A DNA stretch of 42,979 nucleotides from Hyphomicrobiales bacterium (GTDB lineage Bacteria > Pseudomonadota > Alphaproteobacteria > Rhizobiales > Aestuariivirgaceae): contig JANYHE010000027.1 in assembly GCA_025359215.1 (NCBI GenBank), positions 1 through 42,979 of the forward strand, written 5' to 3'. Every line of letters starts with the position of its first letter. Position 1 is the stretch's first letter. Below the pieces are notes generated by a model. That model was given only the letters and a program-made list of their open reading frames with translations, searched no databases and was not told the DNA's origin. Positions 1-42,979 of the stretch are shown here, piece by piece. Made by a program: the position numbers and the translations under genes.

Positions 1-799
1 CAACTTTTGTTGTGAACTCACCCGATGAGGTTGCGAACGTGGCAACATCTTTGGTCAACGACTTCACAGTTCCCTCAAAGATGTTATTCTCGCCCACGAA
101 GGATGCAACAAAACCATTGGCCGGATTGTTATAAATCTCCATCGGTGTGCCCACTTGCTGCAAAACACCTTGAGACATCACGCCCACACGGTCTGACATG
201 GCCAAGGCTTCACCTTGATCATGCGTAATATAAATAAAGGTAACGCCCGTGCGCTTTTGAATGGCACGCAGTTCGGCCCGCATGTGCTGGCGCAATTTTA
301 AATCAAGGGCGGAAAGTGGTTCATCCAGCAACATCACTTTGGGCTCAACTGCCAAAGCGCGGGCAATGGCCACGCGTTGCTTTTGACCGCCCGAAAGTTG
401 GCTCACTTTCTTGTCGGCAGAATCATGAAGGTCAACAAGTTTCAAAAGTTCTTCGGCTTTGGCACGGCGGGTGGCTTTATCAACACCACGCACCTCAAGT
501 CCGAAAGCGATGTTTTCCCAAATGGGCATCAGGGGAAACAGGGCCAAGTTTTGGAAAATCAAAGCTGTGGGTCGGTTGTTGGGACCAATGCCAATCATAT
601 CTTGGCCGCCGATTTTTACAGCCCCGCCTGTGGGGTCCATGAAGCCAGAAATCAAACGCAGGATGGTAGTTTTGCCGCAACCTGATGGCCCGAGAAAGGA
701 AAAGAATTCGCCAGCCTTGATCGTTACGTTGACATTATTTACAGCGCGAAATTTGCCGAAATCCATGTTCACGTGCGAAAGTTCTACATCTTCACTCAT
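1..799 (-). CDS. Polyamine-type ABC transporter ATP-binding protein (partial)
   Basis: ATPase that would power import of a small solute, probably spermidine/putrescine-like, across the inner membrane. The frame is open from the ATG at 799 to the left edge (266 codons), so the C-terminus is missing. Visible motifs are Walker A GPSGCGKTT (residues 37-45), an ABC signature LSGGQKQR near residue 140, Walker B VMLLDEPLSALD and the switch His in ITHDQGEA. The stretch GVLQQVGTPMEIYNNPANGFVASFVGENN is the start of the PotA/CysA-type regulatory extension; it is quoted only as a landmark and matches the family closely. The binding-protein gene lies upstream on the same strand, separated by an intrinsic terminator. 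Permease genes are presumably beyond the edge. The polyamine assignment is inferred from family resemblance. Confidence 0.9.
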   Translation of the reverse strand, partial: MSEDVELSHVNMDFGKFRAVNNVNVTIKAGEFFSFLGPSGCGKTTILRLISGFMDPTGGAVKIGGQDMIGIGPNNRPTALIFQNLALFPLMPIWENIAFGLEVRGVDKATRRAKAEELLKLVDLHDSADKKVSQLSGGQKQRVAIARALAVEPKVMLLDEPLSALDLKLRQHMRAELRAIQKRTGVTFIYITHDQGEALAMSDRVGVMSQGVLQQVGTPMEIYNNPANGFVASFVGENNIFEGTVKSLTKDVATFATSSGEFTTKV

Positions 800-869
800 A
801 TACCCTACCCCGTTTCGCCCATTATTCCGTTGGCTTTTGCCAAACTTGTTATTCTTTTACTCAAAGTGC

Positions 870-903
870 AATAAAAAAAGAAACGACGGGCTTGCGCCCG
901 TCG
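870..903 (-). terminator. Intrinsic terminator between binding-protein and ATPase genes
   Basis: On the minus strand an 8-bp perfect stem CGACGGGC/GCCCGTCG with loop GCAA is followed by TTTCTTTTTTT. It sits 18 bases after the binding-protein stop codon and about 70 bases before the ATPase start codon. Partial read-through here would give more binding protein than membrane components. Confidence 0.85.
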
Positions 904-920
904 CCTTCAGGTGTGCTTAA

Positions 921-2075
921 TTAAGCAGCGATGAACTTGTCTGCATATTCAGCGCGCAGCTTCAAATAAGAGCTGGTCTGAACTGGCCACCACCAAAGCT
1001 TTGTCAATGCATCGCCAGGGAAGGCTGCAGCATAGAATGCAGCATTTGCTGGGTCGAGCAGTTCAACAGCGCCTTTGCCAACTGGGTTTGCAGCATAGGT
1101 CTTGGCCATGGCAGCACCACCTTCGGGTGTGGCTTGGAAGTTTGCCCATTCAACAGCTTGTTCTATGTTCTTGGCATTCTTCATAACCATGTAGCCTTGG
1201 TTCCAAGCAATCGCACCTTCTTTTGGTGCAACATAGCCGAAGCCATCTTTGCCCATGTTGAAGCCGGTTGAATCCCAGCACTGGCCGAGAATGCAACCAT
1301 TGGTGCGGAATGCAGCTTGCGCTTCGTTTTCGCCTTTCCAGAATTGAGCAATGTTGCCCTTCTTCTTGATGGCTTCAGCAAGGATCACATCCCAGTTTTC
1401 CTTCATCACGTCATCGCTCTTGTAGCTGTCCATGAATGGCTTTGGCAATTTGCCTTCAGCATCCATAACGCGGCCCAATGAAGCGAGTGCAGAGTGAGCA
1501 CGCACTGTTACTTTGCCATCAAGGCCTTCGGCCCAGAGATCAGCAAGACTGGCTTTGCCATATTCTGTTGGGAATTTTTCTTTGCTGTAAACCAGAGCTT
1601 CTGTGCCCCAAACTGCTGGCAAGAAGTAACGTTTACCACCAACTACGGCCATTTCGCCGGCTTTGTTGTCAACCATGCCAGGCAGATAGTTACCCAAAGT
1701 TGCTTTGCTTTCATCCCATGCTTGCACAAGATCGTTCTCAACATAAGACTGCACACGGTCAACAGTTGGTTCAACAGTGTCGAATGCGCCTGTTTGGGCT
1801 GCAAGCTTGGCTTGAGCAAAAATTGTGTCGTTGTCTGGTTGTTCAGTCAAGTTCACCTTAATGCCGGTTTTCTTGGTGAAAGCTTCGATAGCAATCTTGT
1901 AGCCATCATAACCAGCCCAACCCATGTGGTTCAATTCGCCTGAAGAAGAGAAGGCGTTTTTGACGAACATTGGGCTTGCAAGACCTACGGCACCGAGCGC
2001 TGCAGCCGACTTCATCAAGCTGCGACGAGACATTTGCGCAGCGCGCAGAGTTTCATGTGTATTTGATGTTTTCAT
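921..2075 (-). CDS. PotD-like periplasmic substrate-binding protein
   Basis: Periplasmic receptor of the ABC importer whose ATPase follows downstream. It has 384 residues. The N-terminus carries a twin-arginine-like signal (RR at 17-18, MSRRSLMKSAAALGAVGLA), suggesting export in folded form. The mature part resembles spermidine/putrescine-type binding proteins, with GWAGYDGY early, PAVWGTEALVYSKEKFP in the middle and a WWWPVQTSSYLKLR ending. The start is supported by GGAGGAG seven bases before the ATG. A terminator follows the stop. The ligand cannot be fixed from sequence; polyamine or an opine-like compound are both possible. Confidence 0.85.
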   Translation of the reverse strand: MKTSNTHETLRAAQMSRRSLMKSAAALGAVGLASPMFVKNAFSSSGELNHMGWAGYDGYKIAIEAFTKKTGIKVNLTEQPDNDTIFAQAKLAAQTGAFDTVEPTVDRVQSYVENDLVQAWDESKATLGNYLPGMVDNKAGEMAVVGGKRYFLPAVWGTEALVYSKEKFPTEYGKASLADLWAEGLDGKVTVRAHSALASLGRVMDAEGKLPKPFMDSYKSDDVMKENWDVILAEAIKKKGNIAQFWKGENEAQAAFRTNGCILGQCWDSTGFNMGKDGFGYVAPKEGAIAWNQGYMVMKNAKNIEQAVEWANFQATPEGGAAMAKTYAANPVGKGAVELLDPANAAFYAAAFPGDALTKLWWWPVQTSSYLKLRAEYADKFIAA

Positions 2076-2169
2076 AGTTTAACTCCTCCAATAGTGCGGC
2101 TGGCACAATGCCCACCACTCAATGCAATAACAGGCCGAAGAACGCGGCTCTTGGGTTATTTCATCCGTA

Positions 2170-2198
2170 TTTATGACGCTTAAATGACAGTCTTACAA
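2170..2198 (-). promoter_or_regulatory. Possible sigma-70-type promoter of the PotD-like gene
   Basis: On the minus strand TTGTAA (2198-2193) and CATAAA (2175-2170) are separated by 17 bases, about 95 bases upstream of the start codon. The hexamers are only partial matches to consensus, so this is a weak call. Confidence 0.25.
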
Positions 2199-2202
2199 GG
2201 AG

Positions 2203-3600
2203 CTATTTGTGAGTCCAGTTTATCTCGTAGGCACGGGCCAGACGCAAAACCGCAAGATCATGCCGTGGCTTGCCCATCACCTGCAGGCCCATGGCGCGGC
2301 CATTGCTGTCAAAACCAGCAGGGAGACTGATAATTGGGCAACCCGCCATGGTGCCGGGTGTCACCACCTGCATCCAGCGGTGATAAGAATCCATGGCAAC
2401 ACCGTTAATTGACTTTGGCCAATGCTGTTCAACGGGAAATGCGAATGTTTGCGCCGTTGGCATTGCAATAAAATCATAGGTGCTGAATGTTTTTTGCAAG
2501 CACTGAACCCATTCGGTGCGCACCACTGAGGCCGCATAAACATCATGCGCCGTCAGTTTCAGCGAATGTTCAATTTCCCAAATGGCTTCAGGTTTCAGCA
2601 AAGTTCTCTCAGCTGGATTATTGTAATTTGCCAGCAGGCCACCGCCCGCGCTGAATTGGCGCAACACTTTGAAGGCTTGCCACAGGCGCTCATAATCGAA
2701 ATCTGGCACGAATGGTTCTACTATAGCGCCTGCTGTCTCAAGATTTAAAAGCGCGTTTTGACAAATATTGAGGACACCCCCCTCCATGGGCAAGGCTCCG
2801 TTTAGATCACCTGCCCAAGCGATGCGCTTGCCCTTTGCATCTGGAACAATTTCACCAGAAAATTCTTGGCCATCACCCGCCAGTGACAGCGGCACACGTT
2901 CGTCATAACCAGCCTGCACAGACAACAGCAGTGCCACATCCGCTACACTTCTGCCCATGGGGCCCTCGGTGGCCATCTGCGTCATAAATTGATCAGATGA
3001 GGGATAGGCCGGGACACGACCCTGCGACGGCCGAAAGCCATAGATATTATTAAAGGCCGCTGGATTGCGCAAACTGCCGCCCATATCACTGCCATCGGCG
3101 ATGGGTACCATATTGAGCGCCAACGCAACGGCCGCACCGCCGCTGGAGCCTCCTGCTGTTAAGGTGCGATCAATGGCATTGCGGGTTGGACCAAAAATTG
3201 GGTTATAAGTTTGTGATCCGAAACCAAATTCGGGCACATTGGTTTTACCAATGATGATGGCGCCCGCTTCACGAATGCGCTGCACATGAAGATCATCTTC
3301 TTCAGGCACAAAATTGGCATAAATCGGCGAGCCAAATGTGGTGCGCAAGCCCTTAGTCTGGGCCAAATCTTTTATAGCAATTGGCAAGCCGAATAGCGCA
3401 CCGGATTTTGGCGATTGATCAAAAGAATCAGCCTCTTTCAAAATTTCGTCGCGGGGGCGCAGCGAGACGATGGCATTGTGACCTGGATTGAATTGATCGA
3501 TCTGATCTAAAAACGCCGTTACCACTTGGCGCACAGAAAGCGCTTTCGCTTTGATGGCGGCCACTAATTCGACAGCTGATTTTTTATGTATATCTTGCAA
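2203..3600 (-). CDS. Amidase signature family hydrolase
   Basis: Hydrolase of the amidase signature family, probably cytoplasmic; the substrate is unknown. The catalytic set is visible: Lys77 in GLPIAIKD, cis-Ser152 in GGSSGG and nucleophile Ser176 in GSDMGGSLRNPAAF. The chosen start is TTG at 3600, giving 465 residues, because AGGGGC lies seven bases upstream and the resulting N-terminus (QDIHKKSAVELVAAIKAK) is where homologues begin. An ATG at 3642 would add 14 residues but has no ribosome site and overlaps the start of the divergent gene. GatA is unlikely because gatB and gatC are not adjacent. The gene points away from the malonyl-CoA synthetase. Confidence 0.85.
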   Translation of the reverse strand: MQDIHKKSAVELVAAIKAKALSVRQVVTAFLDQIDQFNPGHNAIVSLRPRDEILKEADSFDQSPKSGALFGLPIAIKDLAQTKGLRTTFGSPIYANFVPEEDDLHVQRIREAGAIIIGKTNVPEFGFGSQTYNPIFGPTRNAIDRTLTAGGSSGGAAVALALNMVPIADGSDMGGSLRNPAAFNNIYGFRPSQGRVPAYPSSDQFMTQMATEGPMGRSVADVALLLSVQAGYDERVPLSLAGDGQEFSGEIVPDAKGKRIAWAGDLNGALPMEGGVLNICQNALLNLETAGAIVEPFVPDFDYERLWQAFKVLRQFSAGGGLLANYNNPAERTLLKPEAIWEIEHSLKLTAHDVYAASVVRTEWVQCLQKTFSTYDFIAMPTAQTFAFPVEQHWPKSINGVAMDSYHRWMQVVTPGTMAGCPIISLPAGFDSNGRAMGLQVMGKPRHDLAVLRLARAYEINWTHK

Positions 3601-3640
3601 AGCAATTGCCCCTGATCTTGGCCTGTGGAATAACGAGACC

Positions 3641-5125
3641 ATGAACGACAACATCTTTCAACATTTTTTCGATGCCAAGAAAAATGCCGCAAACCATTTC
3701 GTCGAAACCGAATTGGGTGAGCACTTTACTTATGACGGTATATTCAATCTCTCCGGTCAAATTGCCAATGTGCTGATTGCTGAAGGATTGAAGCCTGATG
3801 ACCGGGTTGCGGCGCAAGTGGAAAAATCAGTTGCGGCACTAGCACTCTATTTGGCAGTGGTTCGCTGTGGCGCAATTTTTCTGCCACTTAACACCGCTTA
3901 TACTGACACTGAGATGGATTATTTTTTAGGCGATGCAGAGCCCCGTATTTTGATTTGCGATCCGGCGCGGGCCGCAAATCTTAGCAATGGCATATATAAA
4001 ACATTGACCCTCAGCGCCAATAATTCAGGCAGTCTCATCGATAGCACGAAACTACAACCTTCATCCTTCGCAACAGTTCATCGCAACATGGATGATCTCG
4101 CCGCCATTCTTTATACCTCCGGCACCACCGGAAAATCCAAAGGGGCCATGCTCAGCCATGGCAATCTTTTATCGAATGCAAAGTCATTGGTAAAGATTTG
4201 GCGTTTCACCGCGGATGATGTTCTGATCCACGCGCTGCCCACCTATCACACCCATGGATTGTTTGTGGCCACCAACACCATCATGCTGGCGGGGGCTTCG
4301 ATGCTTTACTTGCCGAAGTTTGATGCTGATTTAATTATGAAGCTGATCCCCCGGGCCACCACGCTGATGGGCGTTCCAACTTTTTACACAAGGTTGCTTT
4401 CGCATCCACATCTCAACAGGGAACACGTTGCGAATATGAGAGTGTTCATTTCAGGTTCAGCCCCGTTACTGGCGGAAACCCATAAGGAGTGGAGCGACAA
4501 AACTGGCCACGCCATTCTCGAACGTTATGGCATGACTGAAACCAACATGAACTCTTCGAACCCTTATGACGGTGAGCGTGTGGCAGGGTCTGTGGGCTTT
4601 CCACTGCCTGACGTTGATATTCGCATTGATAGCGAAGCGGGCGGCATTGGTGTGATAGAAATAAAAGGCCCTAATGTCTTTAAAGGCTATTGGCGGATGC
4701 CAGAAAAAACCGCCGCTGAATTTCGCGATGGCTATTTCATTTCGGGTGATCTGGGCCGCTTTGATGACCGTGGCTATTTGCACATTGTGGGCCGCAGCAA
4801 AGACTTGGTGATCACCGGCGGGTTTAATGTTTATCCCATTGAAATTGAAAATGAGATTGATGGCATAGACGGCGTTTTGGAAAGTGCTGTGATTGGATTG
4901 CCGCACCGCGATTTTGGTGAGGGTGTTACTGCGGTGGTGGTGCGAAAGCCCCACAGTGCCATTTCCGAAGCTGAAATTAAAAGCCAACTTGATGTGAGGC
5001 TGGCAAAATTCAAACAACCCAAAGCCATTATTTTCGTCACCGAGCTTCCGCGCAATGCCATGGGCAAAGTGCAGAAGAATGTGTTACGGAAAACTTATGA
5101 CACCTATTATGCAGCAGCCGTTTGA
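3641..5125 (+). CDS. matB: Malonyl-CoA synthetase (MatB-like acyl-CoA ligase)
   Basis: AMP-forming acyl-CoA ligase that would activate malonate (or methylmalonate) with ATP and CoA. It has 494 residues, usual for MatB. Adenylation motifs are in order: YTSGTTGKSKG at 158-168, GVPTFYTRLL, ERYGMTETNMNSSNPYDGER, the GRSKDLVITGGFNVYP hinge, and catalytic Lys476 in PRNAMGKVQKN. The YGMTETNMN signature and overall length favour malonyl-CoA synthetase over long-chain ligases. No malonate decarboxylase or transporter gene is adjacent, so the source of malonate is not shown. The start ATG is only 40 bases from the divergent amidase start. The 3' end overlaps selO. Confidence 0.85.
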   Translation: MNDNIFQHFFDAKKNAANHFVETELGEHFTYDGIFNLSGQIANVLIAEGLKPDDRVAAQVEKSVAALALYLAVVRCGAIFLPLNTAYTDTEMDYFLGDAEPRILICDPARAANLSNGIYKTLTLSANNSGSLIDSTKLQPSSFATVHRNMDDLAAILYTSGTTGKSKGAMLSHGNLLSNAKSLVKIWRFTADDVLIHALPTYHTHGLFVATNTIMLAGASMLYLPKFDADLIMKLIPRATTLMGVPTFYTRLLSHPHLNREHVANMRVFISGSAPLLAETHKEWSDKTGHAILERYGMTETNMNSSNPYDGERVAGSVGFPLPDVDIRIDSEAGGIGVIEIKGPNVFKGYWRMPEKTAAEFRDGYFISGDLGRFDDRGYLHIVGRSKDLVITGGFNVYPIEIENEIDGIDGVLESAVIGLPHRDFGEGVTAVVVRKPHSAISEAEIKSQLDVRLAKFKQPKAIIFVTELPRNAMGKVQKNVLRKTYDTYYAAAV

Positions 5126-6512
5126 GTTCACATATGAAAATTTGCCCGAAGTGTTGCATCGGGCGGTGGAAGCGTTACCAGTTGCAAACCCGCAGTTTGT
5201 CATCACCAACGAGAAACTGGCGGAACACATCGGAATTTCTCCAGTCTGGTTAAAATCTGATGCCGCGTTGCAGGCGCTTTCGGGAAATGCTCCGGCCATA
5301 GCCATGGCCTATGCTGGTCATCAGTTTGGTCATTTTGTGCCGTCGCTGGGCGATGGTCGTGCAAAATTGATTGGTGAAGTTATAGGGCCAGATCACATTC
5401 GGAGGGATTTGCACCTCAAAGGATCGGGCCGCACTTTTTATTCGCGCGGCGGCGATGGCAGGGCCACGCTGGGCGCCATGCTGCGCGAATATATCGTGAG
5501 TGAGGCGATGGCGGCTTATGGCATTCCAACCACGCGTGCACTTGCAGTCGTTGCAACGGGCGAAAAGGTGCCGCGTGAACGTTTGGAACAAGGTGCCGTT
5601 CTCACGCGCATTGCCCGCAGCCATGTGAGGGTGGGCACATTTCAATATCTGGCGGCGCGCGGTGAAGATGATGCGCTTCGGGCTTTAGTTGATTATGAGG
5701 TGGCGAGGAATTTTGCGGGCGCACCAGCGGGGCCGGAACGCTTCATTTGGTTTTTGAAACAAGTCATCGCACGCCAAGCACAGCTCATCGCACAATGGAT
5801 GTGTGTGGGGTTCATTCATGGCGTGATGAACACCGATAATATGAGTGTGTGCGGCGAGACCATTGACTATGGTCCGTGCGCTTTCATGGATGCGTTCCAT
5901 CCGCAGAAAGTGTTCAGTTCGATTGACCAGAACGGTCGCTATGCGTGGGACAAGCAGCCAGTGATGGCGCTGTGGAATCTCACGCGATTGGCTGAAGCGA
6001 TGCTGACGTTGTTTGATGTAGACCGCGATAAAGCAATTGCTCTTGCAGAGGCTGAGTTGCAAAAATTCATGCCAGCGTTTGAGACTGCATTTGAAACTGG
6101 CATGGCGCGCAAATTGGGCCTGCAAATTTGTGATGGTGAATTTATTGCGATCACTTTGCAAGCGCTGGCCGACGGCAACGCTGATTTTACGAATTTCTTT
6201 TCAACGCTGACGACTGGCGCAGATGTGACATCGTTTTTTGTGAATGCCGATATCTGCATTGAATGGCTGGCTGCTTGGCGGGCGCATGGCGTTATCGATG
6301 GTGCACTGATGCGAGCCGCAAATCCCATTTTCACGCCACGCAATCACCGCATTGAGCAAGCGATTGTCGCTGCCAATGCGGGTGATCTGCAACCGCTGCA
6401 TCGGCTGCTGAAAGTTTTGGCACAGCCGTTTGAACAGCATCCTGATGAAGCAGAATTGGCATTGCCACCCACTGCCGAAGAGGAAGTGACGCAAACGTTT
6501 TGTGGCACTTGA
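5097..6512 (+). CDS. selO: Protein adenylyltransferase SelO (YdiU/UPF0061)
   Basis: Pseudokinase-fold enzyme known in other bacteria to transfer AMP from ATP to Ser, Thr or Tyr of target proteins, linked to redox stress. It has 471 residues from ATG 5097. Key elements visible are Lys108 in LHLKGSGRTFYSRGGDGRA, GAMLREYIVSEAM, the metal-site region MNTDNMS (244-250) and DYGPCAFMD (257-265). It ends in FCGT, a Cys-containing tail common in proteobacterial SelO. The start lies inside matB and overlaps it by 29 bases, so the two are probably translationally coupled; ATG 5109 is an alternative. The gene stops one base short of the convergent EF-G-like gene. Confidence 0.92.
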   Translation: MTPIMQQPFEFTYENLPEVLHRAVEALPVANPQFVITNEKLAEHIGISPVWLKSDAALQALSGNAPAIAMAYAGHQFGHFVPSLGDGRAKLIGEVIGPDHIRRDLHLKGSGRTFYSRGGDGRATLGAMLREYIVSEAMAAYGIPTTRALAVVATGEKVPRERLEQGAVLTRIARSHVRVGTFQYLAARGEDDALRALVDYEVARNFAGAPAGPERFIWFLKQVIARQAQLIAQWMCVGFIHGVMNTDNMSVCGETIDYGPCAFMDAFHPQKVFSSIDQNGRYAWDKQPVMALWNLTRLAEAMLTLFDVDRDKAIALAEAELQKFMPAFETAFETGMARKLGLQICDGEFIAITLQALADGNADFTNFFSTLTTGADVTSFFVNADICIEWLAAWRAHGVIDGALMRAANPIFTPRNHRIEQAIVAANAGDLQPLHRLLKVLAQPFEQHPDEAELALPPTAEEEVTQTFCGT

Positions 6513-6513
6513 G

Positions 6514-8559
6514 CTAGTGTTTATGCGCCGCCACCACCTGTTCTGCGGCCCTGCCCGTCAATTCCGCCATGTGATTATGGGTGAAGGTGAATGTTCCGAC
6601 ACCAGATGTGGCAGAGCGCAGTTCAATGATCAGCGAACTCATTTCTGATTCCGGCATGTGCGCGTGCACCGTGTCCCAGCCCGCCCAACCCTGGCGACCA
6701 TCAAAACCCAACAGCTGACCGCGATGGCCTGTCACAATTTGATTGATGCGAGACGTGGCTTCGCTAGGCACATGAATTTCAACGGCCACAAACGGTTCCA
6801 ACAAAACTGGTTGGCATTGTGGCATGCCTTCGCTCATTGCCAACCGTGCCGCCATTTTAAAAGCCATCTCGGAACTATCAACATCATGATAGGAACCATC
6901 AGAAAGATTGACTGTGAAATCCACCATGGAGAAACCCAGCGGGCCTTGGCTCATCCATTCTCTTATCCCTGCCTCGACAGCCGGAATATATTGTTTGGGA
7001 ACGACGCCGCCGGTGATCGTATCCGTAAATTCAAAACCTTGCCCACGCGGCAGAGGCGCTATCTCCACAACAATATCGCCATATTGGCCATGGCCACCCG
7101 ATTGCTTTTTGTGACGACCGCGCAAAGACACCGATTTCTTTATCGTCTCCTGATAGGCCATGCGGCGCGGCTTGGCGGTGGCTTGCACGGCGAATTTATG
7201 GTGCAGGCGTTCAAGTGCCACACGCAGGTGAATTTCCCCTTGGCCCCATAGCACCATTTCATGGGTGTGGGTGTTGTGTTCTAGCGCCAATGACGGATCT
7301 TCTTCAATTAATTTCAGAACTGCACCGGTGAGCTTCACTTCATCTTTACGGTCACTCACAGAAATTGCAAAACCATACACACCGGGAGCCTTGGTGATGT
7401 GCGCCAATTGCGACGTGTTGCCTTTGGTGGTGGAGATGGTTTCGCCGGTGCTGATCGTATCAAGACGACCTAAAGCTACGGTATCACCAGCCACTGCTTT
7501 GGCCAGTTTCGTGGGCGTTTGGCCGAGAAGGGAGAAGAGGCCAGCAGTGCGATTGTCTTGCCCTTGTGCGCCATAGAACACGGCACCATCGCTCACATCG
7601 CCCGACAGAATGCGCGCCAGCGAAAGTTTGCCGCCGCGCTCCGTGTGAAAGGTTTTAAGAATTTGTGCGGTGGCAGAACCGGTGGATTTCAAGCCGAGTC
7701 GCGCTGCTGTTTGTGCTGTACTGGGGGCTTCATGGCGCAGCGCTTTTAACAGCCGGCCCACGCCATTACCATGTTCGGCAGAGCCAAACATCACAGGCGT
7801 AATCAAGCCTTCCGCAAGCTCACGGGTGAGATCATCAAACACGCGGTTGCGCGGGGGCTCCATGTCCGACAGCAATTGTTCCATCATGGCATCATCATGG
7901 TCGGCCAGCTTTTCCAGCATGGCAAAATGCTCGGACTTCTCGCTTGCGGCCATATCAGCCGGAATATCGATCGCTGTGCTTTCGGCGTGTTCGCGGTAAA
8001 TAAAGGCGCGTTCCAAAGCCAAATCCACAAACCCAGTCACCACATTGTTTTTCCAAATCGGAATTTGGCGCAGCACCAATGGAACTGTGCTTGCGGGCTG
8101 CAACCAGGCTAAGGCGTCGGCCGGACGCGAGGTGGATTTATCCACTTTATTGATGAACAAAAGACGAGGCAGTTTTAATTCGTCGAGCTGTTTCAAAATG
8201 AGCTGCAAAGCGGGCGTTTTTTTCTCGTCAGCCTCACACACCACAATGGCCATATCACACCCTGCCAAGGCTGCAGCTTGATCTTGAGCAAATTCGATGG
8301 AACCGGGGCAATCGATGAAGGTGTAGCTATCGCCCATAAACTGCGTGGTGGCCACGTTGAGTTCCACACTCATGGCGTGGGCGCGGGCCTCTGGCGAGGC
8401 GTCGCCAATGGTAGATTTGTCGCTGATTTTTCCCTGGCGCGGAATGGCACCAGTTCGAAATAGCAGAGCCTCGAGAAGTGTGGTTTTGCCGCTTTGATAG
8501 GGGCCCACCAATGCAATGCACCGTGCGCCCGTGGATCGTCTGGCGTTTGTTTGTTCCAT
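6514..8559 (-). CDS. EF-G-like translational GTPase (paralogue type)
   Basis: Cytoplasmic translation-factor GTPase related to EF-G, 681 residues from ATG 8559. The start is supported by GGGAG eight bases upstream. G1 is GPYQSGKT (19-26) and G4 is NKVD (137-140). G3 reads DCPGS (83-87) where classical EF-G has DTPGH, so the catalytic His position is Ser. The switch-I RGIT motif is replaced by HAMS around 61-64. Later domains include the domain IV stretch RGRHKKQSGGHGQYGD and FKMAARLA. These features mark the alphaproteobacterial EF-G-like family rather than the main fusA product. The physiological role is unknown to me. Confidence 0.88.
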   Translation of the reverse strand: MEQTNARRSTGARCIALVGPYQSGKTTLLEALLFRTGAIPRQGKISDKSTIGDASPEARAHAMSVELNVATTQFMGDSYTFIDCPGSIEFAQDQAAALAGCDMAIVVCEADEKKTPALQLILKQLDELKLPRLLFINKVDKSTSRPADALAWLQPASTVPLVLRQIPIWKNNVVTGFVDLALERAFIYREHAESTAIDIPADMAASEKSEHFAMLEKLADHDDAMMEQLLSDMEPPRNRVFDDLTRELAEGLITPVMFGSAEHGNGVGRLLKALRHEAPSTAQTAARLGLKSTGSATAQILKTFHTERGGKLSLARILSGDVSDGAVFYGAQGQDNRTAGLFSLLGQTPTKLAKAVAGDTVALGRLDTISTGETISTTKGNTSQLAHITKAPGVYGFAISVSDRKDEVKLTGAVLKLIEEDPSLALEHNTHTHEMVLWGQGEIHLRVALERLHHKFAVQATAKPRRMAYQETIKKSVSLRGRHKKQSGGHGQYGDIVVEIAPLPRGQGFEFTDTITGGVVPKQYIPAVEAGIREWMSQGPLGFSMVDFTVNLSDGSYHDVDSSEMAFKMAARLAMSEGMPQCQPVLLEPFVAVEIHVPSEATSRINQIVTGHRGQLLGFDGRQGWAGWDTVHAHMPESEMSSLIIELRSATSGVGTFTFTHNHMAELTGRAAEQVVAAHKH

Positions 8560-8669
8560 GGCCGATACTCCCATTCGGGACCGTCCATTTCTCGCGAGAA
8601 CCACGCGAGGGCGGTCCATTAACGGGTATCAGCTTTGCGCTGAATTAAAGTGCTGGCAAGTGGAAAATA

Positions 8670-9830
8670 TTATCCGGTGACAATGCGTAAAGGTCGCTCA
8701 GCTTCGCTCAATGCTGGCACTTCTGCCAATTCAATATTTTCAATCTTATCAACTGTGCGGTTCACTTTATTCATTGAGGTTTCAAGCTCATCAATGTCGC
8801 TATTGGCTTGGCCAAAGTGTTTGCGCAAATTGCCAAGACGATCTTTCATTCGCGTCACATCGGTGAGTAGCTTTACGACTTCAGCTTGAATCACATGAGC
8901 CTGCTCACGCATGGCGGCATCTTTTACGATGGCTTGCATGGTTTGCACCAAAAGCATGAGCACATTGGGCGAGGCCAATATAATCCGCTGGCGATGGGCC
9001 TTTTGCACTACGTCTTCAAATTTTTCATTGAGTTCAGCATAGACGGATTCAGACGGCACAAACATGATGGCCGTCTCATGGGTTTCACCACTGATCTGAT
9101 ATTTGTCGGCAATGTCTTTCACATGTTTCAGTACATCGGATTTGAGCCGTGTCTCAGCAACCTTGCGCAAGCCCTCATCTGTGGCCTCGCGCATGGCGTT
9201 ATAGGCTTCGAGTGGAAACTTGGCATCGATCACCAATTTCAGCCGCGAATCTGGCAGGCTGATCAAGCAATCGGGGCGCAGGCCATTTGAGAGAGTTGCT
9301 TGAAATGAATAAGCCCTGGAATGCAAGCCATCTGTGATAATCGCTTCCATGCGGCCTTGGCCGAAGGCCCCACGGGTTTGCTTGTTTGATAGGATATCTT
9401 TGAGGCTGAGCATTTCGCCAGAAAGATTGGCGAGATTGTTTTGCGCAGCATCAATCACGGCAAGGCGCTCATTCAATTGGTTCAGCGAAAATGCCGTGCG
9501 TTGTGATTGATCGCTGAGGCCTTGCCCCACGCGTTGGCCCACTTGGTCCAAGCGCTCATCAATGGTGCGTTGCAGATGCACTTGCTGGCTTTGCGATTGC
9601 ATAGAAAAATTTTGTAACATGCCCGCCATTTCTGCGAGGCGGTATTCCATTTCGGATGTGCGCTGGCCCGCTTCCAGCCGCTCTGCATTGCGGTCAGATT
9701 GAGCGCGCCATGCCAGAATGACTGCGAGAAGCAACAATGCGAGCCCCGCAAAAATTAACAGGGCGAGAAGTGTTACGGGCTGAGTGCCAATTTGGAAGAT
9801 TACGGAATTAAGCTGCATGGAACAAAGCAT
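8670..9830 (-). CDS. rmuC: DNA recombination protein RmuC
   Basis: RmuC family protein, linked in E. coli to limiting inversion-type rearrangements and containing a nuclease-like core. It has 386 residues. An N-terminal membrane segment (about 18-42) is followed by a Gln-rich coiled-coil region (45-150) and the RmuC core (about 160-365) with RGAFGQGRMEAII, RPDCLISLPD, LVIDAKFPLEAY, ETAIMFVPSESVYAEL and RIILASPNVLMLLVQ. Two in-frame ATGs exist (9830 and 9818) and neither has a clear ribosome site. A structured RNA ending in a terminator lies 26 bases upstream on the same strand, which may affect transcription into this gene. Confidence 0.92.
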   Translation of the reverse strand: MLCSMQLNSVIFQIGTQPVTLLALLIFAGLALLLLAVILAWRAQSDRNAERLEAGQRTSEMEYRLAEMAGMLQNFSMQSQSQQVHLQRTIDERLDQVGQRVGQGLSDQSQRTAFSLNQLNERLAVIDAAQNNLANLSGEMLSLKDILSNKQTRGAFGQGRMEAIITDGLHSRAYSFQATLSNGLRPDCLISLPDSRLKLVIDAKFPLEAYNAMREATDEGLRKVAETRLKSDVLKHVKDIADKYQISGETHETAIMFVPSESVYAELNEKFEDVVQKAHRQRIILASPNVLMLLVQTMQAIVKDAAMREQAHVIQAEVVKLLTDVTRMKDRLGNLRKHFGQANSDIDELETSMNKVNRTVDKIENIELAEVPALSEAERPLRIVTG

Positions 9831-9855
9831 AAACTGATTCGCGCGCGCAATTTCA

Positions 9856-9902
9856 GAAAAAGTACGGGGCCCGCCCGAAAGTTACACATTCAGACGGACC
9901 CC
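9856..9902 (-). terminator. Intrinsic terminator upstream of rmuC
   Basis: The minus-strand RNA forms a 14-bp stem, GGGGUCCGUCUGAA with UUCGGGCGGGCCCC, using three U-G pairs. GUAC and a UUUUU run follow. Read on the plus strand those U-G pairs become A-C mismatches, so it works only in the minus direction, towards rmuC. Confidence 0.7.
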
Positions 9903-10024
9903 AGACCCGTTTAACTCGGGACGGCGACAGGAGCAAAACGGATCATCTCGTGATCTGTTGAGGGCGAAACTGGCGGTCAATCGGGGCGGGAACACAGCCA
10001 CAACGGGGCGCGGGCTGGGCCATT
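9856..10024 (-). ncRNA. Candidate structured RNA or leader upstream of rmuC
   Basis: No gene fits here, but the minus strand folds strongly. It contains CCCG/CGGG around 9905-9919, GATCA/TGATC around 9940-9954, and a 3' hairpin followed by a T-run. Several terminator pairs are G-U and hold only for the minus-strand RNA, which fixes the direction. The 5' end is a guess, set at the GC-rich start near 10024; no convincing promoter was identified. The conserved cores of SRP RNA, RNase P RNA and tmRNA are absent. It could be a free small RNA or an attenuator leader for rmuC. Confidence 0.45.
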
Positions 10025-10113
10025 TTGTGGCCATTTCAAGACACGAAAACGTGATTGCCATTCTTTAAATCACACTTATATGTAACGGACTTGAGCACAC
10101 ATGGAGAGATTGA

Positions 10114-10539
10114 ATGAAAATAGCTTACACAGCCCACGCAACTGCCAATGGTGGTGGCCGCGAAGGCCTTAGTAAAACAGATGATGGCCGCGTGACCGTG
10201 ACTTTGGCCACGCCCACCGAAATGGGCGGCAGCGGCAAGGGCACCAACCCTGAGCAACTTTTTGCGACTGGCTATGCCGGATGTTATTTAGGCGCCATGC
10301 GCTTTGCTGCCGGCAAAGCAAAAATTGAAATGCCAGCCGCTGCAACCGTGTCTTCGCATGTGAGCATTGGGCCCCGCGATGATGGCAATGGCTTTGGCCT
10401 TGAAGTGACGCTTGATGTGAACCTACCCGGCATGGAGAAAGCCGCAGCTGAAGATTTGGCCGCACGGGGCCATGTGGTGTGCCCCTATTCGCATTCGATC
10501 AACGGCAACGTTAAAGTGACCACCAACGTTTCGGTTTAA
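10114..10539 (+). CDS. ohr: Organic hydroperoxide resistance protein (Ohr/OsmC family)
   Basis: Thiol peroxidase that reduces organic hydroperoxides, usually with lipoylated proteins as electron donors. It has 141 residues, the normal Ohr length. The reactive Cys57 lies in GYAGCYLGA and the resolving Cys123 in VVCPYS. The conserved Arg16 and Glu47 (TNPEQLF) are present. The short VCPYS form points to Ohr rather than OsmC. A GGAGAG ribosome site precedes the ATG. No OhrR-type MarR gene is adjacent. A strong hairpin follows the stop. Confidence 0.93.
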   Translation: MKIAYTAHATANGGGREGLSKTDDGRVTVTLATPTEMGGSGKGTNPEQLFATGYAGCYLGAMRFAAGKAKIEMPAAATVSSHVSIGPRDDGNGFGLEVTLDVNLPGMEKAAAEDLAARGHVVCPYSHSINGNVKVTTNVSV

Positions 10540-10547
10540 GAATTAAA

Positions 10548-10581
10548 CCTCCCCTGAGGATTTTGTAATCGTCGGGGGAGG
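10548..10581. terminator. Shared hairpin between convergent ohr and His-rich gene
   Basis: A 15-bp stem with one mismatch and a TTGT loop lies between the two stop codons. The minus-strand side is followed by T-rich TTTAATTC, the plus-strand side by CTTAAGC, so termination looks better for the minus-strand gene but may serve both. Confidence 0.55.
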
Positions 10582-10596
10582 CCTTAAGCTTTGTGA

Positions 10597-10851
10597 TTAA
10601 TAGCCGTAGTTATAGCCCGGGCAAACCCGAACATTGCGCCACACCCAATGGTGATGATAGCGCACACGCACGGTGCGAATAAAGCAGCGGGCATAGTGGT
10701 GACGGTAAAAACCTGGTTTATAAAAACCGTGGTGATGATAGCCATTACCAAAACGCAGAACGATATCAGCTGAAGCTGGGCTTGTTGCGGTGCCAATGCC
10801 CATGGCCAATGTGCCTGCGGCTGTGAGTGCCAGTAAGATTTTGCGGATCAT
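10597..10851 (-). CDS. Small exported histidine/tyrosine-rich protein
   Basis: I do not recognise a named family. It has 84 residues from ATG 10851, preceded by AAGGA. An N-terminal signal peptide (MIRKILLALTAAGTLAMG, likely cleavage after ASA near residue 28) leads to a short mature chain rich in His, Tyr and Arg (YHHHGFYKPGFYRHHY, VRYHHHWVW) with two Cys. A periplasmic metal-binding or structural role is possible but unproven. It lies 95 bases downstream of a second gene of similar build on the same strand; the two look like a tandem pair. Confidence 0.65.
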   Translation of the reverse strand: MIRKILLALTAAGTLAMGIGTATSPASADIVLRFGNGYHHHGFYKPGFYRHHYARCFIRTVRVRYHHHWVWRNVRVCPGYNYGY

Positions 10852-10946
10852 AGTCTGTTTCCTTTTCAGAATAGATTTATGACGAAACCACCCGATGTGG
10901 CAGAGTGATCGTCTTGCCAGTTCGAAGCTGAACTGGAGATGAACAC

Positions 10947-11153
10947 CTAAAGCGCGACCCAACATTGATGGTGGTGCAATCGATAGGGGTTACAGATCAT
11001 TCGGTGATGTCCGTGATTCTTAACGTGAAAATGGCGATGCGGGTGCCAATGTTGAAACCAACCTCTGCCCCTGGCTTCAGCACCCGGCGTGGTTGCCAAA
11101 ATACCCGTCGTCACTGTTGCCGCTGTCACCAGCGCTAAAGTTATTTTCTTCAT
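10947..11153 (-). CDS. Small exported histidine-rich protein
   Basis: A 68-residue protein with a clear signal peptide (MKKITLALVTAATVTTGILA, likely cleavage after AEA near residue 27). The mature part is short and histidine-rich (WFQHWHPHRHFHVKNHGHH) with two Cys. GAGGAAAACG precedes the ATG at 11153. It shares design, though little alignable sequence, with the next gene downstream. Function is unknown; histidine density suggests possible metal binding. Confidence 0.6.
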   Translation of the reverse strand: MKKITLALVTAATVTTGILATTPGAEARGRGWFQHWHPHRHFHVKNHGHHRMICNPYRLHHHQCWVAL

Positions 11154-11223
11154 CGTTTTCCTCCGATTGAGTTTCGTCCTTAAACCAAGACGAACTCGTG
11201 GCAAAAAACCGTTGGTGAGTTTT

Positions 11224-11685
11224 CTAACCTAACAGAGATTTAACAATGGATCCAACTTTGGCCATATCCATTTGACCAGCATATTTCACTTTAAGTTCAG
11301 CCATCACTTTGCCCATGTCTTTCACGCTTGTTGCACCCATTGCGGCAATAACAGCTGCAACGATTGATTTGGCTTCATCGTCGGTCATTTGCTTTGGCAT
11401 ATAAGATTGGATGACGGCCATTTCATCACGCTCGGCTTGGGCAAGTTCTGCGCGGCCACCGGCATCAAACGCTGTAATTGAGTCTTGGCGCTGTTTTACC
11501 ATCTTAATCAGCAGATCCATGATGCCAGCATCACTGGTGAGCGTTGAATCATGACCTTCTGTGCGGCTGTTGATATCTTTATCTTTAATGGCGGCATTCA
11601 TCAGGCGAAGGGTGGCGGTGCGGCGCTTTTCGCCAGCTTTCATGGCCTCTTTCATATCGGCAGTAATTTGTTCGCGCAGGCTCAT
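11224..11685 (-). CDS. GatB/YqeY domain protein
   Basis: Cytoplasmic protein of 153 residues with the YqeY fold found at the C-terminus of GatB, thought to bind tRNA. Family landmarks are MSLREQITADMKEAMKAGEK at the start, TLRLMNAAIKDKDI, ERDEMAVIQSYMPKQM and a closing MGKVMAELKVKYAGQMDMAKVGSIVKSLL. A GAGGACC ribosome site precedes the ATG. It is divergent from carA across 114 bases, a neighbour pair often seen in alphaproteobacteria. The molecular role is not settled. Confidence 0.9.
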   Translation of the reverse strand: MSLREQITADMKEAMKAGEKRRTATLRLMNAAIKDKDINSRTEGHDSTLTSDAGIMDLLIKMVKQRQDSITAFDAGGRAELAQAERDEMAVIQSYMPKQMTDDEAKSIVAAVIAAMGATSVKDMGKVMAELKVKYAGQMDMAKVGSIVKSLLG

Positions 11686-11799
11686 GGTGTGGTCCTCAAC
11701 CTAAAAAGCGGTGCAATAGGCCTAATTTGCAGTGGCGGCAACCTTGACGGGGCGGATTTCAACCCTTAACGAGACGCAAATGCCGGAGACTCATACATT

Positions 11800-13005
11800 A
11801 TGACAGCCGCAACCAAGGCCAAAGCAAAACCACGCGCCCATTTTAGCGATTGGGAACAGACCAAAGTAACTGCCCTTTTGGTTCTGGCGGATGGAACAGT
11901 GATTGAAGGTGTGGGCTTTGGGGCCGAAGGTGAAGCAGTTGCCGAAGTGTGCTTCAACACCGCAATGACGGGCTATCAAGAAGTTCTCACCGATCCTTCT
12001 TACGCCGGACAGATTGTGACTTTCACCTTCCCGCATGTTGGCAATGTGGGTACCAATAATGATGATGGGGAAACAACGAATTTGGCCGCAAGTGCAGCTG
12101 TGAAGGGCTGCATCGTAAAAGCGTCTGTGACTGAACCCGCAAATTATCGCTCCACCCAGCATTTTAGCAAATGGCTGAAAGCCCGCGGCATCATAGGCCT
12201 CTCCGGAGTGGACACGCGCGAGCTGACCAATTTGATCCGCGAGAAGGGCATGCCCAATGGTGTGATCGCGCATAATTCTAAAGGCAAGTTTGATGTGAAG
12301 AAACTCACCGCCATGGCACGCGCCTGGAGCGGGCTTGAAGGCTTGGACTTGGCCAAGGATGTTTCCCTCGCCCAGCGCATGAGTTGGGATGAGAACTTGT
12401 GGGATTGGAAAGACGGCTACACAACGAGTGAAGGCGGCTTCAATGTTGTGGCCATCGACTATGGCATGAAACGCAATATTCTGCGCTGCTTGGTGAGTGC
12501 TGGTTGCGAGGTGACTGTGGTTCCCGCCAACGCCAAAGCCAACGATATTTTAGCGATGAACCCCGATGGCATATTCTTGTCCAATGGCCCCGGTGACCCT
12601 GCGGCCACAGGTGAATATGCGGTGCCCGAAATCAAAGCACTGGTCGCTTCCGGCAAGCCGATATTTGGCATTTGCCTTGGTCACCAAATGTTGGCTTTGG
12701 CACTGGGCGGCAAGACGATGAAGATGCACCAAGGCCACCACGGCGCCAATCATCCGGTGAAAGATTACACCACGAATAAGGTCGAAATCGTTTCCATGAA
12801 CCACGGCTTTGCAGTGGACCGCGCTTCGCTTCCTGCTGGCGTTGTTGAGACCCATGTGAGCCTGTTTGATGGTTCAAACTGTGGCATAGCCCTGGAAGGC
12901 AAACCCGTATTCTCCGTGCAGCACCACCCTGAGGCATCACCCGGCCCGCAGGATTCGCACTACTTGTTCAGGCGGTTTGTGGGGTTGATGGCAAAGGTCC
13001 AATAA
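11800..13005 (+). CDS. carA: Carbamoyl-phosphate synthase small subunit
   Basis: Glutamine amidotransferase subunit that supplies ammonia to CarB for carbamoyl phosphate, used in pyrimidine and arginine synthesis. It has 401 residues. The N-terminal CPSase domain (to about 200) holds GYQEVLTDPSYAGQIVTFT. The class I glutaminase domain has the triad Cys292 in GICLGHQ, His376 and Glu378 in HHPEASPGP. carB is not in the window; separation is common in this class. The last codons (LFRRFVGLMAKVQ) are duplicated in diverged form 1.8 kb downstream, so the current 3' end may be a replacement. Confidence 0.95.
   Translation: MTAATKAKAKPRAHFSDWEQTKVTALLVLADGTVIEGVGFGAEGEAVAEVCFNTAMTGYQEVLTDPSYAGQIVTFTFPHVGNVGTNNDDGETTNLAASAAVKGCIVKASVTEPANYRSTQHFSKWLKARGIIGLSGVDTRELTNLIREKGMPNGVIAHNSKGKFDVKKLTAMARAWSGLEGLDLAKDVSLAQRMSWDENLWDWKDGYTTSEGGFNVVAIDYGMKRNILRCLVSAGCEVTVVPANAKANDILAMNPDGIFLSNGPGDPAATGEYAVPEIKALVASGKPIFGICLGHQMLALALGGKTMKMHQGHHGANHPVKDYTTNKVEIVSMNHGFAVDRASLPAGVVETHVSLFDGSNCGIALEGKPVFSVQHHPEASPGPQDSHYLFRRFVGLMAKVQ
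12972..12991 (+). repeat. Left copy of 20-bp direct repeat in the carA 3' end
   Basis: This stretch encodes the RFVGLM part of the CarA C-terminus. It is identical over 20 bases to 14808-14827. Similarity continues upstream in both copies with mainly synonymous changes. Confidence 0.85.
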
Positions 13006-13153
13006 GGTTCAAATAAAAGAGTTTATCGACTTTATTGCTCGTCTTTTGTTTTTTATCAAACCACAAAAAACTCTGTGGCAATCTGCCTGAAAGGTTGCTC
13101 TATATGAGAGCTTATTCTTCTGAGTGATTTTCAGTTTGGAGACGAGATAGAAC

Positions 13154-14740
13154 ATGTTTTATTTTACATTTATTGGAAGGCGTTTGTGGCAGTTGCTCTG
13201 GGGATCTGGCCTGTTCGCATGCGCTGTTGCCAGCTTTCTCACTCTAACCTGCGCGCAGGCTCAAAGTGCCAATGCCCCAACTGGAAAATTAGAAAGACTG
13301 CTCCATTTAAACGGAAAGTCAAAACAGTTGCTAACAAAATTGTTAGCTCAATATCATCTGGAAAATGCTTGGGTTGAGTCTCAAAATGGGCAACGGGTTT
13401 GGGGCTATGCAGACCAGCACAGCATCCTACCGGGTCAACCCATAAAGATTTTTCTTAGTGTCAAGACTGGTTCAAAGTCTTTGATGGGGACGTTAAGAGT
13501 TCTGCGTATATCCGGTAAATACAATAGTTTGGTCAAAGAGATTGTTAGCCGACGGCAATCGGTTTCCGTTAACTCGCAGATCATTACTCCCGATGCTTCT
13601 GCCATCGGGCCGGAATGGACCAATGGTTTGGCCTTTGCTAAAACTGCCGACTGGAAGTCAGGATTGTATGTTGTCGATTTTGAACACACAGATGGTCGAC
13701 TTGATCGCAATGTTGCTTGGTTTGTTGTCAAACCCCAAGTGAAGACGGGTGATATTCTTGTAAAAATTGCGACCAATACTGTTGAAGCTTATAACGCTTG
13801 GGGCGGAAACTCGCTTTACCAATCGTCTAGCTTTGGCAGCCTGACATCGATGGTTTCGTTTGATCGACCATCAAAGCTTTTGAGCACACAAGATGCGTTC
13901 TATTTCATCCCTTGGGTTGAGACGTATGCGGCGGCAAGAGGACTAAAGGTGGATTATATTTCAGACTTTGATCTCTCGACCGATCCTTCAGTTCTTGATG
14001 GCTATAAGCTTTTTGTTTCACCAGGACATGACGAATATTGGACAAAGGAAATGTTTGATGCTGTCGAAAATCGTATATTTTCCAAAGGTCACAATGTGCT
14101 TTTTCTGGGTGCTAATGTTGCTTATTGGCAGGTTAGATATGTCGACATCAATCAGCCACCGGGCGGGAGCTTTTTAGGTCGACAAATGATTTGCTATAAA
14201 TCCTATAATCGCAATATTGACCCTATTGCGAGCCGGGTTGAAAATGAAAAGCAGGCCAAACTGATGTCAACAGGGCTTTTCCGATTTGGAGCACGAAGAC
14301 CAGAAACCATGTTGCTTGGTGTTGGCTATCAAGACTGGTTTGATGGCAAAAAGCGTGGGTATAGCTATTCTGTTGTGGATACAAGTTTGCCATTCTTCAA
14401 AGATACCGGCTTGAAAATTGGAGATAAATTCAGAGGTGTAGTTGGATATGAATGGGACAACAGCGACCCTGTAGGAGACGGAAAGCGTCTTTGGGATTCG
14501 AAATTATCAATGAACGCAAATATTCCACAAGGGAATATTCACGTGCTGTTCAATGCCAAGCCCGTTAGTGCTGCACTGAAAAAAGGGAAGGCTGAAGCAG
14601 TCTATTGGGAGTCACCAGCAGGAGCAAAAGTTTTCAGCGCCGGAACCATCTGGTGGAGTTGGGGACTTTCAAAAAAAGGGGTGGCAACCTCCCAGTTTTC
14701 CAAGTTCAATGAGAATCTGTTCAACTATATGCTGCAATAA
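13154..14740 (+). CDS. Exported N,N-dimethylformamidase beta-subunit-like protein
   Basis: A 528-residue protein resembling the large (beta) subunit family of N,N-dimethylformamidase, a C-N hydrolase with a Tyr/Glu iron site in characterised members. Here the N-terminus is a signal or anchor segment (about 10-36, ending AQAQ), so it is likely exported. A beta-sandwich-like region follows (about 70-195, WGYADQHSILPGQ). The catalytic-type domain is about 200-528, with NAWGGNSLY (215-222), SPGHDEYW (289-296), NVLFLGANVAYWQVR and GYEWDNSD (431-438). No small subunit gene is adjacent. The DNA looks more AT-rich than its neighbours, and the gene sits between two copies of the carA 3' end, which suggests acquisition. 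The true substrate is unknown. Confidence 0.75.
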   Translation: MFYFTFIGRRLWQLLWGSGLFACAVASFLTLTCAQAQSANAPTGKLERLLHLNGKSKQLLTKLLAQYHLENAWVESQNGQRVWGYADQHSILPGQPIKIFLSVKTGSKSLMGTLRVLRISGKYNSLVKEIVSRRQSVSVNSQIITPDASAIGPEWTNGLAFAKTADWKSGLYVVDFEHTDGRLDRNVAWFVVKPQVKTGDILVKIATNTVEAYNAWGGNSLYQSSSFGSLTSMVSFDRPSKLLSTQDAFYFIPWVETYAAARGLKVDYISDFDLSTDPSVLDGYKLFVSPGHDEYWTKEMFDAVENRIFSKGHNVLFLGANVAYWQVRYVDINQPPGGSFLGRQMICYKSYNRNIDPIASRVENEKQAKLMSTGLFRFGARRPETMLLGVGYQDWFDGKKRGYSYSVVDTSLPFFKDTGLKIGDKFRGVVGYEWDNSDPVGDGKRLWDSKLSMNANIPQGNIHVLFNAKPVSAALKKGKAEAVYWESPAGAKVFSAGTIWWSWGLSKKGVATSQFSKFNENLFNYMLQ

Positions 14741-14788
14741 GAAACTGACCTTAAGCAATTGTGTCTCTATGTGAACTTGACACGTGGG

Positions 14789-14850
14789 ATAGTCAATATT
14801 TGTTTAAGCGGTTTGTGGGGTTGATGGAGAAGGCTGTGAAGCAAATCTGA
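14789..14850 (+). pseudogene. Remnant of a second carA 3' end
   Basis: From about 14789 the plus strand reads in frame as DSQYLFKRFVGLMEKAVKQI and stop. This matches the CarA C-terminus DSHYLFRRFVGLMAKVQ. Codon differences are mostly synonymous (TCG/AGT, TAC/TAT, TTC/TTT), as expected for a once-functional coding end, not chance similarity. No carA sequence precedes it. It probably marks the original gene end displaced when the DMFase-like gene arrived. Confidence 0.8.
14808..14827 (+). repeat. Right copy of 20-bp direct repeat (carA remnant)
   Basis: Identical over 20 bases to 12972-12991, with a spacing of 1836 bases. Together the copies bracket the DMFase-like gene, as attachment-site-like or recombination-generated repeats would. 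Confidence 0.85.
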
Positions 14851-14888
14851 TGGAAACTAAATTCAATTTCCAAATGTTTAAGGTTTGG

Positions 14889-15263
14889 TCATTTGCAGGG
14901 GAAAGTTACTTCCAACCCCTTCAACAGCAAAAGATGCCAGACTCTAAAATCGTTTGATCTGAAAGTAGGGTTTTCTGATACATAACGCACTAAAATATCT
15001 GCGTATTGATCTCGCGTTATTCCAAGTTTTTTTGGTTGACAATAAAAAGGAGAATCTTCCCTCTCAGCTAATTCTGAGTTTGCCCATGCATAGGCCTCAC
15101 CTGCTGCAAAAATCATTTGCCTTAGCTTGTCGTCACCTTTTGATTTTTGCACGACATCAACAAAATCACCAAGCTTTAAACTTTGTTCCGCTTTCGCGGG
15201 GGTTCCAAATCCAACTTGAGTACTTATGACAATCACATTTATCCAAGTTTTCAGAACTATCAT
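14889..15263 (-). CDS. Rap1a/Tai-like immunity protein
   Basis: A 124-residue exported protein from ATG 15263; a GTG at 15266 is better spaced (eight bases) from GGAGG and may be used instead. The signal peptide ends near AKAEQ. The mature part matches the Rap1a/Tai pattern: an alpha-helical core with FAAGEAYAWAN, a mid Cys (FYCQPKKLGITRDQYADILVRYV) and a closing Cys (LKGLEVTFPC). Characterised members are periplasmic and neutralise type VI amidase effectors. No type VI genes or matching effector are in view, so it is an orphan. It lies convergent to the DMFase-like gene. Family assignment is by motif recognition only. Confidence 0.6.
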   Translation of the reverse strand: MIVLKTWINVIVISTQVGFGTPAKAEQSLKLGDFVDVVQKSKGDDKLRQMIFAAGEAYAWANSELAEREDSPFYCQPKKLGITRDQYADILVRYVSENPTFRSNDFRVWHLLLLKGLEVTFPCK

Positions 15264-15334
15264 CACCGTTTGTTCCTCCATCCCACTAAAAGCTATGATG
15301 ATGGTTCATTTATATGCGTTTGACGTTGAAGGCT

Positions 15335-15457
15335 AGGGACCTCATCCGTCGCTTCGCGCCACCTTCCCCAGAGGGGAATGGTGAAGTTTGTGATCGCACT
15401 TAACAAATTGCCCTTCTCCTTTGGAAAAGGTGGCCCAACGGGCCGGATGAGGTCCCC
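15335..15457. repeat. Palindromic intergenic repeat (RIME-like)
   Basis: The left arm GGGACCTCATCCG...CCACCTTCCCC and right arm AAAAGGTGGCCC...CGGATGAGGTCCCC are inverted copies around a short centre. The CCTCATCCG/CCACCTT pattern resembles intergenic mosaic elements widespread in Rhizobiales genomes. Part of a 348-base gene-free stretch (15264-15611). Confidence 0.65.
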
Positions 15458-15498
15458 AGTCGCACGCTCAGAATTAATCCACTGGACTCGCAGCCAGC

Positions 15499-15597
15499 AA
15501 CCCTTCGAGGCCGCAAGATTGCGGCACCTCAGGGTGAGGGGCGTTGTTGAACTCCCTCATCCAGAGGTGCGAGCAGTTTGCGAGCCTCGAAGGATTG
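15499..15597. repeat. Second palindromic intergenic repeat
   Basis: ACCCTTCGAGGC...GCACCTCAGGGTGAGG is answered by CCTCATCCAGAGGTGCGAG...GCCTCGAAGGATTGG in inverted order. This is another repeat type common between genes in Rhizobiales. Nothing else was seen in this intergenic stretch. Confidence 0.65.
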
Positions 15598-15611
15598 GTG
15601 GGTCAAGTAGG

Positions 15612-16088
15612 TTAGTTCCCCCTAATTGCCTTCTCAATCACCGCCACATCAATCTTCTTCATTTCCATCATGGCATCGAAGGCGCGTTTGGCTTTTTCGC
15701 CGCCTGCGGCCATGGCGTCGGTTAGCACCTGCGGGGTGATCTGCCAGCTTATGCCCCATTTGTCCTTGCACCAGCCACACTGGCTTTGCTGCCCGCCGTT
15801 ATTCACGATGGCATTCCAGTAACGGTCGGTTTCTTCTTGGTCCTTGGTTGAGACCTGGAATGAGAACGCTTCATTGTGCTTGATGAAGGGGCCGCCATTC
15901 AAGCCCACGCATGGCAGGCCCAAAACCGTGAATTCAACGATTAACGCATCGCCCGTTTTGCCACTTGGAAAATCACTGGGAGCAAAGTGAACAGCACCCA
16001 CTTTGCTGTCGGGGAAAGTCTTGCTGTAGAAGTTTGCCGCGGCTTCGGCATCTTTGTCGAACCACAGGCAGAGTGTTGCTTTGGACAT
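15612..16088 (-). CDS. VOC family (PhnB-like) protein
   Basis: A 158-residue protein of the vicinal oxygen chelate superfamily, PhnB-like subgroup. Landmarks are CLWFDKDAEAAANFYSKTFPDS at the start, LGLPCVGLNGG, HNEAFSFQVSTKDQEETDRYWNAI and CGWCKDKWGISWQITP. Members of this subgroup are widespread and mostly uncharacterised; the older label 3-demethylubiquinone methyltransferase is misleading. It is divergent from the ArsR-SRPBCC operon across 109 bases that hold two operator-like palindromes, so it may share that regulation. Confidence 0.85.
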   Translation of the reverse strand: MSKATLCLWFDKDAEAAANFYSKTFPDSKVGAVHFAPSDFPSGKTGDALIVEFTVLGLPCVGLNGGPFIKHNEAFSFQVSTKDQEETDRYWNAIVNNGGQQSQCGWCKDKWGISWQITPQVLTDAMAAGGEKAKRAFDAMMEMKKIDVAVIEKAIRGN

Positions 16089-16148
16089 GGCAAATTCCTC
16101 TTTTTGACCGAGACAGGAACATACAAAATATCTCGCATAAATAAAACA

Positions 16149-16166
16149 TTCAACTTAATGGTTGAC
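16149..16166. promoter_or_regulatory. Operator-like palindrome 1 for the ArsR regulator
   Basis: TTCAACTTAATGGTTGAC contains inverted arms TCAAC and GTTGA. It matches the second site 40 bases downstream, about four helical turns, in the divergent promoter between the VOC and arsR genes. Confidence 0.6.
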
Positions 16167-16187
16167 TATTGGTTCGCGCTCCTATAC

Positions 16188-16207
16188 ATTCAACTCTATG
16201 GTTGAAT
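16188..16207. promoter_or_regulatory. Operator-like palindrome 2 over the arsR start codon
   Basis: ATTCAACTCTATGGTTGAAT is a 7-bp-arm palindrome that includes the ATG of arsR at 16198. Binding here would block both transcription and the start region. Confidence 0.65.
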
Positions 16208-16560
16208 ATCAAACATCGCAACTTGATACCGTGTTTCACGCCCTTGGCGACGCCACGCGGCGGCAAATGCTTTCACAGCTGGCTTTGGGCGAGCGAACGG
16301 TCTCGCAATTGGCCCAGCCCTATTCCATGTCGCTGGCCGCGGCCTCTAAACATATTAAAGCTTTGGAGGCGGCGGGATTGGTGAAGCGCGAAGTGCGTGG
16401 GCGCACGCATGTTTGCACCTTGGCACCGGGGCCATTAGCAAACGCGCATCAATGGCTTGCCTTCTATGAAATATTCTGGACCAACCGTCTCGACAAGTTG
16501 GAAGCATTGCTGAAAGCCGAAGACGCCGCACAATCGAAATCAGGAGAGAAAAAGAAATGA
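16198..16560 (+). CDS. ArsR-family transcriptional regulator
   Basis: A 120-residue winged-helix DNA-binding repressor of the ArsR group usually found before SRPBCC genes. The start MVEYQTSQLDTVFHALGDATRRQ is typical of the group, and AAASKHIKALEAAGLVKREVRGR is the recognition helix and wing. No metal-site CxC is present, so it is not an arsenic sensor of the classical kind. No Shine-Dalgarno is seen before ATG 16198, which lies inside an operator palindrome; the transcript may be leaderless. The stop overlaps the next ATG (ATGA). It probably represses its own operon and perhaps the VOC gene. Confidence 0.88.
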   Translation: MVEYQTSQLDTVFHALGDATRRQMLSQLALGERTVSQLAQPYSMSLAAASKHIKALEAAGLVKREVRGRTHVCTLAPGPLANAHQWLAFYEIFWTNRLDKLEALLKAEDAAQSKSGEKKK

Positions 16561-17096
16561 GTATCGCCGCAAAAGACAATTTTGGCAAAGTGATTGCCCC
16601 TCGCGTGATTGAAATGCAGCGCCTGCTGCCGGGCCCCATCGAACGGATTTGGGATTACCTCACCAAAAGTGATTTGCGTGAGCAATGGTTGGCTTCTGGA
16701 GAAATGGATTTGAAAGTGGGTGCGCCTTGCGATCTTGTGTGGCATCACGACAAGACCACAACGCCCCCCGGCAAACTTCCAGAAACGATGACCTCGCCAG
16801 AGTCGCACCTGCCATCGCGCATCACAGCTTGCGACCCACCCCATAAACTCGGCTTCATGTTCTGGAGCGACAGCGAAGTGATTTTTGAGTTGAAGCCTGC
16901 GGGTGATAGGGTGTTGCTCACCCTCACCCACAAAAACCTGCCAAGCCGCGGCATGATGGTGGGGGTGAGCACTGGCTGGCATGCCCATCTCGATGTGTTG
17001 GCTGCGCGCGTTTCTGGCGAAAAGATCGAAAATTTCTGGGATCATTGGCGCGCTTATAAAGTGGATTATGAAAGCCGCATTCCGGCAGACGCTTAA
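16557..17096 (+). CDS. SRPBCC (AHSA1-like) domain protein
   Basis: A 179-residue START/SRPBCC-fold protein. The pattern QRLLPGPIERIWDYLTKSDLREQWLASGEMDLKVG, then KLGFMFWSDSEVIFEL, LLTLTHKNLP and GWHAHLDVLAAR, matches the AHSA1-like group. The fold binds hydrophobic ligands, but no ligand is known for these operon members. It is coupled to arsR by an ATGA overlap. A second SRPBCC gene follows 15 bases downstream. Confidence 0.87.
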   Translation: MSIAAKDNFGKVIAPRVIEMQRLLPGPIERIWDYLTKSDLREQWLASGEMDLKVGAPCDLVWHHDKTTTPPGKLPETMTSPESHLPSRITACDPPHKLGFMFWSDSEVIFELKPAGDRVLLTLTHKNLPSRGMMVGVSTGWHAHLDVLAARVSGEKIENFWDHWRAYKVDYESRIPADA

Positions 17097-17111
17097 GTGA
17101 GAGAGAACGCT

Positions 17112-17570
17112 ATGTCGGATCAAAATTTCACAACGTCATTCAGCTTGGTGCAAACACCAGAACAGGTATTTGCTGCCATCATCAATCCACGGGCTTGGTG
17201 GGGAGAAGGTATTATTGGCGAGACCGCCAAGCTTGATGGCGAATTTATCTATCGTCACGGCAGCTTTCATGTGAGCACCCAGAAAATCACTGAACTGGTG
17301 TCCAACAAAAAAGTGGTCTGGAAAATCATTCAGAGTGAACTGAGCTTTGTATCACACAAATCCGAATGGACTGGAACTGAGGTTGTTTTTGAAATTTCAA
17401 CGAAAGGTGGAAAGACAGAACTCAAAGTCACTCACGCCGGCCTTGTGCCGCAGTTTGAATGTTTTGAGGCCTGTTCTGGCGGCTGGAACTTCTATTTAAA
17501 TGACAGTCTGCGCGGCTTGATTGAAACCGGCAAAGGCGAACCCGATCCAAAATCTAAGTCAGCCGCTTAA
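17112..17570 (+). CDS. SRPBCC domain protein (second of pair)
   Basis: A 152-residue SRPBCC-fold protein, starting at ATG 17112 after GAGAGA. Features are FSLVQTPEQVFAAIINPRAWWGE at the start, KVVWKIIQSELSF in the middle and the late GWNFYLNDSLRGLIETGKG helix typical of activator-of-Hsp90-ATPase-like proteins. It is the last gene of the arsR operon, and its final 17 bases overlap the convergent NlpC/P60 gene. Ligand and role unknown. Confidence 0.85.
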   Translation: MSDQNFTTSFSLVQTPEQVFAAIINPRAWWGEGIIGETAKLDGEFIYRHGSFHVSTQKITELVSNKKVVWKIIQSELSFVSHKSEWTGTEVVFEISTKGGKTELKVTHAGLVPQFECFEACSGGWNFYLNDSLRGLIETGKGEPDPKSKSAA

Positions 17571-18402
17571 TCCGCGTAATGTCTTTGCCCTTAGCCTTGG
17601 TGCGTTCATTGGCAATTGCGAGCGGCTCACTCACCACCAGCATTTGATGGCCGCTGGCGTGGAGCAGTGTGGTTTCATTTTGCATGATGCCAACATGGCC
17701 TGCCCAGAAAATGAGATCGCCGCGCTTTACGCTATCAATGTTGTTGATGAGCAGCGGCGAACCCAATTCTGCTTCTTGCATGTCAGCATCGCGGGGGCAG
17801 GCCATTCCACAGGCGTGAAGCGAAGTTTGCACAAGGCCCGAACAATCAATGCCATGGGCGGATTTTCCACCCCAAAGGTAAGGCGTGTGAAGGAACTGTT
17901 CTGCCACTGCAACAAAATCACTTTGCCTGGTCGCAAGCACCTTGGCGTGATCCGCAAAAATAACCCCCCCCGTGGCCAGTTCGAAGAATTGATCTTGCAC
18001 AGCCGTCACTGAAATTTGCGCATTCATGGGCAGAAACTGCACGGGCTGCGTTTTGATGCTGGGCTTGGTATAGAGCAACGTTGATGGCACAGTGATGTGG
18101 TGAGTAGCTGCGTTAATTTTACCGCTGAGAAATTCTTGCTGAATATACCCAACATAGCCATCGCGTTGAAGCTGCACCCAAGCCCAACCCTCGGCCACAT
18201 CAAACACGCGCAGTGTTTCACCAAACAGCACTTGTGTTTCTTGCGGCGCATCAGGCGCAGGGGCACGGTGCAAAGTGGCGATCGGCGCATTCATTTGCAT
18301 GAGGCCGCCTTCGCGGAAAAGAGGCGCATCCACTTTGCCTTTCAGTTTCATATCAGCCAGATCATTGCGGAAAGCATTCAAACGTTTATCAAGCATCATC
18401 AT
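17554..18402 (-). CDS. NlpC/P60 family cell-wall peptidase with SH3 domains
   Basis: A 282-residue C40 peptidase, probably cleaving peptide bonds in peptidoglycan stems. Two bacterial SH3-like segments (about 40-95 and 100-155, for example WAWVQLQRDGYVGYI) precede the catalytic domain (about 160-282). Catalytic Cys187 is in GIDCSGLVQ, His236 in GHVGIM, and His248 in LLHASG. No signal peptide is obvious, as in several alphaproteobacterial relatives next to aminopeptidase genes. It is coupled to the upstream marR by an ATGA overlap, and the leucyl aminopeptidase gene lies just beyond. Together the neighbours suggest muropeptide turnover. Confidence 0.88.
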   Translation of the reverse strand: MMMLDKRLNAFRNDLADMKLKGKVDAPLFREGGLMQMNAPIATLHRAPAPDAPQETQVLFGETLRVFDVAEGWAWVQLQRDGYVGYIQQEFLSGKINAATHHITVPSTLLYTKPSIKTQPVQFLPMNAQISVTAVQDQFFELATGGVIFADHAKVLATRQSDFVAVAEQFLHTPYLWGGKSAHGIDCSGLVQTSLHACGMACPRDADMQEAELGSPLLINNIDSVKRGDLIFWAGHVGIMQNETTLLHASGHQMLVVSEPLAIANERTKAKGKDITRIKRLT

Positions 18403-18743
18403 AACTCTTGCGATTTAGCGCTGACCAGATCAGCCAGCCGTTCCAAATAAAGCGAGCCGCCCACGGTGCGTTGAATGAGCACGTTGCGTTTATCCGTTTC
18501 GTCGCGCCGCCTTGTGACCAAACCCAATTTGCCCATGGCATCCAAGGCCCGTGTGATTACGGGTTTTGAAACATGCAATTTGGCAGCAAGAGCCCGCACC
18601 GTGTGGGGTGGCGCTTCTAAATAAATTGAAAGCAAAATTGTCATTTGCCGCACGGAAAGATCGGGTTCATCGTCTTGAACTTGGCTAAGGCCCACATCAT
18701 GCCAGAGGCGCAAGGCTTGAGCGGTTGAAAGTGGATGCGGCAT
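18399..18743 (-). CDS. MarR-family transcriptional regulator
   Basis: A 114-residue winged-helix regulator. The core LSVRQMTILLSIYLEAPPHTVRALAAKLHVSKPVITRALDAMGKLGLVTRRRDETDKRN is a complete MarR-type DNA-binding region; it is quoted by landmarks LHVSKPVITRAL and RRRDETDKRN. It is shorter than most MarR proteins, with reduced dimerisation helices. It is coupled to the NlpC/P60 gene. A nested palindrome directly upstream of its start codon is a candidate operator for autoregulation. Confidence 0.82.
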   Translation of the reverse strand: MPHPLSTAQALRLWHDVGLSQVQDDEPDLSVRQMTILLSIYLEAPPHTVRALAAKLHVSKPVITRALDAMGKLGLVTRRRDETDKRNVLIQRTVGGSLYLERLADLVSAKSQEL

Positions 18744-18792
18744 TGGGCAAGTCCAAACGATTGTTTCGGAACCGTTTCATATTTTGCCCAAT
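18742..18792. promoter_or_regulatory. Nested inverted repeats upstream of marR
   Basis: Outer arms ATTGGGCAA (18742-18750) and TTGCCCAAT (18784-18792) enclose inner arms AAACGATT (18755-18762) and AACCGTTT (18770-18777), the inner pair with one mismatch. The outer arm touches the marR start codon. It may be an operator, an RNA hairpin in the 5' leader, or both. Confidence 0.45.
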
Positions 18793-18809
18793 GCAGGGAA
18801 ATAGCAAGT

Positions 18810-20177
18810 CTATTTTGCATAGCGCTCCTTGATCACTGCAAAAAGGGCTCGCATGCCTTGTGCTTCGCCACCTTTGGGGCGGCCAGGCTTGGCGGTGGGC
18901 ACCCAACCGAAAATATCAAAATGCACATAGGCTTTGGCTTTCTCGACAAAGCGTTTGAGGAACAGGGCTGCGGTGATGGAGCCCGCAAACCCGCCTGCCC
19001 CCGCATTGTTCAAATCGGCAATTGGTGTTTCGATCATGCTGTAATACGGTTTCCAGAAGGGAAGCTGCCAAAGCGGATCGTTCTGCGCTTCTGCGTGTTT
19101 GGCAAGGCTGGCTGCAAGATTGGTGTCATCGGTATAAAAGGGCGGCAAGTCAGGCCCCAACGCCACGCGGGCTGCGCCTGTGAGGGTGGCCATATCAATC
19201 AACAAATCAGGCGAGTCCTCATCGGCCAATGCCAAGGCTTCACACAACACTAAGCGACCTTCAGCATCGGTGTTACCAATTTCAACAGTCAAGCCTTTGC
19301 GGGTTTTGAACACGTCTCCGGGGCGGAACGCATTTCCGGCGATTGAATTTTCAACTGCCGGAATGAGCACGCGCAAACGCACATTGAGTTTGGCTTCCAT
19401 GATCATTTGGGCCAAGCCCAACACATTGGCAGCGCCACCCATGTCTTTCTTCATCAGCAACATGCCGGATGATGGCTTGATATCGAGCCCGCCCGTATCA
19501 AAGCACACGCCTTTGCCGACGAGTGTGACTTTCGGGGCCGTGGACTTTCCCCAGGTGAAATCAATCAACCGTGGTGGGCGCGCACTTGCTGCGCCCACAA
19601 TGTGGATGAGTGGGAACTGCTTTTCTAGGATTTTGCCTTTGACGGTTGAGAATTTCGCTTTGTGGCGGCTGGCAATTTTGCGCGCCTCAGCTTCCAATTC
19701 ATCAGGGCCAAAAAGATTGGCGGGTGTGTTGATAAAATCCCGCACCGCAAAACTGGCATTGGCTGCTGCAATGACCAGCTTTGGATTTTCAAAATGGAGT
19801 GTTGCGGATTTTATCGTGGTGCTGCGATAGGGGTCATATTTATAAAGCTCAAGGCACCAGCCCAGTGCAACCAGTGGATTAGCATCTGCGTCACCATCAA
19901 AACGATAGTGGCCGGCGGGCAAGCGGCTTGAAAGGCTGCCTAGCGCAAAAGGATCAGCATCACTGGCAGGTGCCCCCACCCAGATTTTTGCAGTTTCGCC
20001 TTTGGCATTGGCAATGGCCATCCACGAAAGTGGTGCCGCCTCAAAGCCTTGCGCTTTGACCATGGCTTTCACAATTGCTGTTGCTGCCTTCAGGTGTTTG
20101 GCCAAATCTGCTTTGGCTATCACCTTGATCGGCGTGGTTGCGCCTGAAGGCTTCAATATCTGGCTGGCATCTATCAT
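18810..20177 (-). CDS. M17 leucyl aminopeptidase family protein
   Basis: A 455-residue cytoplasmic metallo-aminopeptidase removing N-terminal residues from peptides. The two-metal site and catalytic residues are present: Lys222 and Asp227 in GKGVCFDTGG, Lys234, Asp245 in KKDMGG, and Asp304, Glu306 and Arg308 in NTDAEGRL. The N-terminal domain (to about 145) is short and divergent, as in the PepB-like alphaproteobacterial branch. AAAGGA lies seven bases before the ATG. The neighbouring NlpC/P60 peptidase could supply peptides. Confidence 0.92.
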   Translation of the reverse strand: MIDASQILKPSGATTPIKVIAKADLAKHLKAATAIVKAMVKAQGFEAAPLSWMAIANAKGETAKIWVGAPASDADPFALGSLSSRLPAGHYRFDGDADANPLVALGWCLELYKYDPYRSTTIKSATLHFENPKLVIAAANASFAVRDFINTPANLFGPDELEAEARKIASRHKAKFSTVKGKILEKQFPLIHIVGAASARPPRLIDFTWGKSTAPKVTLVGKGVCFDTGGLDIKPSSGMLLMKKDMGGAANVLGLAQMIMEAKLNVRLRVLIPAVENSIAGNAFRPGDVFKTRKGLTVEIGNTDAEGRLVLCEALALADEDSPDLLIDMATLTGAARVALGPDLPPFYTDDTNLAASLAKHAEAQNDPLWQLPFWKPYYSMIETPIADLNNAGAGGFAGSITAALFLKRFVEKAKAYVHFDIFGWVPTAKPGRPKGGEAQGMRALFAVIKERYAK

Positions 20178-20275
20178 TACAAATTCCTTTGAGTCGGTTT
20201 TCAGCCCTTATGGTTAATCAATTGTTGAGGAAAAATCAGCATGATCGCAGCAAGGGTTATTATAGGTGTTGGATT

Positions 20276-21079
20276 ATGGTTTCTGGGATTGGCAAATTTA
20301 AGGTTTGGCCTGCGCTTTTGCTGGTTTCGGCATTGGCATTGGGGGCCTGCCAAGGCAAACAAGCCAAGCTGGATGCAGATCCGTTGCAAACGGGTAGCAC
20401 CTCTAAAATTGCGGCAGATCCTTCCAAAGGATCATTTGTGCGCACCACCGAGCTTTCACAGAAATGGGCCGCAGACCAAGGCAATGTGCCACTGGGGCTT
20501 GAATATGCGGCCAATCTCGAAAAAATCGGCCAGACCGAAGACCAAGTGGGCGTGTTAAAGTCTTTAGCGGCGGCGCATCCTGAGGATGGTGCTCTGCAAT
20601 CGAAAATCGGCAAGCAATTGCTGACGGCTGGGCGCTCTGGCGAGGCGATTGAAATGCTGGAACGGGCCAGCAGAAGCCCTAACGCCGATTGGAAAACGCT
20701 TTCGGCTTTGGGTTCGGCTTATGACCAACAAGGCAGCCACAGCTTGGCGCGGGATTCCTATAAAGCTGCTTTAGCTAAAAACCCGGGCGAACTTTCAGTT
20801 GAAAATAATCTGGCCATGTCTTTTGCGCTGGAGGGTAAACTGCCCGAGGCTGAAAAAATATTGCGCGGGGCCATTGCTCAACCCGGTGTGGCGGCGCAAC
20901 CCCGCATTCGCCAGAACCTTGCTTTGGTGGTGGGACTTAGTGGACGATTCGATGAAGCGCGGAAAATTGCTTCTGAAGACTTACCGCCAGACGAAGTTGA
21001 AGCCAACTTGGCTTACTTGCAGCAGATGATGGCTCAGCCCAACACGTGGAAGCAGCTTTCAAACAGCGACCCGGGCTAA
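20276..21079 (+). CDS. TPR-repeat lipoprotein (TadD-like)
   Basis: A 267-residue predicted lipoprotein. The signal peptide ends at the lipobox ALGAC, so the mature protein would be anchored by its Cys. Tetratricopeptide repeats follow (SKIGKQLLTAGRSGEAIEMLERA; LGSAYDQQGSHSLARDSYKAAL; NLAMSFALEGKLPEAEKILRGA). This resembles TadD, a pilotin-like part of Flp pilus assembly, but no tad genes are nearby. The start ATG 20276 follows AGGTG and puts the signal peptide in the right place. The stop overlaps the convergent ABC gene by four bases. Confidence 0.75.
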   Translation: MVSGIGKFKVWPALLLVSALALGACQGKQAKLDADPLQTGSTSKIAADPSKGSFVRTTELSQKWAADQGNVPLGLEYAANLEKIGQTEDQVGVLKSLAAAHPEDGALQSKIGKQLLTAGRSGEAIEMLERASRSPNADWKTLSALGSAYDQQGSHSLARDSYKAALAKNPGELSVENNLAMSFALEGKLPEAEKILRGAIAQPGVAAQPRIRQNLALVVGLSGRFDEARKIASEDLPPDEVEANLAYLQQMMAQPNTWKQLSNSDPG

Positions 21080-22710
21080 ACCTTGGCGCTGCGCTTAGCT
21101 AAAAGGCCTGTCAACCAATCAGGGTCCATTTGTGGCACGGATGACAGCAAAAGCTCAGTGTAAGCCGGATAGGGCGGATTTAGAACTTTCGATTTAAGGC
21201 CTTGCTGCACCACTTTGCCTCTGTGCATCACCACAATTTCATCTGAAATTGCACGCACCGTCGCAATGTCGTGGGTGATAAACAAATAGGTGACATTGGT
21301 TTCTTTTTGCAACTTCATGAGCAATTGCAAAATTTCTTCTTGCACAATCTGGTCGAGTGCTGAAGTCACTTCATCGCAGATGATCAGCTCGGGTTCGGCA
21401 GCCAAGGCCCGCGCAATGGATATGCGTTGCTTTTGACCACCGGACATTTCACCGGGATAACGATCAATATAAGATTCATTAAGCTCGATGTTTTCGAGAA
21501 GCTGAACCACACGCCGATCATTGGCAGCCCCTTTGAGGCCGAGATAAAACTCTAATGGGCGACCAATAATATCGCGCACGGTTTGGCGGGGGTTTAAGGC
21601 CGTATCAGCAGATTGATAAATCATTTGAATGCGGCGCAGCGTGTCTCTGTCGCGGTTCGCCAATGCGGCAGGCAGTGCTTTGCCGTTGAACGATATTGTG
21701 CCCTTTGAGGGAGGAAGCAAACCGGTGATGGCGCGTGCCAAGGTGGACTTGCCCGAACCGGATTCTCCCACCACAGCCACGGTGGTGCCGCGCGGAATTT
21801 TTACTGTCACATTGTCGAGAACTTTTGAGGTTCCGCCGCCATAGGTGGCATCCACGCCATCTATATTCAGAATGATATCGTCACTGGTGGTTTCTGGTTT
21901 CTGCAACTTGCGCACGGCCCAGAGAGACTTGGTATATTCCTGGGTGGGCTGCTTCAACATTTCGCGCGTTGGGGCTTCTTCAACTAAATTACCATAACGC
22001 AACACCATAATGCGGTGGGCCATTTGGGCCACCACGGCCAGATCATGAGTGATGTAAATGGCCGCTGTGTTGAACTGCTCAACAATATTGCGCATGGCGG
22101 CCAAGACTTCCACTTGCGTGGTCACGTCCAAGGCCGTGGTTGGCTCATCGAAAATAATCAGATCAGGGCGGCACGACATGGCCATGGCTGTCATGGCGCG
22201 CTGAAGCTGGCCACCCGAGACTTGATGAGGAAACCGCAGGCCAATTGTGTCTGGGTTTGGCAGTTGCAAGCGTTTATACAAATCGCGCGCATCGGCTTCA
22301 GCCTTTTCACGTGTCATGATATTGTGGCCAACCGCTGTCTCAATGGTTTGGTCAATAATATGATGAGCGGGGTTGAACGAAGCGGCAGCACTTTGGGCCA
22401 CATAGGCAATGCGTGAGCCCCAGAGACCACGCCGAGTTTCTTCTGATGCGGCAACCAAATCTATGCCATCAAAATTAATTGTTCCTGAGGTTATACGACA
22501 GCCGGGTCTCGCATAGCCCATTCCGGCAAGGCCCAGTGTGGATTTGCCTGCACCAGATTCACCGATCAGACCCAACACTTCTCCGCGCTTGAGGGTGAGA
22601 TCAATGCCCCTGATAATGGGCTTCCATTCATCATCGCTTTTGCCATCAATGACGAGGTTTTTAATTTCAAGCAGCACATCGCCCTTGACGCGTTTGATAT
22701 CACTTGCCAT
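21076..22710 (-). CDS. Fused double ATPase of a peptide-type ABC importer
   Basis: A 544-residue protein with two ABC domains in one chain, equivalent to DppD plus DppF. Domain 1 has GESGAGKSTL, signature VSGGQLQRA and Walker [13 protein letters not shown]. Domain 2 has [13 protein letters not shown], signature MSGGQKQRI and LIICDEVTSALD, where the usual Pro after Glu is Val. The start is ATG 22710, overlapping the upstream permease gene by 11 bases; an upstream extension would run further into the permease. It completes a four-gene minus-strand operon. Confidence 0.92.
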   Translation of the reverse strand: MASDIKRVKGDVLLEIKNLVIDGKSDDEWKPIIRGIDLTLKRGEVLGLIGESGAGKSTLGLAGMGYARPGCRITSGTINFDGIDLVAASEETRRGLWGSRIAYVAQSAAASFNPAHHIIDQTIETAVGHNIMTREKAEADARDLYKRLQLPNPDTIGLRFPHQVSGGQLQRAMTAMAMSCRPDLIIFDEPTTALDVTTQVEVLAAMRNIVEQFNTAAIYITHDLAVVAQMAHRIMVLRYGNLVEEAPTREMLKQPTQEYTKSLWAVRKLQKPETTSDDIILNIDGVDATYGGGTSKVLDNVTVKIPRGTTVAVVGESGSGKSTLARAITGLLPPSKGTISFNGKALPAALANRDRDTLRRIQMIYQSADTALNPRQTVRDIIGRPLEFYLGLKGAANDRRVVQLLENIELNESYIDRYPGEMSGGQKQRISIARALAAEPELIICDEVTSALDQIVQEEILQLLMKLQKETNVTYLFITHDIATVRAISDEIVVMHRGKVVQQGLKSKVLNPPYPAYTELLLSSVPQMDPDWLTGLLAKRSAKV

Positions 22711-23587
22711 CGCGCAGCCCCGAAGTTTTATGTAAGAACCAATCGACCACAAAGTTCACCGCCACTGTGAGCAGCGCAATGGCCGCAGCAGGATAAAGCG
22801 GTGCGGGATTGCCGAAGGTGATGAGGGTTTTGTTTTCGGCCACCATAGAGCCCCAATCGGCCGTGGGTGGTTGCACACCAACACCTAAAAACGAGAGTGC
22901 TGAAATGGTGAGAAACACAAAGCAGAAACGCAGGCCAAATTCGGTGATCAAAGGCGGCAAAATGTTTGGCACAATTTCTTTGAACACAATCCAGCCCATG
23001 CCTTCTCCGCGCAGTTTGGCAGATTCAACATAATCCATGACCACGGCATTGAGCGCCACAGCGCGCGACAAGCGGAACACGCGCGTTGCATCCAGCAAAG
23101 CCAGAATGATGATGAGGTTGACAACGCTTTTGCCAACAACGGCCAACATCATCAAAGCGAAAATCAAAACCGGAATGGCCAGAAAAGCATCGACAACGCG
23201 AGAGACACCTTGATCGAGCCAGCCTCGTTTCAAGGCCGCCAAAACACCGAGCGAACCACCCACCAGAAAGGAAACCAGCGTCGTGATAACGGCAATGCCA
23301 ATTGTGTTGCGGGCACCATAAATCAACCGTGAATAAAGATCGCGACCAATTTGATCGGTGCCGAGCAAAGCAAGCGAACTGCCATGCTCGTAAGCTTTGC
23401 CAATCACTTCATTTTCACTGTGGGGAGCGAGCCACGGGGCAAAAATTGCAAAAATTGCATAGATCAAAATGACAATCATGCCAAACCACGCACTGACTGG
23501 TGCAGTTTTGAGATTGCGCACAATGTTTTCAAGTGTTGTGCGGCGCGCTTTGATATTGCGTAAGGGGGCTGTTGTGTCTGTGCTCAT
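22700..23587 (-). CDS. Peptide-type ABC permease (DppC-like)
   Basis: A 295-residue inner-membrane subunit with a cytoplasmic N-terminus, a first membrane helix near 35-55 and the permease core. DppC landmarks are LLGTDQIGRDLYSRLIYGARNT, the EAA loop (AKLRGEGMGWIVFKEIVPNILPPL) and LSFLGVGVQPPTADWG. It overlaps the DppB-like gene by four bases and the ATPase gene by 11, so translation is coupled. The substrate is set by the binding protein and is unknown. Confidence 0.93.
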   Translation of the reverse strand: MSTDTTAPLRNIKARRTTLENIVRNLKTAPVSAWFGMIVILIYAIFAIFAPWLAPHSENEVIGKAYEHGSSLALLGTDQIGRDLYSRLIYGARNTIGIAVITTLVSFLVGGSLGVLAALKRGWLDQGVSRVVDAFLAIPVLIFALMMLAVVGKSVVNLIIILALLDATRVFRLSRAVALNAVVMDYVESAKLRGEGMGWIVFKEIVPNILPPLITEFGLRFCFVFLTISALSFLGVGVQPPTADWGSMVAENKTLITFGNPAPLYPAAAIALLTVAVNFVVDWFLHKTSGLRDGK

Positions 23588-24555
23588 TTTGGATGCAACA
23601 ATCTTGGGTTGGTTGTGATGGAAACAATATCAGCAAGGAGATTGAGCAGAATATAGGTGGCCGCAAAAATCAATGCGCAGGCTTGCACCACTGGCATGTC
23701 ACGGCTGGACACGGCATCAACCATCATCTGGCCAATGCCGGGATAGACATAAACGACTTCCACGACCACCACGCCTACAACGAGATAGGCGAGATTAAAG
23801 GCTATAACTGTGGCAATCGGAGCCCATGCATTGGGCAGGGCATGGCGCAGAATGACTTGTGACTTTGAAACGCCTTTCAGCTGCGCCATTTCAATATAGG
23901 GACTGGCGAGAAGATTGATGATGGAGGCTCTTGTCATGCGCATCATATGCGCGATGATGACGAGGGTCATGGTCAAAGCAGGCAGCGTGGCGCGGTTGAC
24001 ATGCTCCCAAAACGAGGTCGACTCGCTTACGGTTGAGAGAGAATAAAACCAGCGATGCTTCACAGCAAAGAAGAACATGAGCAAATAAGCGATAAAGAAT
24101 TCCGGCATGGCAATTGTGGTCAAGGTGATTGAATTCACAATCCGATCATACCAAGAGTTTCGGTAAAGGGCTGCCAGCACGCCAAGCAATAAAGACAGTG
24201 GAACGGCAACTACTGCGGCCATCGCGGCCAGAAAAAATGTATTATAAAGGCGCGGTGCAATAATCGCCGACACGCTGCGCTTGATAGTGCCTGTTGTGCC
24301 GGAATAAGAGTTACCAAAGTCCCCCTGCACGGCATTGCCGATCCATTCCACATAGCGCACATAGGCGGGACGATCGAGCCCAAGCTCGTGGTTGAAATTC
24401 TTTACAGTTTCAGGTGTGGCACCTTGGCCCAAAATATTTTGAGCATAGCCACCCGGTAACATTTGCAACGAGGAGAAAATGATAATCGAAACAGCAAAGA
24501 GAGTGAGCACGCCTAAGCCCAATCGTTGCAACACGGTTTTTAATACTGGATGCAT
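23584..24555 (-). CDS. Peptide-type ABC permease (DppB-like)
   Basis: A 323-residue inner-membrane subunit. It begins with a membrane helix (LGLGVLTLFAVSIIIFSSLQMLPG) and has the DppB region DRPAYVRYVEWIGNAVQGDFGNSY, several further helices and an EAA-type loop (AQLKGVSKSQVILRHALPNA). ATG 24555 is preferred because GGGGAAG lies six bases upstream. A terminator separates it from the binding-protein gene. Confidence 0.92.
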   Translation of the reverse strand: MHPVLKTVLQRLGLGVLTLFAVSIIIFSSLQMLPGGYAQNILGQGATPETVKNFNHELGLDRPAYVRYVEWIGNAVQGDFGNSYSGTTGTIKRSVSAIIAPRLYNTFFLAAMAAVVAVPLSLLLGVLAALYRNSWYDRIVNSITLTTIAMPEFFIAYLLMFFFAVKHRWFYSLSTVSESTSFWEHVNRATLPALTMTLVIIAHMMRMTRASIINLLASPYIEMAQLKGVSKSQVILRHALPNAWAPIATVIAFNLAYLVVGVVVVEVVYVYPGIGQMMVDAVSSRDMPVVQACALIFAATYILLNLLADIVSITTNPRLLHPK

Positions 24556-24650
24556 AAACGTCTTCCCCAATTTCCCTTCAAGCTCTTTTGGCTCGTTATA
24601 AAAAACCTAGCAGAGAGTTGGGCAAGAGTCCTAATGAAAACGTCATAAAA

Positions 24651-24679
24651 GAAAAAACCCCGCCAGTTTCCTGACGGGG
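24651..24679 (-). terminator. Intrinsic terminator after the family-5 binding-protein gene
   Basis: The minus-strand RNA CCCCGUCA-GGAAAC-UGGCGGGG forms an 8-bp stem with one U-G pair, followed by UUUUUUC. The U-G pair would be a C-A mismatch on the other strand. It lies 28 bases after the binding-protein stop and about 95 before the first permease gene. Confidence 0.8.
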
Positions 24680-24706
24680 TTCTTTGTAAGTCTTAAAGTG
24701 TAAAGC

Positions 24707-26302
24707 TTATGCTTTCCACCAACGCTCATACATGTAACCACCATCGTGGTCGAAGTCGGAGTTGAATGTGTTGTGGCCCACAGTTGTGTTCAGTGCGCCC
24801 ACGAAGTTATTATACATCAGAACGATCTGACCGCCGTCATCATGCACCAGCTGTTGGGCTTCGGCATATTGCGCAGCACGCTTTGTTTCATCAGTTTCAG
24901 CGCGCGCTGCAAGCAGCAGCTCGTTGAAGCGTGGATTCTTCCAATGTGTGTCGTTCCAAGCAGCATCCGCAGCCAGAGAAACTGACAAGAACATATCAGC
25001 CACCGGACGGCCACCCCAATAGCAGAGGCACCATGGCTTTTTGAGCCAGACGTTATCCCAATAGCTGTCGTTTGGCTCTTTAATCACATTGATTTCAATG
25101 CCCGCTTTCTTGGCTTGTTCAGCCATCAAAAGTGCGGTGTCCACGCCGCCAGCAAAGGCTGCATCGGAAGCAGAGAGATCAACCTTCTGGCCTTCCATGC
25201 CAGCTTTCTTCCACAGAGCCTTGGCTTTGTCTGGATCATAAGAATAAACTGGGGCTGGGTTGATAGCATATTTCATGGCAGCAGAAATAGGATCATCGTT
25301 GCCGGGTGAACCATAGCCAAACAAGATCTTGTCTACGAGTTCTTGACGGTTGATTGCATACTTCAAAGCTGTGCGGGCATCGAGATTGTCGAACGGCTTG
25401 GTATCAACATGCATTGGTGCTGTATAGTGAGCGAAACCAGACACATTATAAAGCTCAGTGTTTGGAGCACCCTTCAACATATCAATGGTCTTCAAGTCGG
25501 CGCGGTCAATAAAGTCCACTTCGCCTGCAAGATAAGCATTGGTGCGGGCTGCAACGTCGACGATCGACAGCATTTCGATTGAGTCGAAATAAGTTGTGCC
25601 GAAGTAGCTTTCGTTGCGTTCGCCCACCAACTTCACGCCGGGTTCGAAGCTCTTCATTTTATATGGGCCTGCGCCGATGCCAGCAGCAAAATCAATCTTG
25701 CCATCTTTCGATGGGTAGATCGACAAATGATAATCAGTGAGCAAGAACGGGAAGTCGGCATTGCCGCCTTTCAATTCAAATATAACTGTGTCAGGCCCAT
25801 CAGCTTTCACTGAGGTGACGGAGGACAGAACCGACTTGGCTGGTGACTTTGAATCAGCGCCAATGTGATAATTGATAGTGTTTACAACGTCATCAGCTGT
25901 GAGCGAACGACCATCATGGAATGTGATGCCCTTGCGGATTTTGAAAACCCACTTTTGAGCGCCGTTTGAAGGCTCAAAGCTTTCAGCTACATGGGGCACG
26001 GCCACGTTTTTGTCGTTCACTTGCACCAAGGGCGCGCCCATGACAGACTTACCAAATGCGAATGTGAAACCGTTTGACCATGTTGCTGGATCCAGCGAGT
26101 CTGTGGTTTGGCCGTGGCCAATACCAGCCTTAAAAGTGCCGCCCTTTTTGGCTTCAGCACGGGCTGCTTGCGCAAACATCAGTTGCGAAGCAGACAATGT
26201 CATGCCCGATGCCATGGTAAAGGCCATAAAATCGCGGCGGGACAACTTGCCCAGACCCACAGCTTTCTTAGCCATTGAAAGTTTATGTTCAAATTCATTC
26301 AT
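24707..26302 (-). CDS. Family-5 periplasmic substrate-binding protein
   Basis: A 531-residue periplasmic receptor of the DppA/OppA type. A twin-arginine signal (RR at 22-23, LSRRDFMAFTMASG) precedes the mature start near AARAEAKKGGTFKAG. Family landmarks are DPATWSNGFTF, KIRKGITFHDGRSLTADDVVNTI and ALKYAINRQELVDKILFGYG. GGAG precedes ATG 26302. It is the first gene of the operon with two permeases and a fused ATPase. The ligand could be a peptide, opine or sugar; the sequence does not decide. Confidence 0.9.
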   Translation of the reverse strand: MNEFEHKLSMAKKAVGLGKLSRRDFMAFTMASGMTLSASQLMFAQAARAEAKKGGTFKAGIGHGQTTDSLDPATWSNGFTFAFGKSVMGAPLVQVNDKNVAVPHVAESFEPSNGAQKWVFKIRKGITFHDGRSLTADDVVNTINYHIGADSKSPAKSVLSSVTSVKADGPDTVIFELKGGNADFPFLLTDYHLSIYPSKDGKIDFAAGIGAGPYKMKSFEPGVKLVGERNESYFGTTYFDSIEMLSIVDVAARTNAYLAGEVDFIDRADLKTIDMLKGAPNTELYNVSGFAHYTAPMHVDTKPFDNLDARTALKYAINRQELVDKILFGYGSPGNDDPISAAMKYAINPAPVYSYDPDKAKALWKKAGMEGQKVDLSASDAAFAGGVDTALLMAEQAKKAGIEINVIKEPNDSYWDNVWLKKPWCLCYWGGRPVADMFLSVSLAADAAWNDTHWKNPRFNELLLAARAETDETKRAAQYAEAQQLVHDDGGQIVLMYNNFVGALNTTVGHNTFNSDFDHDGGYMYERWWKA

Positions 26303-26493
26303 TGTCGTCTTCTCCTTGATCGTCCCAAAATATATTCTTATTAGCCTGTCATTGACCACAGGGTTGTGTCACATGCTCGCACGGTGGTTGCAGTCCGTCA
26401 ATTTCTATTTCCGTGATCTTAAGGGTGAAATAGTTGATCCAACACGCAATATCACCCGTTGAATGACGCGTATGAAATAAGGAATGTCGTCTT

Positions 26494-27828
26494 TTGTCTT
26501 CTCTCAAAATTGCTGTCATCGGTTCAGGAATATCCGGGCTTGCTTGCGCATGGGCACTATCGCAACGCCATGTTGTGACACTGATCGAAAGCGAAGACCG
26601 AATCGGTGGACACTCCAATACCGTTGATGTGACTGAAGCTTCAGGCAAATCAGTTGCCGTGGACACGGGGTTCATTGTGCACAATCCGCAGACCTATCCA
26701 AATTTTGTTGCGCTGTTGGATTACCTTGACGCTGCCTATGAAGAAACTGAAATGTCTTTCGCGGTTTCAAACATGAATGGCGCTTATGAATATAGCGGGC
26801 ACAGTATTGGTCATTTATTGGGTAAAGCGGCACAATGGGTGAGCCCCAAGCAGTGGCGTTTGCTTTATGATCTCACGCGCTTTTACCGCACAGCCCAAAA
26901 TGCCACCGTCGATAACGAAATGACACTGGGTGAATATTTGCGGCAAGAACGTTATTCTCAAAGCTTTGTTGACCAGCACATTTTGCCGATTGCTGCGGCC
27001 ATATGGTCATCAACGCCAGCGGATATGGCGCAGTATCCCTTTAATGCGTTCGTTAAGTTTTTCGCCAATCATAATCTGTTCAATTTGGGAACCAGACCGA
27101 AGTGGAGAACTGTTTCGGGTGGATCGCGCAGCTATGTTGAAAAACTTCTTGCCGATAGCAAGTTTAATGTTCGCCTTGGACTAGCTATAAAATCGATCGA
27201 GCGACTGGGGCAACACGTTATTGTTAACGGGCCCCATGATTATTCCGAACGCTTTGACCATGTTGTTGTGGCAACGCATGGTGACCAAGCCTTGAGCTTG
27301 TTGGCAAAGCCCACGACTGCCGAACATGAACTGCTGCAACATTTCAAAACCAGCAAGAACTGCGCTGTTTTGCACCGCGATAAAAATCTTATGCCCAAGG
27401 CCAAGCGCTTTTGGTCGTCTTGGAATTACATGGGATCTGAAAATGGTCAAGTGAGTGTGACCTATTGGATGAACGAGTTACAGAACCTCAAATCTAGCGA
27501 GCAGCATTTCGTTTCGCTTAATCCTTTGGTTGAACCGGAAGCAGCCAAACTTGATGGCACCTTCATTTATCGCCACCCGATTTTTACACCCCAAACTTTG
27601 CACGCGCAAAAGCATTTATGGAGCTTGCAAGGCCAGCAGAATACGTGGTTTTGTGGGGCATGGTTTGGGGCAGGTTTTCACGAGGATGGTTTGCAAGCGG
27701 GTCTTGCCGTTGCCGAGCAATTGGGCGGGGTGCGCAGGCCGTGGAATGTGGCCGAAGAATCGTCGCGCATTTACACCGGCAATTCAATGAAGGAATTGTC
27801 GAAATCATGGGCGCAGGCGGCCGAGTGA
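26494..27828 (+). CDS. FAD-dependent oxidoreductase (amine-oxidase-like)
   Basis: A 444-residue flavoprotein with an N-terminal dinucleotide motif (GSGISG, 10-15) and IESEDRIGGHSNTVDV, followed by the conserved VDTGFIVHNPQTYPNF and a late GAWFGAGFHEDGLQAG. This family sits with DUF1365 and cyclopropane-synthase-like genes in many proteobacteria and is thought to act on membrane fatty acids. The start is TTG 26494, ten bases after AAGGA, because an ATG is not available before the conserved N-terminus. Two bases separate its stop from the DUF1365 ATG. Confidence 0.85.
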   Translation: MSSLKIAVIGSGISGLACAWALSQRHVVTLIESEDRIGGHSNTVDVTEASGKSVAVDTGFIVHNPQTYPNFVALLDYLDAAYEETEMSFAVSNMNGAYEYSGHSIGHLLGKAAQWVSPKQWRLLYDLTRFYRTAQNATVDNEMTLGEYLRQERYSQSFVDQHILPIAAAIWSSTPADMAQYPFNAFVKFFANHNLFNLGTRPKWRTVSGGSRSYVEKLLADSKFNVRLGLAIKSIERLGQHVIVNGPHDYSERFDHVVVATHGDQALSLLAKPTTAEHELLQHFKTSKNCAVLHRDKNLMPKAKRFWSSWNYMGSENGQVSVTYWMNELQNLKSSEQHFVSLNPLVEPEAAKLDGTFIYRHPIFTPQTLHAQKHLWSLQGQQNTWFCGAWFGAGFHEDGLQAGLAVAEQLGGVRRPWNVAEESSRIYTGNSMKELSKSWAQAAE

Positions 27829-27829
27829 C

Positions 27830-28546
27830 ATGGTAATGCCGCTTGCCAGCATTTATCGTGGCACAGTTACGCACCAGCGTTTGCGCCCCGTTTCGCACCG
27901 GCTGAGTTATGAAGTTGCAGCGCTGCTTGTTGATGTGGACGCTGTTCCTAAACACCTGTGGTTTTTGTCACATAATCGTTTCAACCTGTTCAGCATTCAT
28001 GATCGTGACCATGGTGAGGGCAAAGCCATCAGCGCATTTGTTTGGGATTTGGTGAGAGGTAAGGCTGGCACAGAAGATGTGAAGCACATTTTCATGTTGT
28101 GTTACCCGCGTTTGCTTGGGTTTGTTTTCAATCCGCTTAGCACCTTTTTTTGCGTTGATGCGGAAGGCCGCACGCGGCTGATGATCTATGAAGTTCACAA
28201 CACATTTGGCGGCCGCCACACTTATGTGACCGATGCAATTGAAATCGATCAACCAAACTACTTTCAAACTGAAAAGACATTCTATGTCTCGCCCTTCAAT
28301 AAAATCGAAGGGCATTATGGGCTGCGGGCTTCACCGCCCACTGACCGCGTGAGCGTGGGGGTGGCATTAACAACACCTGATGGCCCAACGCTGAATGCCT
28401 ATTTTTCAGCAAAGCGCGAAGAGCTGAATGATCGTAATCTGCTTGCCATATTTTTCTCTTATCCTCTGATGACGTTAAAGGTTGTTGCGGCGATCCATTT
28501 TGAGGCCTTGAAACTTTGGCTCAAGGGTCTCAAAGTTCAATCGTAA
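27830..28546 (+). CDS. DUF1365 family protein
   Basis: A 238-residue protein matching DUF1365: ASIYRGTVTHQRLRPVSHRLSYEV at the start, VFNPLSTFFC, MIYEVHNTFGGRHTYV and FYVSPFNKIEGHYGLR. The biochemical role is not established; genomic linkage to fatty-acid methyltransferases suggests membrane lipid modification. It sits between the FAD oxidoreductase and the methyltransferase, and its stop overlaps an ATG at 28546 (TAATG). Confidence 0.88.
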   Translation: MVMPLASIYRGTVTHQRLRPVSHRLSYEVAALLVDVDAVPKHLWFLSHNRFNLFSIHDRDHGEGKAISAFVWDLVRGKAGTEDVKHIFMLCYPRLLGFVFNPLSTFFCVDAEGRTRLMIYEVHNTFGGRHTYVTDAIEIDQPNYFQTEKTFYVSPFNKIEGHYGLRASPPTDRVSVGVALTTPDGPTLNAYFSAKREELNDRNLLAIFFSYPLMTLKVVAAIHFEALKLWLKGLKVQS

Positions 28547-28563
28547 TGCGTAAAGGTTTAAAA

Positions 28564-29754
28564 ATGGAAGACGGCTTACTTGGACGGCTCATTGTGGCAA
28601 CGGCAAAACGCTTGCTGCCGAAAGACTTTAAAGGCTCGCTTGAGCTCACGCTTCCTTCTGGCCAGATGATTGTGCTGGGCGGTCAGAACCCCGGCGAAAA
28701 AGCCGACCTAACTTTGCACAATTTCAGCGTGGTGTGGGCTGGCATCCGCCGTGCCCAGCTTGGATTCTTTGAGCGCTATTTGGCGGGTGATGTTGAAAGC
28801 CGCGACCCCACTGCGTTTTTTCGCTTCTATTTGCAAAACCGTTCAGGGCTGGACCGGGCTTCAACTGGTCTATTCTTTCCGAGTCTTATGGATAAGCTGT
28901 GGCACAAGAAGCGCGACAATTCCAAAGATGGTTCAAAAGACAATATTGCTGTTCATTATGATTTGGGCAACGAGTTCTATAAACTCTGGCTTGACGACAC
29001 CATGACTTACTCATCAGCCATATTTGATGGGCATGCCAATAGTATGGAGGCAGCACAACGCCAGAAATATCACCGCGTGATGGAGATGGCCGAAGTTAAG
29101 CGTGGCTCAAAGGTTTTGGAAATTGGGTGCGGTTGGGGTGGTTTTGCTGAAGAAGCTGCAAAGGCCGGTGCCGAAGTGCATGGCATTACACTTTCAAAAG
29201 AGCAGCTGGCTTATGCGCAAACGCGGCTGAAGGATGCGGGATTGAACGACAAGGCGAGTTTTCATTTTGAAGATTACCGCGATACCAAAGGCCAGTTCGA
29301 CGCCATCGCTTCCATCGAAATGATTGAAGCCGTGGGCGAACCGCATTGGCCAGCTTATTTCAAAACACTCTATAATCGGTTGAAACCCGGCGGTGCTGCT
29401 GCTGTGCAGGGCATTACGATTATTGAACAAAACTTCGAGTCCTACCGTTCCGGTGTGGATTTTATTCAACGCTATGTTTTTCCAGGTGGCATGTTGATGA
29501 CAAAAGACCTGATGCGCGAGCACGCGCAAAAGGCTGGGTTGCTGCTCGAAAAATTTGAATGTTTCGGGCAAAGCTATGCTGAAACTTTGCGGCAGTGGCG
29601 ATTACGATTTGAAGCAGCATGGCCCAAAATTATTCCGCTGGGATTTGATGAGCGCTTTCGCAAACTTTGGACGCTTTATTTGTGTTATTGCGAAGCAGGG
29701 TTTGCTGAGGGTATTGTCGATGTGGGAATTTATAAAATTCGAAAACCTGCGTGA
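28564..29754 (+). CDS. Cyclopropane-fatty-acyl-phospholipid synthase-like methyltransferase
   Basis: A 396-residue S-adenosylmethionine-dependent enzyme that would methylate or cyclopropanate unsaturated acyl chains in membrane phospholipids. The N-terminal lipid-binding domain is followed by HYDLGNEFYKLWLDDTMTYS, the SAM motif VLEIGCGWGGFAEEA, and SIEMIEAVGEPHW. ATG 28564 is chosen for AAAGG seven bases upstream; ATG 28546 overlaps the previous stop and is a coupled alternative. With its two upstream partners it may make a modified fatty acid other than a plain cyclopropane ring. Confidence 0.88.
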   Translation: MEDGLLGRLIVATAKRLLPKDFKGSLELTLPSGQMIVLGGQNPGEKADLTLHNFSVVWAGIRRAQLGFFERYLAGDVESRDPTAFFRFYLQNRSGLDRASTGLFFPSLMDKLWHKKRDNSKDGSKDNIAVHYDLGNEFYKLWLDDTMTYSSAIFDGHANSMEAAQRQKYHRVMEMAEVKRGSKVLEIGCGWGGFAEEAAKAGAEVHGITLSKEQLAYAQTRLKDAGLNDKASFHFEDYRDTKGQFDAIASIEMIEAVGEPHWPAYFKTLYNRLKPGGAAAVQGITIIEQNFESYRSGVDFIQRYVFPGGMLMTKDLMREHAQKAGLLLEKFECFGQSYAETLRQWRLRFEAAWPKIIPLGFDERFRKLWTLYLCYCEAGFAEGIVDVGIYKIRKPA

Positions 29755-29757
29755 GCT

Positions 29758-30930
29758 ATGAAAAACACATCAGCCGACCCTGTTCAAATTCTGCAAGACC
29801 TTATTCGCTGCCCTTCGGTGACTCCGTTGGACGCCGGAGCGTTGGGCACCCTCGAAAATTTATTGTCACAAGCTGGGTTCAGCTGTCATCGCTTGGTGTT
29901 CAAAGATGAGGACACGCCGGATATTGATAATTTATTCGCGCGCTATGGCACCAAAGCTCCTCATCTTTGCTTTGCCGGACACACCGATGTGGTTCCGGTT
30001 GGCGATGAGGCCGATTGGACACAGCCGCCTTTTGGCGCGGTGATTGCCAATGGCCAGCTCTATGGCCGCGGTGCTACGGATATGAAAGGATCTGTTGCGG
30101 CTTTTGCAGCGGCGGCCACTGACTATTTAAAAGAAAATCCGAAAGCTGCGGGCAGCATTTCGTTTCTAATTACGGGCGATGAAGAAGGCCCGGCTATCAA
30201 TGGCACTGTAAAAGTTCTGGAGTGGATGAAAAAGTTTCACCATGTGCCGGACCATTGCTTGGTGGGTGAGCCTACTTGCGTGGATGCGCTGGGCGACACG
30301 ATTAAAATCGGCAGGCGCGGCTCGCTCAGCTTCATTGTTACAGTTGAGGGCAAACAAGGCCATGTGGCTTATCCTAATAAAACGGATAATCCCGTTCACA
30401 AACTGGCCCGTTTGGTGGACCGCATTTCTTCAACGGCGCTGGACCAAGGTAACGACTATTTTGACCCTTCAACTCTGGCCGTTACCAGTTTTGATGTGAA
30501 TAACAAAGCCACCAATGTGGTGCCCGCACGAGCGACTGCCAAATTTAATATTCGATTTTCAACTGAGCATAATTATGACTCATTGCGCGGCTGGGTGGAT
30601 GGTCACATCGAAACTGTGAAAGCAGAATTGGGTGGCCGTTGGACTGTTGTGATCAATGAGGGAGCCGAAGCCTTCATCACGGAGCCGGGAAGTTTTGTGG
30701 GGCTGGTGCAAGATGCTGTGGAGCAGGAGACGGGGCTGCTGCCAAAACTATCCACATCCGGTGGCACGTCAGATGCGCGCTTTATTAAAGACTATTGCCC
30801 AGTTTTAGAGTTTGGCCCGACCAATGCCACCATTCACCAAGTGGATGAACGCATTGATGTGGAAGAGCTGAAAGCAACGGCGCGAATTTATCGCCGCATT
30901 ATTGAAGCTTATTTTGGTTCAAGCCTCTAG
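29758..30930 (+). CDS. dapE: Succinyl-diaminopimelate desuccinylase
   Basis: Dinuclear zinc hydrolase of lysine and peptidoglycan precursor synthesis, converting N-succinyl-LL-diaminopimelate to LL-diaminopimelate and succinate. It has 390 residues. Metal and catalytic residues are His75 and Asp77 in FAGHTDVVP, Asp108 in GRGATDMKG, Glu142 and Glu143 in TGDEEGP, and the late His in NATIHQVDE. STSGGTSDARF is the DapE signature. It follows the methyltransferase stop by three bases, though the functions seem unrelated. Its last 12 bases overlap pheA on the other strand. Confidence 0.95.
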   Translation: MKNTSADPVQILQDLIRCPSVTPLDAGALGTLENLLSQAGFSCHRLVFKDEDTPDIDNLFARYGTKAPHLCFAGHTDVVPVGDEADWTQPPFGAVIANGQLYGRGATDMKGSVAAFAAAATDYLKENPKAAGSISFLITGDEEGPAINGTVKVLEWMKKFHHVPDHCLVGEPTCVDALGDTIKIGRRGSLSFIVTVEGKQGHVAYPNKTDNPVHKLARLVDRISSTALDQGNDYFDPSTLAVTSFDVNNKATNVVPARATAKFNIRFSTEHNYDSLRGWVDGHIETVKAELGGRWTVVINEGAEAFITEPGSFVGLVQDAVEQETGLLPKLSTSGGTSDARFIKDYCPVLEFGPTNATIHQVDERIDVEELKATARIYRRIIEAYFGSSL

Positions 30931-31779
30931 TTTTTTAGCGATTTCAGCACGGTAAGGGCTGGCGGGATAAGTGCCAAGCATCTTTGTGTAACTGGTAAAA
31001 AAAGCCAATTCTTCCATTGCCAGTTTCACGCTGCGGTCTGAAGGGTGGCCCTCAATCTCGGCATAAAACTGCGTGGCGCTGAACTGGCCTTCAATTTGAT
31101 AAGATTCAAGCTTGGTCATGTTCACCATATTGGTGGCAAAACCACCCATGGCTTTATAGAGTGCTGCTGGCACATTGCGGACCCGAAAAACAAAGCTGGT
31201 GACCACGGGGCCATTACCAGCTGCAACTTCAATTTGCTTTTTTGAGAGGATGACAAAGCGCGTGGTGTTGTGGTCTTCGTCCTCAATATTATGTTCAAGA
31301 ATATTCAAGCCATAAATCTCAGCTGCCAATTTGGTTGCAATGGCTGCGCGGGTTTTATCGCCCAACTCAGCCAGTTCGCGCGCTGCTCCGGCGGTGTCGC
31401 CAGCCACGACAGCAATCAGTTTGTGTTTTTTAATGGCTTTGCGACATTGGCCAAGGGCGTGAACATGGCTGTGGGCTTCTTTCAAATCTGAAAGTTGAGC
31501 GCCGTTCACTACCAGTAAATGGAATTCAATCCGCAAAAAATGTTCACCAACAATCGACAGGCCAGAATCCGGCAAAAGGTGGTGCACATCGGCAACACGG
31601 CCCGCGGTGGTGTTTTCAATGGCAATCATAGCCAAGCTGGCAGTGCCATCTTTCACCGCTTGAAACGCATCTTCAAAGGTGCGGCAGGGCATTGGCTCAT
31701 AATCAGGGGCGGCCTCCAAGCAGGCAATATGCGAATTGGCGCCAAGCTCGCCTTGAAAAGAAATTTTAGGTTTTGTCAT
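30919..31779 (-). CDS. pheA: Prephenate dehydratase
   Basis: Monofunctional prephenate dehydratase (no chorismate mutase domain), making phenylpyruvate for phenylalanine synthesis. It has 286 residues. The catalytic domain (about 1-185) has IAIENTTAGRVADV and the TTRF motif in DHNTTRFVIL. The ACT domain (about 195-280) carries ESYQIEGQF in place of the usual ESRP-type feedback stretch. It is coupled to kdsB by an ATGA overlap, an arrangement I associate with Rhizobiales. Confidence 0.94.
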   Translation of the reverse strand: MTKPKISFQGELGANSHIACLEAAPDYEPMPCRTFEDAFQAVKDGTASLAMIAIENTTAGRVADVHHLLPDSGLSIVGEHFLRIEFHLLVVNGAQLSDLKEAHSHVHALGQCRKAIKKHKLIAVVAGDTAGAARELAELGDKTRAAIATKLAAEIYGLNILEHNIEDEDHNTTRFVILSKKQIEVAAGNGPVVTSFVFRVRNVPAALYKAMGGFATNMVNMTKLESYQIEGQFSATQFYAEIEGHPSDRSVKLAMEELAFFTSYTKMLGTYPASPYRAEIAKKLEA

Positions 31780-32525
31780 TTTTGGTCCTTGAGCAGGCGC
31801 CGGGCCATTTCGAGATCGGCGGGAGTGTCTACGCCCAGTGGCACGGTATCGACCTTAACCACGGCAATTTTCATATCATTATCAAGAGCGCGCATTTGTT
31901 CCAGCGAACGGTTTTTCTCACGGGTGCTCACTGGCAAGGACACAAATTTTTCCAGCGAGGCGCGGCGGTAAGCATAGACTCCGATGTGATGCCAGAATGG
32001 AGCTTGCATTTCAGGATCAATAACGCGCAAAAAATCCCGCGCATAAGCCACTTCGCGCTCCCCTTCTAAGGGAGCAATGGCTTTCACTATATTGGGGTTG
32101 GCCACATCGGCTTCATCACTAATTTGAGCGGCGATCGTGGCAATATCAACACTGTCATTCGTCAGGCCAGCCAAACACCGCCTTATGGATAGTGGATCGA
32201 TGGTTGGCAGATCGCCTTGCAAATTGATCACATATTGAAATTTCTTAACGCCGTCGCGCAAGGCCAGCGCTGCCGCAATCCGGTCTGAACCTGAAGGCAG
32301 GCGGGGCTCGGTTGTCATGGCATCGCCACCAGCGGCACGGATTGCCTCAGCGATTTGATTTTCGGCGGCGGCCACCAGCACATGACCAATATTGGCGGCA
32401 ATGGCGCGTTTCCACACTTCCACAATCATGGGCACACCATGAATATCTGCCAAGGGCTTGCCTGGCAGGCGTGTGGACGCCATGCGGGCGGGGATGATAA
32501 CGATGGTATTGTGTTGTTCTATCAT
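31776..32525 (-). CDS. kdsB: 3-deoxy-manno-octulosonate cytidylyltransferase
   Basis: Activates Kdo with CTP to CMP-Kdo for lipopolysaccharide core synthesis. It has 249 residues. The nucleotide-binding start IIPARMASTRLPGKPLADI, TEPRLPSGSDRIAAAL, YVINLQGDLPTIDP and FWHHIGVYAYRRASLEKFV are diagnostic. The presence of the gene implies a Gram-negative outer membrane with Kdo-containing lipopolysaccharide. It is divergent from the cytochrome gene across 115 bases. Confidence 0.95.
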   Translation of the reverse strand: MIEQHNTIVIIPARMASTRLPGKPLADIHGVPMIVEVWKRAIAANIGHVLVAAAENQIAEAIRAAGGDAMTTEPRLPSGSDRIAAALALRDGVKKFQYVINLQGDLPTIDPLSIRRCLAGLTNDSVDIATIAAQISDEADVANPNIVKAIAPLEGEREVAYARDFLRVIDPEMQAPFWHHIGVYAYRRASLEKFVSLPVSTREKNRSLEQMRALDNDMKIAVVKVDTVPLGVDTPADLEMARRLLKDQK

Positions 32526-32640
32526 GGCTTTAAGTGGGGGCGCGGCAAATTGTTCAACTTCCCTTATAGTTATTGCGGCGTGAGAGCGAAACCATTAGTT
32601 TCCAGCCCGCATGAAATGTTTATGAGGCTGCGCAATTTCT

Positions 32641-33189
32641 ATGGAAAGTTTGGAATTTAATAAAATCGCGGGTGCCGTTCTGGCCACAGGTCTTTTAGTT
32701 CTGGGCTTGAAGAATTTGGGTGGCGAAGTGTTTCGCACGGAAGCCCCAGAAAAGCCCGGCATGAATATTGAAGTGGCCGACGCCCAACCCGCAGCAGGTG
32801 CTGCAGGCGCCCCTGTGGCTGCAGCAGTTCCGATTGCGGCGTTGCTTGCCAAAGCTGACCCTGCAAAAGGCATGGCCACGGCCAAGGCTTGTGCTGCTTG
32901 TCATAATTTTGAAAAGGGCGGTGCCAACAAAGTGGGTCCGGCTTTATGGGATGTTGTTGAGCGCCCGATTGGTTCAGTTGCCGGATTTACTTATTCCGAA
33001 GGCTTTAAAGCAAAGGCTGGCAAAAATTGGGACTATGAGTCTTTGAACACATGGTTGATCGCCCCAAAGGAGTTCATCAAAGGCACCAAGATGAGTTATG
33101 CGGGCATTAAAAAAGATGAAGAGCGCGCCAATGTGATTGCTTATCTGGCGTCCTTGTCGGATTCACCAAAGCCATTCCCTAAGCCTTGA
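32641..33189 (+). CDS. cycM: Membrane-anchored cytochrome c (CycM-like)
   Basis: A 182-residue class I cytochrome c anchored by an N-terminal helix (about 8-27). An Ala/Pro-rich linker (45-70) leads to the haem domain with CAACH (84-88) and axial Met151 in GTKMSYAG. Such proteins carry electrons from the bc1 complex to terminal oxidase in alphaproteobacteria. The gene pair with divergent kdsB is conserved in Rhizobiales. A strong terminator follows. Confidence 0.92.
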   Translation: MESLEFNKIAGAVLATGLLVLGLKNLGGEVFRTEAPEKPGMNIEVADAQPAAGAAGAPVAAAVPIAALLAKADPAKGMATAKACAACHNFEKGGANKVGPALWDVVERPIGSVAGFTYSEGFKAKAGKNWDYESLNTWLIAPKEFIKGTKMSYAGIKKDEERANVIAYLASLSDSPKPFPKP

Positions 33190-33214
33190 TTTTTGGAATT
33201 GGTAGCATGCTTAA

Positions 33215-33248
33215 ACGCCGGTTGCGAAAGTGACCGGTGTTTTCTTTT
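33215..33248 (+). terminator. Intrinsic terminator after cycM
   Basis: An 11-bp stem with three G-U pairs and a GAAA tetraloop is followed by TTTTCTTTT. It isolates cycM from the downstream yej operon. Confidence 0.8.
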
Positions 33249-33301
33249 GGGCCTACACCTGAGATAAGAGGCCTGCACACGAATCATATGGAACCGCGCT
33301 C

Positions 33302-35149
33302 ATGACTAATCGCCGCACGATTCTCAAACTTGCCAGCCTGTCGCCCCTGCTGCGGTTCGCACCGGCTTGGGCTGATGATAGAGTTTTCACCCATGCCATA
33401 AGCCTGTTTGGCGATGTGAAATATAAAGCTGACTTCAAGAATTTTGATTATGTGAACCCGACAGCACCTAAGGGAGGTAAACTTCGCCAAAAAGTTCTCG
33501 GCACATTTGATTCACTTAATCCCTATTCATTGAAGGGCGATGCCACGAGTGTTTCCGTTGTTGAGACTTTGATGAAGGATTCGCTTGATGAACCCGGCAC
33601 CCGTTATGGACTGATTGCCGAAAGTATTTATCATCCTGACGATGTGTCATCCGCCGTATTTCGCCTGCGCCCCGAAGCTAAGTTTCATGATGGCAAGGCT
33701 ATCACGCCAGAAGATGTGGTTTGGAGTTTCAACACTGTCAAAACCAACCTGACCACCAGCGCTGCCTATTATAAGAACGTGGCTAAAGCCGAGCAGACGG
33801 GCGAACATGAAGTGACGTTTACGTTTACTGAGAAAAACAACCGAGAGCTTCCAGCCATTGTGGGCCAGCTTGCGGTGTTGCCCAAACATTGGTGGACGGC
33901 CAACGGCGCTGACGGAAAACCCCGCGATATTACCGCATCAACACTTGAAATTCCGTTGGGCTCTGGCCCTTATAAATTTAAGGATGTGAAGCCCGGATCG
34001 TCGATCACTTTGGTAAGGGTTCCAGATTATTGGGGCAAAGACTTGGCTGCGAATGTGGGCCAAGATAATTTCGATGAGCTGATTTACACTTATTTTCAAA
34101 ATCAAATTGTGGCCTTTGAAGCCTTTAAAGGTGACCAATATGATTTCAATTTGGAAAGCAGTTCCAAGGCTTGGGCCACGGGCTATGATTTTCCGGCCAT
34201 TAAAGATGGTCGCTGTGTGAAAGATAAAATTACACTCAAAAAAGTAAACGGCATGCAAGCTTGGGTGCTGAATTTGCGTCGCCCTAAATTTCAAGATGTG
34301 CGGGTGCGCAAGGCGTTTAATCTGGCATTTGATTTCGAATGGTCAAACGCGAATTTGTTCTACGGACAATATACGCGCTCACGCAGTTTCTTTAATAATT
34401 CTGAAATGGAAGCCAAGGGCCTGCCCTCGCCTGAGGAAATGCTTTTACTGGAACCTCTCAAAGATAAATTGCCTGCCGAAGTGTTCACCACGGAATATGT
34501 GAACCCCGTGAACACAGATGCCACCACAAGACGCGCTAATTTGCGGGCGGCTTCAAAACTTCTGGCAGAGGCGGGGTGGAACGTCACGCAGCAAGATGGC
34601 AAAAATATTTTGAAGAATGCAGCAGGTGAAGTTCTGAGTGTGACTTTCACGCTCGATTCTCCTTTGTTTGAGCGTATTGCGCTTCCCTATAAAGAACAGC
34701 TGGAACTGTTGGGCATCACAACGACTATTCGCACCATCGACTCGGCCCAAAGCCAGAAGCTTCTGGAAAATTTTGATTACGATATTATTTCGGGAAGCTT
34801 CCCGCAGAGCTTGTCACCCGGCAATGAGCAGCGTTATTTCTGGGGCTCGGAAGCCGCAGGCAAAACTGGCAGCCAGAATTATGCTGGAATTAAAGATCAG
34901 GCCATTGATGCGCTGATTGACATGGTGATTTTTGCGAAGGATCGCAAAGCGCTGGTCACGGCGTGCCGGGCGTTAGACCGCGCTTTGATCTGGGGTTATT
35001 ATATGGTGCCGCATTGGTTCATTCCTTATGAGCGCATTGCCTATTGGAACCGTTTCGGCAAGCCAGATGTGACGCCTGATTTCAGTGACGGTTTTCCAAC
35101 TACATGGTGGTGGGACGAGGCCAAAGCCAAGAAAGTAAATGCTGGCTGA
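33302..35149 (+). CDS. yejA: YejA-like periplasmic binding protein
   Basis: A 615-residue family-5 binding protein of the Yej importer, which in enterobacteria takes up peptide compounds such as microcin C. A Tat-like signal (TNRRTILKLASLSP) ends near AWADD. YejA-type landmarks are HAISLFGDVKYKADFKNFDYVNP, APKGGKLRQ, LRPEAKFHDGKAITPEDVVW and PTTWWWDEAKAKK at the end. It is the first of five coupled genes. The natural ligand here is unknown; cell-wall peptides or other oligopeptides are possible. Confidence 0.92.
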   Translation: MTNRRTILKLASLSPLLRFAPAWADDRVFTHAISLFGDVKYKADFKNFDYVNPTAPKGGKLRQKVLGTFDSLNPYSLKGDATSVSVVETLMKDSLDEPGTRYGLIAESIYHPDDVSSAVFRLRPEAKFHDGKAITPEDVVWSFNTVKTNLTTSAAYYKNVAKAEQTGEHEVTFTFTEKNNRELPAIVGQLAVLPKHWWTANGADGKPRDITASTLEIPLGSGPYKFKDVKPGSSITLVRVPDYWGKDLAANVGQDNFDELIYTYFQNQIVAFEAFKGDQYDFNLESSSKAWATGYDFPAIKDGRCVKDKITLKKVNGMQAWVLNLRRPKFQDVRVRKAFNLAFDFEWSNANLFYGQYTRSRSFFNNSEMEAKGLPSPEEMLLLEPLKDKLPAEVFTTEYVNPVNTDATTRRANLRAASKLLAEAGWNVTQQDGKNILKNAAGEVLSVTFTLDSPLFERIALPYKEQLELLGITTTIRTIDSAQSQKLLENFDYDIISGSFPQSLSPGNEQRYFWGSEAAGKTGSQNYAGIKDQAIDALIDMVIFAKDRKALVTACRALDRALIWGYYMVPHWFIPYERIAYWNRFGKPDVTPDFSDGFPTTWWWDEAKAKKVNAG

Positions 35150-36231
35150 TGGGTTCATATATTCTCAAACGGCTGCTGCTCATGATCCCCACTTTGCTGG
35201 GCGTGATGTTACTGACTTTTGCTGTTATTCAATTTGTTCCGGGAGGGCCGGTTGAAAAAATCATAGCCCAGATGGAAGGCAATGGTGGAGACGCCGATGC
35301 GCGGCTGAATGGCGGTGGCACGGAAAATTTGGGCGATAAGAACACCAGCAATTATCGTGGTGCCAAGGGGCTTGATCCTGAATTTATCAAGAAGCTGGAA
35401 AAACAATTTGGCTTTGACAAACCACCGGGCGAACGGTTTTTGTTGATGATCAGCAACTATGCGCGGTTTGATTTTGGCGATAGTTATTTCCGTTCGAAGT
35501 CGGTGCTGTCGTTGATTGCTGAAAAACTACCGGTGTCGATTTCGTTGGGCTTGTGGATTTTGATTATCACTTATGCGGTGTCAATTCCTTTGGGTATTCG
35601 CAAAGCCATTAAAGATGGAACGTCGTTTGATATTTGGACTTCTGCCGTCATCAGCATTGGCTATGCCATTCCATCATTTATTCTGGCTATTTTCCTCATC
35701 ATCGTTTTTGCTGGTGGCAGCTATTACAATTGGTTTCCGTTGCGCCTGCTCACCTCTGATAATTTTTCTGATCTTTCAATCTGGGGCAAAATTAAAGACT
35801 ATGCTTGGCACTTGGTGTTGCCGTTGGTGTCGATTGGCATTGGCAGTTTTGCCACCATGACGTTGCTCACCAAGAATTCCTTCCTCGATGAAATTCGCAA
35901 GCAATATGTAACCACCGCGCGGGCCAAAGGCCTCACCGAAAACAAAGTGCTTTATGGCCATGTGTTTCGCAATGCCATGCTGCTGGTGATCTCTGGCTTT
36001 CCGGGTGCATTTCTGCACGCATTTTTTGCTGGCTCGCTTTTGATTGAGCAGGTGTTTTCGCTGGATGGGCTTGGCTATCTCACCTATAAATCCGTGCTCG
36101 ACCGTGACTATGCGGTGGTGTTCGCCAGCCTTTATATTTTCACATTGATAGGCCTTGTTGTGGCCCTCATCAGCGATCTCACTTACACATGGATTGACCC
36201 CCGCATCGATTTTGAGGCGCGGGATTTATGA
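35149..36231 (+). CDS. yejB: YejB-like ABC permease
   Basis: A 360-residue inner-membrane subunit. It starts MGSYILKRLLLMIPTLLGVMLL at an ATG that overlaps the yejA stop by one base (TGATG). It has the long periplasmic insertion after the first helix that typifies YejB (about 40-100, GGTENLGDKNTSNYRG) and the EAA loop ARAKGLTENKVLYGHVFRNA. Its stop overlaps yejE (ATGA). Confidence 0.93.
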   Translation: MGSYILKRLLLMIPTLLGVMLLTFAVIQFVPGGPVEKIIAQMEGNGGDADARLNGGGTENLGDKNTSNYRGAKGLDPEFIKKLEKQFGFDKPPGERFLLMISNYARFDFGDSYFRSKSVLSLIAEKLPVSISLGLWILIITYAVSIPLGIRKAIKDGTSFDIWTSAVISIGYAIPSFILAIFLIIVFAGGSYYNWFPLRLLTSDNFSDLSIWGKIKDYAWHLVLPLVSIGIGSFATMTLLTKNSFLDEIRKQYVTTARAKGLTENKVLYGHVFRNAMLLVISGFPGAFLHAFFAGSLLIEQVFSLDGLGYLTYKSVLDRDYAVVFASLYIFTLIGLVVALISDLTYTWIDPRIDFEARDL

Positions 36232-37316
36232 ACGCTCTCAACAAAAGACGCTGGGCCCTTTTCAAAGCAAATCGCCGTGGCTTCTGGTCGTTCTGGATTT
36301 TCTTTGGGCTGTTTATGCTCACACTGTTTGCGCCGCTCATCGCCAATGATCGGCCGATTCTTGCTTCTTATAAGGGTGAGCTTCTGTTCCCCACTTTGGT
36401 TGAATATCCAGAATCGAAATTTGGTGGTTTCTTGGCCAAAACCAATTTTCGTGATCCTGTGAATCTTGATGAGATCTCTGCCAATGGTTGGATGGTGTGG
36501 CCGCCCATTCATTATTCTTACAACACTGTGAACACCGAACTGCCCTTGCCAGCGCCCTCGCCTCCGGCATCGTCACTTTCCAAAGATGTGGCTTGCGCTA
36601 AATATCCGCAAAAGATTGCCGATGCGCAATGTATCGGTGGCAATATGAATTGGCTGGGCACTGATGATCAAGGCCGCGATGTGGTGGCGCGCCTGCTTTA
36701 TGGGTACCGTGTTTCTGTAGCCTTTGGTTTGATCCTCACATTCTTCTCATCCGTCATCGGCATCGCTGCTGGTGCGGTGCAGGGCTATTATGGTGGCTGG
36801 ACCGATTTGATTTTCCAGCGCTTCATCGACATCTGGTCATCCATGCCTACGCTTTATTTGCTGATTATTATTGCAGCCTTTGTGACACCCACATTCTGGT
36901 TGTTACTTTTCATTCTGGTTCTATTTTCGTGGACAGGGCTGGTGCGGCTTATCCGTGCAGAATTCCTCCGTGCACGGAACTTTGAATATGTGCGGGCGGC
37001 GCGGGCACTGGGGCTTTCGAATTTCAAAATCATGTTCAAACATTTGCTGCCCAACGCCATGATTTCCGCTGTCACGTTTATGCCGTTCCTGATTGCTGGT
37101 TCAGTGACCACGCTGACAGCGCTGGACTATTTGGGCTTTGGCCTGCCGCCGGGTTCGCCGTCGCTTGGTGAACTGGTGGCCCAAGGCAAGAATAACATTC
37201 AAGCGCCATGGCTTGGTTTTACAATATTTCTGCTCATGTCCACCATGCTCACATTGCTGGTGTTCATCGGCGAAGCAGTGCGTGATGCGCTTGACCCTCG
37301 GAAGACTTTCGTATGA
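36228..37316 (+). CDS. yejE: YejE-like ABC permease
   Basis: A 362-residue inner-membrane subunit. YejE landmarks are NKRRWALFKANRRGFWSFWIF at the start, a periplasmic segment NGWMVWPPIHYSYNTVN, then NWLGTDDQGRDVVARLLYGYR and LDYLGFGLPPGSPSLGELVAQGKNN. ATGA overlaps on both sides indicate coupled translation. Confidence 0.94.
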   Translation: MNALNKRRWALFKANRRGFWSFWIFFGLFMLTLFAPLIANDRPILASYKGELLFPTLVEYPESKFGGFLAKTNFRDPVNLDEISANGWMVWPPIHYSYNTVNTELPLPAPSPPASSLSKDVACAKYPQKIADAQCIGGNMNWLGTDDQGRDVVARLLYGYRVSVAFGLILTFFSSVIGIAAGAVQGYYGGWTDLIFQRFIDIWSSMPTLYLLIIIAAFVTPTFWLLLFILVLFSWTGLVRLIRAEFLRARNFEYVRAARALGLSNFKIMFKHLLPNAMISAVTFMPFLIAGSVTTLTALDYLGFGLPPGSPSLGELVAQGKNNIQAPWLGFTIFLLMSTMLTLLVFIGEAVRDALDPRKTFV

Positions 37317-38926
37317 GTGAAATTCTTCTTGATATTAAAGATCTCTCCGTGTCCTTTGGCAAAAATGTAGCGGTTGACCATGTTTCATTTTCTTTAAATA
37401 AAGGCGAGACATTGGCTCTGGTGGGGGAGTCTGGGTCAGGAAAATCTGTTTCAGCATTGTCGATTTTGAAGCTGCTGCAATATCCTGCCGCCTCGCACCC
37501 ATCGGGTGAAATTATCTTTGCTGGCCAAGATTTGCTCACGGCCAATGAAGCCAATTTGCGCAAAGTGCGTGGCAATGGCATCACCATGATATTTCAGGAG
37601 CCCATGACCTCGCTTAATCCGCTGCACTCTGTGGAAAAGCAGATTGGTGAAATTCTGGAGCTGCATCAGGGCATCAAAGGCCAAGCTGCACGAGTCAAAA
37701 TTATTGAGCTTCTGGAAAAAGTTGGAATTCGAGAAGCGTCAACGCGTCTGCAAGATTATCCACACCAGCTTTCAGGTGGGCAACGTCAACGCGTGATGAT
37801 TGCCATGGCGCTGGCCAATAAGCCTGATCTTCTCATCGCTGATGAACCGACTACGGCTCTTGATGTGACAGTGCAGGCGCAGATTTTAAAACTGCTGAAG
37901 GACTTGCAAAAAGAATTTGGCATGGCGCTGCTGCTCATCACCCATGATCTGGGCATTGTGCGCCACATGGCAGACACCGTGTGCGTGATGCAGAAGGGCA
38001 AGATTGTAGAACGCGGTGATGCGCGCGGCGTATTTGCCAATCCACAACATGCTTATACGAAAATGCTGCTGGCGGCCGAGCCCAAGGGGCTGCCCCCTGC
38101 GGCTGATTCACATGCCGAAAGCATTGTTGAAACCAAAAATCTCAAAGTGTGGTTTCCCATCCGGCGCGGATTCTTCCGCAGCCTGACGGGCCACATTAAA
38201 GCGGTGGATGGTCTTGATCTCATCGTGCGGGCGGGGCAGACGCTGGGCATTGTGGGGGAGTCAGGCTCAGGCAAAACCACCACAGGACTTGCCATTATGC
38301 GGCTCCTTTCTTCGCAAGGTGAGATCAATTATAAGGGCCAGCGCATTGACCAGTTCAACGCAAAAGCCATGCGGCCTTTGCGCAAGGATATGCAGGTGGT
38401 GTTTCAAGATCCATTTGGATCGCTCAGCCCTCGCCTTTCAGTTTTGCAAATTGTTGAAGAAGGCTTGAGCATTCAAAACCCTGATATGACCTCTGCAGAT
38501 CGCCGCGCGCGCGTGGCCACAGCGCTGGAGGAAGTGGGGCTGGATTCCTCGACAATGGATCGATACCCCCATGAGTTTTCAGGGGGCCAGCGCCAGCGCA
38601 TTGCTATTGCGCGCGCACTCGCACTTGAACCGAAATTCATCATGCTGGATGAGCCGACTTCAGCTTTAGATATGTCTGTTCAAGCGCAAGTGGTGGATTT
38701 GCTGCGGGGCTTACAGAAGAAACACAATCTTGCTTATTTGTTTATCAGCCATGATTTGAAAGTAGTGCGGGCTTTGGCCAATGAAGTGATTGTGATGCGC
38801 AATGGATTGGTGGAAGAGCGTGGGCCCACGGCTGAGATATTCAGCAACCCGCAAACGCCTTACACCAAGGCTTTGATTGCTGCTTCGCTTACTCTGAAAG
38901 CCACAGAAGGGATTGTGAAACAATGA
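37313..38926 (+). CDS. yejF: YejF-like fused double ATPase
   Basis: A 537-residue protein with two ABC domains that powers the YejABE importer. Domain 1 has [27 protein letters not shown] and [13 protein letters not shown]. Domain 2 has [28 protein letters not shown] and [18 protein letters not shown]. Both sites look intact. It is the second fused ATPase in the window. The stop overlaps the reductase gene by four bases. Confidence 0.95.
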
Positions 38927-39867
38927 GTGCTTTTGTTTTCGTGCTGCCCACTTGGCCAACTGATGTGTGGATGGCAGCGATGAAAAAAGTGGCTCCTGCA
39001 ATGGATGTGCGAGCGTGGCCCAATGCAGGCCGCATAAAGGACATCACTTATGCCGCCGCATGGTTGCCCCCTGCTGATGTGATGAAAAGTTTTCCAAATC
39101 TCAAACTCATTTGTTCTTTGGGAGCTGGCGTGGATGCTATTTTGGGTGACCCAACATTACCGCCCGATGTTCCGATTGTGCGGGTGAATGACCCTGACCT
39201 CACCAACCGGATGAGTGAATATATTGTTCTGCACGTGTTGCTGCACCATCGCCAACAGGCGCGCATTGCTGCCAATCAGAAATTGGGCGTGTGGGACAGT
39301 TTTTCAACGCACGCGGCAAGCGCGCTCACTGTGGGCATTATGGGCATGGGTGTTTTGGGGGCTGATGCAGCGCATAAACTGCGCATGATGGGTTTCAAAG
39401 TTTTGGGATGGAGCCGCACGCGCAAAGTTGTTGATGGTGTTGAGTGCTTTACAGAAGTGGAGCTTGATGAATTTTTGGCACGCACCGATATTTTAGTTTC
39501 TCTGCTTCCTGCCACTTCCGAAACTGATGGCATTCTCAATCGGGCACTATTACAAAAGCTTTCGCGGCGTGGACCCTTTGGTGCACCAATCTTGATCAAT
39601 GCAGGTCGCGGGCGGCAGCAGAAAGAAGATGATATTGTGACGTGCCTCAATAATGGCGAACTTTATGCAGCAACGCTTGATGTGTTTCGCAAAGAACCGC
39701 TGCCCAGTAGTAGCCCCTTATGGTCTCAACCAAAATTGACGATCACTCCTCATGCGGCAGCGGATTCTGATCCTGAAACCATCTGCCGTTATGTATTTGA
39801 GCAAATACAGCGCCACCAACAAGGCCAAGAATTGCACAATTTAGTGAACCGTCAACGCGGATATTAA
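38923..39867 (+). CDS. GhrA-like glyoxylate/hydroxypyruvate reductase
   Basis: A 314-residue NAD(P)-dependent D-2-hydroxyacid dehydrogenase of the GhrA branch, which reduces glyoxylate or hydroxypyruvate. Landmarks are [15 protein letters not shown], the dinucleotide motif GIMGMGVLG (138-146), catalytic Arg229 in NAGRGRQ, Glu258 in FRKEPLP and His277 in TPHAAA. It is coupled to yejF by an ATGA overlap, so it is made with the peptide importer, an unusual functional link that the sequence does not explain. Confidence 0.9.
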
Positions 39868-39967
39868 GCTTGATTATTTAGCTTTTGGATTACCGCCGAC
39901 TAGTTTAAAAGGCCGCAACGCTTTTACTGGCAGGGAGCCGGGGCGTCCTTTGAAGGGGGACTATATT

Positions 39968-40402
39968 ATGTGGACTGAATTTAAAAACTTTGCATTTAAA
40001 GGCAATGCTTTCGATCTCGCTATCGGTGTGATCATGGGCGGCGCATTTGGTAAAATTGTTGACTCGATGGTGGGCGATTTAATTATGCCTGTTGTTGGTT
40101 GGATTACGGGCGGCACAGATTTCTCAAACAAATTTGCGCAGCTTGCTGGTGCACCAGCCACAACTTTGGCCGCGGCCAAAGAAGCCGGTGCGACATTTGC
40201 TTACGGTAACTTCATCACAATCGTTATCAATTTCTTGATCCTTGCCTTTGTACTTTTGCAATTGGTGAAGTTCTCTAACCGTTTGAAGAAAGCTGAACCA
40301 CCAGCACCACCGGCTGCTGCTTCGACTTCAGAAGTGTTGTTGAAAGAAATCCGTGATGCTTTGACTGCGCCAGCCGCAGTTGCTGCTGCCAAGAAGAAGT
40401 AA
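39968..40402 (+). CDS. mscL: Large-conductance mechanosensitive channel
   Basis: A 144-residue pore-forming membrane protein that opens under hypo-osmotic stress. The amphipathic start [22 protein letters not shown] leads to TM1 (about 15-45), a loop (50-75), TM2 (about 78-105) and a cytoplasmic helix ([15 protein letters not shown]). An Ala/Pro-rich linker ([11 protein letters not shown]) is between them. GGGGGA lies eight bases before ATG 39968. A terminator follows. Confidence 0.96.
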
Positions 40403-40425
40403 GCTGTTTACGCATATCGCTATGA

Positions 40426-40455
40426 AACCCGCATGCTGGACATGCGGGTTTTTTT
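40426..40455 (+). terminator. Intrinsic terminator after mscL
   Basis: A 10-bp perfect stem AACCCGCATG/CATGCGGGTT with loop CTGGA runs into an uninterrupted T-run ending at 40455. Confidence 0.92.
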
Positions 40456-40471
40456 ATTGCCATAGTTGCGA

Positions 40472-41650
40472 ATGAATCAGATTCTCAACACCCTCACTCC
40501 TCAAGCCCAAGCTGAACCCGATAGCGGCATTGTTAAAGCCGCGATGTATGGTTTCACCAAACCCGGAATTATCCCGTTTTGGTCGGGCGAAGGCAATTTG
40601 CCCACACCTGAAGCCTTCTCTCGCCCAGCCACGGAAAGCCTGCTGAAGGGCGAAACTTTTTACACCTTTCAAGGCGGCATTCCGGAATTGCGTGGAGCGC
40701 TGGCGCGTTATCACACCAAGCATTTTGGCCGCGCCTTTGAGGCTGATAATTTCTTTGTGACCAGTGGTGGAATGCCTGCCATTCAAACTGCCATTCAAAT
40801 GATTGCAGGCGAAGGCGATGAGATTATCATCCCCACGCCGGCCTGGCCAAATTATGCAGGCTCGCTTCGCATTCAAGGTTCAAAGCCCGTTGAAGTTCCC
40901 ATGACCCTTGCCAATGGCAAATGGGCATTGGATTTAGACCGCCTGTTTGATGCGATTACACCACGTACGAAGGCCATTTGCCTGAACTCACCATCGAACC
41001 CCTTGGGATGGACAGCGACAAAGGCCGATCTCATCGCCATTCGCGATGCGGCGCGCAAAGCAGGCATTTGGATTTTGGGCGATGAGGTTTATTCGCGCTT
41101 TTATTACGGCGGCGCGCGTGCTCCATCATTCTTAGATGTGTGCGACACTGAAGAGCAGCTTTTGCTGTGCAATACATTTTCAAAAAATTGGGCCATGACG
41201 GGCTGGCGCGTCGGCTGGTTGCAAGCACCAAAGTTTTTGGGCCCCACCATCGAGCGGGTTATACAATATAATACAAGCGGCACGCCTGTGTTTCTGCAGC
41301 GCGGCTGCGCCGTAGCTTTGGATGAAGGTGAAGACTTCATCGCAGCACAAGTGGCCAAGGCGAAGGCCAACCGCGACGCTGTGGTAAGTGCACTCAAGGA
41401 TTTTCCGCAAATTCGACTGTCGATCCCTGATGGCGCATTTTACATGTTCTTCGGCATTGAAGGCATGACGGACTCAATGACAACTACGATGCGCATTATT
41501 GATGAGGCCAATGTGGGCTTTGCGCCGGGTGCTGCCTTTGGCCCCGGTGGCGAGGGCTTTTTGCGCATGTGCTTTCTGAAAGAAGAACACAAATTAGAGG
41601 AAGGATTGCAACGTTTTACCAACTGGTTAAAAAATAGTCAGCCTGTTTAA
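40472..41650 (+). CDS. Class I/II pyridoxal-phosphate aminotransferase
   Basis: A 392-residue fold-type I aminotransferase, likely using an amino acid and a 2-oxo acid. Cofactor residues are Asn176 in SPSNPLGW, Asp204 and Tyr207 in GDEVYSRFYY, Lys238 in NTFSKNWAMTGWR (Schiff-base lysine) and Arg246. The pattern resembles aspartate/aromatic-type enzymes such as AatA, but the substrate cannot be assigned. ATG 40472 has no clear ribosome site. The gene stands alone between the mscL terminator and a small-RNA candidate. Confidence 0.88.
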   Translation: MNQILNTLTPQAQAEPDSGIVKAAMYGFTKPGIIPFWSGEGNLPTPEAFSRPATESLLKGETFYTFQGGIPELRGALARYHTKHFGRAFEADNFFVTSGGMPAIQTAIQMIAGEGDEIIIPTPAWPNYAGSLRIQGSKPVEVPMTLANGKWALDLDRLFDAITPRTKAICLNSPSNPLGWTATKADLIAIRDAARKAGIWILGDEVYSRFYYGGARAPSFLDVCDTEEQLLLCNTFSKNWAMTGWRVGWLQAPKFLGPTIERVIQYNTSGTPVFLQRGCAVALDEGEDFIAAQVAKAKANRDAVVSALKDFPQIRLSIPDGAFYMFFGIEGMTDSMTTTMRIIDEANVGFAPGAAFGPGGEGFLRMCFLKEEHKLEEGLQRFTNWLKNSQPV

Positions 41651-41792
41651 GTGCTGCTTTTTTAGATGTTGCAATGCACAAAATATGTGCGCAAGTGTTT
41701 TGTGAAGATGTTAATGCAATCGTTTCAGATATATTTTAGTACTTTAATTTCAAGGTCTTATTTGATTTTTATAGTTACTCTAGAATCTGGCA

Positions 41793-41948
41793 TGCCTTAT
41801 GCAGTGTGTATTGCGTAGCACAATACTGATTTGGATCCTCCCATTTCCACAATCTCAACTGGTGCAACTTGGCAAGCAGTTTGCTTCGTCAATGAAGGGG
41901 ATGGACGCGAAGCTCCTACGGCAACGCAATGTCCATCCCCTCTTTTTT
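41793..41948 (+). ncRNA. Candidate trans-acting small RNA (AbcR/ar15-like)
   Basis: Most of the 296-base gap after the aminotransferase gene is explained by this plus-strand RNA candidate. Hairpin GTATTG/CAATAC (41808-41826) is followed by an unpaired stretch with GGATCCTCCCATTTCC, a small hairpin near 41872-41884 and a strong terminator. The unpaired stretch contains CUCCCA, an anti-Shine-Dalgarno motif that I recall from AbcR RNAs, which repress ABC-transporter mRNAs in Rhizobiales. The 5' end is a guess based on a possible -10 TAGAAT at 41781-41786; no good -35 was seen. Confidence 0.5.
41896..41948 (+). terminator. Intrinsic terminator of the small-RNA candidate
   Basis: An 11-bp perfect stem AGGGGATGGAC/GTCCATCCCCT with a 24-base loop is followed by CTTTTTT. 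It lies 245 bases after the aminotransferase stop, far for that gene but right for a separate RNA. The T-run touches the marC stop codon. Confidence 0.8.
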
Positions 41949-42573
41949 AAGCGGCAACAACGGCGCGAATGCCGTCAATCACAAATTGAACCGCAAGAGC
42001 TGCCAGAATAATTCCGAGCAATCGCGAAATCACTGCGCGACCGGTGATGCCCATGGTTTTTGAAATTTGCTCGGCCATGCGAAACGCAATGTAGCAGGCG
42101 AACATGACGACGGCGGTGACGGCAAACAAGGCGCACAGCATGGTCACGGAACCATCGGCTTTGCCAGCCAGCAAAATCATGGCGGTAATTGCACCAGGCC
42201 CTGCCATCAGCGGAATGGCCAATGGAAAAGCTGCGATGTTTTTTACATGGTCCACATCAATTGCCGTTTTTGCCGTGTCCTGAAGTCTGGCAGAACGGCG
42301 GTCAAAAACCATTTCTGCGGCGGCTGATAGCAACAACAGCCCTCCTGCGATGCGAAACGCCGAGAGCGAAATGCCCAGCAATTGCAAAAGCCGCGCACCA
42401 CCAAGGCCTGCTGCCACCAAGATGACGAAAGCAATAATTGATCCGCGCATAGCCACTTCGCTACGGTCTTTTTTTGAAAGATCATGGGTGAGGCCCAAGA
42501 ATATGGCGCTGAGGAAAAAGGGATCGGCAACGACAAGAAGCGTTGCGAGGGCTGAGGTGATATAGTCTTGCAT
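41947..42573 (-). CDS. MarC family integral membrane protein
   Basis: A 208-residue membrane protein with about six helices. Landmarks are LLVVADPFFLSAIFLGLTHDLS, GSIIAFVILVAAGLGGARLLQLLGIS, FRIAGGLLLLSAA and AFPLAIPLMAGPGAITAMILLAG, the conserved MarC signature. The family's transport role is not established; the early link to multiple antibiotic resistance was withdrawn. It begins five bases after the DUF188 gene stop, so the two form an operon. Confidence 0.92.
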   Translation of the reverse strand: MQDYITSALATLLVVADPFFLSAIFLGLTHDLSKKDRSEVAMRGSIIAFVILVAAGLGGARLLQLLGISLSAFRIAGGLLLLSAAAEMVFDRRSARLQDTAKTAIDVDHVKNIAAFPLAIPLMAGPGAITAMILLAGKADGSVTMLCALFAVTAVVMFACYIAFRMAEQISKTMGITGRAVISRLLGIILAALAVQFVIDGIRAVVAA

Positions 42574-42578
42574 GTGGC

Positions 42579-42979
42579 CTAAACTACACTTCGTTTTACC
42601 AGTTGAATAGCCGTTTCCATCGCCTGCAAAAACTGCGACCGATCGCGCGGGCTGAACGCTGCGTTGGAGCCGCGCATATCTTGCGTTGCTTCACGCAAGT
42701 CAGACATTAAATTGCGCATGGCCAAAGCCATATGTATGGAATCTTCGGTAAAGGCTTTGCCGCTGTTGGAAATCACTCTTGCGCCCTTTTTGTGGGCGCG
42801 TGCGGCCAAGGGAATATCTGCCGTCACCACAATGTCATTCGGCACTACCTGCTCTACAATCCAATCATCCGCCGCATCCGCCCCTGCCATCACCACCATG
42901 CGTTTCACATTATCGCCAAACGGCAGCCGCATATGGGCGTTGGAAACATAGTGGATGATGAGGTTGTGGCGTGCTGCAA
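42579..42979 (-). CDS. DUF188 (YaiI/YqxD) family protein (partial)
   Basis: The frame is open to the right edge, so the N-terminus is missing; an internal ATG at 42932 is not the true start. The family pattern continues upstream of it (ARHNLIIHYVSNAHMRLPF). Other landmarks are DAADDWIVEQVVPNDIVVTADIPLAARAHKKGA and RDRSQFLQAMETAI. The fold resembles PIN-type nucleases, and function is unproven. It lies directly upstream of marC on the same strand. Confidence 0.92.
   Translation of the reverse strand, partial: AARHNLIIHYVSNAHMRLPFGDNVKRMVVMAGADAADDWIVEQVVPNDIVVTADIPLAARAHKKGARVISNSGKAFTEDSIHMALAMRNLMSDLREATQDMRGSNAAFSPRDRSQFLQAMETAIQLVKRSVV

Follow-up and report, generated by a model that had tools for sequence, protein, structure and literature searches.

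The window, the whole stretch of DNA that was analysed (42,979 nucleotides), belongs to a 3.02-Mb draft assembly of 148 contigs, in which it is contig 144. It contains an intact carA gene, followed by a gene of the DMFA2_C family, a second copy of the carA 3' end and a small gene on the opposite strand. The features are as follows.

11800–13005, plus strand: carA, carbamoyl-phosphate synthase small subunit, intact; matches PF00988 (CPSase_sm_chain), E 1e-48, and PF00117 (GATase), E 1e-55.
12951–13005, plus strand: present carA tail, including the 20-base core (12972–12991); repeat copy 1 is 12951–12997.
13154–14740, plus strand: DMFA2_C gene, N,N-dimethylformamidase beta-subunit-like family, 528 aa, intact; matches PF20254, E 2.3e-72.
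14787–14850, plus strand: second carA tail, a remnant in frame to a stop, with the core at 14808–14827; repeat copy 2 is 14787–14833.
14889–15281, minus strand: gene of 130 aa, AT-rich and facing the remnant, weakly Rap1a-like (Pfam match of 20.2 bits, below the cut-off of 27.7).
15331–15460, no strand: palindromic repeat with arms at 15333–15381 and 15411–15459, bordering the AT-rich patch on its right.

The carA protein was 91% identical to its counterpart in the congener G022, and its present tail encodes the C-terminal end DSHYLFRRFVGLMAKVQ. An earlier note on this DNA had claimed that the end of carA is repeated downstream with an identical 20-base core and an in-frame ending, and this was confirmed: segments 12951–12997 and 14787–14833 form a repeat pair of 47 bases with 81% identity, 1836 bases apart and in the same orientation, the core GCGGTTTGTGGGGTTGATGG is identical in both, and the remnant is translated (14788–14850) as DSQYLFKRFVGLMEKAVKQI followed by a stop. 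When the last 90 bases of carA were compared with the 10 kb downstream, the repeat gave a local score of 29, as against a top score of 19 in 1000 dinucleotide-preserving shuffles and of 20 in the other 109 carA downstream flanks of a set of 110 (106 distinct, four being present twice; 79 of at least 9 kb and nine shorter than 2 kb). A 41-base pattern, allowing up to three mismatches, matched the genome itself at the carA tail and the remnant only. The duplication of the carA tail and the carA origin of the remnant are real and far beyond chance; a chance repeat was ruled out by the shuffles and by the 109 other flanks. That the remnant might instead be part of a separate conserved gene was ruled out by eye, as a stop at 14752 closes the frame, in which the resemblance to carA is confined to the last 21 codons.

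The gene between the two copies scored 244.9 bits with the PF20254 profile, whose cut-off is 27, over profile positions 28–370 of 374; the family name is an annotation, and the dimethylformamidase activity is putative. The N-terminus of the protein resembles a signal peptide, as judged by eye. At E 0.001, the protein found a match in 12 of 41 genomes (its own, which is among the 12, and those of 40 relatives, including 24 congeners), the best non-self match among these relatives being a protein of G025, from another family, with 31% identity over part of its length (E 1.6e-15), and the best in a congener reaching E 3.2e-12. Eleven of 397 genomes drawn from the order, its own included, passed E 1e-20, with 45% identity at best (G243); inspection by eye of the frames in 14 kb around the G243 homologue revealed no recognisable carA. 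The gene at 14889–15281 had one weak match in the 36 other genomes of the genus, located off the carA contig. Two sources were considered for the DMFA2_C gene and rejected: a phage origin, there being no phage match, and a plasmid origin, the 166 matching plasmid records all lying below 60% identity (27–30% in the 12 of the 166 matches listed).

The composition of the region was in agreement with the earlier claim that the intervening gene is AT-rich, its G+C content being 44.4% compared with 53.8% in carA and 50.2% in the whole window. The profile went further than the note had envisaged, since the AT-rich DNA is not limited to the insert and runs past the remnant: G+C was 35.8% in 13006–13153, 42.2% in the remnant and 39.9% in the gene at 14889–15281, and rose to 58.4% in 15331–15611. 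The patch thus extends from the carA stop to about 15330, where the palindromic repeat lies, and holds the remnant in its middle rather than at its edge; of the 15 lowest-G+C 500-base steps in the window, 14 started at 13001–14901 and one at 41401. Both the DMFA2_C gene and the gene at 14889–15281 look acquired, the latter probably being a second acquired piece, and the acquisition adjoining carA that the note had proposed is supported by the AT-rich composition of the DMFA2_C gene and by its distant best match.

To compare the two tails with those of relatives, we used 29 carA ends, those readable among the 36 other genus genomes; in the remaining seven carA was not found, was partial or was cut by a contig end. 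The 29 rows were picked by the motif DSHY, and G015 and G052, cut by contig ends, were left out. Eight of these relatives were grouped with the window as a clade, seven of them (G022, G003, G021, G013, G020, G041 and G042) by the tree of 5' carA and G023 on the strength of 87% protein identity, its carA being cut. The two window tails were identical at 36 of 45 bases and the eight clade relatives among themselves at 32–45, and because the difference falls within this interspecies range and the frame of the remnant is open, the comparison suggests that the two tails are species-level alleles and not the products of an old tandem duplication. The differences between the copies had been described as mostly synonymous, which did not hold for the window pair itself, with three synonymous and three non-synonymous changed codons over 15 codons. 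Summed over the comparisons with the eight relatives, the remnant had 32 synonymous and 16 non-synonymous changed codons and the present tail 37 and 22, respectively, and the eight relatives among themselves had 126 and 42. From this pattern, the remnant appears to have been in use as a carA tail until fairly recently.

The relatives also bear on which of the two tails is native. Seventeen of the 29 were nearer to the remnant and nine to the present tail, with three ties. Over 45 bases the remnant was best matched by G022 (40 identical bases, compared with 35 for the present tail against the same genome) and the present tail by G021, G023 and G042 (37 each); over 48 bases the best match of the remnant was G013 (41), followed by G022 and G021 (40), and that of the present tail was G021 (39). 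These comparisons hinge on few bases, and which genome matches the remnant best shifts with the length compared. LM is followed by E in the remnant, a residue shared with 23 of the 29 relatives, and by A in the present tail, shared with two of them, while a change from H to Q in the remnant occurs in none of the 29 tails. An uninterrupted carA ending in a form like LMEKAVKQI, which the note had proposed to look for in relatives, was likewise present in none of the 29. Weakly, the remnant is the better candidate for the native tail.

The DNA downstream of carA differed greatly within the clade. When the first 1 kb was compared among its nine genomes, only two of the 36 pairs shared anything at E 1e-4, G003 and G013 having an antitoxin-like gene in common and G021 and G042 a short stretch. 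The gene upstream of carA had a match in 15 of 20 loci, and in four of the five non-matching loci (G022, G023, G024 and G017) the sequence is cut within carA or near it, the fifth, G018, showing no match in 1.7 kb. In G022, carA is directly followed by a gene matching 17554–18402 of the window. An arrangement of carA followed by the gene at 14889–15281 was found in no relative searched, and the genomes searched yielded no donor in which the DMFA2_C gene follows carA. The best explanation of these observations is that, in this clade, genes turn over at a hotspot just 3' of carA that has no recognisable tyrosine integrase.

We also looked for recombination within carA itself. By bins, the nearest relative of the window was G022 in codons 1–268, and others were nearer beyond. 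In the tree of the 5' part the window was sister to G022 (82% identity, support 99/96), while in the tree of the 3' part it did not group with G022, yet the sister relation was not rejected (p-AU 0.441). With the window as query, two of six maximum chi-square comparisons gave p <0.01 (0.009 and 0.0055), and with G022 as query two of six gave p ≤0.05; among the controls, 6 of 27 gave p ≤0.05, including the single one below 0.01 (p 0.002). The recombination signals in carA were weak and not clearly above the controls, and a mosaic carA is not established.

To account for the locus, we propose that recombination anchored in carA placed two alternative 3' flanks of the gene one after the other, an explanation to which we give about an even chance of being right. 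Flank A would comprise the first carA tail and the DMFA2_C gene, and flank B the second tail and the gene at 14889–15281, the DNA after each tail being AT-rich and patchy in its distribution. DNA of a related species would have entered the cell and, on one side, paired with the homologous carA, the other side being joined inside the other carA tail, either by end-joining or through a very short match (GGAT, 14787–14790). The new flank would have been added and not swapped, so that carA retained a complete tail and the other tail stayed as a scar. The continuation of the AT-rich patch past the remnant is expected if both flanks bear acquired genes. Replacement recombination with the carA segment of a relative, one of the two routes suggested by the earlier note, is in this respect the best fit, although in an additive form and not as a swap. 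The order of events, the native tail and the recombination route are those that we infer. The mirror case, with the flank carrying the gene at 14889–15281 as the newcomer, explains the layout equally well, and the tail comparison tips the balance no more than slightly.

In homology-facilitated illegitimate recombination, which occurs in natural transformation, homology acts on one side and an illegitimate joint is formed on the other. The locus resembles its products in that DNA appears to have been added beside a homologous anchor, and differs from them in that here a single locus is what points to such an event. A second parallel is provided by horizontal-transfer hotspots without mobile elements, which are described as diversified by recombination in flanking core genes in the passages of Oliveira et al. 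(2017, PMC5635113) that treat them. As in those passages, variable genes lie here beside a conserved core gene, no integrase was detected and turnover is evident; in contrast to what they describe, the exchange at carA looks additive and has left a readable scar in the form of a second core-gene tail, species and not strains were compared, and recombination in the flanking core gene is what we infer. Many such hotspots are thought to turn over via recombination in the core genes at their edges, again according to these passages of PMC5635113, and a second tail that looks like another species-level allele would record one of these events as a readable scar. Counting comparable scars in other genomes would indicate how often foreign genes are added and how often they are swapped.

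Site-specific integration is a possible alternative, if a rather unlikely one. A small element with an att site resembling the carA tail would have been inserted by a tyrosine recombinase that acted in trans or has since been lost, the tail of the element restoring carA and the native tail being displaced to the far end. A direct repeat with 20 identical bases does flank the insert near the end of the gene, the target gene is intact, and the somewhat more native-looking tail is the distal one. Integration of e14 in Escherichia coli displaces the 3' end of icd in this manner; there too the gene keeps working with a slightly different tail and the native tail comes to lie at the far end of the insert, but e14 bears its own integrase, whereas none was found here. 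The layout itself is equally compatible with an att-flanked insertion.

In a variant of this alternative, the segment would be a remnant resembling a CIME, possibly accreted beside an older piece carrying the gene at 14889–15281. The passages of PMC5704250 on such elements describe CIMEs, which have lost their integration and transfer genes but kept attL and attR, and their accretion in an att site where a target gene ends. Like the CIMEs of those passages, the segment downstream of carA is free of an integrase and flanked by a direct repeat of the target end, and its target gene is intact; unlike them, it holds one cargo gene, no integrase element was found in the carA flanks tested, the two repeat copies agree at 81% of positions and share a core that is ordinary carA sequence.

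The integrase search argues against site-specific integration. Using a profile built from 16 integrases of the genus, which recovered four of four held-out integrases and covers the tyrosine type, we found a tyrosine integrase in none of the 110 carA downstream flanks, searched up to 10 kb each and totalling 910,586 bases; the best match in the flanks (E 0.069) fell below the inclusion threshold. Among the genus integrases listed, at least three share a contig with carA (G019, G004 and G041), the nearest of those listed lying 18 kb from carA on its upstream side. The insert itself has one cargo gene and no mobility gene, and the position of the remnant amid the AT-rich patch, and not at its edge, is also unfavourable. 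The integrase element, minimal or decayed, that the earlier note had put forward for the 3' end of carA has thus gained little positive support.

The distribution of the repeat points in the same direction. A 24-base pattern, with up to three mismatches, occurred in 6 of 37 genomes of the genus, at the carA end and the remnant in the window's own genome and at the carA end only in the five others. The identical 20-base core was present inside the ordinary carA of two of the 29 congeners, G021 and G042, so that no attachment-site explanation is needed for the core and the flanking direct repeat is not specific to att sites. The exact core was in no viral contig searched. A literature search of titles and abstract openings recognised no report of carA as a known integration site, and a whole-word search returned no literature linking the gene to an integrase, an attachment site and a genomic island.

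An assembly artefact, in which two strain variants of the carA flank would have been misjoined, appears improbable. The draft genome comprises 148 contigs, and alternative flanks in series are a possible look of a misjoin; against this, the left end of the repeat lies at 14787, so no long misleading overlap exists there, positions 12700–15000 are single-copy in the genome and the listed contamination is 0.06.

We regard as similarly doubtful the broader proposal that the 3' end of carA serves as a landing pad, reused without an integrase of the element's own, with carA tails separating stacked single-gene flanks. Each incoming flank would bring a carA tail and push the earlier tail and its cargo downstream. 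Serial accretion would be expected to leave one tail per step and hence a third tail, and the best scores of the carA tail in 14851–17560 were 14 and 15.5 on the two strands, compared with 100 shuffles whose 95% value was 16 and whose maximum was 20; the absence of a third tail argues against such stacking.

A further scenario, in which the carA tail was duplicated in tandem inside the lineage and the DMFA2_C gene then inserted between the two copies, which diverged, agrees with the shared orientation of the copies and is nonetheless very unlikely, since they differ as tails of different species do (36/45) and yet the remnant frame is open, when stops or frameshifts would be expected in so old a non-functional copy, even if the stretch is short.

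Promoter and terminator predictions in 12900–15400 did not exceed the shuffle level. The left arm of the palindromic repeat contains a 28-base stretch that occurs, with up to three mismatches, at five places in the genome including this one.

In the relative nearest to this genome by the 5' part of carA (G022), carA is followed immediately by the counterpart of the NlpC-like gene found in the window at 17554-18402 (named by eye), and the 4.5 kb that lie between carA and that gene in the window (13006-17553) are missing. Parts of this stretch were found in four other relatives of the same clade (G003, G021, G013 and G020). In the window the stretch includes the following features:

Within 13006-17553: an ArsR-type gene and two SRPBCC-type genes, names assigned by eye
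14889-15281, (-) strand: AT-rich gene of 130 aa, weakly Rap1a-like, facing the second carA tail
15333-15459: palindromic repeat with arms of 49 bases each, on the right-hand border of the AT-rich patch

The gene at 14889-15281 gave one weak match among 36 other genomes of the genus. A 28-base stretch from the left arm of the palindrome was present at five sites in the genome, its own included (≤3 mismatches). The repeat looks similar to the mosaic repeats found between genes in Rhizobiales.

In both G003 and G013, a CopG/BrnA-type antitoxin gene was observed downstream of carA, with a match above the Pfam cut-off in G003 and under it in G013. The two antitoxin genes share 61% identity across 95 residues, while the first kilobase of the two carA flanks is otherwise different.
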